A DNA stretch of 64,000 nucleotides from Oscillospiraceae bacterium (GTDB lineage: Bacteria; Bacillota; Clostridia; Oscillospirales; Oscillospiraceae), in the NCBI GenBank assembly GCA_902798545.1, contig CADBWQ010000020.1, positions 1 through 64,000 on the forward strand. The letters run 5' to 3'. Made by a program: the position numbers and the translations under genes. Positions 1 through 64,000 of the stretch are shown piece by piece. Positions within the stretch are counted from its first letter, which is position 1. Each line of letters starts with the position of its first letter. The notes below the pieces were generated by a model, which worked only from the letters and a program-made list of their open reading frames with translations, had not been told where the DNA came from and searched no databases.

Positions 1-172
1 TATTTCATAGCGATCCTGCCTCTATAGCCGTGCAATGCGACCATAAAGGCAGGATTGTAATAACCATATCACGATATTCACTGGAAGAAACTCAAGGCAT
101 TTCTTGAAACCTAAACAGGATGTATGTATGGTACGATTCCCTTAAGGCATAGCACTCTCTAGTTTCTAGTAA
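1..172. other. Intergenic left edge, nothing recognised
   Basis: No convincing reading frame or RNA gene is visible. A short inverted repeat (ATCCTGCC near 14-21 with GGCAGGAT near 48-55) encloses a loop of about 26 bases; it has no T-tract and is probably incidental. Confidence 0.4.
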
Positions 173-460
173 TCAGAAATCAGAATGAAAATTGCTGTAT
201 GAGAACTGTGCCAACTGATAAAACGGATTCAAATACTCTAAACTGTTTCCGCCGCAACACCAGTCCTGGATCGAGAGCCACGAGAACGCAGCGAATCGAA
301 ACGCCTGAATAACCAAATAGAGAACGGGTCTCCCGAAAATCAGAATCAATGCTGCATACCAGAATACAACGCTCAAACCAGTCCAAGTAGCTTTAACCTT
401 TTCTAAAAGAGGCAGTTCCATTTCATTCTTTTTCTCTGCTCCATATTCCCGACAATTCAT
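173..460 (-). CDS. Small hypothetical membrane protein
   Basis: This 95-residue protein is of no family I recognise. It has a charged N-terminus (about residues 1-22), then one or two hydrophobic segments (roughly 28-60) including a VFWYAALILIF stretch, and an aromatic C-terminus, so a small integral membrane protein is likely. The start at 460 was chosen because a clear GGAGGGG ribosome site lies 6 to 7 bases upstream; an in-frame upstream extension to 535 lacks such a site. It stands alone on the minus strand, after the terminator of the lysS operon. Existence is supported mainly by the ribosome site. Confidence 0.55.
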   Translation of the reverse strand: MNCREYGAEKKNEMELPLLEKVKATWTGLSVVFWYAALILIFGRPVLYLVIQAFRFAAFSWLSIQDWCCGGNSLEYLNPFYQLAQFSYSNFHSDF

Positions 461-570
461 ATAACTCACCCCTCCAAATCCTAAATATAGCTCTCTGTTT
501 TCTATAATTATATGCTTGTTTTTTATTTTTGTCAACTGTTATAAGATCAGTTTTCTTTCTCAGACTTCAA

Positions 571-612
571 GCAAAAATACTGCCGTTTGGTGCATTGTTC
601 CAAACGGCAGTA
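571..612 (-). terminator. Intrinsic terminator of the lysS operon
   Basis: A perfect 13-bp stem (578-590 with 600-612) encloses a 9-base loop. Read on the minus strand it is followed at once by TTTTT (577-573). It lies about 170 bases beyond the lysS stop codon. Confidence 0.9.
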
Positions 613-781
613 TAGCTTACAGATACCTACTCTTTAAAGATGTCAACTTGCGATTTGTTTAAAATCTGTTTAATTCTGTTTAAAACACTACTTTTCAGCA
701 GTTTTTACTTTTCAATTTCAAGCAAATTGTTCCGGATTTGCCCGAAAGTGATCGATTTTTATAACTTTCTGCATCAAACGC

Positions 782-2278
782 TTAATCAAGGGGCTTCATT
801 GTCGGGAAGAGCAGGACATCGCGGATGGCCGCAGAGTCGGTCAAAAGCATGCACAGACGGTCGATGCCGTATCCAATGCCCCCTGTGGGCGGCATACCGA
901 TCTCCAGCGCGTTCAGGAAGTCCTCATCCGTGGTGTTGGCTTCTTCGTCACCCTTGGCCAGCTGTTCTTCCTGTGCTTTGAAGCGCTCCCGCTGGTCAAT
1001 GGGATCGTTGAGTTCTGAGTAAGCGTTGGCCATCTCCCAGCCATTAATGAAGAGCTCAAAGCGCTCCACGTGCTCCGGGTCATCCGGCTTGCGCTTCGTA
1101 AGCGGGGAGATCTCCACGGGGTGCTCCGTAAGAAAGGTCGGCTGGATCAGATGCTCTTCTACAAATGCGTCAAAAAACAGATTCAGGATGTCCCCTTTCT
1201 GGTGGCGATCCTCGTATTCCACACCCTTTGCCTTTGCAGCGGCTCTCGCTTCTTCCAGTGTGTGGATTTCATGAAAATCTACGCCCGAATATTCTCTGAC
1301 GGCATCCGTCATGGTGATCCGTGCAAATGGCTTTCCGAGATCGATTTCCACCCCATTATAGACTACCGTCGTTGTGCCGAGAACCTCCTGCGCCACATGT
1401 CGGTACAGATTTTCTGTCAGATCCATCATGCCGTGGAAATCCGTGTAGGCCTGATAGAGTTCCATCAGTGTAAACTCCGGATTGTGCTTTGTATCCATAC
1501 CCTCATTGCGGAAAACCCGGCCGATCTCATACACCTTTTCAAGTCCGCCAACGATCAGACGCTTGAGGTACAGTTCCAGCGAAATGCGCAGCTTCAGGTC
1601 CTGATCCAGCGCATTGAAATGCGTAAGGAAGGGTCTTGCCGCGGCGCCGCCGGCATTCTGAACCAGCATGGGCGTCTCGACCTCCAGGAACCCCTGTCCG
1701 TCGAGATATCGCCGGATGCTGCTGATGATGCGTGAGCGCTTGATGAAGGTGTCGCGGACATCCTCATTCATGATGAGGTCGGTATAGCGCTGACGATAAC
1801 GCAGGTCGGTATTCGTCATCCCGTGATACTTCTCGGGCAGCGGGCGAAGGGATTTGGAAAGAAGCTTTACATGCTCAACATGTATGGTGATCTCCCCCGT
1901 CTGGGTCTTGAAAACGTAGCCGCTGACGCCGATGATATCGCCGACATCATACTTACGGAAATCACCGAATTCATCTTCAGTAACCGCGTCCTTGCGGATA
2001 TAGAGCTGGATCTGCCCTTCACGGTCCTGAATATGGCAGAAGATTGCCTTTCCCATGCCGCGTTTGGACATGATTCTGCCCGCTATGGAAACCTGTCGGT
2101 TTTCAAACCCGTCAAAGTCTTCCTTGATTTGAGTGGATGAGGCAGTACGGTCGAAACGGGTCTCCTTGAACGGATCTCTTCCCGCCTCCTGCAGAGCGGT
2201 CAGTTTATCACGGCGGATTTGCAGCAGCTCCGAGAGTTCCTGCTCAGGGGCAGCGATATTTTCTTTTACTTCACTCAT
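782..2278 (-). CDS. lysS: Lysyl-tRNA synthetase, class II
   Basis: This 498-residue cytoplasmic enzyme charges tRNA-Lys. An N-terminal OB-fold anticodon-binding domain (about 60-150) precedes a class II catalytic core. Motif 1 is near 194-205 ([10 protein letters not shown]), motif 2 at 256-270 with FRNEG, and motif 3 near 466-479 with GIGYGIDRL. The length matches typical bacterial LysS. It is the last gene of a leftward run after greA (9-base gap) and is followed by a strong terminator, so it is probably co-transcribed with greA and perhaps with the cell-division genes upstream. Confidence 0.97.
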
Positions 2279-2287
2279 ACAGTACCC

Positions 2288-2782
2288 TCAGACATTCCCT
2301 ACAGAGATGATTTCAATTCTGATTTCGCCGGCGGGAACCGGGATGGTGACTGTATCACCCGCGCGGTGACCGATCAGGCCCTTGCCAACCGGAGAGTCAT
2401 CTGAGATCCTGCCTTCCCGCGGATTTGCTTCCTGAGAACCGACAATCTCATACTTGTCCTCGTAGTCGTCGTCCAGATCCTTTACCACCACGACGCTGCC
2501 GAGTGTGACCGCGTCCTTCGGAAGATTGTGATCAACATTGTCGACGATTTCTGCGTGCTCAATCAGGTCCTTGTATTCCGCAATCCGTGAGTACAGCTTG
2601 CCCTGTTCGGTCTTGGCTTCATCGTACTCACTGTTCTCAGACAGGTCGCCAAAGCTTCTGGCCTCCTTGATCTGTTCAGAGACTTCCTTCTCACGGACGG
2701 TTTCCATGTAGTTGAGTTCTTTCTTGAGCTCGTCGAGGCGTTCCTGACTCATTTTGTAACGGTTGGAATTTGAACTGGCCAT
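2288..2782 (-). CDS. greA: Transcription elongation factor GreA
   Basis: GreA rescues backtracked RNA polymerase by stimulating transcript cleavage. The protein has 164 residues, the usual length, with a long N-terminal coiled coil (about 10-85, containing the ARSFGDLSENSEYDEAK family signature) and a C-terminal FKBP-like domain (about 90-164). It sits between the S41-like gene and lysS; a greA-lysS pair is common in Clostridia. The nine or so residues before the family core are Ser/Asn-rich and probably disordered. Confidence 0.96.
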   Translation of the reverse strand: MASSNSNRYKMSQERLDELKKELNYMETVREKEVSEQIKEARSFGDLSENSEYDEAKTEQGKLYSRIAEYKDLIEHAEIVDNVDHNLPKDAVTLGSVVVVKDLDDDYEDKYEIVGSQEANPREGRISDDSPVGKGLIGHRAGDTVTIPVPAGEIRIEIISVGNV

Positions 2783-2805
2783 TTTCTTTTCTCCTCTGTA
2801 GTTTT

Positions 2806-4053
2806 TTAACTTAAGTATCTGAGTGCTTCCATCAGTTGTGTATCATCTGAAATGCTCGCTGTTCCTTCTTCACCGCCGGTTGTTCCTTCTGTCGTACCGG
2901 TTGCCGAAGCGTCACGGTTAAAGACGATCATATCCGGTACCACACCGCCTGCAGCAGCGATGTCCGTCCCGTTCGGCGAAAGGAGGCTGTGTGTGCTGAG
3001 TCGCAGCGCACTCCCGTCATGCAGTACAATGACTTCCTGGGTTCTGGTATTGCCGGTTGTCGGCTCGCCGATCAGGGTCGCCCATCTGTAGTCCTTCAAT
3101 ACCGCCGCAAACAGCTCCGCCTCGCGGAAGCTTCCACTGTTGATGAGTACCACCATCGGAAGCTCCAGACTCATGCTGTCGGACTGCGTGACACGCTCTG
3201 TTCCGTCCTTGCTAATATCAGAAAAGAGTCTCCCGGCAGGAAGCAGGTAATCCAGAAATGTCGCTGCCTCCGTAGTCAGACCGCCGGAATTATCGCGTAC
3301 ATCGATCACCAGTGAAACCGCTCCCTGACTCAGGAGATATTCCACCGCATCAACACAGGCCTGACCGCTGCCGGCCTCGAAGTTGTGGATCTGAACATAT
3401 CCTGCCCCGGTTTTTTCCAGTCTGTAGGTGATTGCTTCCGCGTTCACGTTTGTTGCATCGATCTCCAGCGGATCCGACATGCCGACAATGCTGAGGTTAA
3501 ACTTGCCGTTCATTCTGGATCGGATCAGCGTGCGCACTTCATCTGTGGAGTAATCCGAGACTTTCTCGCCGTCCACTGCGGTAATCACCATTCCGATGAC
3601 GACACCGGAGCGGGCCGCAGGTGAATCCGGATATACCGTGACGACCTGGAACCCACCGCTGGCGTCTTTCACCAGGCTCATACCGATATCGGCATACTCA
3701 TTTGAGGAAGAGAGCTGATACGTCTTGTATTCGTCATCCGTCAGGAAACTGCTCCAGGCATCTCCGAGTCCGGAGACCATGGCTGTGGCTGCTGAATATC
3801 CCATGCTCTTGCGGTCGACAGGATCAATATACTTTTCATCGATGATATCTTTGATCTCGATATATCGCATTGCCTCTTCATAGTCGTCCTTACCGCCGAC
3901 TTCCCGGATCACCTGATTCCGCGTCAGAATCCGCGCTCCGAAAAGCGATCCCACCACCAGCAGTATTACGAACCAGAGCGGGATGCCAAGGCTGAACAGA
4001 CGGGAAATAAAGATACCGACGCCGCCGAACATTCGGTGGAGAATTCTCCTCAT
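2806..4053 (-). CDS. S41-type (CtpA-like) PDZ protein, probable pseudoprotease
   Basis: This 415-residue protein has one N-terminal membrane anchor (about 20-40), a PDZ domain (about 120-200), an S41 domain (about 205-385) and a Gly/Thr/Glu-rich tail. The S41 fold is clear from DVRDNSGG (251-258), VVLINSGS (301-308) and GGVVPD. The nucleophile position, serine in active relatives, aligns with Arg310. The general-base lysine of the 'GK' motif aligns with Asn335. If the alignment is right, the protein binds rather than cuts. It follows the M23 activator gene by 93 bases containing a hairpin, so a role at the septum with FtsEX is plausible but inferred. Confidence 0.8.
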   Translation of the reverse strand: MRRILHRMFGGVGIFISRLFSLGIPLWFVILLVVGSLFGARILTRNQVIREVGGKDDYEEAMRYIEIKDIIDEKYIDPVDRKSMGYSAATAMVSGLGDAWSSFLTDDEYKTYQLSSSNEYADIGMSLVKDASGGFQVVTVYPDSPAARSGVVIGMVITAVDGEKVSDYSTDEVRTLIRSRMNGKFNLSIVGMSDPLEIDATNVNAEAITYRLEKTGAGYVQIHNFEAGSGQACVDAVEYLLSQGAVSLVIDVRDNSGGLTTEAATFLDYLLPAGRLFSDISKDGTERVTQSDSMSLELPMVVLINSGSFREAELFAAVLKDYRWATLIGEPTTGNTRTQEVIVLHDGSALRLSTHSLLSPNGTDIAAAGGVVPDMIVFNRDASATGTTEGTTGGEEGTASISDDTQLMEALRYLS

Positions 4054-4086
4054 GCTGTTTCTCCTTTACATTATGAAAACGGAATA

Positions 4087-4128
4087 CGCCAGCGCTTCAA
4101 AACGGCCCATACCGTTGAAGCGCCGGCG
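4087..4128 (-). repeat. Intercistronic stem-loop between M23 and S41 genes
   Basis: A 14-bp stem with one mismatch (4087-4100 with 4115-4128) fills the gap between the two cistrons. No T-tract follows on the minus strand. It is more likely an RNA processing or stability element than a terminator. Confidence 0.6.
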
Positions 4129-4146
4129 ATTCTGCCAGCTTAAAGC

Positions 4147-5454
4147 TCAGCAGTTATAGTAACTCAATCCCGAGAAGAACTGTGCAGGATCTGTTCTGTC
4201 ACCGTTTACAAATACTTCAAAATGGCAATGTGTTCCCGTTGCACGGCCGGTCGCTCCAAGATACCCGATGGTCTGCCCCTGTGAAACGCTCGAGCCGGAG
4301 CCAACTGCAAGTCCGGACATATGTGCGTAGAGGGTCTGATATCCGTTGCCGTGGTCTATAATGATATAATTACCGTACCCATCATTATAGGTTGCGGTGA
4401 TCACGGTACCGCTGTCTGCCGCGCACACCGCACCGCCGTCATTGCCGTAGCCATCGATGTCAATGCCGCTGTGATAGCGCTGCTCTCCCGTAAAGGGGTC
4501 GGTACGATATCCGAAACGGCTTGTGACACGCGTGGAGCAGGGAACAGGCCAGGAGAGATTGCCGGTGCCTGTAGCGCCGCCGGGATTCAGGCCTCCTGAG
4601 CCCTCGTCCCCACCGCCGGACTGCTGTGCCGCCGCGGCGGCCGCTGCCGCCTGTGCTGCAGCTCTCGCTGCCGCTTCCTCTTCCTTCTGGCGCTGGTAAG
4701 CCGCAACCATCTGCGCAATCTCCTGTGCAGCCAGTTCTTCCGCGTTTCTTGCTTCCTCGTAGGCGGCCAGCGCTTCATCGATCAGATCTTCCAGATCCGC
4801 GAGCTTGGATTCCGTTATCTCAATCTGGCCGTCGAGATATTCTTTTTCTGTCTGCAGGACCTCCTGCTTGGCTTCACAGTCTGCCTTGACATCCTCATAC
4901 TCCGCCTTAACCCGTTCACTCTCTTCACGTGCAGCGATGTACTGGTCTTCCAGGTCGCGGTCGGAAGTCATAATTTTCTCCATATCATCGAGTGCTGTGA
5001 GAAATTCATTGAAATCGCCGGAACTCATAAGGACATTGATGATGTTATATCCGCCGCTCTCTTCCATTGCACGGACACGGGTGCGGTATTTGTTAAGCTG
5101 AGTCTTTTCTCTGTCCAGGGCAAGATTGAGTTCTTCGGTCTTTTCAACGATGATCTCATCATACATCCGGATTTCCTGTGCAACCAGTTCAAGAGCTTCT
5201 TTTGCGGCGTTGTTCTGCTCTTCAAGCGCGGCTTTCTGATCCAGGACAGTCGCCTGCTCATCCTGAAGCGTGTCAACCCGCTCCTGCGCCTCAGCGACGC
5301 GCGCTGACAGCTCATCTTTTTTCGCCTGCAATGCATCGATATCACTCTGGGAGATCGCAAACGCGGTTGGCAGCACACTGGCTATCAGTGAGAATGCCAT
5401 CAGGACCGCCATAATGATTGCTATGATGGAAATAAGCTTTTTTCTCTGTTTCAT
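4147..5454 (-). CDS. EnvC-like murein hydrolase activator, M23 family
   Basis: This 435-residue exported protein has an N-terminal signal or anchor (about 8-33), a long coiled coil (about 35-250), an Ala/Gln-rich linker and a C-terminal M23 LytM domain (about 305-430). The zinc ligand pattern is intact: HSGID (His328, Asp332), His378 and HCH (409-411). It could therefore be an active endopeptidase rather than only an activator. The gene follows ftsX by 3 bases. Known EnvC- and PcsB-type proteins are controlled through their coiled coil by FtsEX, and the adjacency fits that role in daughter-cell separation. Confidence 0.93.
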   Translation of the reverse strand: MKQRKKLISIIAIIMAVLMAFSLIASVLPTAFAISQSDIDALQAKKDELSARVAEAQERVDTLQDEQATVLDQKAALEEQNNAAKEALELVAQEIRMYDEIIVEKTEELNLALDREKTQLNKYRTRVRAMEESGGYNIINVLMSSGDFNEFLTALDDMEKIMTSDRDLEDQYIAAREESERVKAEYEDVKADCEAKQEVLQTEKEYLDGQIEITESKLADLEDLIDEALAAYEEARNAEELAAQEIAQMVAAYQRQKEEEAAARAAAQAAAAAAAAQQSGGGDEGSGGLNPGGATGTGNLSWPVPCSTRVTSRFGYRTDPFTGEQRYHSGIDIDGYGNDGGAVCAADSGTVITATYNDGYGNYIIIDHGNGYQTLYAHMSGLAVGSGSSVSQGQTIGYLGATGRATGTHCHFEVFVNGDRTDPAQFFSGLSYYNC

Positions 5455-5457
5455 TGC

Positions 5458-6345
5458 TTAAACCTTCAGATAATTGCGAATGGCGTTTACGCCGCCGAAC
5501 ACGCCGATCAGAATGCCGATCCCGATGTACGCCCCCAGGAGCGGAAACATAATGGTTCTGAACGGGACAAGCGACAGAAAGCTGCCTGTCAGCGTATCAA
5601 GCAGACTGCTGTTCAGCAGCGTATAAATACCCCAAACGGCAAGGAAGCCGAACAGGCCGCCCAGGATTCCGAGAATCAGACCTTCAATGATAAATGGGGT
5701 CCTTATAAACCCGTTCGTCGCACCAACCATTTTCATTATGGCGATTTCTTCCCGTCTTCCATAGGTTGTCAGCTTTATGGTATTGGACATGATAAAGAAC
5801 GAGACAAATACCAGGATCACCGTCAGGATCAGCGAAACAACGCTGACGATGTTGCGTACACGCACAAAGCGGTCAGCATATTCGATGTGGGCATTCACCT
5901 TCGCGATACCGGGGATGGCCTCCAGTTCCGCCTTGGTATCGGCCATCTGGGAGATATCAGTCAGATGGATCACAAAGCGATGACGAAAGACCGTGGAGTC
6001 GATTCCTTCCATCAGGCGGTCGTCATACTTTGACATGAAACTGTCCATGGCAGAATCTCTGGAGACGAAGTCTGCCGCCCAGATATTACTGATCCCGAGG
6101 ATGCTGCCCTCCAGCGATTTTGCCTCATCTTCATCCACGATACTCTCGTCGACGAATGCAACAACCTCATTCTGCTGTTCCAGGTCCGCGATCAGCGCAT
6201 CTATATTCAGTGACAGCAGGAAAATACTGCCCATGATGATCAGGCACGCCGTAATAATTGTTACGGAAGCGAAGGACATAAAGCCATGGATTTTTATGCT
6301 GCGAAATCCCTCGCGAATCAAATATGTTCCTCTACTCAAGCTCAT
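5458..6345 (-). CDS. ftsX: Cell-division ABC permease FtsX
   Basis: FtsX is the membrane subunit of the FtsEX complex, which turns cytoplasmic ATP hydrolysis into activation of peptidoglycan hydrolases at the septum. The 295-residue protein has four predicted membrane segments: one near the N-terminus, followed by a large extracellular domain, and three in the C-terminal half. The start at 6345 (MSLSRGTYLIREG) overlaps the ftsE stop by 14 bases and matches family N-termini. Upstream in-frame ATG codons fall inside ftsE and are less likely. Overlap with ftsE suggests translational coupling. Confidence 0.95.
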   Translation of the reverse strand: MSLSRGTYLIREGFRSIKIHGFMSFASVTIITACLIIMGSIFLLSLNIDALIADLEQQNEVVAFVDESIVDEDEAKSLEGSILGISNIWAADFVSRDSAMDSFMSKYDDRLMEGIDSTVFRHRFVIHLTDISQMADTKAELEAIPGIAKVNAHIEYADRFVRVRNIVSVVSLILTVILVFVSFFIMSNTIKLTTYGRREEIAIMKMVGATNGFIRTPFIIEGLILGILGGLFGFLAVWGIYTLLNSSLLDTLTGSFLSLVPFRTIMFPLLGAYIGIGILIGVFGGVNAIRNYLKV

Positions 6346-7024
6346 AGCTGTAATACCCATCTCCGTCATCGCTGACGACATGGCCGTCGTCAATGGTGAT
6401 GACCCGCTTGGAAAAGGCGTTCACCAGTTCCTTTTCATGTGTCACGACAAGAATCGTCGTTCCCATCTCGTTGATCTTTTCAAACAGCAGCATAAGCTCG
6501 AGACTGCGGACAGGGTCGAGATTGCCGGTCGGCTCATCCGCGACGATCATCCTGGGATTGTTCACCAGCGCGCGTGCAATTGCCACACGCTGCTGCTCAC
6601 CGCCGGACAACTCATTCGGGAAACGCTTTTCTCTTCCCTCCAGGCCAACCAGTTCCAGAACATAGGGCACTCTTTTTGCGATGCTTTTGCCCTTTGCGCC
6701 AACAACACGCATTGCAAAGGCAACGTTGTCATAAACCGTCATGTTCTCGATCAGGCGGTAATCCTGAAAGATAACCCCCAAAGTGCGGCGCACTCTGGGT
6801 AGTTTTCTGCGCTTGATTTTGATCATGTCAAAATCGTTCACAACAATCTCACCGGCGGTTGCTCGAACCTCGCCGGTGATCAGCTTCATCAGGGTGGTCT
6901 TTCCGGAACCGGACGGTCCTACCAGAAAGACAAATTCACCTTCATTGATTGTCAGGTTGATCCCGTCCAGTGCGACTGTACTGCTGCTGTCGTAGATCTT
7001 CGTGACATCTGTCATCTGTACCAT
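6332..7024 (-). CDS. ftsE: Cell-division ABC ATPase FtsE
   Basis: FtsE is the cytoplasmic ATPase of FtsEX. The protein has 230 residues, with Walker A GPSGSGKTT at 36-44, Q-loop near 88, signature LSGGEQQR at 139-146 and Walker B with ADEPTGNLD near 161-169. A GGAGG ribosome site precedes the ATG. It follows the CdaR-like gene by about 50 bases with no visible terminator, so both may share the promoter at 8301-8329. Confidence 0.96.
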   Translation of the reverse strand: MVQMTDVTKIYDSSSTVALDGINLTINEGEFVFLVGPSGSGKTTLMKLITGEVRATAGEIVVNDFDMIKIKRRKLPRVRRTLGVIFQDYRLIENMTVYDNVAFAMRVVGAKGKSIAKRVPYVLELVGLEGREKRFPNELSGGEQQRVAIARALVNNPRMIVADEPTGNLDPVRSLELMLLFEKINEMGTTILVVTHEKELVNAFSKRVITIDDGHVVSDDGDGYYSYELE

Positions 7025-7076
7025 AAGTGCCTCCGAGTAAGCTTCTCTTCTGCCCGAGGGCCTGGAAGAAAAGGGA

Positions 7077-8171
7077 TCAGTATTTCGATGCGTTCAGCGA
7101 ATCGAGATACTGCTTTACCATCATCGCGACCTTGAAGACAATGGCGTGGTCAAACTCCCGCAGATCAAGGCCGGTGATTTTTTTGATTTTCTCCAGTCTG
7201 TATACTAGAGTATTTCTGTGAACATATAGTTTCCTGGATGTTTCGGAAACGTTAAGATTGTTTTCGAAGAAACGGTTGATCGTCTCCAGCGTATCTTCAT
7301 CCAGTGTCTCGATCGGATTTTTCTTGAAGACTTCATTCAGGAACATCTCACACAGGGTGGTGGGCAGCTGGTAGATGATTCTGCCCAGCCCCAGGCTCTC
7401 ATAGTGAATGATCGTCTTGTCGCTTTCGAACACACGGCCTACATCAATGGCGACCTGTGCTTCTTTGTATCTGTCTGCCAGCTCGCGCAGATGACGTGCT
7501 TCCGTGCTGATGCCGATCACAGTCCGAATCCCAAGTTGCTCCAGGAGTGCTTTTTCAATTTCAGCCGCAATCTCGTGGATCTCTTCCTTCGTGGTGTCAG
7601 CCTGGACCGATTTGACCACAACAATATCGTTCTCGTTGATATTCAGGACGAAATCATGCTGCCGGTCCGGGAACAGGCGGCTCACCAGTTCCCCCGCTGC
7701 AACATCGGCATTTTCCATCTGTCTGATCAGAAAGACGCTGCGCGGCTCATCCGTGACAAAATGGAGCTCTTTTGCACGGACATAAACATCCCCGGGCAGA
7801 ATATTGTCCGAAATGATATTTTTGATAAAGGCCGCGCGATTGTGCTTCTCTTCATAATTGGCCAGGGCTTCGTCAAAGGCGACGGCGGAAATCGCACAGA
7901 CGGTCTTCGCAACACTGTCTGTACCCTCAACATAAGCTGCATACCCAAGCTGTCCGCTCTCCGAGCTGAGCATCACATAAGTTCTGCCAGCCGTAACCAG
8001 CTCATGACTGTTTCCGTCCACGAGTCCGATCCGGAAATCCTCAACGCGGGAGCCGATCGCCGCAAGCTCGCTGCAGGCGATGACATATCCCTGATCGTCA
8101 ACCACACCAACGGTGCGGTCAACAGAGTCCTTCATTTGAATAATAACATTCTGAAAAATCCTACTCGGCAT
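7077..8171 (-). CDS. CdaR-family transcriptional regulator
   Basis: This 364-residue regulator has the CdaR layout: an N-terminal sugar-diacid recognition domain (about 1-135), a middle GGDEF-like domain (about 145-260) and a C-terminal PucR/CdaR helix-turn-helix (about 300-355) with the family run NLNVSETSRKLYVHRNT. The ligand cannot be inferred: no diacid (glycerate or glucarate) catabolism genes are nearby. Position directly upstream of ftsE is a recurring arrangement in Clostridia only by impression, so a link to cell division is speculative. Confidence 0.88.
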   Translation of the reverse strand: MPSRIFQNVIIQMKDSVDRTVGVVDDQGYVIACSELAAIGSRVEDFRIGLVDGNSHELVTAGRTYVMLSSESGQLGYAAYVEGTDSVAKTVCAISAVAFDEALANYEEKHNRAAFIKNIISDNILPGDVYVRAKELHFVTDEPRSVFLIRQMENADVAAGELVSRLFPDRQHDFVLNINENDIVVVKSVQADTTKEEIHEIAAEIEKALLEQLGIRTVIGISTEARHLRELADRYKEAQVAIDVGRVFESDKTIIHYESLGLGRIIYQLPTTLCEMFLNEVFKKNPIETLDEDTLETINRFFENNLNVSETSRKLYVHRNTLVYRLEKIKKITGLDLREFDHAIVFKVAMMVKQYLDSLNASKY

Positions 8172-8300
8172 GTTGCATTCTCCATTCTGCCTGTATTCCG
8201 GCTGAATAATCCCGGTCTTTCAGGACCGTGCAGGGGAAACGGATGACCCATTTGGGCAAAATGTGTAAAAAATCAGCGACTCAAAAAAAGATGTGCTTTA

Positions 8301-8329
8301 ATAATAACTCTATTATCAGCAATTTTCAA
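8301..8329 (-). promoter_or_regulatory. Promoter of the cdaR-ftsEX block
   Basis: TTGAAA (8329-8324) and TATTAT (8306-8301) are separated by 17 bases on the minus strand, about 130 bases before the CdaR-like start. The flanks are AT-rich. Confidence 0.65.
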
Positions 8330-8397
8330 TAGAAAATGCACCGAATTTTTGTGAAAATTTTCAGATGAATTTCCAAACAAGTCAAAAACAGCCCTTA

Positions 8398-9135
8398 TCA
8401 GGACTCATTTTTTGACATATTTTCCATATGAAGGGCTTTGAACATGATGCACAATTCCCCTTCTGTCAGCTCGCGATATTGCCCAGTCTGCAGGGTTGGA
8501 TCAAGGTGCAGCGGCCCGATGGAGAGGCGGCGCAGCGTGAGGACCGGTTTTCCAACCGCAGCCAGCATCCGTCGTACCTGATGATATTTTCCTTCCATTA
8601 CCGTCACAAGGCATTCGCTCACGCCCCTGATCTCAAGCTCTGCCGGAAGACAGCGCGTTCCGTCTTCCAGAATTAGTCCGGCCCGAAACCGCTCTGCATC
8701 CTGCGGTGACAGCTCGCCGGTGACCCGGGCGTAATAAACCTTTTCAATCCCGCTTTTGGGAGAGATGATGCGATGCGCATATTCCCCGTCATTGGTGAGC
8801 AGCAGCAGGCCGCTTGTATCCTTATCCAGTCTTCCAACCGGAAAGATTCCCTGCCGTTGAATCTCCCTTGGGAACAGGTCAAGGACGGTCTCCTGCTTTC
8901 GGTCATTCGTCGCAGTGATGACTCCGGTCGGCTTATCGAGAAGATAATAACGGTATCTGCGGTATTCGCACTTCTGGCCGGAAACCGTCACCGTCTCCCG
9001 GCTTTCGTCTATCTTCAGATCCGGTTTTCTGACGGGAACTCCATTTACCAGGACCGTTCCGGCCCGGATCATCTTCACGGCCTGACTTCGCGTGAGGCCG
9101 GAGGTCTCGGCGACAAATCTGTCCAGCCGCATCAT
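8398..9135 (-). CDS. Pseudouridine synthase, RsuA family
   Basis: This 245-residue RNA-modifying enzyme has an S4 RNA-binding domain (about 1-50) and an RsuA-type catalytic domain with GRLDKDTSG at 101-109, where Asp104 is the expected nucleophile. RsuA family members modify 16S rRNA position 516, but related enzymes (RluB, RluE) act on 23S rRNA, so the target is not certain. It is the last gene of the leftward clp-lon run, 16 bases after engB. Confidence 0.9.
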   Translation of the reverse strand: MMRLDRFVAETSGLTRSQAVKMIRAGTVLVNGVPVRKPDLKIDESRETVTVSGQKCEYRRYRYYLLDKPTGVITATNDRKQETVLDLFPREIQRQGIFPVGRLDKDTSGLLLLTNDGEYAHRIISPKSGIEKVYYARVTGELSPQDAERFRAGLILEDGTRCLPAELEIRGVSECLVTVMEGKYHQVRRMLAAVGKPVLTLRRLSIGPLHLDPTLQTGQYRELTEGELCIMFKALHMENMSKNES

Positions 9136-9151
9136 AGCCGTATTCCCCTCA

Positions 9152-9742
9152 TCACACCTGCTCCAGAAGATACCTGATCAGCAGCTCCCGGCCATCTCCT
9201 TTTTCAGCGGAAAAAGGAATCAGCAGCGTATCAGCCTCAAGTTCCAGCGTCCGGCGGATCAGTGACATGGCCGGATCTACTTCGCTCTTCTTCAACTTAT
9301 CCAGCTTATTTGCAACCACGGCGTAGTTATGACCGGAATTCTTAAAGTACTCCGCCATTCTGATATCATCCGCAGTCGGTTTATGCCTTGCATCCACGAT
9401 CAGCACGCCGCAGTCAAAAGTTCCGATGTCCGAAAAAAAGCTTTCCATCAGCGCTGCCCAGCGATCACGCTCTTCCTGGGAGACCTTTGCAAAACCATAT
9501 CCCGGCAAATCAATCAGATACAGCTTTCCATCGACCTGGAAGTAATTGACATGGACGGTCTTTCCGGGAGTCGCGCCGACTTTTGCAAACTGCCTTCGAT
9601 TAAGAAGGCGGTTAATAACAGAGGATTTTCCAACATTGGAACGTCCTGCAAACGCAATTTTATGCAGTGAAGTACGGATAAACTGTCCCGGTGCAGCGGC
9701 CGAGCGGACAAACTCGGCCCGGTTGAGATTGACTTCTGCCAT
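9152..9742 (-). CDS. engB: Ribosome biogenesis GTPase YihA/EngB (YsxC)
   Basis: EngB is an essential small GTPase for large-subunit assembly. The protein has 196 residues, with G1 GRSNVGKS at 33-40, G3 DLPGYG near 77-82 and G4 NKLD near 144-147. The gene begins only 3 bases after the lon stop; the lon-engB pair is widely conserved in Firmicutes. Confidence 0.96.
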   Translation of the reverse strand: MAEVNLNRAEFVRSAAAPGQFIRTSLHKIAFAGRSNVGKSSVINRLLNRRQFAKVGATPGKTVHVNYFQVDGKLYLIDLPGYGFAKVSQEERDRWAALMESFFSDIGTFDCGVLIVDARHKPTADDIRMAEYFKNSGHNYAVVANKLDKLKKSEVDPAMSLIRRTLELEADTLLIPFSAEKGDGRELLIRYLLEQV

Positions 9743-9745
9743 GGC

Positions 9746-12157
9746 TCATTGCCTTACCGTCTCGCCGACGGCATCCTGAAAACGGGTTCTCTTCCTTTTT
9801 TCAGACGGAGATTTTACCGTTTCTTTTGGAGAGAAGACAAGCCCCAGGACCTCATCCGCATGCTCAACAGAGACGAAGTGCAGCTGGCTGCGTACCAGCG
9901 GATCAATGTCATCCAGGTCCGTTTCATTCTCTTTGGGAATGATAACCGTCTTGACTCCTGCCCGGAGTGCAGCCATGGTCTTCTCGCGCAGGCCACCGAT
10001 GGGCAGTACCCTGCCGCGAAGGCTGATCTCCCCCGTCATGGCAATATCGCCGCGAACCGGTCGGCCACTCAGTGCGGAAATGACCGCTATGCACATGGTG
10101 ATGCCTGCAGACGGTCCGTCCTTTGGGACGGCAGCTTCTGGGAAATGGATATGGATGTCTTTGTTTTTGTAGAATTCCGGGTCGATTCCCAGTCTTTCCG
10201 CCCGGCTGCGGATGTAGGTTATGGCCGCTCTAGCTGATTCTTTCATAACATCGCCAAGGTTGCCCGTCAGCTCCACCTTGCCCGTACCGCTCACGACAGC
10301 CGTCTCCACATCAAGAACTTCACCGCCGACAGATGTATACGCCAGCCCGCGCACCAGTCCGACTGCATCCGCGCTGCGCTGTTCATCCGGCTTAAAGCGT
10401 GCCGGTCCGAGCAGCTTCTCCAGCTTTTCCGGACGCACGGTGAGAGCTTTGAAGCGCTCTTCTGCGATTCCGCTTGCAGCTTTTCTGCAGAGTGCGGCAA
10501 TCTCACGCTCCAGCTGGCGCACACCGGATTCTCTGGTATAACCACGAATCAGCGCACGCACGGTATCATCGCTGACTTTCAGCTGTGCAGCCTTTAAGCC
10601 ATGCCGCTTTCTCTGTTTGGGGAGCAGATGCTGTTTTGCAATCTGGAGCTTTTCTTCATCGGTATAGCTGGTAAGTTCGATAACCTCCATGCGGTCGAGC
10701 AGTGCTCTGGGAATCGTCTCGGTCGTATTGGCTGTTGTGATAAAGAAAACTTCGGAGAGATCGAACGGGATTTCCAGGAAGTGATCTCGGAATGCTTTGT
10801 TCTGCTCCGGATCAAGCGCTTCCAGCAGAGCCGCGGAGGGATCGCCGCGATAGTCCGAGCCCAGTTTATCGATCTCATCCAGAACCATCAGCGGATTGCA
10901 GGTTTTTGCCTGAATGATCCCGTTGATAAGCCTGCCCGGCATGGATCCGATATAGGTCTTGCGATGTCCGCGTATCTCAGCCTCATCATGAATGCCGCCG
11001 AGTGAAACGCGCACAAGTTCCCTTCCTGTGGCGCGCGCAATGCTCATGGCGATGCTGGTCTTGCCGGTGCCCGGAGGTCCTACAAGGCACAGCATACCGC
11101 CCCTGACTTCCGGCGCCAACGTGCGGACAGCAAGGTATTCCAGGATTCTCTCCTTCACCTTCTCAAGTCCGTAGTGGTCCTCGTCCAGCATTTTTCTGGC
11201 CAGCGTCAGATCGGATATTTCTTCGCTCTTCTGTCCCCAGGGCAGCTCCAGGCAAATATCCAGATAGCTGCGCAGCACTGCCGCTTCGGAAGAGCCGAAC
11301 GCCTGTTTACGCAGGCGGCTCAGTTCTTTTTTCAGTTTTTCCCGTACTTCGTCCGGACAGGCCAGCTTTTGAATCCGCTCTTCGTAATCGGCAAAATCAT
11401 CAACCTGGTCCGTCTCCCCCAGTTCAGCCTGGATGGCACGGAGTTCCTCCCGCAGGAAGTACTCCCTCTGATTTTCCGCCATCTGCTCCTGTGCCTGAGA
11501 GGAGAGCTCCTGCTCGATGCGCAGAACCTGAACCTCATTCCGTATGATTCGGTTCAGCAGCGTGAACCGTTTGGTCGGATAGTCGCATTCCAGCACCTCC
11601 TGCTTATCCTCAGGATTGATCTGGAGATTCTGGGCAATAAAGAAGGCTATAAAATCCTGGTTGGGATGCGCAAGGATCGGCAGAATCTGAGCGGATGAGA
11701 TGTCCTTCGTCAGTTCAAGATACTCGTGAAACGCATCCAGGCAGCTGCGAACAGCCGCCTCTTTCCGTATTTCACTGATGCGTTCCTTTCGGTCCGGTCG
11801 TCTCTGCACCGCTGCAAAATAGACACCGTCCCGTTCCTCGATCGTCAGCGCTTCCGCCTGATACAGGCCCTCAACAATCAGCCGGCTGTAGCCCTGATTC
11901 AGCTGTCTGAGCAGCTGGCGGACCCGGCAGACCGTACCGATCGCGTGGATATCCTCAGGTTTCGGATCATCATCCTCCAGGTTTTTCTGCAGGCTCAGAA
12001 AGATCAGATGATCCCCACTGGCAGCGAGATCCGCTGCCTGGACCGAGGCGTTGCGCTCCACGTCGATCGAAAGGGTCATCTGCGGGAAGACCAGCAGTCC
12101 GCGCATAGCCAGCGTCGGCAGTGTCAGAATGTTGATTTGTTCATTTTCGTTGTTCAT
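9746..12157 (-). CDS. lon: ATP-dependent protease Lon
   Basis: Lon degrades misfolded and regulatory proteins in the cytoplasm. The 803-residue protein has the N-terminal LON domain, a coiled linker, an AAA module with Walker A GPPGTGKT near 360, and the protease domain. The catalytic dyad is Ser683 in DGPSAGIT and Lys726 in LREKTMAA, spaced as in E. coli Lon. A basic tail follows the protease domain. It sits between clpX and engB, with a perfect hairpin in the 66-base gap after clpX. Confidence 0.97.
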   Translation of the reverse strand: MNNENEQINILTLPTLAMRGLLVFPQMTLSIDVERNASVQAADLAASGDHLIFLSLQKNLEDDDPKPEDIHAIGTVCRVRQLLRQLNQGYSRLIVEGLYQAEALTIEERDGVYFAAVQRRPDRKERISEIRKEAAVRSCLDAFHEYLELTKDISSAQILPILAHPNQDFIAFFIAQNLQINPEDKQEVLECDYPTKRFTLLNRIIRNEVQVLRIEQELSSQAQEQMAENQREYFLREELRAIQAELGETDQVDDFADYEERIQKLACPDEVREKLKKELSRLRKQAFGSSEAAVLRSYLDICLELPWGQKSEEISDLTLARKMLDEDHYGLEKVKERILEYLAVRTLAPEVRGGMLCLVGPPGTGKTSIAMSIARATGRELVRVSLGGIHDEAEIRGHRKTYIGSMPGRLINGIIQAKTCNPLMVLDEIDKLGSDYRGDPSAALLEALDPEQNKAFRDHFLEIPFDLSEVFFITTANTTETIPRALLDRMEVIELTSYTDEEKLQIAKQHLLPKQRKRHGLKAAQLKVSDDTVRALIRGYTRESGVRQLEREIAALCRKAASGIAEERFKALTVRPEKLEKLLGPARFKPDEQRSADAVGLVRGLAYTSVGGEVLDVETAVVSGTGKVELTGNLGDVMKESARAAITYIRSRAERLGIDPEFYKNKDIHIHFPEAAVPKDGPSAGITMCIAVISALSGRPVRGDIAMTGEISLRGRVLPIGGLREKTMAALRAGVKTVIIPKENETDLDDIDPLVRSQLHFVSVEHADEVLGLVFSPKETVKSPSEKRKRTRFQDAVGETVRQ

Positions 12158-12181
12158 GGCTTTAAATTCTTTCCATCTTAT

Positions 12182-12212
12182 CTTATTCCCCCGCCGACAG
12201 CGGGGGAATAAG
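12182..12212 (-). repeat. GC-rich hairpin between clpX and lon
   Basis: A perfect 13-bp stem (12182-12194 with 12200-12212) with a 5-base loop lies between the clpX stop and lon start. No T-tract follows on either strand, so simple termination is unlikely. Confidence 0.65.
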
Positions 12213-12223
12213 GCTCTGTGTCT

Positions 12224-13483
12224 CTATCCTGCCAGATCTTTGGTTCTCAGGATGACCGGCTGTCCGTTCTCCCGAACACTGTCCTCGGTGATGATAACCT
12301 TCAGAATACCGGGATCGGACGGCACCGTATACATGATATCTGTCATAACAGATTCCATGATGCTGCGCAGGCCGCGGGCGCCGATTTTTCTTTCAATCGC
12401 GCGATCCGCAATGGCTTCCAGCGCCGCAGGCTCAAATACCAGCTCAATGCCGTCCATTTTCATCAGGGCTTCATATTGCTTGGTCATTGCGTTTCTGGGT
12501 TCTGTGAGGATTCTCACCAGATCATCCCGCTTGAGTGAATCCAGTGTTGCGACAACAGGGAGTCTTCCGATCAGTTCCGGGATAATACCGAACTTCAGAA
12601 GATCCTGCTGCTGCACCTGTTCAAACAGAGCTCCCAGATCCTTTTCCGCACCGCCGGTAATATCTGCGCCGAAGCCCATGCTTTTCTTTGTGGTCCGTCG
12701 TTCGATGATCTTGTCCAGGCCGTCAAATGCACCGCCGCAGATAAAGAGGATGTTCGTCGTGTCTACCTGGATGAACTCCTGATGGGGATGTTTCCGTCCA
12801 CCCTGCGGCGGAACATTGGCCACCGTCCCCTCCAGCAGCTTCAGCAGCGCCTGCTGAACTCCTTCGCCCGAGACATCTCTCGTAATGGAGGTGTTTTCAC
12901 TCTTTCTTGCAATCTTGTCGATCTCGTCGATATAGATGATTCCGCGCTGCGCGCGTTCAACATCGAAGTCCGCGGCCTGCAGGAGCTTGACAATGACGTT
13001 TTCCACATCCTCGCCAACATAACCGGCCTCTGTAAGTGTGGTCGCGTCCGCTATGGCAAAGGGAACATCCAGCATCTTCGCCATCGTCTGTGCAAACAGC
13101 GTCTTACCGCTTCCTGTAGGGCCGATCAGCAGGATGTTGCTCTTCTGCAGCTCGACATCATTTTTCGTATTTCTCAGGATCCGCTTATAGTGGTTGTATA
13201 CGGCAACAGAGAGCACCTTCTTCGCTCTCTCCTGTCCGATCACATACTCGTCCAGATTGCCTTTGATCTGAACCGGCTTCGGCAGGCGGTCGAAAACCAG
13301 CGGCAATCCGTCATATCCTGTCATCATCTCCGCATCCGGGCCGTTGCCGATGATGCTCATGCACATTCTCACACAGTCGTCACAGATATAGCTGCCGTTT
13401 CCGGCAATCAGCCGGTTTACCTGCCCCTGCGGTTTGCCGCAGAAAGAACAGCGAAGACTGCGTCTGTCATCATTTTTTGCCAT
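12224..13483 (-). CDS. clpX: ClpX, ATPase subunit of ClpXP
   Basis: ClpX unfolds substrates and feeds them to ClpP. The 419-residue protein has the N-terminal zinc-binding domain with Cys12, Cys15, Cys34 and Cys37, then an AAA module with Walker A GPTGSGKT near 122-129 and Walker [10 protein letters not shown]. The IGF-type loop that docks ClpP is expected in the [13 protein letters not shown] region. It lies immediately downstream of clpP in the same direction, separated by a hairpin. Confidence 0.97.
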
Positions 13484-13528
13484 TTATCTGTCTCCCAATC
13501 GGTCCGGGTCCATGCCCGGAATTTAGCT

Positions 13529-13565
13529 CAATATGGGGGAACACCTCGGGTGCTCCCCCATATTG
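13529..13565 (-). repeat. GC-rich hairpin between clpP and clpX
   Basis: A stem of about 16 bp with one mismatch (13529-13545 with 13549-13565) fills the clpP-clpX gap. It has no T-tract. Together with the hairpin before lon it may set the relative amounts of ClpP, ClpX and Lon by RNA processing; that is inference. Confidence 0.65.
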
Positions 13566-13570
13566 CTGAC

Positions 13571-14152
13571 TCAGCGTTTTGTAATCACCTGATCAATAAT
13601 GCCGTATTCCAATGCTTCTTCCGCTGTCATGAAATGGTCACGCTCGCAGTCGCGTTCAACCTCTTCCATCGTTTTGCCGGTGTTCGCAGCAAGGATTGCA
13701 TTCAGGCGCTGCTTGATCTTCAGGATCTGCTCAGCCTGAATCTGGATGTCCGTGCACTGTCCCCGGCTTCCGCCGGAGGGCTGATGAATCATGATTTCGC
13801 TGTTCGGAAGCGCAATGCGCTTTCCCTTTGCGCCGGAGGAGAGCAGAAACGCTCCCATCGACGCCGCCATTCCGATGCAGATGGTTGAGACGTCCGGCTT
13901 CACATACTGCATGGTATCGTAGATGGCAAGGCCTGCGCTTACGCTGCCGCCGGGACTGTTGATGTAGAACTGGATATCCTTGTCCGGATCCTCGGCTTCC
14001 AGGAAGAGCAGCTGTGCCACGATCAGGCTGGCTGTCGTGTCGTTGACTTCTTCCGAAAGCATAATGATTCTGTCATTCAGCAGTCTGGAGAAAATGTCAT
14101 AGGACCGTTCTCCGCGACTTGTCTGCTCAACAACATAAGGGATAAAACTCAT
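13571..14152 (-). CDS. clpP: ClpP protease subunit
   Basis: ClpP is the serine peptidase of ClpXP. The 193-residue protein has the nucleophile Ser98 in GMAASMGA and the general base His123 in MIHQPSGG, and keeps the standard length. Its ATG overlaps the tig stop as ATGA, so translation is probably coupled. The tig-clpP-clpX-lon order is standard in Firmicutes. Confidence 0.97.
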
Positions 14153-15510
14153 TCAGCCTGCTCCTCAGTCTGTACGGCTGCCTCAGCGGGCGCTTCTTCT
14201 GCGGGCTCTTCGGCCTTCACCTTGTCAGCGGCCTTTACAACTGCACTGTCGACGATCAGGTTCATGGCCTGCTCCTTCCTGAGTTCATTCTTCAGGAAGT
14301 CCTCGCCAAAATAGCGCTTGACATCATCAACCGTCGCCCCGACGCTCTCCGCGGTCTTCTCATAGTAGGCGCTCAGCTCTTCTTCCGTCGGCTCCAAGCC
14401 TTCTGCCTTGGCAACCGCTTCAAGGAGCAGTTCTGTCTTCACCTGGGCTTCTGCCGCCGGACGAACGGAGAACTTCAGGGTGTCTTCATTCATGCCGAAG
14501 AGCTTCAGTAGCTGCTCGCGGGTCATATCAGGCTGGTTCATGCCGAACTGTGAAGCATAGTTGCGCAGGAACTCATCAACCTTCTCTTCGAACATCACTT
14601 CGGGAATCTCTGCCGTCATCGCATCACATGCTTTGCGAATCACTTCATCCTTGAAGGAACTCTCCGCGGCATCATCCATGCGCTTCTGCAGACCGGCACG
14701 GAGGTCTGCCTTATACTCTTCAAATGTGTCAAACTCGGAAACGTCTTTCGCGAACTCGTCGTCCAGCTCCGGATACTCCGGTGCGCTGACTTCATTGCAG
14801 ACAATATGGAAGACAACCGCCTTGCCGGCCAGGTTCTCCGCATAGTTCTCGGGGAACGTGATATCGATATCCTTCTCCTCACCGGCGCTCATACCGACCA
14901 GCTGCTCCTCAAAACCGGGAACAAAGGAGTTGGAGCCGAGCTCAAGCGCGTGGCCTTCCGCCTTGCCGCCCTCGAACGGTTCGCCATTGAGAAAGCCTTC
15001 GAAATCAATATTGACGGTGTCACCCATCTCCGCGGGGCGCTCGACATTCAGCATGCGCGCATTGCGCTTCTGAACGTTTCTGATCTCATTATCGACGGTC
15101 TCATCCGCAACCGTCTCCTGCGTCTTCACAGCCTCAATGCCCTTGTACTCACCAAGCGTGACCTCCGGATAGGTGGTCACGTCGAAAGTGAATTCAACAC
15201 CCTTTTCCTCTGTGACATTGACATCGGAGATATGGGGCTGTCCGACAACACGGAGCTCGCCTTCCTTCACTCCGAGCTCATAAGCGCCGGGGGCCAGATC
15301 ATCCATGGCATCCTGATAAAAAACTTCCTTGCCATACATGCCCTCAATCACCTGGCGAGGCGCTTTCCCTTTGCGGAAGCCCGGAATATAGACATCCTTT
15401 TTGTTTTTCAAGTAAGCTCCGTTTACAGCCTTTTCAAATTCGGCTGCATCGGCAGCAACAGTGAAAACAGCGGAATTGTGCTCTTTTTTCTCAACATTCT
15501 TCAAAATCAT
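14149..15510 (-). CDS. tig: Trigger factor, ribosome-associated chaperone
   Basis: Trigger factor binds the ribosome exit and shields nascent chains. The 453-residue protein has the N-terminal ribosome-binding domain with the GFRKGKAP signature (about 35-42), a central FKBP-type prolyl isomerase domain (about 150-245) and a helical C-terminal domain with a Glu/Ala-rich tail. The start at 15510 was chosen for its GAGGAGG site and because the longer frame would begin inside the -35 element of the promoter at 15545-15573. Confidence 0.96.
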
Positions 15511-15544
15511 GGAATAAATCCTCCTCATCTGCACATGCTTTGGT

Positions 15545-15573
15545 ATCATAGCAGATTTCATCCGTAAAATCAA
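15545..15573 (-). promoter_or_regulatory. Promoter of the tig-clp-lon operon
   Basis: TTGATT (15573-15568) and TATGAT (15550-15545), 17-base spacer, minus strand. It lies 35 bases before the tig start codon. No CtsR-type heptad repeat is visible nearby. Confidence 0.65.
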
Positions 15574-15655
15574 TCATTAAATATGCAAATTTCGTTTCCT
15601 TTTTCAGGGCAGATTGGTCCTTTCATCTCTGTCTTCCTTCACAGACAGGCAGGAC

Positions 15656-17833
15656 TCAGTTTTCGATCTTTTTCCAGGCGGTTCTCCGCCGCACCTTCTT
15701 CGCCCGGTGCAGCTTCACGGGCAAACCCGGAATCAGGCTTGCCATCAGCCCTGTCGACAGGAATGCCGTGATCAGTGCGGACCAGCTGATTCCCCTTCCC
15801 ATTCGATACAGAAGGAACGCCGCCGAAAAAGCAAAGGCCTGACACAACAGGGTTGCAAGCACTGTGATCGCAATGTTCCTTTTCGTACCGAAGCTTGCGA
15901 TCGCCCCCGCCAGGGCAAGGATCGCGCATACGATCATCAGAATACTGGAATCAAATCGGTCCCGGTAGCTGTTTTCCGCCTGATCCGTATACTCTTCGAG
16001 CCATGTCTCGGACGCTGAGAGCAGATCGTCGCCATACTGTGTGCGCCGCTTGATTTCGCTTCTGGACAGCAGAGCCATTCTGAGGCCCTTTTCCCGTTCC
16101 TCTGCAGCCTTCTGGTCTTCCGTCTGCGCCGTCAGCTCCTTCAGCCTCTTCTCCTGCAGGTCCAGGTCTCTTTTTTCTCTGTCCAGCTCCTCAGCCTTTT
16201 TCTTCTGATCTTCTTTGGTGGCGTTGAGCTGCGCCTCTCCTTCCGCCAATGCCGCTTCTCCGGCTTCGATCTGTGCCCCGAGCTCGTCGATCGAATCCAG
16301 TGACAGTCCGCCAAAACCGCCGCTCATCTCTTCGCTGTCCAGCGAATTCATCATCTCATAGATTCTGTTCTCGATTTCATAGATCTGCAGCGGCATTTCA
16401 TCGACGATTCCCGTTGAGGCTTGAATTGCATATCGGTATCCGGTGCTCTGTGCCATAAGACCAGGCAGACGATTCGAAGCCTCCGGGCTGAGTTCTGTGC
16501 CGGATTCCCTGCTGATCATGCCAAGTCCCTGCTTGAAACCGATGATCTGCTCCTGTGCTGAACCGTCCGGAATCGCATCAAGGAGCGCGGAATATATTCC
16601 GGAATCCAAATCCGCCGGGCTGTACAGCACGCTCTCCAGCATGGCTCTCAGGTCTGTACCCATCAGCTCACTCAGGCCGGCGCCGGATGAAACGCCCATC
16701 TCATTCAGAGCGCTCTGCAGAGAGGTCAGTGTTTCTTCAACCTGGTACAGGGAGAACATAAGGGCTTCCATGTCTGCTCCGACTGTTCCAAAAGCCGACG
16801 ACTGCGATTCCGCCCACTCTATTTCCTCCAAAAGATCCCCTGCCGCATAGCTCAGGACTGACACTTCATCTTCCCCTGTCTGCGGGGACCTGTTTGTTGT
16901 ACTGTCCATACTCTTGGTCGCTTCCGGCAGATTTGCAGAACTGTTCTCCGGGAGGAACTCGTCAATGGTAAAAAGCGAAGCTTCATTCCCGCTCTCCGGT
17001 TCGTCTTCTGTGAGATCGAGACTCTCTGCTTCCCCGGGCGCAGGATCCGGTTTGCCCATCGCATCCCCCGGATCGATGCTCTCTTCCCCGGTTTTGACAG
17101 CCCCGGCGTCCTGCTCATTACTCCCGCTGTTTTCTCCTCCCCCCAGATCTGCGGATGGATCTCCTTCTGCTGTATTTCCCTTATCCGTCTCTTCCGGAAT
17201 GCTGTCCCCTTCTCCATCAACGTTTTCTGTCGGTATCATGTTTTCGAGATTCTGAAGATCTTCTTCCGCCGAAACAGCAAGATAGTTTGTTCCCGCTGCC
17301 TCAAACGCTTCCATCCTCTGCTCCAGGGCTTCCATCTCCGAAGGAAGCAGTGTCAGGTCCGCTCTCAGAATACCCAGCTCTTCAAGGATCACACCGATCT
17401 GGTTTTTCAGATCCTCAATCACATCTAAAATCGGCTGGAGCTTATTCAGCAGTTTAACGATCGTCTCATACTGCATCTTTCCGGCAGAAAGCGCAGCCCT
17501 GGCCTGAGCCATAGCCTCAATCCCCATCTGCAGTCCGCCGTTGGTCGCGGAATATGTTGCAAGCTCCGTCCGGTGATGGGAGGCGTCATTGTCATATTGT
17601 TTCTGCTGTGCTTCCAGATCATCATTCAGGTCTGAGTAGGAATCCTTATCCATGAGGAGGGCGCTGATTTCGCGGTAGTCGTCTATTTTCGTCTGCAGAT
17701 CCTGGATTTCCGCATCGTTCTTTCTGCGTTCCTTCGCCGCTGAACGCATCCCCAGGACGCCCGAAACCAGCATGGATAGGCTGATGAGCGCAAGGCACGC
17801 AGCCAGGAACCTTGTTAAGCCGGATGTTTTCAA
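15656..17833 (-). CDS. Large coiled-coil membrane protein of unknown function
   Basis: I do not recognise this 725-residue protein. It begins with a membrane segment (about 8-28) and has an extended coiled coil (about 30-185). A long acidic Ser/Gly/Pro-rich disordered stretch (about 195-330) follows, then more helical sequence, a second coiled coil (about 535-600) rich in charged heptads, and three hydrophobic segments near the C-terminus (about 640-700) before a basic end. The layout, long helical rods between membrane anchors, recalls YhgE/Pip-type or septation-ring proteins, but no motif settles this. It is transcribed alone and diverges from guaB. Confidence 0.75.
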   Translation of the reverse strand: MKTSGLTRFLAACLALISLSMLVSGVLGMRSAAKERRKNDAEIQDLQTKIDDYREISALLMDKDSYSDLNDDLEAQQKQYDNDASHHRTELATYSATNGGLQMGIEAMAQARAALSAGKMQYETIVKLLNKLQPILDVIEDLKNQIGVILEELGILRADLTLLPSEMEALEQRMEAFEAAGTNYLAVSAEEDLQNLENMIPTENVDGEGDSIPEETDKGNTAEGDPSADLGGGENSGSNEQDAGAVKTGEESIDPGDAMGKPDPAPGEAESLDLTEDEPESGNEASLFTIDEFLPENSSANLPEATKSMDSTTNRSPQTGEDEVSVLSYAAGDLLEEIEWAESQSSAFGTVGADMEALMFSLYQVEETLTSLQSALNEMGVSSGAGLSELMGTDLRAMLESVLYSPADLDSGIYSALLDAIPDGSAQEQIIGFKQGLGMISRESGTELSPEASNRLPGLMAQSTGYRYAIQASTGIVDEMPLQIYEIENRIYEMMNSLDSEEMSGGFGGLSLDSIDELGAQIEAGEAALAEGEAQLNATKEDQKKKAEELDREKRDLDLQEKRLKELTAQTEDQKAAEEREKGLRMALLSRSEIKRRTQYGDDLLSASETWLEEYTDQAENSYRDRFDSSILMIVCAILALAGAIASFGTKRNIAITVLATLLCQAFAFSAAFLLYRMGRGISWSALITAFLSTGLMASLIPGLPVKLHRAKKVRRRTAWKKIEN

Positions 17834-17880
17834 TCTGCCCCCCCCTTTCTCCAGTTACTCGACAGGTCAATTAGTAGTTT

Positions 17881-17889
17881 ATTATAACA
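17881..17889 (-). promoter_or_regulatory. Extended -10 promoter of the coiled-coil membrane gene
   Basis: TGTTATAAT reads on the minus strand 48 bases before the start codon. No good -35 is seen at 16-18 bases, so the extended -10 may compensate. Confidence 0.45.
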
Positions 17890-17970
17890 GACTTTTTACT
17901 GAAAAGTGTAAAAAACTTATGTACAGTTATGGGCAATTCGCAGAACATCGGAAAGCGGGCTCTTCTATTC

Positions 17971-17999
17971 TTGACAAAACATTTATTGCTCCCTATAAT
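17971..17999 (+). promoter_or_regulatory. Consensus promoter of the IMP dehydrogenase gene
   Basis: TTGACA (17971-17976) and TATAAT (17994-17999) with a 17-base spacer, a perfect sigma-A consensus. The start codon follows 45 bases later with AGGAG at 18033-18037, so there is no room for a purine riboswitch. Confidence 0.9.
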
Positions 18000-18044
18000 A
18001 TCCAAAATGTCGTTTTTACGGCGTAATATGAAAGGAGAGAATTC

Positions 18045-19550
18045 ATGGCTACCATCATCAATGAACCCGCCCATACTTTTAATGAGTATCTGCTTATTCC
18101 CGGCTATTCCTCCTCGAAATGCATTCCGGAGAATGTCTCCCTCAGGACGCCTCTTGTCAAATTTCGCAAGGGAGAAGAATCCGCCATCACAATGAACATT
18201 CCGATGGTATCTGCCATTATGCAGTCCGTTTCCGGTGATCGGCTCGCCGTAGCGCTCGCAACGGAAGGTGGTATTTCATTTATTTATGGTTCCCAGACGG
18301 TGGAAGATGAAGCTGCAATGGTTCGCCGAGCCAAAAGCTACAAAGCCGGCTTCGTCCGCAGTGATTCCAACATCAGCCCGGATGCCACCCTTCGCGATAT
18401 TCTCGCCCTGAAAGAAAAAACCGGTCACTCCACTGTGGCCGTAACGGAAGACGGTACTGCTGAAGGCAAGCTGATCGGCATCGTGACCAGCCGTGACTAT
18501 CGCGTCAGCCGCATGGAACCTTCCATGAAGGTCCGTGATTTCATGACTCCGTTTGAGAAGCTGGTATGTGCCAAAGAGGGCACAACCCTGAAGGAAGCCA
18601 ACGATATTATCTGGGATCATAAGCTCAATTCTCTTCCCATTATTGACGATAACGGCAGACTCTGCTACTTTGTCTTCCGCAAGGACTATGACACCCATAA
18701 GCAGAACCCGAATGAACTTCTGGATGCACATAAGCGCTATGTTGTCGGCGCCGGTATCAACACGCGTGACTACGAGACCCGTGTACCCGCGCTTATAGAA
18801 GCCGGTGCCGACGTGCTTTGCATCGACTCCTCCGAAGGCCACACAGACTGGCAGAAGTTCACCCTGGCCTGGATCCGCGAAAAATACGGTGACAGTGTCA
18901 AGGTCGGCGCGGGTAATGTCGTTGATGCGGCCGGCTTCCGCTTCCTTGCTGACTGCGGCGCAGATTTTGTCAAGGTCGGGATTGGCGGCGGGTCCATCTG
19001 CATCACCCGTGAGACCAAGGGAATCGGCCGCGGCCAGGCCACGGCGGTCATTGAGGTCTGTGCCGAGCGCGATCGCTATTATGAAGAGACCGGCATCTAT
19101 GTTCCCGTCTGCTCCGACGGCGGTATCGTCTATGACCACCATATCACCCTGGCGCTTGCCATGGGTGCGGACTTCGTCATGCTTGGCAGATATTTCGCCC
19201 GTTTCGACGAGAGCCCCACGAACCGTGTGAACATCGGCGGTACCTATTATAAAGAATACTGGGGTGAAGGCTCTGCCCGTGCCCGCAACTGGCAGCGTTA
19301 CGACATGGGCGGCGACAAGAAGCTCTCTTTTGAGGAAGGTGTCGACTCCTACGTTCCCTATGCAGGCAGTCTGAAGGACAATGTCGCGCTGACGCTGAGC
19401 AAAGTCCGTCACACCATGTGCAACTGCGGTGCACTGACGATTCCCGAGCTTCAGGAGAAAGCCGTTCTGACTCTGGTCTCCTCCACGAGTATCGTCGAAG
19501 GCGGCGCCCACGATGTCATCCAAAAGGATACCACACCGTCATTTAAATAA
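18045..19550 (+). CDS. guaB: IMP dehydrogenase, Tritrichomonas-like type
   Basis: IMPDH oxidises IMP to XMP, the committed step to GMP. The 501-residue protein has the barrel interrupted by a CBS pair (about 100-225). The catalytic loop reads [12 protein letters not shown] with Cys319, and the flap carries ARNWQRYD with the Arg-Tyr pair. From memory these segments, the N-terminal [14 protein letters not shown] and the [15 protein letters not shown] stretch match the Tritrichomonas foetus enzyme far better than standard bacterial GuaB (GIGPGSICTTR). That parasite gene has been proposed to be bacterial in origin. The gene stands alone with its own promoter and terminator. Confidence 0.95.
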
Positions 19551-19580
19551 GCGATAAATATTATGTAAATCATATGTTTA

Positions 19581-19617
19581 AAACAGGACCGGGATCTGTT
19601 TCCCGGTTCTGTTTTCT
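19581..19617 (+). terminator. Terminator after guaB
   Basis: A 14-bp stem with one G-U pair (19581-19594 with 19601-19614) runs into TTTTCTT on the plus strand, 31 bases after the guaB stop. Confidence 0.85.
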
Positions 19618-19760
19618 TGCTATTCATTTCTGCGGGACTGCGTTTGCGTCCGTCTTGGAACAGGTTTCACGCTTTCGGAAGATGGATTGTATCCGCAAAC
19701 CATGTGATTCGTAACACAGGTTTCCGGCAATCATAATTCAAACTGATATTCTCAGGTCCC

Positions 19761-19811
19761 AAAAAACAGAATAAAGGTGAGGAACACGTTTAATTCCTCA
19801 CCTTTATTCTG
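19761..19811 (-). terminator. Terminator of tRNA-Ser
   Basis: A perfect 18-bp stem (19767-19784 with 19794-19811) with a 9-base loop is followed on the minus strand by TTTTTT (19766-19761). The stem begins at the base directly after the tRNA CCA end. Confidence 0.92.
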
Positions 19812-19903
19812 TGGCGCAGAAGGAGGGATTTGAACCCTCGCGTGCTTTTTAGACACCTACTCCCTTAGCAGGGGAGCCCCTTCGGCCTCTTGGGTACTTC
19901 TGC
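19812..19903 (-). tRNA. tRNA-Ser (anticodon GCU)
   Basis: The transcript folds with acceptor GCAGAAG/CTTCTGC, discriminator G and an encoded CCA. The anticodon arm CTCCC-CTGCTAA-GGGAG gives anticodon GCT. A long variable arm, typical of serine tRNAs, and a T-arm with GGTTCAAATCC are present. It reads AGC and AGU codons. It is a single tRNA gene with its own promoter and terminator. Confidence 0.95.
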
Positions 19904-19921
19904 AAGGCTGAATGCTCAGAT

Positions 19922-19950
19922 ACTATAGCACAAAGCCGGTGCCCTGTCAA
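19922..19950 (-). promoter_or_regulatory. Promoter of tRNA-Ser
   Basis: TTGACA (19950-19945) and TATAGT (19927-19922), 17-base spacer, 19 bases before the mature tRNA 5' end. Confidence 0.85.
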
Positions 19951-20006
19951 GAAAAAGCTCGCTGTCTTTTCTGTTTTTCTTTCTGCTCGCGCCCCATGTC
20001 ATCGAC

Positions 20007-21338
20007 TCACTGAAACAGCGTCTTGGCATATCGCATCAGGATCTCCGCTGTCTGCCCGCGGATCGCGGCGGTCTCTGCCCCAAGCAGGACAAGAACCATC
20101 TGGTGGATTCCATCGCCCGCCTGCAGCGGCATGGTGGCCACGAGGCAGTAACCTGCGCGATTGGTGGAGCCTGTCTTCAGCCCGGTAATCCCTTCCATAT
20201 TGAAAACCAGCGGATTGGAGTTGGCTGTCCAGTAGTCGTTCAATGTCGGAAGGTGTCCGTACTGGGCCGAGGTGATCTCTGTAATCTCGGGGTACTCCCG
20301 GAGGATAGCCTGCGTGAGGATGAAGAGATCTCCCGCGCTCATCCGATTCTGTCGCTTGAACGGGACATTTCCGCCGGAATAGGACGGAAGCCCGTTACAG
20401 TTATACATTTCTGCGGAATAGAGTTCCAATTCCCGCGCCTTGACATTCATTCTCTCCACGAAAGCCTCCTCACTGCCGCAGAGATGTTCCGCCAGTGCGA
20501 CCGCCGCCTCATTGCTGCTTGCAATCAGCATTGCATCCAGCAGTTCTCTGAGCGGCACATAGTTTCCGGCTTCCATTGGAACAATTCCATCCGGAGATTT
20601 TGAGATGGTCTCTGCCCGCTCCGAAATCCTGACCTGATCCGAATACCGGATCTCTCCGGCATCAATCGCTTCCCTCAGCACGTAATAACTGAGTAGTTTG
20701 CTGATGCTGGCCACAGGCAGCGTGGAATAGCCGTTCCAGAGGAAATACACCTCACCGGTGTTCGCATCTGCCAGGAACACGCTGCTGATATTGTCAAAGA
20801 ACCCTTCATCCCGCAGCATCTTCGCGTCCGGATAAAAATGCTGATTTGGTTTTGCCTGCAGAGAATTCCCGTTTTTATCAAACGTCATATCCAGCATCAG
20901 CTGAATGTCGATCAGACTCATAAAGAGATCCCCGTTCTGGGGGTTATAGGTGTAATACTTTCGGTCTCTCTCGTCGAATACGATTCGATTCCGATACAGG
21001 TTCAATGCCAGCGGTGCTGTAACAGTTGACGGGTTTCCGGCACCGGAAGCAAGGACGGGCATTTGCCCCGTGGTGATGACAAAGTATTCCCCGTCTGTGG
21101 ATGAAACAATTCGCTCAAAGCGAAATCTTTTTTCCGTGCTGCTCAGAGCTGCGGCGAGATCCGTGAGGGAGAGATACAGGTTTCCCTCATAGGACTCATC
21201 ATATGCCCGAACCGATTTCTGTTCTCCGTTGACGTTGACCGGAATCACATATGGTTCTCCATCCGCGAATGCCCCTGCAGGCAGGAGTGCAATGCCCAGT
21301 ACCAGCGTCAAAAGAAGTGCTGTAAGCTGCTTTCTCAT
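20007..21338 (-). CDS. D-alanyl-D-alanine carboxypeptidase, DacF type
   Basis: This 443-residue exported penicillin-binding protein trims the terminal D-Ala from peptidoglycan stems. After a signal peptide (cleavage near 25, AFA) there is an N-terminal stalk-like domain (about 28-165) resembling copper-amine-oxidase N domains. The peptidase S11 domain has SISK at 211-214, SSN at 274-276 and KTG at 388-390, all intact. The usual C-terminal beta domain and amphipathic anchor of PBP5 are missing, since the protein ends about 53 residues after KTG. Its ATG overlaps the mnmA stop (ATGA). Confidence 0.92.
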   Translation of the reverse strand: MRKQLTALLLTLVLGIALLPAGAFADGEPYVIPVNVNGEQKSVRAYDESYEGNLYLSLTDLAAALSSTEKRFRFERIVSSTDGEYFVITTGQMPVLASGAGNPSTVTAPLALNLYRNRIVFDERDRKYYTYNPQNGDLFMSLIDIQLMLDMTFDKNGNSLQAKPNQHFYPDAKMLRDEGFFDNISSVFLADANTGEVYFLWNGYSTLPVASISKLLSYYVLREAIDAGEIRYSDQVRISERAETISKSPDGIVPMEAGNYVPLRELLDAMLIASSNEAAVALAEHLCGSEEAFVERMNVKARELELYSAEMYNCNGLPSYSGGNVPFKRQNRMSAGDLFILTQAILREYPEITEITSAQYGHLPTLNDYWTANSNPLVFNMEGITGLKTGSTNRAGYCLVATMPLQAGDGIHQMVLVLLGAETAAIRGQTAEILMRYAKTLFQ

Positions 21339-22435
21339 TCCGTTCTCCTTCTTTCACTGCCTGTGATGGTTCCGCCTCCCAGGACGGTCTCTCCATCTTC
21401 TCCATACAGCACTGCGGCCTGGCCCGGAGCGGGTGCTCTCTGGACGTCATCAAAACAGATGACCATGTTTTCCCCCTCCATCAGCACGGTGGCCGGGTGC
21501 TCCGGCTGCCGATATCGAAGCTTTACACGTGCCCGGATGGGCTTTGTAATCGGCTCTCCCGAAATGATATTGACATGATCGGCATATACGGTGTCAACCA
21601 GTAAACCCGATTCTTCTGTAAGCGTTACCGTATTATGAACCGGATCAATCGCTGCAACATAGAGGGGGGCTCTTGCAGAAACACCCAGTCCCCTTCTCTG
21701 CCCGACCGTATAGTGGATGATGCCCTTATGTCTGCCAAGCACGGTCCCATCCGGACTGATAAAATCTCCCTCCGGGAATTTTCTTCCCGTTGCGCGTTCA
21801 ATAAACCCCGCGTAATCACCGTCCGGTACGAAACAGATATCCTGGCTGTCGGGCTTTTTTGCATTGAGAAAGCCATGTGCTTCCGCCAGCTCTCTTGCCT
21901 TCTGCTTTGTAAGCTCTCCAAGCGGGAATATGGTTCTGGCGAGCTGATCCTGTGTCAGGGAGTACAGCACATAGCTCTGATCCTTCGTCGGATCGATCGC
22001 TTTCTTCAGACTGTATCGTTCACCGGCCTGACATACTCTCGCATAATGCCCGGTCGCAATCGCATCACAGGAGAGCGCCTGTGCCCGTTCATAAAGCTTT
22101 TCAAATTTCAGACAGCGATTGCAGTCGATACAGGGATTCGGTGTTCGTCCGCTCGTATAGCTTTCGATGAATGGGTCAATTACGCACCCCTGAAAAGAAT
22201 CCGTGAGATTAAAAACATAATACGGCATTCCGAGGCGGTGCGCTACACTGCGGGCATCCTCCACATCCTCCAGGGAGCAGCAGGTCTTTTCGGTCTTTTG
22301 CGGGAGATCTTCCGCGTAGAAGAGCTTCATGGTACAGCCGACACACGTATGCCCCTGTTCCTTCAGCAGAAGGGCTGCGACACTGCTGTCGACACCGCCG
22401 CTCATGGCAACCAGAACTTTTTTCATTTTCCTCAT
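21335..22435 (-). CDS. mnmA: tRNA 2-thiouridylase MnmA
   Basis: MnmA places sulfur on U34 of Lys, Glu and Gln tRNAs. The 366-residue protein has the PP-loop SGGVDSS at 12-18 and the two catalytic cysteines Cys102 (NPCIDC) and Cys201 (DICFVPDGDYAGF). The true start may be the fourth codon (MKKVLVAM). It is the first gene of a two-gene unit with the carboxypeptidase. Confidence 0.96.
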   Translation of the reverse strand: MRKMKKVLVAMSGGVDSSVAALLLKEQGHTCVGCTMKLFYAEDLPQKTEKTCCSLEDVEDARSVAHRLGMPYYVFNLTDSFQGCVIDPFIESYTSGRTPNPCIDCNRCLKFEKLYERAQALSCDAIATGHYARVCQAGERYSLKKAIDPTKDQSYVLYSLTQDQLARTIFPLGELTKQKARELAEAHGFLNAKKPDSQDICFVPDGDYAGFIERATGRKFPEGDFISPDGTVLGRHKGIIHYTVGQRRGLGVSARAPLYVAAIDPVHNTVTLTEESGLLVDTVYADHVNIISGEPITKPIRARVKLRYRQPEHPATVLMEGENMVICFDDVQRAPAPGQAAVLYGEDGETVLGGGTITGSERRRTE

Positions 22436-22525
22436 TCTCTTATCCGGAAATCATTCTTTCATTTCAGAAATATCAAATTCGCATTGTTCTGCGCAACTTC
22501 ACAACGTGAAGATATTGTGAAAAAT

Positions 22526-22554
22526 ATTATAACATTGCTGCACTGCTCTGCCAA
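22526..22554 (-). promoter_or_regulatory. Promoter of mnmA
   Basis: TTGGCA (22554-22549) and TATAAT (22531-22526), 17-base spacer, minus strand, about 90 bases before the start. A small dyad CTTCAC-AAC-GTGAAG lies in the leader. Confidence 0.75.
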
Positions 22555-22621
22555 GTCCTTTTGTTTTTTTGATTTTTATGGTACAATCCCTGATGTATTT
22601 TTGGGAAAGGAACTGAAATAT

Positions 22622-23065
22622 ATGAGAGCTGTTGTTACGAGAGTCAACCATGCCTCCGTCAGAATTGACGGCGAAATACACGGGCAGATTCAAAAAGGCC
22701 TGCTGGTTCTCCTTGGTGTGCACAAGGACGATACGGAAAAAGAAGCCTCCAGAATTGCGGACAAAATCTGTGGTCTGCGGATCTTCGAAGACGAGAACGG
22801 CAAAATGAATCTCTCCCCTGACAAAGCCGGTGCGGAAATGCTGATCATCAGTCAGTTCACGCTCTTTGCAGACTGCCGTTCCCGCCGTCCCGGCTTTTCT
22901 CTTGCTGCAAGACCGGACACTGCCATTCCCCTGTATGAGCAGGTGATTCGCGAATGCCAGGAGCGCGGTTTCCACGTGGAAACCGGCGTTTTTGCTGCGG
23001 AGATGATGGTCGATTCTGAAAACGACGGCCCTGTCACCATCCTGCTTGATACCAACGAACTCTAA
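22622..23065 (+). CDS. dtd: D-aminoacyl-tRNA deacylase
   Basis: DTD hydrolyses D-amino acids from mischarged tRNA. The 147-residue protein has the conserved SQFTLFAD segment (about 77-84) with SRRPGF following, and the cis GPVT motif near 137-140 that gives chiral discrimination. The start at 22622 is set by AAAGGAA 10 bases upstream and by the family N-terminus MRAVVTRV; a long in-frame upstream extension is only the antisense of mnmA. TACAAT at 22582-22587 is a likely -10. Confidence 0.95.
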   Translation: MRAVVTRVNHASVRIDGEIHGQIQKGLLVLLGVHKDDTEKEASRIADKICGLRIFEDENGKMNLSPDKAGAEMLIISQFTLFADCRSRRPGFSLAARPDTAIPLYEQVIRECQERGFHVETGVFAAEMMVDSENDGPVTILLDTNEL

Positions 23066-23098
23066 ATCATTCTGAATCTTTCCGGGAGGCTTTCATCA

Positions 23099-25378
23099 AT
23101 GCCTAAACTGATTACAGATCTTGCTGTCATGTTGCTAACTGCCGGTGTGGTCACGGTAATCTTCCGTCGCTTTAAGCAGCCTCTTGTTCTGGGATACATT
23201 CTGGCCGGCTTTCTGGTCGGCCCATACATGCCCTATTTCTTTACGGTGGTTGACTCGGCCTCCATCGAGACCTGGAGTGAGATTGGCATCATTGTCCTTA
23301 TGTTCGGTCTCGGGCTGGAATTCAATCTGCATAAGCTGGCAAGCGTCGGCGGTACAGCTGTCATAACCGCGCTGACCGAAGTTCTCGGAATGCTGGTGGT
23401 CGGCTATCTTGTCGGACAGGCGATGGGCTGGTCCATGATGGACAGCATCTTTCTGGGCGGAATGCTCTCCATGAGTTCGACCACGATCATTATCAAAGCC
23501 TTTGATGAACTGGGCGTTCGTAAGGAAGGCTTTGCCGAGCTGGTTTTCGGTACCCTGGTGATCGAAGATATCGCCGGCATCTTTATGATGATCATCCTCT
23601 CCACCGTCTCTGTCAGTAAGAACATCTCCGGCGCCGCCCTCGCACTGCAGCTGGGAGAACTGGTTCTGTACCTCGCGCTGTGGCTGATCCTCGGGATATA
23701 CATTCTCCCCACACTCCTGCGTCGTGCCAGTGATTTTATGAATGATGAAACACTTCTTATTGTCTCTCTCGGCATTTGTTTTGGGATGGTGCTTCTCGCT
23801 GAATATCTTGGCTTCTCCTCCGCACTTGGCGCATTTCTCGCCGGTTCGCTGCTGGCGGGTACCGTTCACGCAGAACGTGTGGAGCATTTGAGCAGCGGTA
23901 TCAAAGATCTGTTTGGGACAGTATTCTTTCTGTCTGTCGGCATGATGATTGATCCGGCAATGATCGTCAGGCATGCATTGCCGATTCTGATCATCACTCT
24001 CGTCACAATTGTTGGAAAGCTCATTATCTCTTCCACGGGAGTTTTGCTCTCCGGCCAGTCTCTGCGTAATGCGGTTCACTGTGGCTGTTCCCTGGCGCAG
24101 ATTGGTGAATTTGCATTTATCATCGCTTCACTTGGTATGAACCTCGGCGTCATCGCGGATTACATCTATCCCATCATTGTCTCTGTCTCTGTCATAACGA
24201 CGCTGACAACACCCGCGTTTATAAAGAATTCAGACCGCATCTATGAGCTGGTTCGCCGTATTCTCCCACGGAAGCTGGCCGACAAGCTGGAGCGTTATAC
24301 TTCCGACGCCCCCGATTCTCAGGCACAGGACAGCGACTGGCTCAATTATCTGCGCCGCTACGCAAAAGTCACTGCCTTTTATGGTGTACTGATATTCGGC
24401 GTTCTGATGATCGTACAGTATCTGGTTTTTCCCTTCCTGCAGTCCGCCGCTCCGCAGCCGTGGATTGCTCAGGCGGCCAGTATTCTGCTCTGCGTTCTCG
24501 GTGTGGCTTTGTTTATTCGCCCCATGCTGGATCTTCACTCCACGGAGTACACCGTTCTCTGGGTAAAGAACCCGTATTACCGCCTGCCCTTAATTGCGCT
24601 GACCGCACTTCGCTTCGTTCTGATCGTACTGATCATCTATTTCCCGATCCAGGCCATTCTGGATCTCAGCGACTGGCTGCTGGTTCTGATTATTGCTGCG
24701 GCAATACTGCTTATCTATCGCAGCGGCTGGATGTCCTCGGCCTACGTTTCGGCTGAGGCGCGCTTCATGGCGAACTTCAACGAACGGAATCTGCAGCGTG
24801 AAGTCGGTACTGAGGATGAGATGGAATGGCTGGACGAAGCGCTTTATGTCCAGAAGCTGAGCTGTCCCCCGGAACTCTATGGGAAGACGCTGAAGCAGCT
24901 TGCCTGGGGAAGCCATTTCAGCGTCAATGTCATTCAGGTCATTCGAAACCGTAAAGTCCGCAATATGCCGTCCGGTTCTCTGGAGCTTCACGAGGGTGAC
25001 CTTCTGGTTCTGGTCGGGAAGGCGGAGGATCTTCGCTCTCTTCGTCTCAGCCTCGGCATGCAGGAATATGAAGAGCTCCCCACCCTCCGCGCTTATACGG
25101 AAGCGCAGGCCGACTCCCCTTATGCGGTCTTCGCTTATGCGATCAAGGTAAAGAAGGATTCCGAGCTTGCGGGAAAGAGTATCCGCTCCAGCGCGCTGCG
25201 TGAGAAGTACGACTGCATGATTCTGGGGCTTCAGCGTAATTACCTGCCGATCCTGCAGCCGGATATCAACATGACGATCCAGCCGGATGATTATATCTGG
25301 ATTCTGGGCAGCCGGAGAATGGCGGAGAAACTGCTTGCCGGCGGGTTTGACACGGATGAAGAGGATCCGGTTTTCTGA
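23099..25378 (+). CDS. CPA2-family cation/proton antiporter with two RCK-C domains
   Basis: This 759-residue membrane protein has about 12 to 13 membrane segments in residues 1-400 of the Na+/H+ exchanger (KefB/CPA2) type. A second hydrophobic block (about 420-560) follows, then two consecutive TrkA-C (RCK-C) regulatory domains (about 585-660 and 680-755). The nucleotide-binding RCK-N domain seen in KefC is absent between membrane and RCK-C parts; the second membrane block takes its place. K+ or Na+ export is likely. It starts 33 bases after dtd and ends in a strong terminator. Confidence 0.88.
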   Translation: MPKLITDLAVMLLTAGVVTVIFRRFKQPLVLGYILAGFLVGPYMPYFFTVVDSASIETWSEIGIIVLMFGLGLEFNLHKLASVGGTAVITALTEVLGMLVVGYLVGQAMGWSMMDSIFLGGMLSMSSTTIIIKAFDELGVRKEGFAELVFGTLVIEDIAGIFMMIILSTVSVSKNISGAALALQLGELVLYLALWLILGIYILPTLLRRASDFMNDETLLIVSLGICFGMVLLAEYLGFSSALGAFLAGSLLAGTVHAERVEHLSSGIKDLFGTVFFLSVGMMIDPAMIVRHALPILIITLVTIVGKLIISSTGVLLSGQSLRNAVHCGCSLAQIGEFAFIIASLGMNLGVIADYIYPIIVSVSVITTLTTPAFIKNSDRIYELVRRILPRKLADKLERYTSDAPDSQAQDSDWLNYLRRYAKVTAFYGVLIFGVLMIVQYLVFPFLQSAAPQPWIAQAASILLCVLGVALFIRPMLDLHSTEYTVLWVKNPYYRLPLIALTALRFVLIVLIIYFPIQAILDLSDWLLVLIIAAAILLIYRSGWMSSAYVSAEARFMANFNERNLQREVGTEDEMEWLDEALYVQKLSCPPELYGKTLKQLAWGSHFSVNVIQVIRNRKVRNMPSGSLELHEGDLLVLVGKAEDLRSLRLSLGMQEYEELPTLRAYTEAQADSPYAVFAYAIKVKKDSELAGKSIRSSALREKYDCMILGLQRNYLPILQPDINMTIQPDDYIWILGSRRMAEKLLAGGFDTDEEDPVF

Positions 25379-25396
25379 AACGAACCATAATACTGA

Positions 25397-25435
25397 AGGG
25401 CAGTGATTCAGAGTGAATCACTGCCCTGTTTTTTG
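25397..25435 (+). terminator. Terminator after dtd-antiporter unit
   Basis: A perfect 14-bp stem (25397-25410 with 25414-25427) and 3-base loop are followed by GTTTTTTG on the plus strand. Confidence 0.92.
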
Positions 25436-25456
25436 TTTTCCGATTTGGCCCCTGTT

Positions 25457-26101
25457 TTACTTCACCAGTCCCTGCATCTTTGCCAACAGGCCGCCGAGCA
25501 GACCGTCTTCTCCGCTTCCGCTGTTTGCCAGCATCAAAAGGTCTCCGAGCTCCAGGTTCTCGCCCTTCAGAATGCGGGTTGCCAGTTTCTTATCGTCCGA
25601 GCTTGCCGCACGATAAAGCTCTATCAGCTTCTGTTCCGCCGCAGAAAGCTGCGTTGTTTTTGCTGCCTTGCCGGCTGCAGTCGTCTTCTTTGCCGTCGTT
25701 GTGCCTGTTTTCGCAGCCGTCGTTGAAGTCTTTTTTGCTGCGGCCGCACTTGTCGACGCGGCTTTCCTTGCCGTGGTCCCGGTTTTCGCAGATGAAGATT
25801 TCGCCGCCGTCTTCCTGGCTGTGCCGGTTTTCGCTGTTGAAGCTGTTTTCGACGATGCTGCTGCCTTGGACGCAGTCGCAGAAGCCCCGCCCTTTGGAGC
25901 TTCCAGCAGGGACTTCTGGGTGATTCCCAGCGCTTTTGCGATTAACTTCAGCTGATTCTGACTCAGCTCTTTCTCTCCGCGTTCTGCTTTGCCTACATCA
26001 TTTCCACTGAGTCCGTCGACACTGCCTGCCAGCTGTTCCTGTGACAGCTTCTTCGCTGTACGGGCTTCACGGATCAGGGTTCCAACATTCTTTACCGCCA
26101 T
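25457..26101 (-). CDS. XRE-type DNA-binding protein with histone H1-like linker
   Basis: This 214-residue protein begins with a helix-turn-helix of the XRE type (about 7-62: REARTAKKLSQEQLAGSV, then the recognition helix). A stretch (about 68-152) consists almost wholly of Ala, Lys, Thr and Ser with KTG/KKT/AKK repeats, as in eukaryotic H1 tails and bacterial H1-like proteins. The C-terminal part (about 155-214) is helical with LSAAEQKLIELYRAASSDDKK. The combination suggests sequence-guided chromatin compaction or a nucleoid regulator. It is monocistronic and leftward, convergent with the antiporter gene. Confidence 0.85.
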   Translation of the reverse strand: MAVKNVGTLIREARTAKKLSQEQLAGSVDGLSGNDVGKAERGEKELSQNQLKLIAKALGITQKSLLEAPKGGASATASKAAASSKTASTAKTGTARKTAAKSSSAKTGTTARKAASTSAAAAKKTSTTAAKTGTTTAKKTTAAGKAAKTTQLSAAEQKLIELYRAASSDDKKLATRILKGENLELGDLLMLANSGSGEDGLLGGLLAKMQGLVK

Positions 26102-26195
26102 CGCTTTTCCTCCTTAGAATAAAAATAATTGAATCAGGAAATCGTAGTTCAGGTCTGTTCAGAGTTTTTCAGGATCAGAGCTCCGGTCAGAGGGG

Positions 26196-26906
26196 TTACA
26201 CATTGTCCTGCATCAGGGGGCTGTCCTCGGCCGCCGTTTTTTTCACCAGCTTCAGAGCTGCTCCAAACATCCAGCAGACAAAGACCAGGAACGCCACGCT
26301 CATGAGATCGCTCTGCATGGTTGCGATAAAGTCATAAGCGCCATGGAGAAGCATGGGGATGAGCAGGGCCATCCGCCGCGCTTTCCGGGATGTATCCTCG
26401 TAGCCTGCAAGCGCATACCGCTTTGCCACACCGTACCAGACACCCATATATACGCCAAAACAGGCATGTCCCGGAACCGCAGTCACAGCCCTTGCCAGCG
26501 CGGTCCCGATCCCATAACGCAGCACATAGAAGATATTCTCCCAGAGTGCAAATCCCAGAGATACGAACACTGCATACACCACGCCGTCAAACTGACAGTT
26601 GAAGTGAGGACTCTTCCATGTCCGCAGTTTCAGCAGCAGGTACTTGGCCCCTTCCTCTGCAAAAGCAACCACGACGAAATACAGGAGCGCGTCATAGACC
26701 AGTCCTCCATTGGGGAACAGATCTGTCAGGAGATTATCTCCGTAGACCTCAACCAGCTCTGCCAGGGTGGTTGAGACGATACCGAGAAAAACCAGCCCTA
26801 CCAGCATTTTGATCGGTTCTTTTTCCAGGCGGTCAGCACGGTAAACCCTGACCATCAGATAAATCGCCGGAACAACCGCCGCAACGATAAGAATCAAATC
26901 AGCCAT
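26196..26906 (-). CDS. PrsW-family intramembrane metalloprotease
   Basis: This 236-residue protein has about 7 membrane segments and the PrsW signature: Glu-Glu-x-x-Lys (EEGAK, 84-88) in AFAEEGAKYL, and a second conserved His in GHACFGVYMG (about 145). PrsW of Bacillus subtilis makes the first cut in an anti-sigma factor (RsiW), but no sigma/anti-sigma pair is nearby, so the substrate is unknown. It lies downstream of ireB across a hairpin. Confidence 0.88.
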   Translation of the reverse strand: MADLILIVAAVVPAIYLMVRVYRADRLEKEPIKMLVGLVFLGIVSTTLAELVEVYGDNLLTDLFPNGGLVYDALLYFVVVAFAEEGAKYLLLKLRTWKSPHFNCQFDGVVYAVFVSLGFALWENIFYVLRYGIGTALARAVTAVPGHACFGVYMGVWYGVAKRYALAGYEDTSRKARRMALLIPMLLHGAYDFIATMQSDLMSVAFLVFVCWMFGAALKLVKKTAAEDSPLMQDNV

Positions 26907-26938
26907 TACAAATCCACTCTCCCGATCTTTTTGAAAGA

Positions 26939-26967
26939 GTATAAGCCCGGCGTCGCCGGGCTTATAC
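26939..26967 (-). terminator. Hairpin between ireB and the PrsW gene
   Basis: A near-perfect 14-bp GC-rich palindrome (26939-26952 with 26954-26967) is followed on the minus strand by TCTTTC. The T-tract is weak, so this may be a partial terminator or attenuator. Confidence 0.5.
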
Positions 26968-26976
26968 GAACCATAC

Positions 26977-27219
26977 TTACTTGTCCAGATAGGTCTTCAG
27001 CAGCTCCTGCAGCAGCTCATCCCTGTCCAGTCGGCAGATAAGACTGCGTGCGTTATTATAGCTGGTGATGTAAGTCGGATCTTCAGAGAGAATGTAACCG
27101 ACAATCTGGTTTATGGGGTTGTAGCCCTTGACCATCAGGGAATTGTAAACAGAGGAGAGAATCTCCTTCATTTCGGCCTTACTGTCAAGCGCCGCAAACT
27201 TTCTTGTGACATCCTGCAT
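26977..27219 (-). CDS. ireB: IreB-family regulatory phosphoprotein (UPF0297)
   Basis: This 80-residue protein matches the IreB/YrzL family: GYNPINQIVGYILSEDP and the C-terminal RDELLQELLKTYL are diagnostic. In Enterococcus IreB is a substrate of the PASTA kinase IreK and lowers cephalosporin resistance. The usual neighbours ruvX and the DUF1292 gene are missing here. The start at 27219 has a GGGAG site at the right distance; a TTG codon at 27234 overlaps that site and is rejected. Confidence 0.93.
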   Translation of the reverse strand: MQDVTRKFAALDSKAEMKEILSSVYNSLMVKGYNPINQIVGYILSEDPTYITSYNNARSLICRLDRDELLQELLKTYLDK

Positions 27220-27491
27220 AAAAACCACTCCCAATCACAATTCTGTTCCGATACCCGCTTTGAAAGCGCAGTACGAATCTTTATCTGGTATTATACCATA
27301 ACTTGTGATCAAGTAAAGTCTTTTTTTGCATATTTTGTATGCAGTACTGCAAAATGTTGTCTGTCGGCTTCTCTGAAGTCAGCCTCCGGCTGAGGCCTGT
27401 GTCCGGGCAGACTGACAATGCCTGCGCGGATGCTTCAGTCGCTTTTGGCAGCTGTGCTTACGGCAAACGGGTACTTACGCCAAACGTGCGA
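27220..27491. other. Intergenic region between ireB and the small membrane gene
   Basis: Apart from the ireB promoter, bases 27320-27490 contain a GC-richer stretch without a ribosome site or recognisable protein. No terminator or RNA gene is evident. Confidence 0.35.
27286..27317 (-). promoter_or_regulatory. ireB promoter with two palindromes
   Basis: On the minus strand TTTACT (27317-27312) and TATAAT (27295-27290) are 16 bases apart, with an extended TGG before the -10. The palindrome TGGTATTATACCA (27286-27298) covers the -10, and ACTTGTGATCAAGT (27301-27314) covers the spacer and -35. This arrangement suggests repressor binding. Confidence 0.6.
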
Positions 27492-27520
27492 TTGCGCAGG
27501 GACGTAAGATGTGGTAGAAT
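27492..27520 (+). promoter_or_regulatory. Promoter of the small membrane gene
   Basis: TTGCGC (27492-27497) and TAGAAT (27515-27520), 17-base spacer, 47 bases before the start codon. Confidence 0.5.
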
Positions 27521-27567
27521 CAGAGCAACAACATGGGATCTGTATAAAAACAGGAGATGATGAAAAG

Positions 27568-27756
27568 ATGAAAAACAAATATGTCGTGTATGTGCTGTAT
27601 GTGATTCTCTTCGTGGCTTTCTGGAACCTGCTGGATTTCCTGTACTCAACATTCCTGACACACAGCGGATATCAGCTTGCTGCAGGAACAGACCTGCTGA
27701 TCCCGCTTGCAGCTGCTCTTGTAACCGGATATCTGTTTTTTCTGAGGGAAAAGTGA
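27568..27756 (+). CDS. Small two-pass membrane protein
   Basis: This 62-residue protein has a strong AGGAG site 11 bases upstream of its ATG. It consists of two hydrophobic segments (about 5-25 and 42-58) joined by a short polar turn (SGYQLAAGTD), ending FFLREK. Similar small proteins occur in clostridial genomes without known function. The next short gene begins 38 bases downstream, so they form a small operon closed by the terminator at 27962-27990. Confidence 0.7.
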   Translation: MKNKYVVYVLYVILFVAFWNLLDFLYSTFLTHSGYQLAAGTDLLIPLAAALVTGYLFFLREK

Positions 27757-27794
27757 TTACAGCAAATCCTGGTCAGCAAGGAGCTGAACTGATC

Positions 27795-27935
27795 ATGGTC
27801 TGCAAAATGAAAAAGACGGTAGATGAACTGCTTCAATGCCCATACTGGGTTATTGACATACTGCCGTCGCAGGTGCCAAAAGACAGTCCCGGACAATACT
27901 TTGCTGTTGAAGAGTACTGGAAGCCTACCTTGTAG
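27795..27935 (+). CDS. Short cytoplasmic protein, possibly C-terminally truncated
   Basis: This 46-residue frame starts at an ATG with AAGGAG 11 bases upstream. The core CPYWVIDILPSQVPKDSPGQYFAVEEYW looks like the N-terminal part of a longer small-protein family I have seen in Clostridia, whose members run on after the YF.VE.Y segment. Here a stop codon follows within ten residues, so this may be a truncated copy. An alternative GTG start at 27753 would overlap the previous stop. Function unknown. Confidence 0.55.
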   Translation: MVCKMKKTVDELLQCPYWVIDILPSQVPKDSPGQYFAVEEYWKPTL

Positions 27936-27961
27936 GCGACAGGTCGGTTGATCTCGTCGAA

Positions 27962-27991
27962 AAAATCACCCACACGAGGTGGGTGATTTTT
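27962..27991. terminator. Bidirectional terminator
   Basis: A 12-bp stem (27962-27973 with 27979-27990) carries an A-run on its left and a T-run on its right. It can end the small-protein operon on the plus strand and the phe operon on the minus strand. Confidence 0.85.
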
Positions 27992-28023
27992 ATTATGTCT
28001 GATTCGATCCGGAACCGTGTCTT

Positions 28024-28220
28024 TTATGCGGCCTTCAGAACAAGCTCTTGTTCGCCCGGGACGGACACTTCATACTCTGTGGTGTCCTTCGCGAAGCCCT
28101 CGGGGGCCTTCAACAGGTGCACGACGTAGTCTCCGGGGGCACGTCAAAGGCCGCGACGCCGTCAGGGCTCTCGGCGCAGGCACCGGCAGTCAGGGATACC
28201 AGGAGCAGCAGAGAAATCAG
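28024..28220 (-). pseudogene. Frameshifted SpaA/Cna-B-like secreted fragment
   Basis: Just after the pheT stop the minus strand encodes a hydrophobic signal-like segment (LISLLLLVSLTAGACAE), then AFDVPP. The frame shifts by one base in a CCCCCGG run near 28133-28138, after which it reads GDYVVHLLKAPEGFAKDTTEY and ends VLKAA-stop at 28024. Adding one G restores a continuous frame with the GDY...APEGFA pattern of SpaA/Cna-B prealbumin-like domains. No normal start codon is visible (only CTG), so this is likely a decayed gene, or a sequencing error combined with an unusual start. Confidence 0.6.
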
Positions 28221-30907
28221 CGCATCTCCGCGCCGTATTTCTCTTTCAGTGCCTTCAGGACGTTTGCGACAATCTCTTCGGCGTGCTCGTCGGTCAGAGT
28301 CTGGTTCTCGTCGCGCATGGTCAGCGAGAAGGCCACGGACTTCCTTCCCTGGACGATGTGGGTTCCGGTGTAGACGTCGAAGACCGCGCAGTCGATCAGT
28401 CTCTCTCCCCCGGCAGCCAGGATGCTCTCTTCCATCTCACCCACCGGAACCGCGAGATCGCAGATCACGGCGATGTCGCGCGTGACCGCCGGATACTTCG
28501 GCAGCGGCTTGAAAACCGGTACCCCGCCCTGTGCTTCGAACAGCGCTCCAAAGCTCAGCTGCGCACAGTAGAACTCCGCGTCCACGGAGTAATTGCGCAT
28601 GACGCGGGGATGAATCTGGCCCAGGACGCCAAGGCATTTTTCCCCGATCCACACCGTGGCACAGCGCCCGGGGTGGTAGGACGGGTTCGACGCCTCACGG
28701 ATAAAGCGCGGCTTCGCCGTGCCGAGGCCTTCCAGCAGTTCCTCGACCCAGCCCTTCATCACGAAGAAGTTCATCTCCGGGCCGTAGGCGCCGAGGGAGA
28801 CCGTCTTCGGCTCGTCGGCAAGGCCGTCGGGACGTTTGTGGTAGGTCCGGCCGATCTCGTAGAGGCGTGCCTCCCGGTTGCGATAGTTGTAGTTCCGGGT
28901 GAGGATCTCCAGCATGGAGGGCAGAATCGTCGTACGCATGATGGACGTGTCCTCGCCCAGGGGGTTCAGGATCCGCAGGCTGTCACGCAGCGGGGAATCG
29001 GCCGGGAGATTGATCTTGTCATAATAACCCGGGCTGATGAACGAATAGGTGATGATCTCATCCAGGCCGAGGCCACGGCAGATCTCGCCGATCCGGCGTT
29101 CGCAGAGCTGCTCGGGCGTGAAGCCGCCGCAGGTGGAGATGGCGCCGGTGAAGCGGGTGGGGATCTCGTTGTAGCCGTAGAAGCGCGCGACCTCCTCGGC
29201 CAGATCCGAGTAATGCTCCACATCACCGCGCCAGCTGGGGACATGGACGGTTTCGCCCTCGACGGTGAAGCCGAGTCTCCGGAGGATGGCGGTCATGGTC
29301 GGGACGTCGAGGTCGGTGCCGAGGAGCGCGTTGATCTTCTCCGGCTCGAGCCGGAGGACGGTCTCGCGGCGGCCGGCCGGGTAGACGTCGATGACGCCCT
29401 CGACCACCTCGCCGCAGCCCAGAAGCTCCACAAGCTCACAGGCGCGCTGGACAGCCGCGTAGGTGTTCTCGGGGTCAAGGCCCTTCTCGTAGCGGGAGGA
29501 GGCGTCCGTCCGCATGCCCAGGGCCGTGGCGGTGCGCCGGATGGAGACACCGTCGAAGTTTGCGCTCTCGAAGAGAACCATGGCCGTGTCGCCCACGATC
29601 TCACTGTTGGCGCCGCCCATAACGCCGGCCACGCCGACGGGCTTCTCGGTGTCGCAGATGCAGAGCATGTTCTCCGTCAGGGTGCGCCCGGTGCCGTCCA
29701 AGGTCTGGATGGTCTCGTCCGGGCGGGCACAGCGGACGTGGATCTCGCCGCCTTTGACGCAGGAGAAGTCGAAGGCGTGCATGGGCTGGCCGTACTCCAT
29801 CATGACGTAGTTGGTGATGTCCACGAGGTTGTTGATCGGGCGCATGCCGGCATTGCGGATCCGCTCACGCATCCAGGCCGGGGAGGGCGCGATCTTCACG
29901 TTCTTCACCATGCGGGCGGTGTAGCGGCGGCAGAGTGTCGGCTCCTCCACGACGACGCTGGCGAGGGCATTGATATCCCCGCCGGCCTTCGCCTGCACCA
30001 CGGGGGTGTGGAGCTTCAGCTCCTTGTTGAAGGTCACAGCGGCTTCGCGCGCCAGGCCGATCATGCAGAGGCAGTCCGGGCGGTTCGGGGTGATTTCGAA
30101 CTCGACCACGTGGTCGTCACAGCCGATCATGGCGGCGATGTCGTCGCCGGGCCGGACATCCTCATGCAGGATGAAGATGCCGTCCTCGATGCAGTGGGGG
30201 AACTCCTTCTGCTCGGCATGGAGGTCACTCAGCTCGCAGACTTTTCCCTGCCTGGTGTCGTAGGCAACGAGGTCGCAGAGGTGGAGATTCGCACAGGGAG
30301 TCAGGGCCTTCACGCTCTCGGCGCCCAGGTCCAGGACCAGCTCCCAGCCGGCTTCGGCGGGGCGGATGCGGGTGACTTCGGCGGCCAGGACGGGTCCGAA
30401 GATCTTGTCACCGGCGGCGATGCTGGCCGGAATCGAGGGCCTGTTTTTATCCAGGGGGTGATAGTCGCCGAGGATGGCGGCGGCACGGATGGCCGCATAG
30501 GCGTAGTCATGGGTCGTGAGGTTCAGTTCCTTCAGGGAACAGAGCATGCCGTCCGAGCGCACGCCGCGGAGAGAGCCGCTGCGGATCTCAGCCCCGGTGG
30601 GCAGCAGTGCGCCGTCCAGAGCCACGGGGACCAGGTCGCCCTCGTGGACGTTCCACGCGCCGGTGACAATCTGGACCGGGGCGTCGCGGCCTACGTCCAG
30701 CTGAAGGACCCACATATGATCCGAGTCGGGGTGGTGCTCCATCGAGAGGACCCTGCCCACGACGACGTTTTTCAGGTGAGCGGAGAGGTCCTCGGTCACC
30801 TCGACCTTGGAGCCGGAGACCGTCATAGCCTCGGCGAAGCTCCGGTCGTCGTACTCCGCCAGCGGGAGGTCAACAAACTCGTTCAGCCATTTTCTTGAAA
30901 GATTCAT
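28217..30907 (-). CDS. pheT: Phenylalanyl-tRNA synthetase beta subunit
   Basis: PheT pairs with PheS to charge tRNA-Phe and supplies editing. At 896 residues it is about 90-100 longer than usual. It has the tRNA-binding OB domain (about 40-150), B3/B4 editing region, B5 domain, a catalytic-like core and a C-terminal FDX-ACB domain (about 800-892). The extra length is an insertion after GMLCSLKELNL (about 128-235), where typical proteins pass directly to the 'EDGI..L.ED' strand. It starts 12 bases after pheS and is GC-richer than the genes to its left. Confidence 0.95.
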   Translation of the reverse strand: MNLSRKWLNEFVDLPLAEYDDRSFAEAMTVSGSKVEVTEDLSAHLKNVVVGRVLSMEHHPDSDHMWVLQLDVGRDAPVQIVTGAWNVHEGDLVPVALDGALLPTGAEIRSGSLRGVRSDGMLCSLKELNLTTHDYAYAAIRAAAILGDYHPLDKNRPSIPASIAAGDKIFGPVLAAEVTRIRPAEAGWELVLDLGAESVKALTPCANLHLCDLVAYDTRQGKVCELSDLHAEQKEFPHCIEDGIFILHEDVRPGDDIAAMIGCDDHVVEFEITPNRPDCLCMIGLAREAAVTFNKELKLHTPVVQAKAGGDINALASVVVEEPTLCRRYTARMVKNVKIAPSPAWMRERIRNAGMRPINNLVDITNYVMMEYGQPMHAFDFSCVKGGEIHVRCARPDETIQTLDGTGRTLTENMLCICDTEKPVGVAGVMGGANSEIVGDTAMVLFESANFDGVSIRRTATALGMRTDASSRYEKGLDPENTYAAVQRACELVELLGCGEVVEGVIDVYPAGRRETVLRLEPEKINALLGTDLDVPTMTAILRRLGFTVEGETVHVPSWRGDVEHYSDLAEEVARFYGYNEIPTRFTGAISTCGGFTPEQLCERRIGEICRGLGLDEIITYSFISPGYYDKINLPADSPLRDSLRILNPLGEDTSIMRTTILPSMLEILTRNYNYRNREARLYEIGRTYHKRPDGLADEPKTVSLGAYGPEMNFFVMKGWVEELLEGLGTAKPRFIREASNPSYHPGRCATVWIGEKCLGVLGQIHPRVMRNYSVDAEFYCAQLSFGALFEAQGGVPVFKPLPKYPAVTRDIAVICDLAVPVGEMEESILAAGGERLIDCAVFDVYTGTHIVQGRKSVAFSLTMRDENQTLTDEHAEEIVANVLKALKEKYGAEMR

Positions 30908-30919
30908 ATGCTTCCCTCC

Positions 30920-31945
30920 TCAGAACTGTTCCAGGAACCGCACGTCGTTCTCGAAGATGAGACGCAGGTCCGTGATCTTGTATTCGCCCATGGCGAGGCG
31001 CTCCAGCCCCATGCCGAAGGCCCAGCCGGAGTACACGTCCGGGTCGATGCCGCAGCCGGCCAGCACCTTCGGGTGCACCATGCCGGCGCCCAGAACCTCG
31101 ATCCAGCCCTCACCCTTGCAGGTCGGACAGCCCTTTCCGCCGCACTTGTGGCACTGGATGTCCAGCTCGCAGCTCGGCTCGGTGAAGGGGAAATGGTGCG
31201 GACGGAAGCGCGTCACCGTGCCCTTGCCGTAGATCTTCTCCACCACCAGGTTCAGCGTCGCCTTCAGGTCCGACATGGTCACGCCCTTGTCGATGACCAT
31301 GCCCTCGATCTGGTGGAACATGGGAGAGTGCGTTGCGTCCACCTCGTCCTTGCGGTAGACCCGGCCGGGGGCGATCATCCGGATGGGCAGCGGTCTGGTC
31401 TCCATGGCGTGGATCTGCATGGGTGAGGTCTGGGTGCGCAGGCAGATCCGGCTGTCGTCGGTGAAGTAAAAGGTGTCCGTCCACTCGCGCGAGGGGTGGC
31501 CCTCGTCGATGTTCAGCTTCGTGAAGTTGTAGTCCGAAAGCTCCACCTCCGGCCCGTCCACGATCTCAAAGCCCATGCCGATGAAGATGTCCTTGATCTG
31601 GTCCAGGACGTTGTACATGGGGTGCTTGTGGCCCATGGGATGCTTCTCGCCCGGCAGCGTCACATCCACCGTCTCCTGCAGCAGCTGCAGCTCCAGCTTT
31701 GCCTCGTTCAGTGCTCTGCGCCGTGTCTCGATCGTCTCTTCGATCTCCTCCCGGAGCTGGTTGGCGAGCTGGCCCATCTGCGGCCGCTCGTCCGGTGAGA
31801 GCTTGCCCATCTGGCGGAGAATGCCGGTGAGTTCGCCCTTCTTGCCGAGATACTTCACGCGCATGGCCTCCAGGGAGTCCACATCTTCGGATTCCAGGAT
31901 CGCCTGCAGCGCGGCATCTCTGAGTTTCTGCATCATTTCTTTCAT
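30920..31945 (-). CDS. pheS: Phenylalanyl-tRNA synthetase alpha subunit
   Basis: PheS is the catalytic subunit of PheRS. The 341-residue protein has an N-terminal coiled coil (about 1-90), class II motif 2 in the TRFRPHHFPFTEPS region (about 250-265) and motif 3 in GWAFGMGLERLAMG (about 308-321). A CHKCGGKGCPTCKGEGW stretch (about 272-288) gives the zinc-knuckle-like insertion common in Firmicutes. It begins with AGGAG just after the T-box terminator, and pheT follows. Confidence 0.97.
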   Translation of the reverse strand: MKEMMQKLRDAALQAILESEDVDSLEAMRVKYLGKKGELTGILRQMGKLSPDERPQMGQLANQLREEIEETIETRRRALNEAKLELQLLQETVDVTLPGEKHPMGHKHPMYNVLDQIKDIFIGMGFEIVDGPEVELSDYNFTKLNIDEGHPSREWTDTFYFTDDSRICLRTQTSPMQIHAMETRPLPIRMIAPGRVYRKDEVDATHSPMFHQIEGMVIDKGVTMSDLKATLNLVVEKIYGKGTVTRFRPHHFPFTEPSCELDIQCHKCGGKGCPTCKGEGWIEVLGAGMVHPKVLAGCGIDPDVYSGWAFGMGLERLAMGEYKITDLRLIFENDVRFLEQF

Positions 31946-31956
31946 GACTCGCTCCT

Positions 31957-32228
31957 AAAATAAAAATAAGCTTCCGTCCCAGAACAATAGGACGAAAGCG
32001 TGCTTCCGCGGTACCACCTATCTTCGGCACCGGACAGGCCCGGGCGAATCCGGAAACCGGATCAGCCGGAGGTCTTGCAAAGTGCCGCACTTCACGGGCT
32101 TAACGCGCCCACACGCCGGGGATTGGCCGGAGCTCCCGGGCGAACCAAACACCGCTCTCCGAGGGGGCTTGCAGCCGATGACCCCCAGTCTCTGGCAGAG
32201 GACTCTGTGTTATTTTCCCGTTCACAGC
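31957..32228 (-). promoter_or_regulatory. T-box leader controlling pheST
   Basis: The minus strand carries the canonical T-box AGGTGGTACCGCGGAAGCA (32019-32001). It is followed by a terminator hairpin, GCTTTCGTCC (31999-31990) pairing with GGGACGGAAGC (31980-31970), and a T-rich run (31969-31957). Uncharged tRNA-Phe would stabilise the antiterminator and let pheST be expressed. Stem I occupies roughly 32100-32220; I could not place the UUC specifier codon with certainty. Confidence 0.92.
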
Positions 32229-32235
32229 AGAAAAT

Positions 32236-32264
32236 AGAGTATCACAATCGGGAGGTATTTGCAA
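32236..32264 (-). promoter_or_regulatory. Promoter of pheST
   Basis: TTGCAA (32264-32259) and TACTCT (32241-32236), 17-base spacer, minus strand, directly upstream of the T-box leader. The -10 is imperfect. Confidence 0.5.
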
Positions 32265-32272
32265 GAGTCGAA

Positions 32273-32301
32273 TTGACAGTTTTCAGGAAAATGCGTATAA
32301 T
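32273..32301 (+). promoter_or_regulatory. Promoter of alr
   Basis: TTGACA (32273-32278) and TATAAT (32296-32301), 17-base spacer, perfect consensus on the plus strand. It lies 9 bases from the divergent phe promoter, so the two may compete. Confidence 0.85.
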
Positions 32302-32362
32302 GACGCAAATGTACCCATCCTGTTCTGTGATGAATCTATGTGATGAAGAGGCATTTTTCAAC

Positions 32363-33490
32363 ATGAATGATCTGACCAAACGCACCTGGGCAGAGATCAG
32401 TCTCCCGGCCATCCGGCACAATTATCACGCCATCCGCAGCACGCTTCCGGCGGGCTGCCGCTTCCTCGGCGTGGTCAAGGCGGACGCCTACGGACATGGC
32501 GCCCTTCCCATTGCCAGGCTTCTGCAGGAGGAGGGCGCGGAATACCTCGCCGTCAGCTGCCTGGACGAGGCGCTGGAGCTGCGGCGCGGCGGCATCACGA
32601 TGCCGGTTCTGATCCTCGGCCACACGCCGGCGGAATACACGGCGCAGCTGATTGAGAACAACCTGACCCAGACCGCGACCTGCCTTGCCAAGGCGGTGGA
32701 ATACTCGGAAGCTGCGGTCCGTCTCGGGAAGACGCTGAAGCTGCACATCAAGCTGGACACCGGCATGTCGAGGCTCGGATATCTCTGCGCCGGAGACCTG
32801 TTCGAGGAGGGCGTCGGGAACATCATCAGCTCATGCCGGCTGCCGAATCTGGCGTTTGAGGGCTTCTACACACACTTTGCGGTCTCGGATGAGCCGGATG
32901 AAGACAGCCGGGCCTATACGCTGGAACAGTACCGGCTCTTCACAGCCGTCCTGGACGCGGTGAAAGCGCGCTCGGGGATCACCTTTCCCATCCGGCACTG
33001 CGCCAACAGCGGCGCGGTCGTCTCCTATCCGGAAATGGCGCTGGACATGGTGCGGCCCGGTCTGCTGCTCTACGGCTACGGAGACGGCGGGAAGCTGGGT
33101 CTGCAGCCGGCCATGCGCCTCGTCACCACCGTCAGCACCATCAAGTACCATGAGCCGGGCGTCTGTGTCAGCTATGGCCGCCGGTTTGTCACCACGCGGC
33201 GTACCCGCATGGGCGTCATCGCCGCCGGATACGCCGACGGTCTCCCCCGCCTCAGCTCCAACCGGTGCAGCTACAGGATTGAGGGCCGTGACGCGCCGCA
33301 GCTCGGGACCATCTGCATGGACATGTGCATGGTGGACCTGACCGACATTCCCGAGGCAGAGGTCGGCAGTGAGGTGGAGCTCTTCGGGCCGGCCAATGAC
33401 ATCTGCAAGCTCGCCGATGCCGCGCAGACCATCCCCTACGAACTGCTCTGCTCCGTGACGAAGCGGGTGCCCAGAGTGTATACAGAGTAA
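32363..33490 (+). CDS. alr: Alanine racemase
   Basis: Alr supplies D-alanine for peptidoglycan. The 375-residue PLP enzyme has the barrel-domain lysine Lys39 in VVKADAYGHG and the catalytic Tyr271 in SYGRRF, with CMDM in the C-terminal domain. The start at 32363 has GAAGAGG upstream; an in-frame ATG at 32330 lacks a site. It heads a rightward run with yfbR. Confidence 0.95.
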   Translation: MNDLTKRTWAEISLPAIRHNYHAIRSTLPAGCRFLGVVKADAYGHGALPIARLLQEEGAEYLAVSCLDEALELRRGGITMPVLILGHTPAEYTAQLIENNLTQTATCLAKAVEYSEAAVRLGKTLKLHIKLDTGMSRLGYLCAGDLFEEGVGNIISSCRLPNLAFEGFYTHFAVSDEPDEDSRAYTLEQYRLFTAVLDAVKARSGITFPIRHCANSGAVVSYPEMALDMVRPGLLLYGYGDGGKLGLQPAMRLVTTVSTIKYHEPGVCVSYGRRFVTTRRTRMGVIAAGYADGLPRLSSNRCSYRIEGRDAPQLGTICMDMCMVDLTDIPEAEVGSEVELFGPANDICKLADAAQTIPYELLCSVTKRVPRVYTE

Positions 33491-33513
33491 TCCGGATCAA
33501 AGGACCATCAATC

Positions 33514-34101
33514 ATGAAAGAAAACTTTTTTGCCTATATTTCCCGCATGCGCTATATCGGGCGCTGGAGCCTGATGCGCAATTCCCTACCGGAGAACATC
33601 CAGGAACACAGCCATATGGTCGCGGTTCTGGCCCACGCGCTGGGCGTGATCCGGCGCGACGTGCTTCATGTCCCCTGTGATCCGGAGCTTGCCGCCACCG
33701 TGGCGCTGTTCCACGACAGCTCCGAAATTCTGACCGGCGACCTCCCCACCCCGATCAAGTACCACAGCCGCGAGATCCGCGACGCCTACAAGCAGGTGGA
33801 GGCCCTCGCCTGCCACAAGCTGCTGGAGACGCTGCCGGAGGAGCTGCGCCCCGCTTATGAACCGCTGCTCAGCGGAGAGGCACAGGCGCATGTCCACGAC
33901 CTCGTCAAGGCCGCAGACAAGCTCTCCGCCTATATCAAGTGCATTGAGGAGCGGAAAGCCGGCAACAACGAATTTCTCTCCGCGGAGATACAGACCCGGA
34001 AGATTCTCGTGGAGAGCCGGATGCCGGAGGTGGACTACTTTCTGGAGCACTTTATTCCGGCCTTTGAGCTCAACCTGGATGAGCTGGGCACAATCGATTA
34101 A
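33514..34101 (+). CDS. YfbR-like 5'-deoxynucleotidase, HD family
   Basis: This 195-residue HD-domain phosphohydrolase matches YfbR: RWSLMRNSLPENIQEHSHMV at the N-terminus with His32 as a metal ligand, and the HD pair His67-Asp68 in LFHDSSEILTGDLPTP. E. coli YfbR removes phosphate from deoxynucleoside 5'-monophosphates. It follows alr by 23 bases and is probably co-transcribed. Confidence 0.92.
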   Translation: MKENFFAYISRMRYIGRWSLMRNSLPENIQEHSHMVAVLAHALGVIRRDVLHVPCDPELAATVALFHDSSEILTGDLPTPIKYHSREIRDAYKQVEALACHKLLETLPEELRPAYEPLLSGEAQAHVHDLVKAADKLSAYIKCIEERKAGNNEFLSAEIQTRKILVESRMPEVDYFLEHFIPAFELNLDELGTID

Positions 34102-34290
34102 GTAACCGGGTTATTATGTCAATTTTCACAAATCTCACATTCTGAGTTTGTGTGTTCTGCACAAATCTTTGGTTGGATTTGCTCTTGTTTTTTTCTTTCA
34201 AAAGACTAAAATATAGGCTCAAAATACCGGGGACGATCTCTCGTCTGTAAACCCCTTCGAATTTTCCGGTATTGGAAAGCTGATTCAACC

Positions 34291-35694
34291 ATGATAAAAG
34301 ATATGACAACAGGTTCCCCGCTCAAGTGCATTCTGCGCTTCTGCATTCCGCTGCTGATCGGGAATCTGTTTCAGCAGTTTTACAACCTCGCCGACAGCAT
34401 TCTCGTCGGCCGCATTCTGGGCCTGAACGCCTTTGCCGGTGTCGGCGTGACCGGGGCGCTGAATTTCCTGATCATCGGGTTTGCCCTCGGCGTCTGCTCC
34501 GGACTTTCCATCCCGATCTCCCAGAGTTTCGGGGCCGGCAGGACGGATCTTGTCCGCAAGCGCACGGCGCAGCTGGTCTGGCTCGGATTTGGAATCTCCG
34601 TCCTGATCCAGATCGTCTGCTTCTTCTGGACAGACGATCTGCTCCGCCTGATGAACACGCCGGAAGAGATTTTTGACGACGCCTACCGCTATATCTTCCT
34701 CATCTTCATGGGCGTCGGCGCCACGATGCTCTATAACCTCAGCTCCGCCGTGCTCCGCGCACTCGGCGACAGCCGCACGCCCCTGCATTTTCTGGTCGGT
34801 GCCGTGGCGATCAATGTCTTTCTCGACATTCTGTTCATGAAATATCTCCACACCGGCGTGGAGGGAGCAGCCTGGGCAACCATCCTGTCGCAGCTGGCAT
34901 CCGGAATCGCCTGCGTCCTCTATATTCTGCGGAAGATTCCCTTCATGAACATCCGGCGCTCCGATCTGCGCCCGGACTGGCGGATCATGCGTCTGATGCT
35001 CAGGATCGGCGTGCCGATGGGCGCGCAGTTTGCCATCACGGCAGTCGGGTCCATCATCATGCAGAGCGCCGTGAACGGTCTTGGCGCCACCGCCGTGGCC
35101 GCAGTCTCGGCCGCAGCGAAGGTGCATAACATTGTCGCCGCCCCGCTCGAAAGCTGCGGCATCGCAATGGCGACCTACTGCGGGCAGAACCTGGGCGCCG
35201 GAAGGATCGACCGGATCCGCCGCGGCGTTCTGGACACGACCGTCGTGTCCATGCTCTACTGCGTCGCAGCCTTCCTCTTCAACTATACCGCCGGGCAGAA
35301 GGTCGCGCTGCTGTTCGTGGACGCCTCCGAGATCCGGGTTCTCCGTCTGGCGCAGCAGTACCTCGTGGCCATGAGCGCCTTCTACCCCACGCTCGCGGTG
35401 ATTTTCATCTTCCGCAACGGTCTGCAGGGAATGGGCTACTCCGGCGAGGCCATGCTCGCGGGTGTTTCCGAGCTGATTGCCCGGGTCCTTGTGGCGTTTG
35501 TGCTGGTCGGCAGAATCGGCTTCAACGGTGTCTGCTGCGCCAACCCCTCCGCCTGGGTCTTTGCGGACACGGTTCTGCTGGTGCTCTATTTCCGCGAGAT
35601 GCGCCATATCCGCAGCGCGAACCCCGCGCTTCCCGCGGAGGCTGCGCATACCGAACCACAGCGGAAGCTCTCTTCCGCGCACGCATACCGCTGA
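34291..35694 (+). CDS. MATE-family efflux transporter
   Basis: This 467-residue protein has about 12 membrane segments arranged as two homologous halves and typical MATE motifs such as LFQQFYNLADSILVGR near the N-terminus. MATE exporters use Na+ or H+ gradients to expel cationic drugs or metabolites; the substrate is not predictable. The 189-base gap upstream holds a weak promoter candidate, TTGTTT (34185-34190) and TAAAAT (34207-34212). It ends 26 bases before a terminator. Confidence 0.92.
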   Translation: MIKDMTTGSPLKCILRFCIPLLIGNLFQQFYNLADSILVGRILGLNAFAGVGVTGALNFLIIGFALGVCSGLSIPISQSFGAGRTDLVRKRTAQLVWLGFGISVLIQIVCFFWTDDLLRLMNTPEEIFDDAYRYIFLIFMGVGATMLYNLSSAVLRALGDSRTPLHFLVGAVAINVFLDILFMKYLHTGVEGAAWATILSQLASGIACVLYILRKIPFMNIRRSDLRPDWRIMRLMLRIGVPMGAQFAITAVGSIIMQSAVNGLGATAVAAVSAAAKVHNIVAAPLESCGIAMATYCGQNLGAGRIDRIRRGVLDTTVVSMLYCVAAFLFNYTAGQKVALLFVDASEIRVLRLAQQYLVAMSAFYPTLAVIFIFRNGLQGMGYSGEAMLAGVSELIARVLVAFVLVGRIGFNGVCCANPSAWVFADTVLLVLYFREMRHIRSANPALPAEAAHTEPQRKLSSAHAYR

Positions 35695-35719
35695 AGCGCA
35701 TCTCATCCTGTCATGAAAA

Positions 35720-35751
35720 CAGCCTGCCGCAGACGGCAGGCTGCTTTTTTT
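35720..35751 (+). terminator. Terminator after the MATE gene
   Basis: A perfect 10-bp GC-rich stem (35720-35729 with 35734-35743) with a CAGA loop is followed by C and seven T. Confidence 0.92.
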
Positions 35752-35920
35752 CCGCGCGTGTTTGCCATGACTTACAACCGCCGGTTGTGCATCATAAACC
35801 AAAAACTGTTTTTCAGCGCATTTCCGAGATGATAAACTGTTATCAAGAGGAGAAATCCCCTTCCATACCTAGAATGCCTGTGAGATGTAATTTACTGTGT
35901 TGCTATTTCATTTTTTGCCC

Positions 35921-35949
35921 TTGAAGTCAGCATAATATTGTGTTATTAT
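35921..35949 (+). promoter_or_regulatory. Promoter of the Y-family polymerase gene
   Basis: TTGAAG (35921-35926) and TATTAT (35944-35949), 17-base spacer. It excludes an ATG at 35948 as the start codon. I see no GAAC-N4-GTTC LexA box in 35752-36010; the rest of that gap is featureless. Confidence 0.65.
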
Positions 35950-36010
35950 GACAACCATCAGAAATATGCCATCAGGCGCGTCTCCCCCGGCACAGATGGA
36001 AGGTGGTTGT

Positions 36011-37423
36011 ATGATCGGGGAATCACAAAACGGGGCGTTTATCTGTATCGACCTCAAAAGCTATTACGCGTCCGTCGAGTGCGCAGCGCGCGGCCTGGAC
36101 CCGCTGACGGCAAAGCTCCTTGTCGCCGACGAGAGCCGTTCCGATCAGACAATCTGTCTGGCGGTCTCCCCCGCCCTGAAAGCCATCGGCGTGCCGTCCA
36201 GGCCAAGACTGTTTGAGGCAAAACAGGCGATCCGGCTGTATGAAGCACGGAATCATACCCGGGTCGATTATATCACGGCAGTTCCGCGCATGGCCGAGTA
36301 TGTGCGGATGTCGTCGGAGATCTACGGAATCTATCTGAAATATGTATCTCCGGAGGACATCCACATCTACAGCATCGACGAGTGCTTCATAGACTGCGGC
36401 AAATACCTGGGGGCCTATGCCCAGGAGGCCGCGAAAAGCGGTCTGGAACCGGCGCACGTCATGGCGGTCACCATCATCCGGGATGTCCTCAGGGCCACAA
36501 ACATCACAGCAACCGTGGGAATCGGCACGAATCTTTATCTGGCCAAGGTTGCGATGGACATCGTCGCGAAAAAAGCGCCTCCGGACCGGGACGGCGTGCG
36601 CATCGCGGAGCTGAACGAATACAGCTACCGCTATCTCCTGTGGGATCACAAACCGCTCACGGACTTCTGGCAGATCGGGCCGGGGAAATCCAGAACCCTG
36701 GCGAGGGCATGCATGGAAACCATGGCCGATATCGCCCGCCGCAGTCTGTTCGATGAAGAATACTTTTACAAAACCTTCGGGATTGATGGCGAGATTCTGA
36801 TCGATCACGCCTGGGGGCTGGAGCCGGTGACGATGGCTGATATCAAGAATTACCGTTCCTCCTCGCATTCCCTCTCCAACGGGCAGGTTCTTCCCAGGCC
36901 GTACTCCTATGAGGAGGCGCGCGTCGTCTTTACGGAAATGATCGAAAACTCCTGCGCCGACCTTTTCAACAGGGAACTGATTACCGACAATCTCACCTGG
37001 TGGGTCGTCTACGACTACAGGAGTCTTGAAAAGGTCCCCGGCTACGACGGGGACCTCAGCATTGACTTCTATGGCAGGATTCACCCGGCACACAGCACCG
37101 GCACCGTCAGACTCCGCAGCCGCACAAACAGCCTTCATACGATCGCGCCGCTCATGCTTGCGCAGTTTGACAGGAAAACCGATCACCGCCTGCTCTACCG
37201 GCGGCTTGGAATATCGGCGAATGACGTGATCAGCAACGACGGTGTGTATCAGCTGGATCTTCTGACCGACTATGAGAAACTCGCAAGGGAAAACAGGCTG
37301 CAGGGCGTCATGCTGAGCGTAAGACAGAAATACGGTGCGAACGCCGTTTTCAAGGGAACGAATCTGAGAGAGGGCGCCACCGCCCTGGAGCGGAACATGC
37401 AGATCGGCGGTCACAGGGCCTGA
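36011..37423 (+). CDS. Y-family DNA polymerase (UmuC/DinB type)
   Basis: This 470-residue translesion polymerase has the catalytic palm motifs CIDLKSYYASVE (about 12-23) and YSIDECFID (about 122-130), a helix-hairpin-helix region near 215-230 and a little-finger domain. It resembles the ImpB/UvrX/YqjW branch rather than classical DinB. The start at 36011 has GGAAGGTGG upstream and lies downstream of the promoter; a longer frame from 35948 is rejected. No recA or lexA gene is near. Confidence 0.92.
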   Translation: MIGESQNGAFICIDLKSYYASVECAARGLDPLTAKLLVADESRSDQTICLAVSPALKAIGVPSRPRLFEAKQAIRLYEARNHTRVDYITAVPRMAEYVRMSSEIYGIYLKYVSPEDIHIYSIDECFIDCGKYLGAYAQEAAKSGLEPAHVMAVTIIRDVLRATNITATVGIGTNLYLAKVAMDIVAKKAPPDRDGVRIAELNEYSYRYLLWDHKPLTDFWQIGPGKSRTLARACMETMADIARRSLFDEEYFYKTFGIDGEILIDHAWGLEPVTMADIKNYRSSSHSLSNGQVLPRPYSYEEARVVFTEMIENSCADLFNRELITDNLTWWVVYDYRSLEKVPGYDGDLSIDFYGRIHPAHSTGTVRLRSRTNSLHTIAPLMLAQFDRKTDHRLLYRRLGISANDVISNDGVYQLDLLTDYEKLARENRLQGVMLSVRQKYGANAVFKGTNLREGATALERNMQIGGHRA

Positions 37424-37466
37424 GGATGCGCTTCCCGGCGGTTCGGACATGGCGACGCAGCGCCGC

Positions 37467-37495
37467 TTGCACCCCGGGCGTCAATATGATACAAT
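37467..37495 (+). promoter_or_regulatory. Promoter of the lipoprotein gene
   Basis: TTGCAC (37467-37472) and TACAAT (37490-37495), 17-base spacer, 55 bases before the start. Confidence 0.7.
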
Positions 37496-37550
37496 CAGGC
37501 CGGTGAATCGGAAACGGATTCACAAGGAAGCAAACAGGAGAAACGAAGAA

Positions 37551-38147
37551 ATGAAAAAAAACACTCTTATCGCCGTTATCTTCGCGCTGGTGCTGTCGAT
37601 GCTGTCGCTCACAGCATGCGGGAAGTCAGAATTCGGACTGAGCGAAAGCTCCGCGAAGCGGATGACCATTACCGCGGAGAACGCCTCCAAGGACGCATTC
37701 TTCCTGTCCGGTTCGCTGGAGGTCGCCAGCGGAGAAATGATCGTCATCTCCGCCGACCTGACAAAGGGCACGGTCCGGGTGGAAATCGTCCCAACAGCCG
37801 AAGAGCAGAGCATCGAGGAGCTCCCCGATCTGAACGCCGAGGCGATCCTGACCGCCAACCTCCACAGCACGGATCAGATGTCCGGGACCGTGCCGGCGGG
37901 GAACTACATGCTGCGGGCCACCTGCCTGGAGAAGGCCACCGGCACCGTTCAGCTCGAAGTACTGCCGGATCCGGCCGCCGCATCCCGCCGCCAGGATGGC
38001 GAGCGCTTTGAAGACACCATCATTCCGGCCGCGGACGGCTGCCTCATCGCCACGGAGCACCTCTCCATTGAGAGCGCCGAAGGCTTCGGCAGGCGCTTCG
38101 GGGAGATGCTGAACACCCTTTCCGTGTTTCAGAAGAGTGCAGCCTGA
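37551..38147 (+). CDS. Putative lipoprotein of unknown function
   Basis: This 198-residue protein has a lipoprotein signal with lipobox LTAC and Cys near 23. The rest contains repeated beta-strand-like sequence (SGSLEVASGEMIVISADL; VPAGNYMLRATCLEKATGTVQLEV) resembling a small beta-sandwich, and a C-terminal helix. No enzyme motif is visible. An AGGAG site lies 10 bases before the ATG. It is monocistronic with its own promoter and terminator. Confidence 0.8.
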   Translation: MKKNTLIAVIFALVLSMLSLTACGKSEFGLSESSAKRMTITAENASKDAFFLSGSLEVASGEMIVISADLTKGTVRVEIVPTAEEQSIEELPDLNAEAILTANLHSTDQMSGTVPAGNYMLRATCLEKATGTVQLEVLPDPAAASRRQDGERFEDTIIPAADGCLIATEHLSIESAEGFGRRFGEMLNTLSVFQKSAA

Positions 38148-38160
38148 GAGGCCGAGCATA

Positions 38161-38191
38161 AAAAACAGAGCCGGAGCGGCTCTGTTTTTTT
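38161..38191. terminator. Bidirectional terminator after the lipoprotein gene
   Basis: An 8-bp stem (38166-38173 with 38177-38184) with loop GAG is preceded by AAAAA and followed by TTTTTTT. Confidence 0.85.
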
Positions 38192-38208
38192 ATACTCAAA
38201 TCCGTATT

Positions 38209-38410
38209 TCATGCGGCTTCTGCCGCTGCATTCACCTGCATGCCATAGGCAGCGGCGTTTTCACCGGCGATCTTTCCGGAGGTAAAGCACCAGCCATGTG
38301 CAACACCGCCTTAATCAATATATCCGGTATCATTGGTGAAGAGGACGCCCATGGAATCCGTCCCGCAGGCATACAGTCCGGGAATCACATTCCCGTCTGC
38401 TTTTGAAGAG
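38209..38410 (-). pseudogene. C-terminal remnant of an FAD-dependent reductase
   Basis: The minus strand reads ADGNVIPGLYACGTDSMG, then ...GYID, a TAA stop at 38313-38311, then GGVAHGWCFTSGKIAGENAA and ends at a TGA (38211-38209). This is the conserved C-terminus of flavocytochrome c/fumarate-reductase-like flavoproteins, where a tyrosine or asparagine codon is expected in place of the internal stop. Only about 66 codons survive. It is a different family member from the intact flavoprotein at 59415-61031. Confidence 0.7.
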
Positions 38411-38509
38411 TTGCCGGATACTTACACCATTTTCATCACAGAAGAAGATGTCATGGATGCATTGAGAGTTCCTGCCGAGGAGCAGGCAAAATACGCCAAA
38501 ATGCTGTAG
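38405..38509 (+). pseudogene. Remnant of a PD-(D/E)XK (Rpn-type) transposase-like gene
   Basis: The plus strand reads EELPDTYTIFITEEDVMDA, then LRVPAEEQAKYAKML and a TAG at 38507-38509. The first part resembles the 'LP.TYVIFITE.DV' strand of Rpn/PDDEXK-type transposases. The rest would be a joined distal piece. It abuts the flavoprotein remnant back to back, so the insertion of this element may have broken that gene. Confidence 0.45.
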
Positions 38510-38581
38510 GGAGCATTGGGTCGCCGGATATGAGTAAAGCAAACGAAGACGAGCTCTACTGAGACCATTCCATAAGGAAAC

Positions 38582-38620
38582 AATCAGGCTGGATCACCGA
38601 TACAGTGATTCAGCCTGATT
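38582..38620. repeat. Inverted repeat
   Basis: AATCAGGCTGGATCAC (38582-38597) pairs with GTGATTCAGCCTGATT (38605-38620) with one G-T pair. No T-tract follows on the plus strand. It may mark an element end or a weak terminator. Confidence 0.5.
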
Positions 38621-38693
38621 CTAAGTTGAAATGCCCTCCACAATCAGATATATCTTTTATGTATCTTTAATCGCATAACACAGGTATTTCCTT

Positions 38694-38721
38694 TTTCTGT
38701 TTCTCTGTGTTATCATACAAT
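38694..38721 (+). promoter_or_regulatory. Candidate promoter of the micro-gene pair
   Basis: TACAAT (38716-38721) is a good -10; TTTCTG (38694-38699) is a weak -35 at 16 bases. The first micro-gene ATG lies 49 bases downstream. Confidence 0.45.
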
Positions 38722-38769
38722 CGTCCTAAGGGAACAGGACAAATAACTCATAGAAAGAAGGCGCTGAAA

Positions 38770-38817
38770 ATGTTGAAGGAGTTCTATGAAAGCTTCTCTC
38801 ACCGCGAGGGCAAATGA
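38770..38817 (+). CDS. Micro-gene 1, 15-residue peptide
   Basis: ATG to TGA encodes MLKEFYESFSHREGK. GAAGG lies 8 bases upstream of the ATG. The peptide is short, charged and amphipathic, with no signal or membrane segment. It differs from micro-gene 2 in one residue (Glu7 to Asp), while codons 2, 12, 13 and 14 differ only synonymously. That pattern suggests selection on the peptide. I know no family for it. Confidence 0.65.
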   Translation: MLKEFYESFSHREGK

Positions 38818-38871
38818 TGGGATTCACCCGAAACCACAACATGAACAAACTACAGAAAGAAGGCGCCGATC

Positions 38872-38919
38872 ATGCTGAAGGAGTTCTATGATAGCTTCTC
38901 TCACAGGGAAGGTAAATAA
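38872..38919 (+). CDS. Micro-gene 2, 15-residue peptide
   Basis: ATG to TAA encodes MLKEFYDSFSHREGK, with the same GAAGG at 8 bases. It ends 11 bases before the hairpin of a terminator, so the two micro-genes appear to fill a dedicated transcript of about 220 bases. An overlapping 16-codon frame (ATG at 38841) lacks a good site and is not favoured. Confidence 0.65.
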   Translation: MLKEFYDSFSHREGK

Positions 38920-38930
38920 GCTTCGTAATT

Positions 38931-38958
38931 GGACCGCTCCGGCGGTCCTTTTCCTTTG
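38931..38958 (+). terminator. Terminator of the micro-gene transcript
   Basis: GGACCGC (38931-38937) pairs with GCGGTCC (38942-38948) and is followed by TTTTCCTTT. Confidence 0.7.
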
Positions 38959-38989
38959 CTGCAAGATTGGTTCTATCAAGCCTCTGTGC

Positions 38990-39038
38990 AGTGAGATACG
39001 CTCCGAGAATTTCTCTCGGAGCGCATTTTTGTCTCACT
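38990..39038 (+). terminator. Second stem-loop with T-tract
   Basis: CGCTCCGAGA (38999-39008) pairs with TCTCGGAGCG (39014-39023), followed by CATTTTTG. An outer pairing AGTGAGA (38990-38996) with TCTCACT (39032-39038) is also possible. It may be a second terminator or a structured RNA. Confidence 0.55.
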
Positions 39039-39125
39039 ATCTCTTTTCGCGGATTAATAGGTCTCCTCATATTATTTAGCATATTGCATTATCATAACGG
39101 GATGACCTAAGAAAAGCAGAATTAT

Positions 39126-39323
39126 TCACCAGTCATCATCCAGAAGCGCGGAGAGGCCTTCGGCCTCGTCCACCCATGACGGGTCATATTTTGCCTTCTT
39201 CATCGTTGTGCCGCAGGACGGACAAACCTTATACGGCTTTTTGCAGGACGCATCGCAGGCAGAACAGATACACTCATCCGGCCGGAAGAGATGCGTCCGC
39301 TGGATCCAGTGTGCCGATTTCAT
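39126..39323 (-). CDS. Zinc-ribbon small protein, copy A
   Basis: This 65-residue protein begins MKSAHWIQRTHLFRPDE and carries Cys pairs CxC..C (CICSACDASC, 19-28) and CPSC (34-37) that could bind zinc, followed by KKAKYDPSWVDEAEG and a short acidic end. It is nearly identical over 56 residues to the protein at 39849-40028. It lies 53 bases downstream of the TIGR04076 gene. Such ribbons often act in protein or nucleic acid contacts; the role here is unknown. Confidence 0.75.
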   Translation of the reverse strand: MKSAHWIQRTHLFRPDECICSACDASCKKPYKVCPSCGTTMKKAKYDPSWVDEAEGLSALLDDDW

Positions 39324-39376
39324 GCCTTCTCCCCCATTTTCACTCTCAGATCATGCAGGCTCTCCAACTTCATAAT

Positions 39377-39787
39377 TCAACCTGTATAAGCATCCTCGGC
39401 CGTATTCCTGAAGTTCTGTTTCGCCAGCCACTCCCGCTCCTCGTCATTTTCAGGGATGTCGATGCGCTCGATCTTAAAGATGACCGGCCTTGTGCCGTCG
39501 TTACAGCAGGCGATCATTATGCGGTCATCGTTGGTCCAGCCCTTCATGATGGCACCGCCCTGCAGTGCCGTGTAAACATACCGGCTGACGGCATCCCATG
39601 CCTCTCCACAGAACTTGCCGTTCATAAGGTGATAGAAATCGTCCTGCTGCGGTGTGCGCTTAAGCAGAAAGGTATCGCCCGGTTTGAAGAACGGACACGG
39701 GCCAGACTTGGGATCAGCCAGATACTGCTCCTGAAGTTCAGGAAAGCACTTCGTCTCCAGTACGGTTATTTTGCATTCGTGCTGCAT
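39377..39787 (-). CDS. TIGR04076-family protein
   Basis: This 136-residue protein matches the TIGR04076 family: CKITVLETK at the N-terminus, GPCPFFKPGD (about 28-37), the AWDAVSRYVYTALQGG stretch and MIACCNDGTRPVIFKIERI (about 91-109), with conserved paired cysteines. The family has no assigned function. The start at 39787 has GAGGAGG 6 bases upstream. It lies between two copies of the zinc-ribbon gene, all in the same direction. Confidence 0.85.
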   Translation of the reverse strand: MQHECKITVLETKCFPELQEQYLADPKSGPCPFFKPGDTFLLKRTPQQDDFYHLMNGKFCGEAWDAVSRYVYTALQGGAIMKGWTNDDRIMIACCNDGTRPVIFKIERIDIPENDEEREWLAKQNFRNTAEDAYTG

Positions 39788-39848
39788 GTCAGGCCTCCTC
39801 AATCATTAATTCTCGTAGTGCATGTTCTCGGTTGTCTGTCTTCAAGTA

Positions 39849-40028
39849 TTATGTATAGAAACCCTCGGCTTCGTCCACCCAGGAAGAATCATATTTCGCC
39901 TTTTTCATCGTTGTGCCGCAGGATGGACAAACCTTATACGGCTTTTTACAGGACGCATCACAGGCAGAACAGATATACTCATCCGGCCGGAACAGATGCG
40001 TCCGCTGGATCCAGTGTGCCGATTTCAT
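39849..40028 (-). CDS. Zinc-ribbon small protein, copy B
   Basis: This 59-residue protein starts at a TTC-less ATG (40028) and is a paralogue of copy A: residues 1-56 differ only at Cys18 to Tyr and Pro48 to Ser, and the end is FYT instead of the longer acidic tail. All four central cysteines of the ribbon remain, but the first (Cys18) is replaced. The DNA is also nearly identical, which points to a recent segment duplication around the TIGR04076 gene. Confidence 0.75.
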   Translation of the reverse strand: MKSAHWIQRTHLFRPDEYICSACDASCKKPYKVCPSCGTTMKKAKYDSSWVDEAEGFYT

Positions 40029-40145
40029 GCCTTCTCCCCCATCTTTTCTGTTAGACCATTTCTTCTATTCAGAACGATTTATTAGAAGACACCGCTGATA
40101 CAAGTGCCCTGGCCTGGTAGACGCAATCCGGGACGTCTTCTTTCT

Positions 40146-42410
40146 TTAATCATACCGTGAATAATACTTATCCAGTTTTTCGTCGCAGACTGCCTTAATC
40201 CGCTTCTTCTCCTCTTCGCTCAGCTTCTTCCACACTGTGCAGTCAACCTCAATGATGCCCAGCGTTTTGGTGTGGCGCATCATGTTCATATCCTCGAAAC
40301 GTTTGAAAGGATTGGAAAGGATGTTCCGCTCGGCTTCTTTGTCGGTGTAGCCGCCTTTTGCGAAGATGCTGTTGGCCTTCTCCACCTTCATGCCGGCAGC
40401 GCGGCGGGCCTCATAGAAGCTGCGGAAATAAGAAACGATATCGCTGATCTTCACCCGTCCGGCAGCATCGGCATAGGTTAGGATTGCTTTCAGCAGCACC
40501 GGTTTATAGGAATAGCTCATGTCCATCTGCTCAACCATTTCCATGAACAGCTGCTTGCGGTTGCTGTCATCGATAAGCTTCCAGCCATACTGCTCGGCGT
40601 AGGCCTGCAGGGTTTCCTCTTTGAAGTACTTGAAGGTCCGGTGCTCGCTCATGGGCACAGTCAGATCCGGCACCAGTTTTCCTTCTCTCACATAGCGCTC
40701 AATGGTCTCGGTCTGCACATCCACCCGGCGCACGAACTCCATCTGCGAGATCATACCGGCAGCTTCCTCCTGCCAGTTGAAGATATCCACCAGCTCGTAA
40801 TCGGTGGCGTTCACGGGATAGTCTATGATGGCGGCCGGCTTTTCGCCCTTGCGGTACAGATCGTCCTCTGCCTTGCGCTGCCCCTTCTTGCCTACAACTG
40901 TACCGCCCGCGCGGTACTCGTTCAACTTAAAGAGGCGATGCAGCGAATATGGCATATTGTACTGACTGGCGTTATCCACAAAGTCGAAGACCATCAAATG
41001 ATCCTTGCCATCCGCAGTGCGCATGCCGCGACCAAGCTGCTGTGTATACAGCACCTTCGACATGGTGGGACGCGCCATAAACAGCACTTCCGTCTGCGGG
41101 CAGTCCCAACCCTCATTCAGCAAGTCGCAGGCGCAAAGCACCTTGATCTCACCGTTGGCAAACTTGGCAAGCTGCTCGTTACGCTCAGAAGTTTTCATGC
41201 TACCCGAAACCGCGACTGCAGCGACGCCCGCCGTCCAGAACAGTTCCGCAATCTGCTCGGCGTGCTTCACGGAGGCGCAGAACACGACGGTACGCTTGTC
41301 CTTCACATAGTTCAGCCAGGTATCTACAATCAGTCGATTGCGTTCAATCACACAGATCTTCACGTCCAGATCGCGGATATTGTACTGGACACTGTTGAAA
41401 CGCACCCTGGTCATATCGATGTTGGTATGGATGCGGATGCAGCGCAGCGGCACCAGGGCGCCTATTTCCACAGCGGTCTGGATATCCAGCTTGTGGGCGG
41501 TGTTCTTGAAGATCTCCAGGATATTCACATCGTCCGCTCGCTCTGGTGTGGCGGTGAGTCCCAGCGTAAACTGCGGCTTGAAATAAGCCAGCACCTTCTG
41601 ATATGTATCTGCGGAGGCATGGTGCGCCTCGTCGATAATCAGGTAGTCGAAAGCGTCCTCCCGGAACTGATCCAGATTCAGCGCCACACTCTGGATGCTG
41701 CCGCACACCACATGGGCGTCCGGCTCTTTGAGGTTGTCCGCATACTTGCCAACAGTCACCTCCGGCCAAAGGTCACGGAAGGTGTTATAAGCCTGGTTCA
41801 CCAACTCCATTGTGTGCGCCACGAACAGTACCCGGCCACCGCAGCGTTTTGCGTCCATGACTGCGGTAACGGTTTTGCCCGTGCCGGTAGCATGATAGAG
41901 CAGAGCGATGGTCTCCCGGTTCTGCCGCATGGCCTCCAGCGAATTCAGCGCATCCTGCTGATACTCCCGCAGTTCCAGCTGATCGGCTTTCAGCACACGG
42001 CCCTGTTGAGTAGGCAGATAGTCCTCGATCTCTTTGAAGCGCGGATCGTTGCCCAGAAACACACGCAGCTCGTCCTTTACGGTCTCCGGCTGCTTCTGCA
42101 TCTGCCGGACCGCCCAGCGGTACACATCCCAGCCAAGGTGGATCATGCTGTTTTGTTTCAGCAGATCATCATAGAACTTGTCCTGCGACACCAGACGCGG
42201 ATTGTGGGAGGCTTCGTCGTCAATCTCAATGGCCACACGGGTCGCGCCGTTTTCCAGCACGAAATCGGCAAAGCGGGAATTCTGATAGATGTCGTAGAAC
42301 GGATACTGTGAATACAGATACCCGGCTTTTTCTGCCCCGAAGGTATCGGCAAAAAGGTCTATGAACAGATCCTCGGCCGCACTGCCGGAAACTGATCTGT
42401 ACTCAAGCAT
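40146..42410 (-). CDS. Nuclease-helicase: DUF559/Vsr-like nuclease fused to SF2 helicase
   Basis: This 754-residue protein has an N-terminal Vsr/DUF559-type nuclease fold (about 10-110), with FADFVL (Asp49) and VAIEIDDEASHN (Glu62, Asp64). A superfamily 2 helicase follows, with Walker A ATGTGKT at 174-180, DEAH at 260-263 and QQLGRGMR motif VI near 440. The C-terminal third (about 520-754) is of no known domain. The architecture recalls defence or restriction helicases (type III R, DISARM-like) but no methylase is present. GAGGTGAG precedes the start. It follows a MazG-like gene with a matching ribosome site, suggesting a functional pair. Confidence 0.85.
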   Translation of the reverse strand: MLEYRSVSGSAAEDLFIDLFADTFGAEKAGYLYSQYPFYDIYQNSRFADFVLENGATRVAIEIDDEASHNPRLVSQDKFYDDLLKQNSMIHLGWDVYRWAVRQMQKQPETVKDELRVFLGNDPRFKEIEDYLPTQQGRVLKADQLELREYQQDALNSLEAMRQNRETIALLYHATGTGKTVTAVMDAKRCGGRVLFVAHTMELVNQAYNTFRDLWPEVTVGKYADNLKEPDAHVVCGSIQSVALNLDQFREDAFDYLIIDEAHHASADTYQKVLAYFKPQFTLGLTATPERADDVNILEIFKNTAHKLDIQTAVEIGALVPLRCIRIHTNIDMTRVRFNSVQYNIRDLDVKICVIERNRLIVDTWLNYVKDKRTVVFCASVKHAEQIAELFWTAGVAAVAVSGSMKTSERNEQLAKFANGEIKVLCACDLLNEGWDCPQTEVLFMARPTMSKVLYTQQLGRGMRTADGKDHLMVFDFVDNASQYNMPYSLHRLFKLNEYRAGGTVVGKKGQRKAEDDLYRKGEKPAAIIDYPVNATDYELVDIFNWQEEAAGMISQMEFVRRVDVQTETIERYVREGKLVPDLTVPMSEHRTFKYFKEETLQAYAEQYGWKLIDDSNRKQLFMEMVEQMDMSYSYKPVLLKAILTYADAAGRVKISDIVSYFRSFYEARRAAGMKVEKANSIFAKGGYTDKEAERNILSNPFKRFEDMNMMRHTKTLGIIEVDCTVWKKLSEEEKKRIKAVCDEKLDKYYSRYD

Positions 42411-42532
42411 AGTTTCTCACCTCATAGTCATTTACTAAAGGAATCACCTAAACAAACTCCATTTTTGTGTAGTATTCAGCATACCAGCCAAGCTGTAATG
42501 GAGAAAGATTGGACCAATTTGCACTCGGCATC

Positions 42533-42862
42533 TTATTCCTCAACTACTTCTTTCAGCAGAATCCGCTTTTCAAAACCGCCACGTTCTTCACGTTTTTTCT
42601 TTTGGAGCGTGGTCAATTCATTCCATGTATAGCCTCTTGCTTTTACAACGGCTCCCATAACCTCCAGCAGATCAGCCAGTTCCTCAAGGGCTTTACTTTC
42701 CTGGTATTCTGCAAGCTCTTCGTTCAGTTTTGCATCCAGCATCGCAATATATTTCTCATCCGTGAGAGTTTCAACAGTGCAGGAATTCCCGCTCTTCTCA
42801 ATGATTTCGGGAATCTTGTCCCGCACCAGTTTGTTATAAACCCTTGTAGAATTTAGAGCCAC
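42533..42862 (-). CDS. MazG-like nucleotide pyrophosphohydrolase
   Basis: This 109-residue all-alpha NTP pyrophosphatase matches the phosphoribosyl-ATP-pyrophosphohydrolase-like group: YNKLVRDKIPEIIEKSG at the N-terminus and the metal-binding EELAEY...EELADLLEV motif (about 49-68). Start is GTG with GAGGTGA upstream. Such enzymes hydrolyse non-canonical or canonical NTPs and are often found beside nucleases or helicases. It lies 122 bases before the nuclease-helicase gene in the same direction. Confidence 0.88.
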   Translation of the reverse strand: MALNSTRVYNKLVRDKIPEIIEKSGNSCTVETLTDEKYIAMLDAKLNEELAEYQESKALEELADLLEVMGAVVKARGYTWNELTTLQKKKREERGGFEKRILLKEVVEE

Positions 42863-42949
42863 AAGCTCACCTCTTTAAGTTTTATATACTGAGAACAATA
42901 ACGGTCAAAGGGATGAGGAACACGATCGCTCTGAGTCGCAAGCTGTTTA

Positions 42950-43744
42950 TTACCAACATTTACTACATGCTCTATATCCATGAGAACGAGCCCATTCTAC
43001 AGAAACACTGCTCGCTTTATTTGGATTCATTCTTCCGCAGTTTGGAATGCTGTGATAACAGGACCCACTTGCTGGAATATAAACAGTATAAGAGTTGGCT
43101 GTACTTACCGGCGCTGGTGTCGAAATTGGCATCGGAGTCGGTGTTGGTGTTGGCGTAGGCGTTGGAGTTGGAGTTGGAGTTGGTTTTGGAGCCAGTTTTT
43201 TATCAATAGTTTCTACAATACCGGCACTGTTACGGTAAGATCCAAGCTGCTTAAAAATCTGGCGGGCCTGCACATAATCACCGGAGTTATACAGCTCAGC
43301 GGCATGGTAATAGTCACATTCCTTGACCATTTCCCTGCTGTTACTGAAAGAGGCCAGGTTCTGAAAGATTGCTTTTGCGCTCGAATAGTCGCCAGATTTC
43401 AATAGGTTCGCAGCTTTCTGATAGTTGCAGTCTTTTATCATCTCCAGACTGTTGCTGTAAGAACCCAGATCTGAGAAGGCAGAGGCGGCTTTGTCGTAGT
43501 CACCGGCGCGATATAGCTTTACAGCGGCCTGATATCGGGAATCTTTCTCCAGTTCCCTGCTGTTTTCATAATCACCGGCTTCGGCAAACTTCTCAGCAGC
43601 TGCAGTATAATCCCCCTCGTTATATAACTTGGCACCGGCGGAAAAAGCCGCAATCCGAGGGTCCGTCTCGCCACATGCGCAGAGCAGTACCAGTATGGAA
43701 ATCAGAATGAAGCAGAATAATCGTCTTATAGCATTACGCGACAT
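42950..43744 (-). CDS. TPR-like lipoprotein with PT linker and Cys-rich end
   Basis: This 264-residue protein has a lipobox (LLCAC, Cys near 24) and then five repeats of about 35 residues with the pattern 'A..LY..GDY..A...F..LG.Y.NS' (about 35-195), a TPR/Sel1-like superhelix. A Pro-Thr linker of about nine PT units (about 197-215) follows. It ends with a small domain carrying CYHSIPNCGRM and YRACSKCW, a Cys pattern found at the ends of other surface proteins and probably metal- or disulfide-stabilised. GGAGG sits 7 bases before the ATG at 43744. Confidence 0.85.
   Translation of the reverse strand: MSRNAIRRLFCFILISILVLLCACGETDPRIAAFSAGAKLYNEGDYTAAAEKFAEAGDYENSRELEKDSRYQAAVKLYRAGDYDKAASAFSDLGSYSNSLEMIKDCNYQKAANLLKSGDYSSAKAIFQNLASFSNSREMVKECDYYHAAELYNSGDYVQARQIFKQLGSYRNSAGIVETIDKKLAPKPTPTPTPTPTPTPTPTPMPISTPAPVSTANSYTVYIPASGSCYHSIPNCGRMNPNKASSVSVEWARSHGYRACSKCW
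43139..43200 (-). repeat. Short tandem repeat encoding the Pro-Thr linker
   Basis: Runs of GGAGTT/GGTGTT/GGCGTT six-base units on the plus strand encode the PT linker of the lipoprotein. The tract is likely prone to length change by slippage in multiples that keep frame. Confidence 0.7.
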
Positions 43745-43842
43745 AAAGCAGCCTCCGATCATAACAGCAAATCCACATCATGTCAGAATGAGCAGCAATG
43801 ACTGTTTCCTTGGCTCAGTCCTCGTCCTTACATTTTTCGCTT

Positions 43843-44798
43843 TCACATGACCAGTTTGTCCTGATATGCACCGAGGACGATTCCGATCGGTTCCGTGTCG
43901 CCCTCCGTGTTCATCTCAGCGCGGAAATAATTCAGATAGAAATTCATCTGTCCGATATCCTGGTGATCCACCTTGCCGCGTTTCAGATCAATCAGGACAA
44001 AGCACTTCAGAATCCGGTGATAGAAAACAAGATCAACCTTATATGTGTTTCCCCCGATGTTGATCTTCTGCTGTCGACCAACATAGGTGAAGCCCTTCCC
44101 AAGTTCCAGCAGGAATGCACTCAGATTATCGATCAGTGCTTCTTCCAGGTCCCCCTCTTTGTACACCGGTAGCTGTGGAAGGCCCGTAAACTCGAAAACG
44201 TAAGGCTCTTTGAGAATGTCCTCCGGCCGCTCAATGATCTGCCCTTCCTGTGCAAGACGCATGATCTCCTGCTTATCGGAGCTGAGCGCCAGCCTGTGAA
44301 ACAACATGCTGTCCATCTGTCTCTTCAGTTCCCGGACACCCCAGTGTTCATTCTCCGCTTCCTTTTCATAAAAGGAGCGTTCCATCGGATCATCAATCTT
44401 CAGCAGCTCAATGTAATGACTCCACGTCAAAAAGTCAGACAGTGTCTGACTTTTTTGATAGGTCAGATACAGTTTGCGCATATACACAACATTGCTGTGG
44501 CTGAAACCCTTCCCATACCGGTCTGTCAGGTCCCTTGAAAGTCGATTCAGGACATCAGAGCCGTATTCCGCCCTCTCATGGCCATGCTGTTCATATTCAA
44601 CAATATTCTTCCCTATCTCCCAATTGGTACGTACTATTTCATTGCTTACCGCATAGGCAGCCCGCCTGCGTCCTGATTCCAGGGTTTCGCCGATCTGCTG
44701 CAGCAGCTCTTCATACTCCGCGCTTCATACTCCGCGCTTTTACCCGTGATTGAAAAGACCTTACTGTCAACAATTATGCTCTCTTTCATCCCTGCCAT
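43843..44798 (-). pseudogene. DUF1016 (YhcG-type) PD-(D/E)XK nuclease broken by a 14-bp duplication
   Basis: From ATG 44798 (GGAGGAG site) the frame reads MAGMKESIIVDSKVFSITGK, reaches SAEYE and then hits a perfect 14-bp tandem duplication (44710-44723 and 44724-44737) that shifts the frame. Deleting one copy gives a continuous 313-residue protein with the DUF1016 N-terminal domain and a C-terminal nuclease domain (KVDLVFYHRILKCFVLIDLKRGK near 260-285). The downstream frame stays open to 43843. The gene is therefore either inactive or switchable. It follows the WYL gene by 48 bases. Confidence 0.85.
44710..44737. repeat. 14-bp perfect tandem duplication inside the DUF1016 gene
   Basis: TTCATACTCCGCGC occurs twice head to tail (44710-44723, 44724-44737). 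Fourteen is not a multiple of three, so it shifts the reading frame. Confidence 0.95.
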
Positions 44799-44846
44799 AT
44801 GGGAGACTCCTCCTTGATCATGATGTCTTTTGATTCCGCCATGATT

Positions 44847-45815
44847 TCACAGCGATTTCTCCGCATGCTGCCGGAAGGCGTCCTTCACCTGCTCCGGTCC
44901 AACAATCTTGATAATCCCACCGAATTCGAAGATCCAGGAGAAGAAGGTTGGGCTGAGTGAGACCTCGGCATCGAATTGGAAGTGGTCTTTGTCCACAGGT
45001 CTGGTTTTGACATTGCTGCCGAAGTGCTCGATGACCGTGTTCATGGCACGGTTATCACAGAGGAGGGTCACGGTCTCATGATTGGAATCGAACAAGCGGA
45101 AGGCCTTCTCCGCGAAAGATCCGATGCTGTAGCCTTTCGGTTTCTTCATTGCGGGTTCTTCCAAAAGCTCCGGGGTATCCGCAATGCGGTCCACGCGAAA
45201 GACGGCGACCTTGCCATGCTTTTCTGACCAGCCGACGACATAATAGAAGTCACCATTCCATGTCAGGGTATACGGGCTGAGGATATAGGGTTCTCCCCCG
45301 TTCTTCAGTTTCCGGCGCTTGGTGCCGCTGTACTCGAAGTAACGGAAGCTGACCTTCACGCCGGCATTGATGGCATCGTTCAAGGCATCCAGGATCTCAT
45401 ATCCGGCTTCATTCTCGGTCTTCACCCGGTCGGCCAGGCTGATGTTGCGCTTCAGGGCACCGGCGTCATGAATATTGGCCAGTGTGGTCAGCTTATCCGC
45501 CAGAATCCGGCTCTTCTTCCGGGTGATGAACTTACCGGACTCTACAGCGTCAATCAGCAGCTTCAACTCTGGAAGGCTGAAGAGGCGCTCCCGGATATAA
45601 TACCGATTCTGGGTGGAGCGGACCACCGCGATCGGGTAACCGGGGGCGATCATGGCCTCGATATCCTGCTGGACCGTGATGCGATACGCATCGAGGTTCC
45701 AGCGATCCTTCAGCAGGCGGCCGATCTCGACAATCGTGATCGGATGCTCCGCATCGGTCTCAGTCTGCAGAATCTGCAGAATTCGCAGGATTCTGGTACG
45801 GGTTTCGAGGATCAC
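44847..45815 (-). CDS. WYL-domain transcriptional regulator
   Basis: This 322-residue regulator has an N-terminal winged helix-turn-helix (about 1-75) and a WYL domain (about 140-225) with SFRYFEYSG, PYTLTWNGDFYYVVGW and RVDRI, plus a C-terminal WCX extension. WYL proteins bind nucleic acid or nucleotide ligands and often control defence operons. The GTG start at 45815 has GAGGAGG upstream. It leads the DUF1016 and lipoprotein genes in the same direction. A 114-bp segment of it is copied at 55474-55587. Confidence 0.9.
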   Translation of the reverse strand: MILETRTRILRILQILQTETDAEHPITIVEIGRLLKDRWNLDAYRITVQQDIEAMIAPGYPIAVVRSTQNRYYIRERLFSLPELKLLIDAVESGKFITRKKSRILADKLTTLANIHDAGALKRNISLADRVKTENEAGYEILDALNDAINAGVKVSFRYFEYSGTKRRKLKNGGEPYILSPYTLTWNGDFYYVVGWSEKHGKVAVFRVDRIADTPELLEEPAMKKPKGYSIGSFAEKAFRLFDSNHETVTLLCDNRAMNTVIEHFGSNVKTRPVDKDHFQFDAEVSLSPTFFSWIFEFGGIIKIVGPEQVKDAFRQHAEKSL

Positions 45816-45865
45816 AGGCGCACCTCCTCTGGCAAAAATGCATAGTATTCCCAATTTAATTCTGT

Positions 45866-45895
45866 ATTATATCACAGTTCATTGTTGAAATGCAA
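45866..45895 (-). promoter_or_regulatory. Promoter of the WYL regulator
   Basis: TTGCAT (45895-45890) and TATAAT (45871-45866), 18-base spacer, 50 bases before the GTG start. Confidence 0.7.
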
Positions 45896-45940
45896 CAAAA
45901 TAGGCCCCTGGAGCTGTGGGAGATCCACAACACCAGAGGC
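45895..45940 (-). terminator. Terminator at the end of the Gfo/Idh operon
   Basis: An imperfect stem (GCCTCTGG...TTGTGG pairing with CCACAG...CCAGGGGC, 45904-45940) is followed on the minus strand by CTATTTTGTT. It lies between the second Gfo/Idh gene and the WYL promoter. Confidence 0.6.
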
Positions 45941-46091
45941 GATTTTGACATGAAAGTTTTTAATGGATGGGCAATTAACTGGAATTGCATGTATTTTGAT
46001 TTTAGATGCTTTCACAGAGACCTTCGCTTTATCTTCCGGCTTCGTTACCAGAGCGACAGTCTCCCGTACTTCCCGGCATGGACGGTTTTTT

Positions 46092-47123
46092 CTATACCAG
46101 TTGTTCTATTCCTGTCTCCAAAATCTGCATAACAAGTAATGTCGTCTCTTTTTTTACCTCCTGAGGCTGATTCTTCTTCAGCGTATTATACAGTTTTTCA
46201 TAGAACATAGCGTAATTTCCTCGTTCTGAGCGCACTCTTTCCTCGTGCATGCACCCATTATCATCTATATAGGTAATAACGCCAAAATCTTCTGGCCTGT
46301 CCAATCCAAAATCCGGATTTGCAGGCATATAGAACTGTTTTAGATGGAACTCCTGGCGATCCTTTTCCTGCTTAACAAATACACCTTTCTTCCCATATAT
46401 TTCAAAACTTGGGCGTGGTTTTATTCGATAGTAGCTCGAAGCAACCGTTACTTTGAGTCCATCATAGTAAAGATCTATGTCATAATAATCGTTCATTCTG
46501 TTATTACCCAACAACTGTCTAACATCACAGTCGACTCTATTCGGTGCACCAAAAAGTGAGATTATCTGGTCCAAACAGTGCGGCGCATGATTATAAAGCA
46601 GTGAGGTTTCCGGAGAAAAGAAAGCATGCCCTTCGGGAACTTCCGGTCGGTAATAATCGAATGTTTGCCTAATCTCATATATGTCTCCGAGTTTACCACT
46701 TTTTATGACTTTCTTTACTGTAAGATAGTCTGAATCAAATCTGCGGTTTTGATAGGCCTGAAGCATCAAGCCTTTTTGATCTGCAAGATCAAAAAGCTCT
46801 ACTGCCTGTCGCCGGTTGAGCGTGAAAGGTTTCTCCAGAAGGCAATTCTTTCCAGCGTTAAGAACACGCTTTACAAGTTCATAGTGAGATGCAACCGGTG
46901 TTGTAACGACAACTAATTCAATTTCATTGTCAAAAAGCAATTCCTCCAGCCGGTCCGTGTAGTGTATTCCCTGTAGACGCGCCCATTCAGTCTTATACAA
47001 ACTTCTAGCATAGATCGTCTTTACTCTTATGCGATCTGTTAACAACGTTGAAAACGGTAAATGGTATCGATTTGTGCTCTTTCCATTTCCAAGATACCCT
47101 ATTGTTAAAACATCATTGCTCAT
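46092..47123 (-). CDS. Gfo/Idh/MocA-family oxidoreductase 1
   Basis: This 343-residue NAD(P)-dependent dehydrogenase has a Rossmann N-terminus (VLTIGYLGNGKST, about 5-17), the conserved CLLEKPF (about 95-101; EKP motif) and a C-terminal alpha/beta domain. The active-site His is expected in NHAPHCLDQ (about 178-186). The glycine motif is atypical (GYLGNGKS rather than GxGxxG). The start at 47123 follows AAAGGAG by 11 bases; the in-frame ATG at 47192 would overlap the previous gene by ATGA. It is the last gene of the catabolic operon. Confidence 0.88.
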   Translation of the reverse strand: MSNDVLTIGYLGNGKSTNRYHLPFSTLLTDRIRVKTIYARSLYKTEWARLQGIHYTDRLEELLFDNEIELVVVTTPVASHYELVKRVLNAGKNCLLEKPFTLNRRQAVELFDLADQKGLMLQAYQNRRFDSDYLTVKKVIKSGKLGDIYEIRQTFDYYRPEVPEGHAFFSPETSLLYNHAPHCLDQIISLFGAPNRVDCDVRQLLGNNRMNDYYDIDLYYDGLKVTVASSYYRIKPRPSFEIYGKKGVFVKQEKDRQEFHLKQFYMPANPDFGLDRPEDFGVITYIDDNGCMHEERVRSERGNYAMFYEKLYNTLKKNQPQEVKKETTLLVMQILETGIEQLV

Positions 47124-47188
47124 CGATGCCATTACTCCTTTAAACCTAGCATTTTGCAAGTATATTACCCAACATTTTCTTTTCCCTG

Positions 47189-47974
47189 TCATTTGGATTC
47201 ATATGGAATCCAGTCTACAAACATGTAAGGATCCTTTGAAAGAATATCATGTCCGGTTTTCCATAGTACTGCCGAATCAATAAGATGGCATTTAGCATCT
47301 AATACCTTTGCAGTTCTCAGTCCATCATAACCGAGGCAATCAAGAATTCTTCCATAACGCTGTTCATAATAGCCGCATTCTCTATAGAAATTATGTTTAT
47401 ATGACACTCTACAAATCTCAGTTCCGGCATCGTCTACAAGATAATATGGGATGGCCTTCGAATAATCGATAAACGGTTGTGTATCGATTGTCTCTTCGAT
47501 ACCGTGCATTGATGTGTTATGGTCCGGATTGCAGCCCAGCATCAGTATTTTTCCCGCTAGGCTTGGCAACTTCGTAAAAGGAGAGTTTTTACCTACAGGA
47601 GTAGTATCCATCTCATGATTGGCGATAAGATATTGACTAAACTTTCCTGTCACGGCACATGAATGCGAAGCATGAAGACTTCTGGAAACCCCTGGAACCG
47701 CTGTCCGAAAGAACTCTGTAAGATATCCCACACATGAAGGGGTACTGTTCTGGAAAAATCGTACCGGTTCTTCAAGAAAAACTGTCTCATAGGAAAGCGT
47801 AGGCATAACAAGCGTACCTTCCTGACCAAGAAGACTGAGCAGTACATCAAAAAAACCTTCTGCCCCGCCTTCCACACCACCGAGTGATTTGAAGGATGAG
47901 TGAACCAGAAGACAATCCCCTTCTCTCACCCCAAGCTGAAGCAAATCCTGTTTTAATTCTTGTTTTGAGTGCAT
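47189..47974 (-). CDS. AAC(3)-family N-acetyltransferase
   Basis: This 261-residue protein belongs to the aminoglycoside 3-N-acetyltransferase fold: LLVHSSFKSLGGVEGG (about 22-37), GTLVMPTLSYE (about 53-63) and NTSMHGIEE (about 153-161) with the active-site His. In this family some members inactivate aminoglycosides, others (FrbF, YokD-like) acetylate sugars or peptides. The setting among sugar genes points to a metabolic acetylation, perhaps of an amino sugar, rather than resistance. GGAGG precedes the ATG. Confidence 0.85.
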   Translation of the reverse strand: MHSKQELKQDLLQLGVREGDCLLVHSSFKSLGGVEGGAEGFFDVLLSLLGQEGTLVMPTLSYETVFLEEPVRFFQNSTPSCVGYLTEFFRTAVPGVSRSLHASHSCAVTGKFSQYLIANHEMDTTPVGKNSPFTKLPSLAGKILMLGCNPDHNTSMHGIEETIDTQPFIDYSKAIPYYLVDDAGTEICRVSYKHNFYRECGYYEQRYGRILDCLGYDGLRTAKVLDAKCHLIDSAVLWKTGHDILSKDPYMFVDWIPYESK

Positions 47975-48037
47975 TCTTCCTCCGTAATAATTCTAAAACT
48001 GCGCAACAGAATTATTATAACCGCACAGTCCAGGATA

Positions 48038-49069
48038 TTATAACGAATCTATCTTGACTACCTCACCGGTCCTAGCAGACTCACGACAAGCGCAAACCAT
48101 TGCAAAGCTGTAATAATTGTCTTCAAGTGAAGTCTCAAAACCACTTCCGTCACGAACAGCATCGAGAAATGAATGCAGAACATATTCTGTTTCCGTAAAC
48201 TGCATGGACGGATTATTCAACAGGATACCTTCCTGTTTTTGGGTATCCAATACAACAGATTCTACTTTGGAATGCGGGAAGAACCTTACCCGATTATCGA
48301 CTTCCAAAGAAAGACATCCTTCGCTGCCATTAAGCAGGATATCACCATCCCACGACGTTTCTTTTCCTCGAGCGGCCCAGGTACCGGTGTAACTGATCTG
48401 AACACCGTTTTTCATCTTCAGCACAGCATCAAGGTTCGGCTCACCGGGATACAGGGACCATGAAGGTCTCCAGGTTTTGGCAAAAATGCTCTCGCAATCA
48501 CTGCCGCTGAAGTAACGCAGAAGATCAAAATGATGAATAGACATATCATCCACAAGTGGCCGTTCCAATGATTCCCGATAACCTTGCAAGTCTTCCTGCT
48601 GACGGAAATTGAGGGAGATGGCTTCAAGTTTCCCGATCATTCCATTCTTTACAGCGTTGAGGATTGCGACATTATGCGGACGCCACCGATAATTCTGACT
48701 GGCAGCAAACAGGCAATCAGGATACTGCTTATGCAATTCAACAAGATTCTTTGCCTGCTGCAAATCAGATACCAGAGGTTTTTCAGTAATAATGTGCATT
48801 CCTTTCTTCATTGCGAGGCAGTCCGCTTCATAGTGGCAAGCTGCAGGCAAAACATTAACCATAATATCCGCATCAACCTGATCGATTGCCTCTGCAAAAT
48901 CGTTAAAAACCACCTTCTCCGGTATTCCAAACTGGTCGGTGATTTTCGCCGCACTCTTTTTTCCGCAGCCAACGCCAACCAGTTCTGTGCGATCACAGTT
49001 CTGGAGGATTTTTATCCAACGACTCCCCCAGAAACCCGCCCCCAATAACAAAACTCTGCTCTTTTCCAT
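48038..49069 (-). CDS. Gfo/Idh/MocA-family oxidoreductase 2
   Basis: This 343-residue dehydrogenase has GAGFWG (about 8-13) in the Rossmann fold, the EKP motif (IITEKPL, about 89-95) and the catalytic DDMSIHHFDLLRYF region (about 168-181) with conserved Asp and His. It is only distantly related to the other Gfo/Idh protein of this operon, which suggests two successive oxidation steps or an epimerisation by oxidation and reduction. GGGGAG lies 9 bases before the ATG at 49069; upstream ATG codons lack spacing. Confidence 0.9.
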   Translation of the reverse strand: MEKSRVLLLGAGFWGSRWIKILQNCDRTELVGVGCGKKSAAKITDQFGIPEKVVFNDFAEAIDQVDADIMVNVLPAACHYEADCLAMKKGMHIITEKPLVSDLQQAKNLVELHKQYPDCLFAASQNYRWRPHNVAILNAVKNGMIGKLEAISLNFRQQEDLQGYRESLERPLVDDMSIHHFDLLRYFSGSDCESIFAKTWRPSWSLYPGEPNLDAVLKMKNGVQISYTGTWAARGKETSWDGDILLNGSEGCLSLEVDNRVRFFPHSKVESVVLDTQKQEGILLNNPSMQFTETEYVLHSFLDAVRDGSGFETSLEDNYYSFAMVCACRESARTGEVVKIDSL

Positions 49070-49097
49070 AAGAATCATCTCCCCATCCAAGCATTCT

Positions 49098-49982
49098 TCA
49101 ATCCATATCGATATTACAGTAAGTCCACTGGCGAACCCACTCTGTGGTTTCACCTGGAGCAATTGTGATCGGGTAGAACGTTTCGACTGAAATAATATGA
49201 TCGATTGACCATATGTCTATTCCTTCCGGCTTAAAGTTTACTTCCGCTTTGACATAAGCTTTGCTCTCTTTATTGCGTAAGGTCCATTCGAATACACTAA
49301 CATCACAGATTTCCTCAGGAGCTACGTTTACAAGCGCCGCTCTCGGATTATAGTCACTAAAAGTGTACCCATGTCCGTTTCCGCATACTGTTCCAACAAC
49401 CTTTTCAGACCCACGATCAAGAAGCGCCGGCATCTCGATCGTGTAGGATGGGCCGAGAGGCTTTCTCTCAATCGTCATAAAATTGTGACAGAACTCTTTC
49501 ATGACGAGAGGCTTCTCCCCTTCATTTTTCAGACATGTTGTCATCATGAGCCTGTTTTGTATGATTCTGAGCGTTTTCTCCTGAGACACCGCATAACCGT
49601 TACACATGACCGGCTCGGTTTTAAATATGAGTGTCCCCTTGTCCACCTGCTTCCATGAAACGGGAAAGAAGTCCGTTTCATATTTTCTGAAAAAACAGAA
49701 CGGATCATCATCCGGCTTTGTGAACAGACCTATACCGAATTTTGGGAACTTACTTCCAGCAGGCACTTCATCACACGCTTCTGGGAAAAGATACTCATTA
49801 CACAATCCCACACCGCCTGTGCTCGGGTGAACCAAATTTGTCGGCTCACTTGTGCAAAACTCATACTTGTTATCCAGTAATACAGATGTAATAAATCCTG
49901 CGTGGTCAAATCTGGACGTTGTATCAGGGAACACATGAGGCTCGGCAACTGTAATTGCCAATCTTTCATTCTCCAACCGCAT
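49098..49982 (-). CDS. Mutarotase-like (aldose 1-epimerase fold) protein
   Basis: This 294-residue cytoplasmic protein looks like a galactose-mutarotase fold: an N-terminal AITVAEPHVFPDTTSRFDHAGF (conserved Arg and Asp), CNEYLFPEACDEV, an EFCHNFMTIER segment with a candidate catalytic His, and a beta-rich C-terminus with SVETFYPITIAPGETTEW. It may be related to DUF4432 or aldose epimerases that act on free or acid sugars. Assignment is by pattern and the substrate is unknown. Confidence 0.7.
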   Translation of the reverse strand: MRLENERLAITVAEPHVFPDTTSRFDHAGFITSVLLDNKYEFCTSEPTNLVHPSTGGVGLCNEYLFPEACDEVPAGSKFPKFGIGLFTKPDDDPFCFFRKYETDFFPVSWKQVDKGTLIFKTEPVMCNGYAVSQEKTLRIIQNRLMMTTCLKNEGEKPLVMKEFCHNFMTIERKPLGPSYTIEMPALLDRGSEKVVGTVCGNGHGYTFSDYNPRAALVNVAPEEICDVSVFEWTLRNKESKAYVKAEVNFKPEGIDIWSIDHIISVETFYPITIAPGETTEWVRQWTYCNIDMD

Positions 49983-49994
49983 AATTTGCTCCGA

Positions 49995-50879
49995 TCAAAT
50001 CAGTTTCCGATCATGTATGGAGACCGGATGCCCGGGACCGACGACCTGCGCTCTTTCTCTGTTATTTACATTGATCAGCACCAGTTCCGGATCCCCACCT
50101 TCCTGTGCTGGGCAATCGGGTGCATCAAACATACCATAATGATACGGAACAAGATAGGCATCAGCATATTTGTTGGCAAGCAACGCAGCACCTGGACGGC
50201 TCAGATGGAAGATACACCGAGAAACGTCAAGCGGAAGCAGTACAATATCTTCATAATAAAGATTCTCCTGCATCAGTCTTGTATCTCCTGTAAAGTATAC
50301 CCCTCCATCGCCAGTACGAACGATAAATCCCACACAGTCCTCCGGATAGAACCGTTTTCCGTCATCTATGCAGTGCCACGGATGATCGCCCGGTGTAATC
50401 TCGATTTTGATGTCGTTTACTTCATACTTTTCTCCAGCATGACATACTGTGTAGTTATATGGCTTCATCCCTTGCTTTACCAGCGTTTCGAACACACGTG
50501 CAGATCCCATCAGCGGAATATCTCTATCAGCAAGCTGATTGATCGTTTCCGGATTTGCGTGATCCGCATCGTCATGGGTAAACAGAATCATATCACACCG
50601 TACAACATCTTTGGTGTAAAGTGGGAACGGACGAAGCATGATATGCCCAGCGGCATCCACCATAGGGGTTTCCGATTTCAGTTCAAGAATCGGATCAATC
50701 AGGATGATAGTTCCACGCGCGTTTAAAAGGAATCCACCGCCGCCAAGCCAATATAGTGTCGTGAAGTCCTGTTTTTCAAATGCGGATGCTGAGATTGCCT
50801 CTGTCGGCGGTGCAACAACTGGAACTCTGTTATCCAAATCAACAAGTTCATTCATCATGTCTCGGATATAGTTTGCCAT
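49995..50879 (-). CDS. UlaG-like metallo-beta-lactamase fold hydrolase
   Basis: This 294-residue protein carries the metallo-beta-lactamase motif FTHDDADHANP (about 102-112; THxDxDH), a second ligand in TPGDHPWH and GDTR in YFTGDTRLM. The nearest known function is L-ascorbate-6-phosphate lactonase UlaG, so lactone hydrolysis after sugar oxidation is a reasonable inference given the dehydrogenases nearby. The start at 50879 overlaps nothing essential; the permease stop lies at 50896. Confidence 0.8.
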   Translation of the reverse strand: MANYIRDMMNELVDLDNRVPVVAPPTEAISASAFEKQDFTTLYWLGGGGFLLNARGTIILIDPILELKSETPMVDAAGHIMLRPFPLYTKDVVRCDMILFTHDDADHANPETINQLADRDIPLMGSARVFETLVKQGMKPYNYTVCHAGEKYEVNDIKIEITPGDHPWHCIDDGKRFYPEDCVGFIVRTGDGGVYFTGDTRLMQENLYYEDIVLLPLDVSRCIFHLSRPGAALLANKYADAYLVPYHYGMFDAPDCPAQEGGDPELVLINVNNRERAQVVGPGHPVSIHDRKLI

Positions 50880-50895
50880 CTCAATTTTACCTCTT

Positions 50896-51684
50896 TCAGT
50901 TTTCAACACGAGGAACCCAACGTGTAAGTCTTTTTTCTATTAATCGGATAAGCATATTAGCAAGCATACTGCAAATCGTGATAAGCAGAACGCCAACCAG
51001 CAAAAGATCAGTTTTGATGAATCTTCTTCCTTCGATGATCAAATAGCCAAACCCAGTAGCTGTTCCCATAAACTCTGCTGCGACACACATACCGAATGAG
51101 TTTGCTGCGACAACACGAATACCGGCTATGATATCCGGAGTTATGGCCGGAATCAGGACGGTACGAAATACATCCCATGTATTCGCACCAAGCGATCTTG
51201 CCGCATCCAGATAAAGCGGATCAACATTACGAACTGCTTCAATCGTATTTACTACCAATACGACCCAAGCACCAAATGCAATTACTATGATTTTAGATTT
51301 ATCACCAATTCCAAACCACAGAATGAATAGCGGAATAAGCGCAAGGGGTGGCATAGGACGGATAAACTCCACAAGCGGCTCCAGAATGTTTCTAACATTT
51401 TTATTCCATCCTATAAACAACCCCATGATGATGCCGATTGCAGAGCCCACAAAAAATCCAACTACAATTCTGTGCAAGCTGGACGTGATGTGCCGCGGGA
51501 TATCTTTTGAATACTTTATAAAGCACTGAACGATTTCCTGTGGTGATGGCAGATACAAGTCCGGAATACTTGTAAAATTTGAAAGCACATACCACAATAT
51601 CAGTGTAAGCGCAATACCGCTGACATTCTGAATTCTTTTAATGTTCTGCTCGTTGTACAGTCGTTTTGCCTTGTTTTCGTTCAT
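50896..51684 (-). CDS. ABC transporter permease, NitT/TauT (SsuC) type
   Basis: This 262-residue inner-membrane protein has six predicted segments and the permease EAA loop (AARSLGANTWDVFRTVLIPAITPDI, about 161-185). It matches the SsuC/TauC family. Its ATG overlaps the ATPase stop (ATGA). Usual family substrates are sulfonates, nitrate, pyrimidines or aromatic compounds, which contrasts with the sugar enzymes downstream. Confidence 0.93.
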   Translation of the reverse strand: MNENKAKRLYNEQNIKRIQNVSGIALTLILWYVLSNFTSIPDLYLPSPQEIVQCFIKYSKDIPRHITSSLHRIVVGFFVGSAIGIIMGLFIGWNKNVRNILEPLVEFIRPMPPLALIPLFILWFGIGDKSKIIVIAFGAWVVLVVNTIEAVRNVDPLYLDAARSLGANTWDVFRTVLIPAITPDIIAGIRVVAANSFGMCVAAEFMGTATGFGYLIIEGRRFIKTDLLLVGVLLITICSMLANMLIRLIEKRLTRWVPRVEN

Positions 51685-52448
51685 CTGACCATAACCTCCG
51701 CAAGCAATGTTTTCATCTCTATAAATTCAGTATCAGCTCGAAGTTCAGGCAATCTCGGTCTGCTGAAAGGAATCTCCTGGATAACATTCAGAGACTCGCA
51801 GTCACCTTCCGGTTTTTGCAGAACAATAACTCTGTTTGCCAGGAAAAGAGCTTCTTCAAGATCATGTGTTATGAAAAGCACCGTTTTCTTTTCCTGATCC
51901 CAGATTTTAAGAAGCTCCAGCTGCATCTGCTTTTTTGTGATGTCATCAAGCGCTCCAAATGGTTCATCCATCAGAAGAACATCCGGAGAGTTTGCATATG
52001 CACGGGCAATATCTACACGCTTGCTCATACCTCCGGAGAGTTCTTTCGGATAGAGATGCTCATATCCTTCCAGTCCCACCATCTTGATATAGCGTCTTGT
52101 TATTTCTTCAATTTTGCTTTTAGGTAAACGTGCAATCCGCGGTCCATAGCTAACGTTTTGTTCAACCGTCATCCAAGGAAATGCAGCATATTTCTGGAAA
52201 ACCATACCAACTTTACTGTTAACATTGTTTACAGCCTTCCCTTCGAGCAGCACTCTCCCTTGAGTAGGCTTTAACATACCTGCCAGAATGTTAATCAGTG
52301 TGCTCTTGCCGCATCCTGAAGGACCGACTATTGCAACGAACTGCCCATTTTCTACTGAAAAAGTCAGATTTTTTAATGCAGTTATAGTTCCCTTTCTGGT
52401 TGAAAAAAGCATACTGATATTTTCTGCGCTAAGAATCGTATTATCCAT
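51681..52448 (-). CDS. ABC transporter ATPase, NitT/TauT (SsuB) type
   Basis: This 255-residue ATPase has Walker A GPSGCGKST (about 42-50), signature LSGGMSKRVDIARA (about 137-150) and Walker B LLMDEPFGALD (about 157-167). The signature has SK in place of the common KQ or QQ. It powers the permease encoded next and receives cargo from the binding protein upstream. Confidence 0.95.
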   Translation of the reverse strand: MDNTILSAENISMLFSTRKGTITALKNLTFSVENGQFVAIVGPSGCGKSTLINILAGMLKPTQGRVLLEGKAVNNVNSKVGMVFQKYAAFPWMTVEQNVSYGPRIARLPKSKIEEITRRYIKMVGLEGYEHLYPKELSGGMSKRVDIARAYANSPDVLLMDEPFGALDDITKKQMQLELLKIWDQEKKTVLFITHDLEEALFLANRVIVLQKPEGDCESLNVIQEIPFSRPRLPELRADTEFIEMKTLLAEVMVR

Positions 52449-52480
52449 GGATGCTCCTTTTTACGATGTAGAAATATGAA

Positions 52481-52517
52481 TAATGGCATGGCCAAACTCA
52501 GTTCAGCCATGCCATTA
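52481..52517 (-). repeat. Stem-loop between binding-protein and ATPase genes
   Basis: A perfect 12-bp stem (52481-52492 with 52506-52517) follows the binding-protein stop on the minus strand. The downstream T-content is modest. Such hairpins commonly raise the amount of binding protein over membrane components. Confidence 0.65.
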
Positions 52518-52529
52518 CAATGGAAGGAA

Positions 52530-53669
52530 TTATCCGAGCTGAACAGCTGCCTCGTGTACCTGTTTGAGCGTATCAAGCTGAACCGTCAGGTCAACAGCAC
52601 CTTCGTCGACCTGTTTCTGAGTATTAATCCAGGCGTTAAGAGAACCGCCATAGATTTCTACGAAGTCCCAAGGTGCGCCGCTCTCAAAGAAGTATGCCGG
52701 TGTTTGTTCCATATTCGGCCATGGATCAATATTGTTAGCAACATTCAGCATATCTTCTACCGTGTATGTGGAACCAGTATATGCGCTGGTAACCTCTGCC
52801 AGTTTCTCAATATATGTTGAATCTTCACCGTAAATGCCATCGATTGCTTTAAACCAAACCTGCCGCATCTTTGCGAGCGTATCCATGTTGTTCTCGATAT
52901 AATCAGTTGTTGCCATTTCAACGCTCAGGCAAACAGCCTGACCGCCAAGTTCAACAGCGGAAACCAGCTTAGAGCAACCTTTTTCACTTAGAGAATTGAC
53001 CTGCGGGAATCCACCAAGCTCAAAATCACCAGTTCCCTCCAGGAACGCAAGTGCGCCTTCAACATCGGAAATATCCATATAATTGATATCTTCCGGCTTG
53101 AGATTAGCAGCCTTCAGCGCAGCGTTAAGGGGGAGAACAGAGCCGGTGCCACGGTCCATTACCATTGTGCGGCCCTTCAGTTGTGCGCAGGCATCTGCCG
53201 TGGCCTGAACCTTTGCTTCTTCTTCACTCATACCGGCAGCAATATACTCATCATAGAAATCCGTGTAGAGCTTAATGTCGCCGCCGTTGCTGACCAGACT
53301 CTCAGGACGAACCATAATTGCGAACCCAACAAAGCCGCAGGTGCAGGACACAGCACGGACGTTCGGGAAACGGCTGAATACAAGCGGTCCGGAGCCGGAG
53401 TTACCACAAGCTATATCGATATCACCTGCTGCAAGCGCCTCCGCACAAGTAATGTCATCTGCAAATACAGTTACCTCCAGATCAATTCCAACCTCATCAA
53501 ACATTCCAAGTTCATCTGCCATCATCCATGGCATCCAGTCGGTGTACGGGAGAAGCCCGAAACGTACCGTTGTCTTCTCTTCCCCAGCTGCAAACGCAGG
53601 ACATGAAAGCGTAACGCACAGCATCAGGGCCAAGACCAGACATAGACCTTTAGAGAGAATGCGCTTCAT
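52530..53669 (-). CDS. ABC substrate-binding protein, NMT1/SsuA-like
   Basis: This 379-residue secreted protein has a Sec signal (cleavage near 27, AFA). The mature part starts with VRFGLLPYTDWMPWMMADELGMF, the NMT1/TauA/SsuA type. No lipobox is present, unusual for a Gram-positive binding protein, so it may be held another way or the signal may remain as an anchor. AGGAGG lies 8 bases before the ATG at 53669. It is the first gene of the operon. Confidence 0.88.
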   Translation of the reverse strand: MKRILSKGLCLVLALMLCVTLSCPAFAAGEEKTTVRFGLLPYTDWMPWMMADELGMFDEVGIDLEVTVFADDITCAEALAAGDIDIACGNSGSGPLVFSRFPNVRAVSCTCGFVGFAIMVRPESLVSNGGDIKLYTDFYDEYIAAGMSEEEAKVQATADACAQLKGRTMVMDRGTGSVLPLNAALKAANLKPEDINYMDISDVEGALAFLEGTGDFELGGFPQVNSLSEKGCSKLVSAVELGGQAVCLSVEMATTDYIENNMDTLAKMRQVWFKAIDGIYGEDSTYIEKLAEVTSAYTGSTYTVEDMLNVANNIDPWPNMEQTPAYFFESGAPWDFVEIYGGSLNAWINTQKQVDEGAVDLTVQLDTLKQVHEAAVQLG

Positions 53670-53824
53670 TTTTTGAACCTCCTGAAAATATATTTGTGCA
53701 ACCTCTTCAAATAGTTTTCCAGCCATTTTGAAGAAGATTTGCCCTAGTTTGAATTCTGCTCTTCCGCAGTTTTAACAACGCTTTTTATAATCATAATAAA
53801 AAGTGGCATTAAAAAATGAACAGA

Positions 53825-53857
53825 CATTTTATATCATATTAATTGTCGTATAAAATG
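53825..53857. promoter_or_regulatory. Candidate operator of the catabolic operon
   Basis: CATTTTATA (53825-53833) and TATAAAATG (53849-53857) form a 9-bp perfect dyad with centre-to-centre spacing of about 24 bases. It lies between the ROK regulator gene and the operon it probably controls. Confidence 0.5.
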
Positions 53858-53905
53858 GCTTCTGTTGACCTAATACTGCCTGTTCATAATAAGGATAATA
53901 AGGAT

Positions 53906-55090
53906 TTATGTATTCATAGGAAACCAGTTTTGAAACACGAGTTCATAACAACCTTTTGTTATGATCGTATGAAAACCTTCATCAAAGAAAACATTGTATG
54001 AGAACAAATCTCTGAACAACGACCTTTTTTCCAGTTCCTCCATAATAAAGGGATAAAGCCGAGAATAAATATAGGAGTCAAAGCCTCCCATCCAATAGGA
54101 TGGAGCATCAAACAGGTGACTGAGCAGAGCAAAAGTTTTTCCGATCATTCGACCGTTTTCTTCAATTACCTGCAATGCCGGAGCTGTATTATTGCGTACT
54201 GCATCTTCAAATATATCCCAACCAAAGCGGTTTATCTCGTGATTAATACCACTAAGCTCAAAGAACTTACGCTGAAAGCCTACGATAGATATTTCTGTTT
54301 CAATACAATTTTTTAGACCACAGTAGCAAGTGTATCCATATGTTCCCAATTGGAGATGGTTAATTTCGCCGCCAAGTCCATGAGAACCGCGTAACAGTTT
54401 TCCAGCGCTGATAATGCCTACGCCTACGCTGTCACCTATATACAAATAAATCAAATCCGATAGCTCGGGATGTTTATGATTCAGAGCAAGAGCAACTTCA
54501 TTTGCAATATTGTCAATATAAATCGGAACACCGGAAAATCTCTCCTCGAGAATCACCCTGATATTTGAGTTTTCCAACAACGGATTACCTGAACTGTTCT
54601 GAATCGTATTCAACCCATCCAACTCATTCCCACAAACCGCTACGCCAATACCAATTAGCAACTGGAATGGAATATGATTATCGTCCAGCATTTTATAAAT
54701 ACAGTCAGATGAAAAGCGTATCAGTTCCTCCGGAGTCAGGCAGTGCTTGCAATTTATATGATCCTGAAAGACTACCTCCCCCATCAAATCCGTTATGGCA
54801 ATAGTAATGATGTCTCTTTCTACAACGTTCAGACAGGCTACATATCTAGCATCATGCTTTAATTGCAACTGTTGAGGTATACGTCCGCCATCAGAGTTAT
54901 TTGTAGAATCGGAGAGCAGATAACCATCCATAAGCAAAGCATTGCAAAGACTTGATGCAGTAGCAATACTTACACCTATGTCATTTGCGATCTGCTTTTT
55001 AGTTCTGCACTCAAGGCGCAATTGATCGATTATCTTTTTTTTATTATTGATCCGAATATCTGAGCTATGTTTAACTGTACTTTGATACAA
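53906..55090 (-). CDS. ROK-family transcriptional regulator
   Basis: This 394-residue protein has an N-terminal winged helix-turn-helix (about 10-65: CRTKKQIANDIGVSIATASSLCNALLMDG) and a ROK sugar-kinase-like domain. The HxxxCxCGxxGC zinc motif of ROK proteins appears in altered form as LGTYGYTCYCGLKNCIE (about 245-261): the cysteines remain and His is shifted. The DxGxT phosphate loop is absent, as expected for a repressor. Start is TTG with AAAGGTG upstream. It sits before the operon and likely senses its sugar. Confidence 0.85.
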   Translation of the reverse strand: MYQSTVKHSSDIRINNKKKIIDQLRLECRTKKQIANDIGVSIATASSLCNALLMDGYLLSDSTNNSDGGRIPQQLQLKHDARYVACLNVVERDIITIAITDLMGEVVFQDHINCKHCLTPEELIRFSSDCIYKMLDDNHIPFQLLIGIGVAVCGNELDGLNTIQNSSGNPLLENSNIRVILEERFSGVPIYIDNIANEVALALNHKHPELSDLIYLYIGDSVGVGIISAGKLLRGSHGLGGEINHLQLGTYGYTCYCGLKNCIETEISIVGFQRKFFELSGINHEINRFGWDIFEDAVRNNTAPALQVIEENGRMIGKTFALLSHLFDAPSYWMGGFDSYIYSRLYPFIMEELEKRSLFRDLFSYNVFFDEGFHTIITKGCYELVFQNWFPMNT

Positions 55091-55121
55091 TTTTATACAC
55101 CTTTTTCTATTGGTTATAAAA

Positions 55122-55150
55122 AGTATAGCCCATCATTTTGTCCCTGTCAA
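55122..55150 (-). promoter_or_regulatory. Promoter of the ROK regulator
   Basis: TTGACA (55150-55145) and TATACT (55127-55122), 17-base spacer, 31 bases before the TTG start. Confidence 0.85.
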
Positions 55151-55473
55151 CAACTATATGGCAAATGGCCAAAAAACTGTCAGAATAGCTAAAAATCATT
55201 GTTCAAAATTGTTTAGTTTTACTATGCTACACCGTAGGAGAAGATGGACACGATGATACCAAAAGCGACAGTTCGGCAGCAACTATCATTATTTATGTTT
55301 CCTTTGATCTGAGAAGTATACTTATTGGAGCTTATCCTGAAATCTGACAGGAAGTCCCTTATGTCAGTTAGATCCTTTACCTGAAGGAACATCGAAATTG
55401 CAGAAGTAATAATAAATACAGCGCCAAGTCGCTCAAACGCATTATTAACTTTAATCACGTTATTTGATGCGGC

Positions 55474-55587
55474 GATATAGGGCTCTCCCCCGTTCTTCAG
55501 TTTCCGGCGCTTGGTGCCGCTGTTCTCAAAGTAATGGAAGCTGACCTTCACGCCGGCATTGATGGCATCGTTCAAGGCATCCAGGAT
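55474..55587. repeat. 114-bp copy of the WYL regulator gene
   Basis: 55474-55587 matches 45282-45395 with about four or five differences, in the same orientation relative to the window. Two of the coding changes alter residues (Arg to His, Tyr to Asn). Confidence 0.9.
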
Positions 55588-55665
55588 GACCCACAAAAAT
55601 GGGAAGGTACAAACCTGCTGGGAAGTATTCTCGGGCGCGTAAGAAGCCAGCTCAGAAGGGGCTGA
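55585..55665 (+). pseudogene. C-terminal remnant of a NADAR (YbiA-like) gene
   Basis: The plus strand reads DDPQKWEGTNLLGSILGRVR, then SQLRRG and TGA (55663-55665). This matches the conserved C-terminus of NADAR/YbiA proteins (DP..W.G.NLLG..LM.VR..L). It begins exactly where the WYL copy ends, so the rest of the gene has been lost. Confidence 0.65.
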
Positions 55666-55833
55666 ACAAATAGCAATCGGCCCGCAGCGGGAATCATCTC
55701 TCCTCACCACGGGCCGGCTATATGTGCTTTATCATGCTTTGCTCCTGTTTCAAAGGATTTGTCAGATCTTAGAACCGGTCGAAAAGATCATTGTGTTATA
55801 TATCAACTGACATGCGTCAGATTATTGTTTTCC

Positions 55834-56229
55834 TCAGTCGAAATCGAACATGTCGTCGAAGTCGTACATGTCGTCATAGTCGTAGTCATACAGGTCATCG
55901 TCATAGTAGTATCCGTAAGCATTTCCGGCAGGCTGGGTGTATCCGCCGTGATACTCGGTGCTGAAGTCCGTGACTCTGCCGGTGTTCACATCGACGTCCA
56001 TGTCGTACTCCGTGTTGTTCGCGTAGAACTCGATCTCGTACACTTCGCGGCCATCGTCATAATCCCTGTGGCACTTCGTGAAGTTCGCATCCGCCGCCTT
56101 CACGCCGGCGTAATCCAGTGCGACTTTCTTTGCCTGCTCCGCAGTGAGCGGTCCCCGTGCGGCGAAGGCGGTCACGCCCAGCGCCAGCATCATGACAACT
56201 ACCAGTACCATTGCAACTGCTTTTTTCAT
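55834..56229 (-). CDS. Secreted PepSY-domain protein with Asp/Tyr-rich tail
   Basis: This 131-residue protein has a signal peptide (about 1-23, ending AFA) and one PepSY domain (about 27-92: LTAEQAKKVALDYAGV, then YEIEFYANNTEYDMDVDVNTGRV). The C-terminal 35 residues are mostly Asp and Tyr (YYYDDDLYDYDYDD). Such a tail could bind calcium or other cations. PepSY domains often inhibit or chaperone proteases. It is monocistronic. Confidence 0.88.
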   Translation of the reverse strand: MKKAVAMVLVVVMMLALGVTAFAARGPLTAEQAKKVALDYAGVKAADANFTKCHRDYDDGREVYEIEFYANNTEYDMDVDVNTGRVTDFSTEYHGGYTQPAGNAYGYYYDDDLYDYDYDDMYDFDDMFDFD

Positions 56230-56388
56230 TTTCTTTTTCTCCTTTTTGTTTTTAATTTTGTTTGGGGCCTGTCGGCCTCTGTTTTTTGATTACGTGCGCA
56301 GTATAGCACAGACAAAATCACAGAAGTGTCACAAAAGTAAAAGCAATTCGCAAAAATTACAGCTCCTATAGTAGAGGACACCGGTCAG

Positions 56389-56415
56389 CTTCGGCTGGCC
56401 GGTGTTCGACTATTT
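56389..56415 (+). repeat. UUCG-capped hairpin in the leader of the next gene
   Basis: ACACCGGTCAGC and GCTGGCCGGTGT form a 12-bp stem with one G-U pair around a TTCG loop. No T-run follows. It lies just before the ribosome site of the gene at 56434. Confidence 0.6.
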
Positions 56416-56433
56416 ATTAAGGAGTTGAACATC

Positions 56434-56883
56434 ATGACTTTTGAAGAGGTCAGTAAATCCATGAACGCAGCGATCATGCAGCTCTCCCCTGATGATCTTC
56501 CGCAGTATCTCTCGCGGCAAGAATTCTCCCCGCGTCCATTCACAGATTATATGCGGCAGAAGTTGCGGGAGAAAAAGATCCCCCAGAAAGAGGTTTTCAT
56601 CAGAGCCGATCTGGATGACCGATACGGCTACAAACTGATCTCCGGAGAAAAACAGACGCAGCAGCGCGATACCATTCTGCGCATCTGCCTCGCGACTGAG
56701 TTCACACTGGGTGAAGCCCAGGAAGCCCTTGTCCTGTATGGCATGGCTCCGCTGTATGAAAAGATCCGGCGCGACACGGCATTCATCGTTGCATTCAACA
56801 ACCGGATCTATGAAATACATGATGTAGATGCCATACTCCGCGAAAACGACTTGCCGCCGTTCCTGCTTCCGGATCCGGACTGA
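56434..56883 (+). CDS. Uncharacterised helical protein
   Basis: This 149-residue cytoplasmic protein belongs to a family I have seen in Clostridia but cannot name. The core FTDYMRQKLREKKIPQKEVFIRADLDDRYGYKLISGEKQTQQRD (about 37-80) looks like a lambda-repressor-type helix-turn-helix in which the ligand is unknown. A second helical part follows (RICLATEFTLGEAQEALVLYGMAPLY). Such genes often sit near Ser/Thr protein kinases; none is here. AAGGAG lies 9 bases before the ATG at 56434. Confidence 0.75.
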   Translation: MTFEEVSKSMNAAIMQLSPDDLPQYLSRQEFSPRPFTDYMRQKLREKKIPQKEVFIRADLDDRYGYKLISGEKQTQQRDTILRICLATEFTLGEAQEALVLYGMAPLYEKIRRDTAFIVAFNNRIYEIHDVDAILRENDLPPFLLPDPD

Positions 56884-56892
56884 ATCACAGCT

Positions 56893-56930
56893 CCCCGCAC
56901 AGAAAGCTGTGTTTTGCCACCTGTGCGGGG
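56893..56930 (+). repeat. Stem-loop after the helical-protein gene
   Basis: CCCCGCACAG (56893-56902) and CTGTGCGGGG (56921-56930) form a perfect 10-bp stem. The following GCAATATTCT is a poor T-tract, so termination is possible but uncertain. Confidence 0.55.
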
Positions 56931-57005
56931 GCAATATTCTCTCTACGATTCTGCTATACTGATACTGCTCAAATCCACATCATATTATTTCAGGAGGTTA
57001 TCATT

Positions 57006-57503
57006 ATGAAAAAACTGTTCTCTGCACTGCTGGCTCTCTGCCTTGTTCTCTGCCTCTTCCCTGTTTCCGCGTCTGCAGCGAATTCCATCAGCGACTATAG
57101 CGACACGCAGCTGAAACAGCTGTATGAGATGGTCAGGGATGAAATGGTAAAGCGCGGGCTTCCCCTCGCCCAGGAAATCACGCTGAAAGAAGGCAAATTC
57201 ATTATCGGCCAGGACATTCAGGCCGGCAGCTACACGATCAAGTGCACCGAAACCTTTGGCGACACTTATGGGAACGCTTACTCTTCCCTCGGTGGTCTGT
57301 TCGGCGGTGATCTGGGCGGGATGATGAATTCTCTCGGCGGCATGATGGGCGATCTCGTCAATGCCCAGGTAGAGATTCTCGGGGACTATGGCACCGTAAT
57401 TAAGTCCTTTGAGCTGGGCATCGGTGATACTTCACGGATCACCCTGGAAGAGGGTACGGCACTGCAGATCAGTGACGGAACCTGCGTGCTGACTGCAGAC
57501 TGA
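57006..57503 (+). CDS. Small secreted protein with Gly/Met-rich segment
   Basis: This 165-residue protein has a Sec signal (about 1-24, ASA). It continues with a short helix (SDTQLKQLYEMVRDEMVKRG), a beta segment (LKEGKFIIGQDIQAGSYTI), a Gly/Met/Leu-rich insert (about 92-120: GGLFGGDLGGMMNSLGGMMG) and a last beta segment. The 'G.DI.AGSYTI' pattern recurs in small clostridial surface proteins. No catalytic motif is visible. TATACT at 56955-56960 with a TG extension is a likely -10. Confidence 0.8.
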   Translation: MKKLFSALLALCLVLCLFPVSASAANSISDYSDTQLKQLYEMVRDEMVKRGLPLAQEITLKEGKFIIGQDIQAGSYTIKCTETFGDTYGNAYSSLGGLFGGDLGGMMNSLGGMMGDLVNAQVEILGDYGTVIKSFELGIGDTSRITLEEGTALQISDGTCVLTAD

Positions 57504-57539
57504 AAAATAGTCCAAACATGGAGGTGCTTTTATGAAAAA

Positions 57540-57683
57540 CGGACAAACAGACAGATTTACCCGTCCGGCGGCAGCGTCAGCAAAGCCCTTCTCGATTTCC
57601 GCTTTCAACTGCTCCTTCGTGAGATTGCTCATGTCCGGGACGGGGACGGCGGGCGGTTTCATCTTCGGTGCTGTTCTATTCTT
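57540..57683 (-). pseudogene. Possible N-terminal remnant of a RelB-like antitoxin
   Basis: After the ParE-like stop, another minus-strand frame reads MSNLTKEQLKAEIEKGFADA then AAGRV. This resembles the start of RelB-type antitoxins (ELN.EL.KG..D...G). The similarity ends abruptly near 57556 and the frame then runs without family resemblance, so the rest is lost or the match is chance. Confidence 0.35.
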
Positions 57684-57984
57684 CATCGATTCTGCTTCTG
57701 TCTCTCTTGCCGTAAAGAAATCGGCGAATCTCCACGCGGTCTTGAAAGACGGCGTAATACAGCACATAGTTTTTGACCGCCACCTTGCGGATCTCGTCCT
57801 TCATCGGGCGGTCTGTCCGGTAGAGCTCATGGGCGTAGGGGAACTCCGCGATGCGCTGTACCGTTTCGTCAAACTCGGCCAGCAGATCGCGGGCAGCTTT
57901 TGGCGCGTCCAGCGTGTAGGCAATATAGTCCAGCGCGTCCATCAAGTCGCTCTCCGCCAGCGGCAAATAAACGATCTTATGCAC
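57676..57984 (-). CDS. ParE/RelE-family toxin
   Basis: This 102-residue protein has the ParE/RelE pattern: HKIVYLPLAESDLMDALDYI at the N-terminus, EFPYAHELYR and the C-terminal VKNYVLYYAVFQDRVEIRRFLYGKRD. Start is GTG at 57984 with GGAGG upstream, overlapping the antitoxin stop by 8 bases. ParE members poison DNA gyrase, RelE members cut mRNA on the ribosome; the sequence does not decide between them. Confidence 0.9.
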   Translation of the reverse strand: MHKIVYLPLAESDLMDALDYIAYTLDAPKAARDLLAEFDETVQRIAEFPYAHELYRTDRPMKDEIRKVAVKNYVLYYAVFQDRVEIRRFLYGKRDRSRIDEE

Positions 57985-58264
57985 GCTTTTGCTCCTCCGC
58001 ACCGCTCAGAAACGCACGCGCTTTCGCCATAACATCGGCATGGCTCAAACGCTCCGTCGTGCTGGCCGCCTGCAGCTCCGCCTCACGCAGCTTGTCATAG
58101 ACCATGCTGTCATAGCGGCTCTTCTCATAGCTCTCCATGCTCATGACAACGATGGAGCCGACGCCGTTTTTGGTCAGGAAAATCGGCTCACCGCTGAGCT
58201 GAGCGTCTTTTGTGATCTCAGCGAAATGATTCCTCAGATCGGAAACAGGACGAATATTCGGCAT
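57977..58264 (-). CDS. Phd/YefM-family antitoxin
   Basis: This 95-residue protein starts MPNIRPVSDLRNHFAEI, the Phd/YefM DNA-binding fold, with PIFLTKNGVGSIVVMSMESYE following (about 27-47). The C-terminal helix would neutralise the toxin. AAGGAGG precedes the ATG. It comes first and overlaps the toxin gene, as usual for autoregulated pairs. Confidence 0.93.
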   Translation of the reverse strand: MPNIRPVSDLRNHFAEITKDAQLSGEPIFLTKNGVGSIVVMSMESYEKSRYDSMVYDKLREAELQAASTTERLSHADVMAKARAFLSGAEEQKRA

Positions 58265-58288
58265 CTCGCCACCTCCTTGCTTAGCATT

Positions 58289-58317
58289 ATTATATGCATA
58301 ATTGCGCTAATTGTCAA
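58289..58317 (-). promoter_or_regulatory. Promoter of the toxin-antitoxin pair
   Basis: TTGACA (58317-58312) and TATAAT (58294-58289), 17-base spacer, perfect consensus. The spacer holds the dyad AATTAGCGCAATT, a possible antitoxin operator. Confidence 0.9.
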
Positions 58318-58353
58318 CGGCGCTTGATAAATCTCATCCGTGGAAATTAAAAC

Positions 58354-58382
58354 TTGCCTTATCCGTGACAAGAAAATATGAT
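58354..58382 (+). promoter_or_regulatory. Promoter of the anchored PT-rich protein gene
   Basis: TTGCCT (58354-58359) and TATGAT (58377-58382), 17-base spacer, 32 bases before the start. Confidence 0.65.
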
Positions 58383-58414
58383 AGAATCACTGACAGGAAG
58401 CGTGGTGATGGTAA

Positions 58415-59014
58415 ATGAACGATAAAGAAAAGCAGCGGATACGCCAGGCGAAGATCGCGGAGATCGATGAAAAGCTGCGAAATATCAGGATCTGTATCAT
58501 TTCCACGCTCATACTGCTCATTGCCATCATCTGCGGCGGTTTATATACCGAGGCGAACACCCCTGTGAAAAGCACATACACGCCAGTCTATACGCCACAG
58601 CCATCGGCAAAACCAGTTGCAACTTCCACCCCGAAACCCAGTGCAACGCCAATGCCTGCGGTCCCTTACGTTGGCATGTATGTGTCTTATGTGCCTTCCA
58701 GGTGGCAGTGGCAGGGCACGGATAACCTCACGGTAAAAGACGCCGCCGGTAACGGGATCAGGACAACAAAATACCGTTACGACACGAACCCAAAGATCTA
58801 TGTCATCTGGGTTAATGAAAATAATCAAGTCGTAAAAGTGAGTATAACCGATCCAACGGCCACACCGAAACCCAGGAGCTCTGCGAAACCGAAATCCACA
58901 TCAGATCCGTATCACGCTTCGGACTATGCGCATCCGGAGGACTTCTACGACTGGTACGCAGATGACTTCTGGGATTATGAAGATGCCGAGGACTACTGGG
59001 AAGCACACAATTGA
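58415..59014 (+). CDS. Membrane-anchored protein with Pro/Thr-rich linkers
   Basis: This 199-residue protein has a charged cytoplasmic start (about 1-24), one membrane segment (about 25-45), a Pro/Thr/Ser linker (about 50-80), a small beta domain (about 82-148: VGMYVSYVPSRWQWQGTDNLTVKD, then KIYVIWVNENNQVVKVSI), a second linker and an acidic aromatic tail (DYAHPEDFYDWYADDFWDYEDAEDYW). The tail is notable for its density of Asp, Trp and Tyr. Function unknown. A strong terminator follows. Confidence 0.8.
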   Translation: MNDKEKQRIRQAKIAEIDEKLRNIRICIISTLILLIAIICGGLYTEANTPVKSTYTPVYTPQPSAKPVATSTPKPSATPMPAVPYVGMYVSYVPSRWQWQGTDNLTVKDAAGNGIRTTKYRYDTNPKIYVIWVNENNQVVKVSITDPTATPKPRSSAKPKSTSDPYHASDYAHPEDFYDWYADDFWDYEDAEDYWEAHN

Positions 59015-59032
59015 ACGCCTGACAACCGAAGC

Positions 59033-59064
59033 AACCCCGACGAACTGCAGTTCGTCGGGGTTTT
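59033..59064 (+). terminator. Terminator after the anchored protein gene
   Basis: A perfect palindrome (59033-59044 with 59051-59062, loop CTGCAG) ends in TTTT. Confidence 0.75.
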
Positions 59065-59162
59065 GATGGGTGTGCAGGTGCAGGGAGCCGAAGCGGTTTT
59101 TTATTTAACGGAACCGATCCGTGCATAGATATGCTTAAGGAATTAATAACGATATTGACTCT

Positions 59163-59297
59163 TAGACCGTGATGGTCAGGACGTTGCAGCCGAGAAGGTT
59201 CTGGTACTCCACCTTCCGGGCGATGCGGAAGACGATGCGGGTGCCGATGTTGTGCTCCGGGAAATCCGGTGCAAAATCCCCATCATGAAAGCGTCTT
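59163..59297 (-). pseudogene. C-terminal fragment of an unidentified protein
   Basis: The minus strand holds a 44-codon frame ending TRIVFRIARKVEYQNLLGC then NVLTITV-stop. The regular hydrophobic alternation and GC-rich codon use look like coding DNA, but there is no start codon or ribosome site. I read it as a gene remnant. No family is assigned. Confidence 0.4.
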
Positions 59298-59312
59298 TAT
59301 TGAATCGTCTCC

Positions 59313-59341
59313 TTGCCTTGTGGCTTTTTTGATGCTATAAT
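59313..59341 (+). promoter_or_regulatory. Promoter of the Tat flavoprotein gene
   Basis: TTGCCT (59313-59318) and TATAAT (59336-59341), 17-base spacer, 73 bases before the start. Confidence 0.8.
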
Positions 59342-59414
59342 TCAGTTATCTTACAGGGATTGTGAACAGAAACGGTCCAGGTAACAGATCATCTTGAAAC
59401 GGAGGAATAAATTC

Positions 59415-61031
59415 ATGGCAAACATTTCACGCAGAGACTTTCTGAAAGGTTCTGTCGCAACGGCAGCTGTACTCGGTCTGACCGGGATCACCACTGCTTT
59501 TGCCGCAGATGATGAAAAAGCAGAGAAAGAGGCGCTTGTTGCCTCCAAAACGGTTGACACGGAAGCCGTTGTCATCGGCTGTGGAGCCGCCGGTATTCAT
59601 GCCGCGCTGACTCTGGCCGCCGCCGGGAAGAAGACGGTACTGCTTGAAAAGGGCGGCACCTGTGGCGTTTCCAACGGCTGCATGGCCGGTGGCCCCGCAC
59701 TTGCGGAGACCCGCGTCCAGGAAGCGGAGAATGCGACAGTTTCAGCTGAGCAGCTTTACGGCTTTGAATACAACTTCAGCCGCGGCACAGTGAACGCCTC
59801 CCTGCTTCGCAAGTGCACCGACCAGGGCGAGCGCGTTGTTTCAAACTTTATGGACAATGGTGTGAATATGGGTCTTCGGATTGACGCCTACGGCGTCGGC
59901 TTCCGAGCCCGTCATAACTTCCTCAATACAGAGGGAGTTCAGGTTTCCGGCGCAAACCGTTTCCAGCCCCTGGTAGACAAGTTTGTGGCAGACGGCGGTG
60001 AGTTCTTTGTCAACAGCGAAGCCGTTCAGCTGGTGAAGGACGGCGATACGGTGACGGGTGTGCTCGTCAGAGATACCCAGTCCGGCGAGATCACCCAGTA
60101 TAATGCCAAAGCCGTGCTGATCGCCACCGGCGGATATGCGGGCAATGCCGATCGGCTGCGTCAGATCTATGGCGATATCGAAATCTGGCCTCTGTGCAAT
60201 ACGCTCTCTACCGGTCAGGGCTTTGACATGGTATTGGAAGCCGGCGGCATCGCGGACCGCAACTGGGCGCTGTGCTGCAACGAATTTGGCGGAGCAAACC
60301 ACAAGATCCCGGATCGCCCCGGCGCCGCGATGGCTTTCGCCAATCAGGCGCAGAAGTTTGCCATTTACGGCGGTCTGATCGTGAATACCAATGGCGACCG
60401 TTTCATGAATGAGCAGTATCTGACAGATCGTCCCCTCGCCCTCGGCGGAGAGATGAGTCTGCGTGAAGGAAAGTATTACGCAGTTGTAGACCAGGAGATG
60501 TACGATGCCTGCCGCGACAAGGGCGTTCTTGAGTATTACGGCAATCCGGCTGACTGGTATGTCGGTCAGACCGGTCTCCATGGCGTCGTCCTTGACAAGC
60601 TGGATGATGAGATGGCAAAGGCCATTGAGCAGGGCTGGGCTGTCAAGGGAAGCCTGGCGGAGTGCGCCGAGTTCTTCGGCCTGGCTCATCTGGAAGACAC
60701 GGTCGCTGCTTATAATGAGCTCTGCGCAGCCGGAAAGGATTCCCAGTTCTACAAGGGCGACTACCTGCTGAAGGGACTGAGCGGAGACACCTTCTATGTC
60801 GTTGAGTATGAACCGTCCATCTGGTCCACCTTCGGCGGCGTCAAGACGGATGACTACTGCCGTGCGCTTGCCCACGATCAGAGCGTCATCAAGGGCCTGT
60901 ATGTTGCCGGTGTTGACAACGGCAGCCTCTACTGCAGCCCCTATTATGAAAACGAGGGCGCGTCTCTCGGTATTGCGTATACCAGCGGTATTGTTGCGGC
61001 TGACTGCATGATCGAGTATCTCAACGCATAA
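59415..61031 (+). CDS. Tat-exported FAD-dependent oxidoreductase (fumarate-reductase-like)
   Basis: This 538-residue flavoprotein has a Tat signal (SRRDFLKG, about 5-12, then a hydrophobic run ending near 33, AFA). The FAD-binding motif AVVIGCGAAGIHAALTLA is near 53-70 with LLEKGG beyond. The C-terminus (GLYVAGVDNGSLYCSPYYENEG) is that of the FAD_binding_2 family. Extracellular relatives reduce fumarate, urocanate or other enoates with electrons from a membrane or extracellular flavin. No FMN-binding or heme domain is present, so the electron donor is encoded elsewhere. The start at 59415 has GGAGG; an ATG 21 bases upstream lacks one. Confidence 0.9.
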   Translation: MANISRRDFLKGSVATAAVLGLTGITTAFAADDEKAEKEALVASKTVDTEAVVIGCGAAGIHAALTLAAAGKKTVLLEKGGTCGVSNGCMAGGPALAETRVQEAENATVSAEQLYGFEYNFSRGTVNASLLRKCTDQGERVVSNFMDNGVNMGLRIDAYGVGFRARHNFLNTEGVQVSGANRFQPLVDKFVADGGEFFVNSEAVQLVKDGDTVTGVLVRDTQSGEITQYNAKAVLIATGGYAGNADRLRQIYGDIEIWPLCNTLSTGQGFDMVLEAGGIADRNWALCCNEFGGANHKIPDRPGAAMAFANQAQKFAIYGGLIVNTNGDRFMNEQYLTDRPLALGGEMSLREGKYYAVVDQEMYDACRDKGVLEYYGNPADWYVGQTGLHGVVLDKLDDEMAKAIEQGWAVKGSLAECAEFFGLAHLEDTVAAYNELCAAGKDSQFYKGDYLLKGLSGDTFYVVEYEPSIWSTFGGVKTDDYCRALAHDQSVIKGLYVAGVDNGSLYCSPYYENEGASLGIAYTSGIVAADCMIEYLNA

Positions 61032-61087
61032 TAAAACACCTGACCTGCGAGGGGTGAGGAGCGATCCTCCCCTTTTTCTTCCAGGCG

Positions 61088-61133
61088 AAAAAACGCCCGG
61101 GGATCAGATGATCCCCGGGCGCCGTGTTTTATT
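61088..61133. terminator. Bidirectional terminator between converging genes
   Basis: A perfect 13-bp stem (61094-61106 with 61109-61121) has six A on the left, giving TTTTTT on the minus strand. On the plus strand a looser T-rich run (GTGTTTTATTTT) follows. Confidence 0.9.
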
Positions 61134-61139
61134 TTGCGA

Positions 61140-63218
61140 TCAGGCGACGGTGCAGTACATGAAGTACTTGTATCCAAGCGGGTTGGAGAAGAAGCCGTCC
61201 ACGTCCTTGCTCAGCATGAACAGGTCGGTGTAGAAGTACAGCGGGCAGATGCAGCCGGTGCTCATGAGGAGATCCTCGGCGCGGTGCATGAGCTCATAAC
61301 GTACCTCGTTGTCGGTGCAGCCCTTGATGGCCTTGATGAGAACATCATAGGTCTCGGCCCAGGTGCCGTTCTCAACCTTGACGTCCAGACCGAGATCGGT
61401 CAGGTCGAGGCTGTAGGCCGCGACATCCTTGTGGGCACCCTTGCCGAACTGGACATCGTTGTTGCCGGAGGCAGTGGTCCACATATCCAGGAAGCAGATC
61501 GGATCGTTGTAGTCGGCGAGCCAGCCGTTGCGGGCGATGGAGTAGTCGCCGTTCTTACGGGTGTTCAGGAAGGTGGCCCACTCCTGGTTCTCGAGGTTCA
61601 TGGTGATGCCGATGCCGGCCAGAGCGCTCTGCAGATACTCACCGATGGCCTTGTGGCCCTCAGAGGTGTTGTAGAGGTAGGTCAGAGTCGGGAAGCCGGA
61701 GAACTGGCCGGTGGTCTCGTCATAGTCATAGTACTTCTTCAGGACTTCGATGGCCTGGGTGAAGTTGTCCTCCAGAGCATCGGCGGAGACGTTGTAGTAA
61801 CCGTCAAAGTCCTCGCTGGAGCCGGCAGTCTGATAGAACTGGGTTCCGTCGGGGTTGGTCATACCCATGGCAACAAAGGAGGAGGCGGGAACCTGACCGC
61901 CCTGGGCGATCTCGTCGACGATGTAGTTGCGGTCGAAGATCAGGCTGATGGCGTTGCGGATCTCAGCCTTGGCAGCCTCGGCCTCGGCACCCTCAAGCTC
62001 AGAGCCCTCGGGCAGGATGTCTTCGTTGACATTCCAGCAGACATAATAGGTTCCGATCTGGCCTTCCACCTTGAACTCATCGGGATAGTCAGCCTTGAGG
62101 GCGGCGATCTCGTTGGTTGGGACATCATCGATCAGCTGCCAGGTGCCATTCTTGAAGTTGGACAGCTGGTTGTTGGCATCATCGGAGAGATAGAACTCGA
62201 TCTTGTCCATGAGGATCTTGTCGGCATCGACATAGTTTGCGTTCTTCTCGAGGGTGATCAGGCTGTTGTGGTTCCAGCCGGTCATGGTGTAGGCACCGTT
62301 GCAGACATAGGTGGAGGGATCGGTGGCCCAGCCTTCGTCGGCGACAACATCCTCACGCACGGGGAAGTAGGTCGGGAAGGCAAGGAGCTCGTTCCAGTAG
62401 GAAACGGCATTGGCGAGGGTGACTTCGAGGGTCTTGTCGTCGATGGCCTTGACGTTCAGCTGAGCGTCTTCGGCAGGCTCGTCGGCCCAGACATCATCGT
62501 AACCGTCGATCACTTCGAACATGTAGCCGTAGTCGGCACCGAGTTCGACAGAGGCGGCGCGCTGCCATGCGAAGGCGAAGTCAGCGGCAGTGACGTCTTT
62601 GCCGTCGGACCACTTCATGCCGTCGCGCAGGGTGTAGGTATAGGTGACGGTGCCGTCCTCATTCTGGACACCTTCCACCAGCTCGGTGGCGGCATCGGGG
62701 ACGATGACGAGGGCGCCCGTGTCATCCTGGGCCCACTTGGCAAGGCCGGAGAACAGGTGGCTGACGAGGGTTGCGCCATCGACAGCGGAGTTCAGGGCCG
62801 GATCAAGCGTATCAGGCTCGGAGGCGAGGCAGACAGCGATGGAGCTGGCGCCGGCTTCGGCTGCGACTTCCTCAGCAGCGGGAGCTTCCTCGGCTGCGGG
62901 CTCTTCAGCTGCAGCTTCCTCAGCGGCAGGAGCTTCCTCAGCGGGGGCAGCTTCCTCAGCGGGGGCAGCTTCCTCAGCGGGAGCAGCTTCCTCAGCGGGA
63001 GCAGCTTCCTCAGCGGGAGCAGCTTCCTCGGCGGGAGCAGCTTCCTCAGCGGGAGCAGCTTCCTCAGCAGCGGGGGCTTCTTCTGCAGCAGGACTCTCTT
63101 CAGCAGGAGCCTCGGTTGCAGCAGGAGCTTCCGATGCCTTGGGGGCGGCGGTTCCGCCGCAGGCCGCAAGTGCGAACACCATGGCGAGAGCAAGAACCAA
63201 TGCAAGGATCTTCTTCAT
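61140..63218 (-). CDS. Oligopeptide ABC binding lipoprotein with long A/E/P linker
   Basis: This 692-residue extracellular lipoprotein has lipobox LAAC (Cys near 20). An unusual low-complexity linker (about 22-128) follows, built from Ala, Glu and Pro with seven AAPAEE units, and then an SBP_bac_5 domain (about 130-690) with PDTLDPALNSAVDG, LRDGMKWSDGKDVTAADFAFAW and YFYTDLFMLSK, typical of OppA/DppA. It imports peptides together with Opp permeases and ATPases. The ATPase gene precedes it. Start at 63218 has AAAGGAA; the longer frame to 63248 lacks a better site. Confidence 0.93.
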   Translation of the reverse strand: MKKILALVLALAMVFALAACGGTAAPKASEAPAATEAPAEESPAAEEAPAAEEAAPAEEAAPAEEAAPAEEAAPAEEAAPAEEAAPAEEAAPAEEAPAAEEAAAEEPAAEEAPAAEEVAAEAGASSIAVCLASEPDTLDPALNSAVDGATLVSHLFSGLAKWAQDDTGALVIVPDAATELVEGVQNEDGTVTYTYTLRDGMKWSDGKDVTAADFAFAWQRAASVELGADYGYMFEVIDGYDDVWADEPAEDAQLNVKAIDDKTLEVTLANAVSYWNELLAFPTYFPVREDVVADEGWATDPSTYVCNGAYTMTGWNHNSLITLEKNANYVDADKILMDKIEFYLSDDANNQLSNFKNGTWQLIDDVPTNEIAALKADYPDEFKVEGQIGTYYVCWNVNEDILPEGSELEGAEAEAAKAEIRNAISLIFDRNYIVDEIAQGGQVPASSFVAMGMTNPDGTQFYQTAGSSEDFDGYYNVSADALEDNFTQAIEVLKKYYDYDETTGQFSGFPTLTYLYNTSEGHKAIGEYLQSALAGIGITMNLENQEWATFLNTRKNGDYSIARNGWLADYNDPICFLDMWTTASGNNDVQFGKGAHKDVAAYSLDLTDLGLDVKVENGTWAETYDVLIKAIKGCTDNEVRYELMHRAEDLLMSTGCICPLYFYTDLFMLSKDVDGFFSNPLGYKYFMYCTVA
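62940..63066 (-). repeat. 18-bp tandem repeats in the binding-protein linker
   Basis: Seven near-identical 18-bp units (plus-strand form GCAGCTTCCTCAGCGGGA) encode AAPAEE repeats. Units differ by single synonymous changes, so the array probably expanded recently and may vary between strains. Confidence 0.9.
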
Positions 63219-63282
63219 TTTGTTTGTTCCTTTCGGTTTTATTTTCAAATCGGATTCTCCGACTTGAATGACAGCTTATACT

Positions 63283-63315
63283 CGATTCAAAGCCCAACGC
63301 AGCGGGTTTGAATCG
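63283..63315. promoter_or_regulatory. Inverted repeat before the binding-protein gene
   Basis: CGATTCAAA (63283-63291) and TTTGAATCG (63307-63315) form a perfect 9-bp dyad between the ATPase and binding-protein genes. It is either an operator or an RNA hairpin; no T-tract follows. Confidence 0.45.
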
Positions 63316-63385
63316 AAAGAGGAGGACTGGCGGAGGGAGCGAGTTTTCCCGTCGCTACGGGGAAACGAGACGATCCGAAGCACAG

Positions 63386-64000
63386 TCAGACGAAGTGGCA
63401 GGCCGCGAAGTGGCCGGGGGCGACTTCCCTGAATTCCGGCATGGCTTCGGCACAGGCCGCGGTCGCCTGGGGGCAGCGGGTGCGGAACGGGCATCCGGAG
63501 GGCGCGTTCAGGGGGCTTGGAATGTCGCCGGTGAGGACGATGCGCTTATTGGCGCGGGCGACCTTCGGATCCGGCTGCGGCACGGCGGACATCAGGGAGC
63601 GGGTGTAGGGGTGCAGCGGATGTTCATAGATTTCTTTCGCGTCCGCAAGCTCCACCATCTTGCCAAGGTACATGACAGCGATCCGGTCGGAGATGTGTCG
63701 GACGACGAGAATGTCGTGGGCGATGAAAAGATAGGTCAGGCCCATCTCGTCCTGCAGCTCGTCAAACATGTTGATGACCTGTGCCTGGATGGAGACATCC
63801 AGCGCCGAGACCGGCTCGTCACAGACGATGAACTTCGGGTTCAGCGCCAGGGCGCGCGCGATGCCGATGCGCTGGCGCTGGCCGCCGGAGAATTCGTGGG
63901 CATAGCGGGAGGCGTGCTCGCTGTTGAGGCCGACGCGGTCCATGAGTTCCAGGATGCGTTCTTCGCGCTCCTGGCGGTTTGCGTACAGCTTATGGATGTC
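63386..64000 (-). CDS. Oligopeptide ABC transporter ATPase, C-terminal part (OppF/DppF type)
   Basis: The gene runs off the right edge; 204 residues are visible. They include signature [15 protein letters not shown], Walker [13 protein letters not shown] and the C-terminal oligopeptide-transporter extension with [12 protein letters not shown] and the Cys motif [17 protein letters not shown]. This Cys cluster is typical of OppD/OppF proteins and binds an iron-sulfur cluster in some. It is upstream of the binding protein and likely belongs to an opp operon that continues beyond the window. Confidence 0.93.

Follow-up and report, generated by a model that had tools for sequence, protein, structure and literature searches.

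Tandem micropeptide genes of Oscillospiraceae-type bacteria: codon-level selection and a possible link to nitrogen assimilation

Strong sequence evidence indicates that two 15-codon frames in the genome of an Oscillospiraceae bacterium belong to a real micropeptide family of Oscillospiraceae-type bacteria, which has no Pfam or NCBIfam entry as far as tested. Taken as a whole, the data are best explained by micropeptides that form part of a LysR-driven nitrogen regulon and tune a nitrogen-assimilation protein, a reading to which we assign a probability of about 0.55. The DNA analysed, a stretch of 64,000 nucleotides referred to here as the window, belongs to contig C20 in a 3.03 Mb assembly (G000). 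A literature search found no publication matching the peptide string and, judging by titles and the opening lines of abstracts, none describing this micropeptide family.

The twin micro-genes of the window

Micro-gene 1 starts at ATG 38770, encodes MLKEFYESFSHREGK and ends with the stop codon TGA at 38817, while micro-gene 2 starts at ATG 38872, encodes MLKEFYDSFSHREGK and ends with TAA at 38919. A sequence-only reading of this DNA had described twin 15-codon frames, 102 bases apart from start to start, with GAAGG 8 bases 5' of each ATG, and these coordinates proved correct when re-read. Its count of six differing bases over the 15 codons, five of them silent, and its change of stop codon from TGA to TAA were likewise borne out codon by codon, the differing pairs being TTG/CTG, GAA/GAT (E/D), CGC/AGG, GAG/GAA and GGC/GGT. 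The statement that the sequence outside this unit is unrelated needs one correction, as AGAAAGAAGGCGC, which lies around the ribosome site, precedes both starts, and the repeat unit thus exceeds the open reading frame (ORF). The features of the locus are as follows.

38647..38667, + strand: degenerate operator of LysR type (gatatat-N7-gtatctt) whose centre lies at -66 relative to the predicted start
38684..38689, + strand: GTATTT element near -35, a probable activation half-site (locus alignment)
38706..38716, + strand: extended -10, TGTGTTATCAT, a TGTGYTATNAT-type sequence present in many loci
38723..38740, + strand: predicted transcript start G38723 and 5' hairpin GTCCTAAGGGAACAGGAC, the start being placed from the promoter
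38757..38761, + strand: Shine-Dalgarno GAAGG of micro-gene 1, 8 nt 5' of the ATG
38770..38817, + strand: micro-gene 1, MLKEFYESFSHREGK, stop included (ORF and homologue reading, pN/pS)
38859..38863, + strand: Shine-Dalgarno GAAGG of micro-gene 2, 8 nt 5' of the ATG
38872..38919, + strand: micro-gene 2, MLKEFYDSFSHREGK, stop included (ORF and homologue reading, pN/pS)
38931..38952, + strand: intrinsic terminator with a 7 bp stem and T tail, of which GGACCGCTCCGGCGGTCC-TTTT occupies 38931-38948 (terminator scan)

The terminator begins 11 bases past the stop of micro-gene 2, as had been noted and as the terminator scan recovered, and no gene is joined on. With a promoter and a terminator predicted around it, the pair would form a stand-alone transcript of ~230 nt, in agreement with the proposal that it has a short transcript of its own. 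The -10 box claimed upstream is supported by its conservation among relatives; a generic sigma-70 scan, however, did not return this promoter. On the minus strand of the locus there is one promoter-like site (38916-38888), against 1.2 expected by chance, and Rfam gave no known RNA family at the gathering score. A mobile-element origin was rejected, as no match was found among phages (near mode) or plasmids (distant mode) and the exact pattern returned 0 viral-contig stretches.

Three further observations concern the surrounding DNA. A second terminator-like hairpin of 10 pairs lies at 38999-39023, ~50 bases past the first. A perfect 9-bp inverted repeat, ATAACACAG ... CTGTGTTAT, spans the -35/-10 region (38675-38713) and is partly kept in the second locus of the same genome. 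Two alike short stretches visible in the sequence and its ORF list, at 39120-39330 and ~39860-40080 (-), may represent a duplicated small Cys-rich gene.

Micropeptide family and codon-level selection

Contig C25 of the same genome carries a paralogous locus that has the same promoter and 5' hairpin and whose second peptide is MLKEFYESFSHREGK; its first unit lacks the HREGK end and, like L141 and L042, is a decayed copy. A DNA search of 61 genomes of the window's genus gave strong homologues and many shorter matches, and a micro-ORF scan of the homologue flanks yielded peptides of 15-21 aa, with 1-4 per array. Across the family as a whole the peptides are 15-27 aa long, in arrays usually of 1-4 units, and their forms include MLKE[FY]YESFSHREGK, pairs such as MKKLEKLFEEFYESFSHREG with MKKISELFKEYYRSFSHREGR, and MKKIEKFLEGLYESYLHR. 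Of the 50 units examined, which derive from 28 loci (unit 1 of L005, with a changed C-terminus, and L033 and L042 were omitted), 47 contain the block [FYL][FY]-x-[ST]-[FY], and in the remaining three I replaces S/T. A core with a leading L-x-x was dropped, as only 27 of the 50 units contain it. One unit, in L090, has an ATA start.

The distribution of the family extends beyond the genus. When one genome from each of 84,980 species was scanned for the exact pattern, 22 stretches were recovered, with record labels of Clostridiales, Clostridia, Eubacteriales, Oscillospiraceae, Ruminococcaceae, Lachnospiraceae (two) and Blautia (one), several of which name ruminant animals; one stretch (L087) has no intact ORF. 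A sequence-only model comprising promoter, leader and first ORF matched 27 of the 102 genomes of the genus, the window's genome included, at E<=1e-8, a cut-off fixed post hoc after inspection of the match table. The ORFs are intact in 26 of these 27 and the frame is degenerate in G067. Weak matches (75 of the 102 genomes at E<=0.01) stand outside these counts, and G089 (3e-6), which has a plausible two-motif ORF, was excluded from the strong set. The ORF at this locus (L185), 41 codons long and divergent from lysR, contains two core copies, SEYYRTYS and SEYYKTFQH, an arrangement that a fusion of two micro-genes would produce. In G095 three tandem pairs lie on a single contig. An order-wide search with the model gave E<=1e-5 in 7 of 394 genomes, again including that of the window; micro-ORFs were newly found in G426, G474, G408 and G361, and the matches in G480 and G359 were rejected on inspection. 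Homologous frames thus exist in related genomes, and similar micro-ORFs in other genera of the family. Pfam and NCBIfam returned 0 families at E<=10 for five longer members of 20-21 aa, the 15-18-aa forms lying below the minimum length of the tool.

Among 22 distinct 15-codon units, codons 2-15 gave a pS of 0.702 and a pN of 0.039, and thus a pN/pS of 0.056 (0.022-0.107 in a bootstrap over codons). Pairwise differences at the three codon positions number 120/206/1227, so that 1227 of 1553 fall at the third, and the homologous frames keep the start, the Shine-Dalgarno sequence and the stop. The six codons 5' of the ATG do not share this pattern (pS 0.284, pN 0.251), nor is silent change in excess in frames +1 and +2 of the 15-codon units. 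It is therefore strongly supported, from the comparison of sequences, that the 15-codon frames are under purifying selection as peptides. This agrees with the earlier proposal that selection acts on a peptide too small for gene finders to call, and the comparison of substitution ratios across homologues that had been suggested as a check points the same way, the frames of relatives differing overwhelmingly at silent sites. The second locus in the genome, the homologues elsewhere and the low pN/pS together argue that the twin frames are not a chance observation. A longer ORF starting 5' of the ATG was considered, since the preceding codons resemble the MKK start of longer peptides. These codons, however, vary non-synonymously, and thus the 15-aa start stands. 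Among the longer types pN/pS is 0.36 for units of 63 nt, which are of mixed forms, 0.27 for those of 66 nt and 0.16 for those of 57 nt; these types look to be under weaker selection or to comprise mixed groups.

The codon-level signal also bears on an alternative view, in which the RNA acts first and foremost, as a small RNA of regulatory or dual function, and the peptide comes second. Consistent with such a role are the short terminated transcript with its 5' hairpin and, in genus g42, a hairpin close to the 3' end, with CCATCC as its loop, that, by eye, persists where no micro-ORF is visible. The excess of third-position differences is, however, the strongest signal in the window's type; in addition, the fold of the single sequence does not stand out from those of shuffled versions (z -1.01) and the spacers between units diverge. 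We consider a primary role of the RNA quite unlikely, and conserved RNA structure, for which the comparison comprised only three sequences, was rejected as the main feature.

The properties of the peptides are relevant to a further proposal, that they are leaderless membrane-active or bacteriocin-like products, tandem amphipathic helices secreted under nitrogen limitation. Tandem copies and the MKK starts of the longer types fit this view, as does the hydrophobic moment, which in 7 of 12 representative peptides exceeds that of shuffles at p<0.05. Against it, the 15-aa form has a net charge of 0, a mean hydrophobicity of -0.25 and no significant hydrophobic moment, and no recurrent exporter or immunity gene is conspicuous on inspection of the neighbour lists. 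A secreted membrane-active peptide is thus very improbable. The same 15-aa form, which is not of the hydrophobic, membrane-spanning kind, is consistent with the earlier statement that the peptide is unlike type I membrane toxins.

Promoter, candidate regulon and gene neighbourhoods

In the aligned loci GTATTT near -35 is followed by a TGTGYTATNAT-like -10 and then by GTCC, taken as +1. The TATTT of the -35 element (columns 18-22) is invariant in the 22 aligned loci and the G nearly so; L082, which is outside this alignment, has GTAGTT. Upstream of asnB in the window's genome, TGTGCTATCAT is similar to the extended -10. The micropeptide loci share a promoter box in the form of the inverted repeat ATCATAY-N7-RTATGAT. 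LysR-type operators sit near -65 relative to the transcript start. Among 26 loci (L031 and L095 omitted) the box has its best position at -66 in 22 and at -65 in L032; in L036 and L092 this position is -170, and for the window it is -70. Across 25 loci (L031, L095 and L078 omitted) the -66 offset averages 11.08 of 14 half-site matches, compared with 8.04 at the next best offset and 4.41 (sd 1.36) on average for the offsets between -150 and -21, and the ATA...TAT core is intact at -66 in 20 of the 25. These statistics are partly circular as the consensus was drawn by eye from the same loci. The boxes 5' of nitrogen genes are independent of the loci from which the consensus was built. A spacing of 7 yields 33 boxes with <=2 mismatches in 390.6 kb, whereas seven other spacings together yield 28; the 390.6 kb consists of partly overlapping loci such that some sites are double-counted in both figures. 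The box is of the recognition-site type described for LysR regulators in excerpts of PMC8407307. The family promoter, with a T-N11-A type inverted repeat at a fixed position with respect to the predicted start, thus has an apparent LysR-type geometry. At the window itself the -66 site has, by hand count, mismatches at 5 of the 14 half-site positions and retains only the ATAT-N7-GTAT core, and the best box 21-mer, at -70, has 4 mismatches. As its own -66 box keeps the core only and the GSIII site of its genome is degenerate, we infer LysR control of the window locus by homology with the rest of the family.

One LysR ortholog group is represented in 49 of the 102 genomes of the genus (50 had been listed, G123 was dropped at 39% identity, and the count includes fragments of LysR at contig ends). 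The ortholog is present in 26 of the 27 strong-match genomes and in 23 of the 75 others (Fisher p 1.2e-9, uncorrected for kinship), or in 25/26 and 24/76 when G067 is left out (p 3.5e-9, kinship again uncorrected). The association is not complete: G064 has a micro locus and no LysR ortholog at the cut-off, and 23 of the 49 LysR-bearing genomes have no strong model match. In the window's genome lysR lies on contig C10 and the micro-genes on C20 and C25.

A box scan of 14 chosen genomes returned 46 sites, against 14 for the reversed pattern; in four of these genomes (G013, G033, G066 and G102) the reversed control was as frequent as the box or more so. At <=1 mismatch there were 16 sites, 12 of which lie at asnB, gltB, GSIII/guaA, lysR or a micro locus, the other four (two in G012, one each in G069 and G102) adjoining genes not tied to nitrogen. 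The window's genome has five sites at <=2 mismatches, at asnB (0), gltB (1) and purA (2), with the remaining two away from nitrogen genes, and its GSIII has a degenerate box only. In relatives boxes are found 5' of GSIII, amtB, guaA, pyrG, asnB and lysR; further sites lie at asnB/amtB, GSIII and pyrG in G117 and at GSIII, gltB and purA in G095. A second, noisier search in 14 genomes of six genera gave 65 forward and 35 control sites, and in G426, G787, G432 and G688 the sole box with 0-1 mismatch is at lysR, a result that gives no support to co-regulation of nitrogen genes in these four genomes. The presence of the same operator 5' of nitrogen-assimilation genes, both in the window's genome and in relatives, leads us to infer a LysR-type nitrogen-assimilation regulon that includes the micropeptide genes.

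In other species nitrogen genes are also neighbours of the arrays. Micro-ORFs adjoin GSIII in L036, L037 and L092; amtB with a PII domain in L035, L041, L078, L096 and L136; asnB in L035, L036, L078, L082 and L096; guaA/glmS in L039 and L040; and pyrG in L092. They adjoin lysR in L035, L036, L037, L038, L082, L092, L096 and further loci. Other arrays, that of the window included, have no nitrogen-gene or lysR neighbour. Ten representative neighbour proteins were named by NCBIfam, five of them also by Pfam; GSIII was named by its Pfam domains and the remaining neighbours by resemblance. The PII part was verified by reading in L035 and L041 and by Pfam in L091, where an ammonium transporter is fused to a C-terminal PII domain (1756-3438 (+); Pfam Ammonium_transp and P-II).

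The position of the micro-ORFs upstream of asnB, two in the same direction in each of the five asnB loci, with a T-box-like motif read by eye between them and the gene, would suit leader peptides that attenuate downstream genes. Several features argue against this role: 48 of the 50 units have no Asn or Gln codon, stem-T sequences (by eye) follow the last ORF in other 15-aa-type loci, a T-box reached the gathering score in 0 of 10 sources, and the one T-box that scored below it, in the asnB leader of the window's genome, is accompanied by no visible micro-ORF. The window's frames likewise contain no Asn or Gln codons, and because a terminator follows the second ORF and no gene is joined on, the paired leader peptides suggested earlier fit this locus poorly. 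We regard attenuation as highly improbable. The asnB leader itself, in the window's genome (L144:9361-9601 (-), contig C10), combines a perfect LysR-type box with the T-box-like element, which scores E 2.2e-14, below the Rfam gathering score, and has, by eye, AAC (Asn) as its specifier.

A LysR search of 400 genomes of the family gave matches in 27. Micro-ORFs are divergent from lysR in 13 of these, and in G756 they lie downstream of one lysR and of glmS. In the other 13 no micro-ORF lies beside lysR; these include the window's genome, with its copies on other contigs, and G706, in which the contig ends there. The divergent gene can then be GSIII, pyrG or a T-box-like leader (read by resemblance). 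The regulator can thus do without a neighbouring peptide gene, which represents an accessory output.

Three observations were made in g42. A hairpin-like stretch, TTTGTGTGATCCATCCATCAC...CAAAG with a CCATCC loop, was seen by eye 3' of the micro-ORFs (L249, L250, L241 and L242). A similar stretch, a possible regulatory RNA, persists upstream of lysR in L200 and L223, where no micro-ORF is visible. In L249 and L250 (G426 and G787) an extra conserved small ORF, MEQN(V/I)L(R/K)HVVGA..GNCQTS, comes first after the promoter, before the micropeptides.

Proposed function and comparison with known systems

In the proposed mechanism a LysR-type regulator, bound at -66, would activate transcription from the extended -10 promoter, beginning at G38723. 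Judging from conserved DNA, this regulator would also control asnB, gltB and purA and, in relatives, GSIII, amtB-PII, guaA and pyrG. By reporting the nitrogen or glutamine state it would cause the short RNA to be made, whose repeated ORFs would provide many copies of a short helix. This helix may bind a nitrogen-assimilation protein, for which GSIII or the AmtB-PII fusion would be our guess, and tune its activity along the lines of cyanobacterial IF7/IF17 or archaeal sP26. A broader formulation is an autonomous module that joins a LysR-type nitrogen sensor to micropeptides as its output arm: the tandem peptides of 15-27 aa, made from a short RNA of their own, would relay the signal to enzymes or transporters. 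The only strong operator in four genomes of g42 is the one in the lysR intergenic region, and in two of these genomes the peptides are the only visible output. We put forward the autonomous module tentatively, with the balance of judgement somewhat against it. If it exists, its peptides would, to our knowledge, be shorter than any other conserved class of peptide effectors of nitrogen assimilation in this bacterial phylum.

An alternative explanation is that the micropeptides are ligands of LysR itself, or cell-cell signals that are exported, re-imported and read by it, by analogy with Rgg-SHP. Across genera lysR is found repeatedly next to the micro-ORFs, in many cases in divergent orientation, and the sole 0-1-mismatch box of G426 and G787 is in the lysR/micro intergenic region. 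LysR genes, however, ordinarily diverge from their main target. LysR orthologs without an adjoining micro-ORF indicate that no neighbouring peptide ligand is needed, and lysR is apart from the micro-genes in the window's genome. A ligand or signal is thus unlikely. Among the roles that the sequence-only reading had suggested, a regulatory micropeptide fits best and signalling is the remaining rival; the link to a LysR-type regulator and nitrogen-assimilation genes was beyond the reach of that reading.

Although genes of 15 codons escape ordinary annotation, codon-level selection is clear in this family, which is found repeatedly in bacteria of the rumen and gut. Should the peptides modulate ammonia assimilation, they would act on a step central to nitrogen turnover in the rumen, and a literature search found nothing on the regulation of ammonia assimilation in these uncultured rumen bacteria. 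The shared operator defines a concrete, testable regulon, and the tandem arrays are a marker for further such genes.

Regulators of glutamate synthesis and nitrogen assimilation within the LysR family include GltC and NAC, and the models of both score on the LysR ortholog. These scores, 126.5 bits against a cut-off of 350 for GltC and 110.9 against 309 for NAC, are far below the curated cut-offs, and the ortholog was therefore rejected as an equivalog of either; no NCBIfam cut-off was reached among the best 25 of 45 matched models. In Rgg-SHP pairs very short ORFs lie beside a regulator gene. The micropeptide loci resemble these in having tiny ORFs next to a regulator, but the regulator family differs, the 15-aa micropeptide is hydrophilic, and LysR also occurs without an adjoining peptide.

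Closer in proposed function are IF7/IF17 of cyanobacteria, which are described in excerpts of PMC7760959 as small proteins under transcriptional nitrogen control that bind and adjust a nitrogen enzyme. The likeness lies in nitrogen-controlled small proteins acting on a nitrogen enzyme, binding to glutamine synthetase (GS) being a proposal in the case of the micropeptides. As described there, IF7 and IF17 are 65 and 149 aa long and NtcA-controlled, whereas the micropeptides are of 15-27 aa, often tandem and under apparent LysR control. In Methanosarcina mazei the 23-aa peptide sP26 is reported to interact with GS, although stable binding was not observed in a cryo-EM study, according to excerpts of PMC11957540 and PMC9249791. 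sP26 is archaeal and the micropeptides are bacterial, and the likeness is one of description. Both systems are cited as precedents for small proteins acting on GS and not as relatives. Small proteins that tune nitrogen metabolism are thus known; what is new here is a tandem family of micropeptides of 15-27 aa, for which a function of this kind is proposed.
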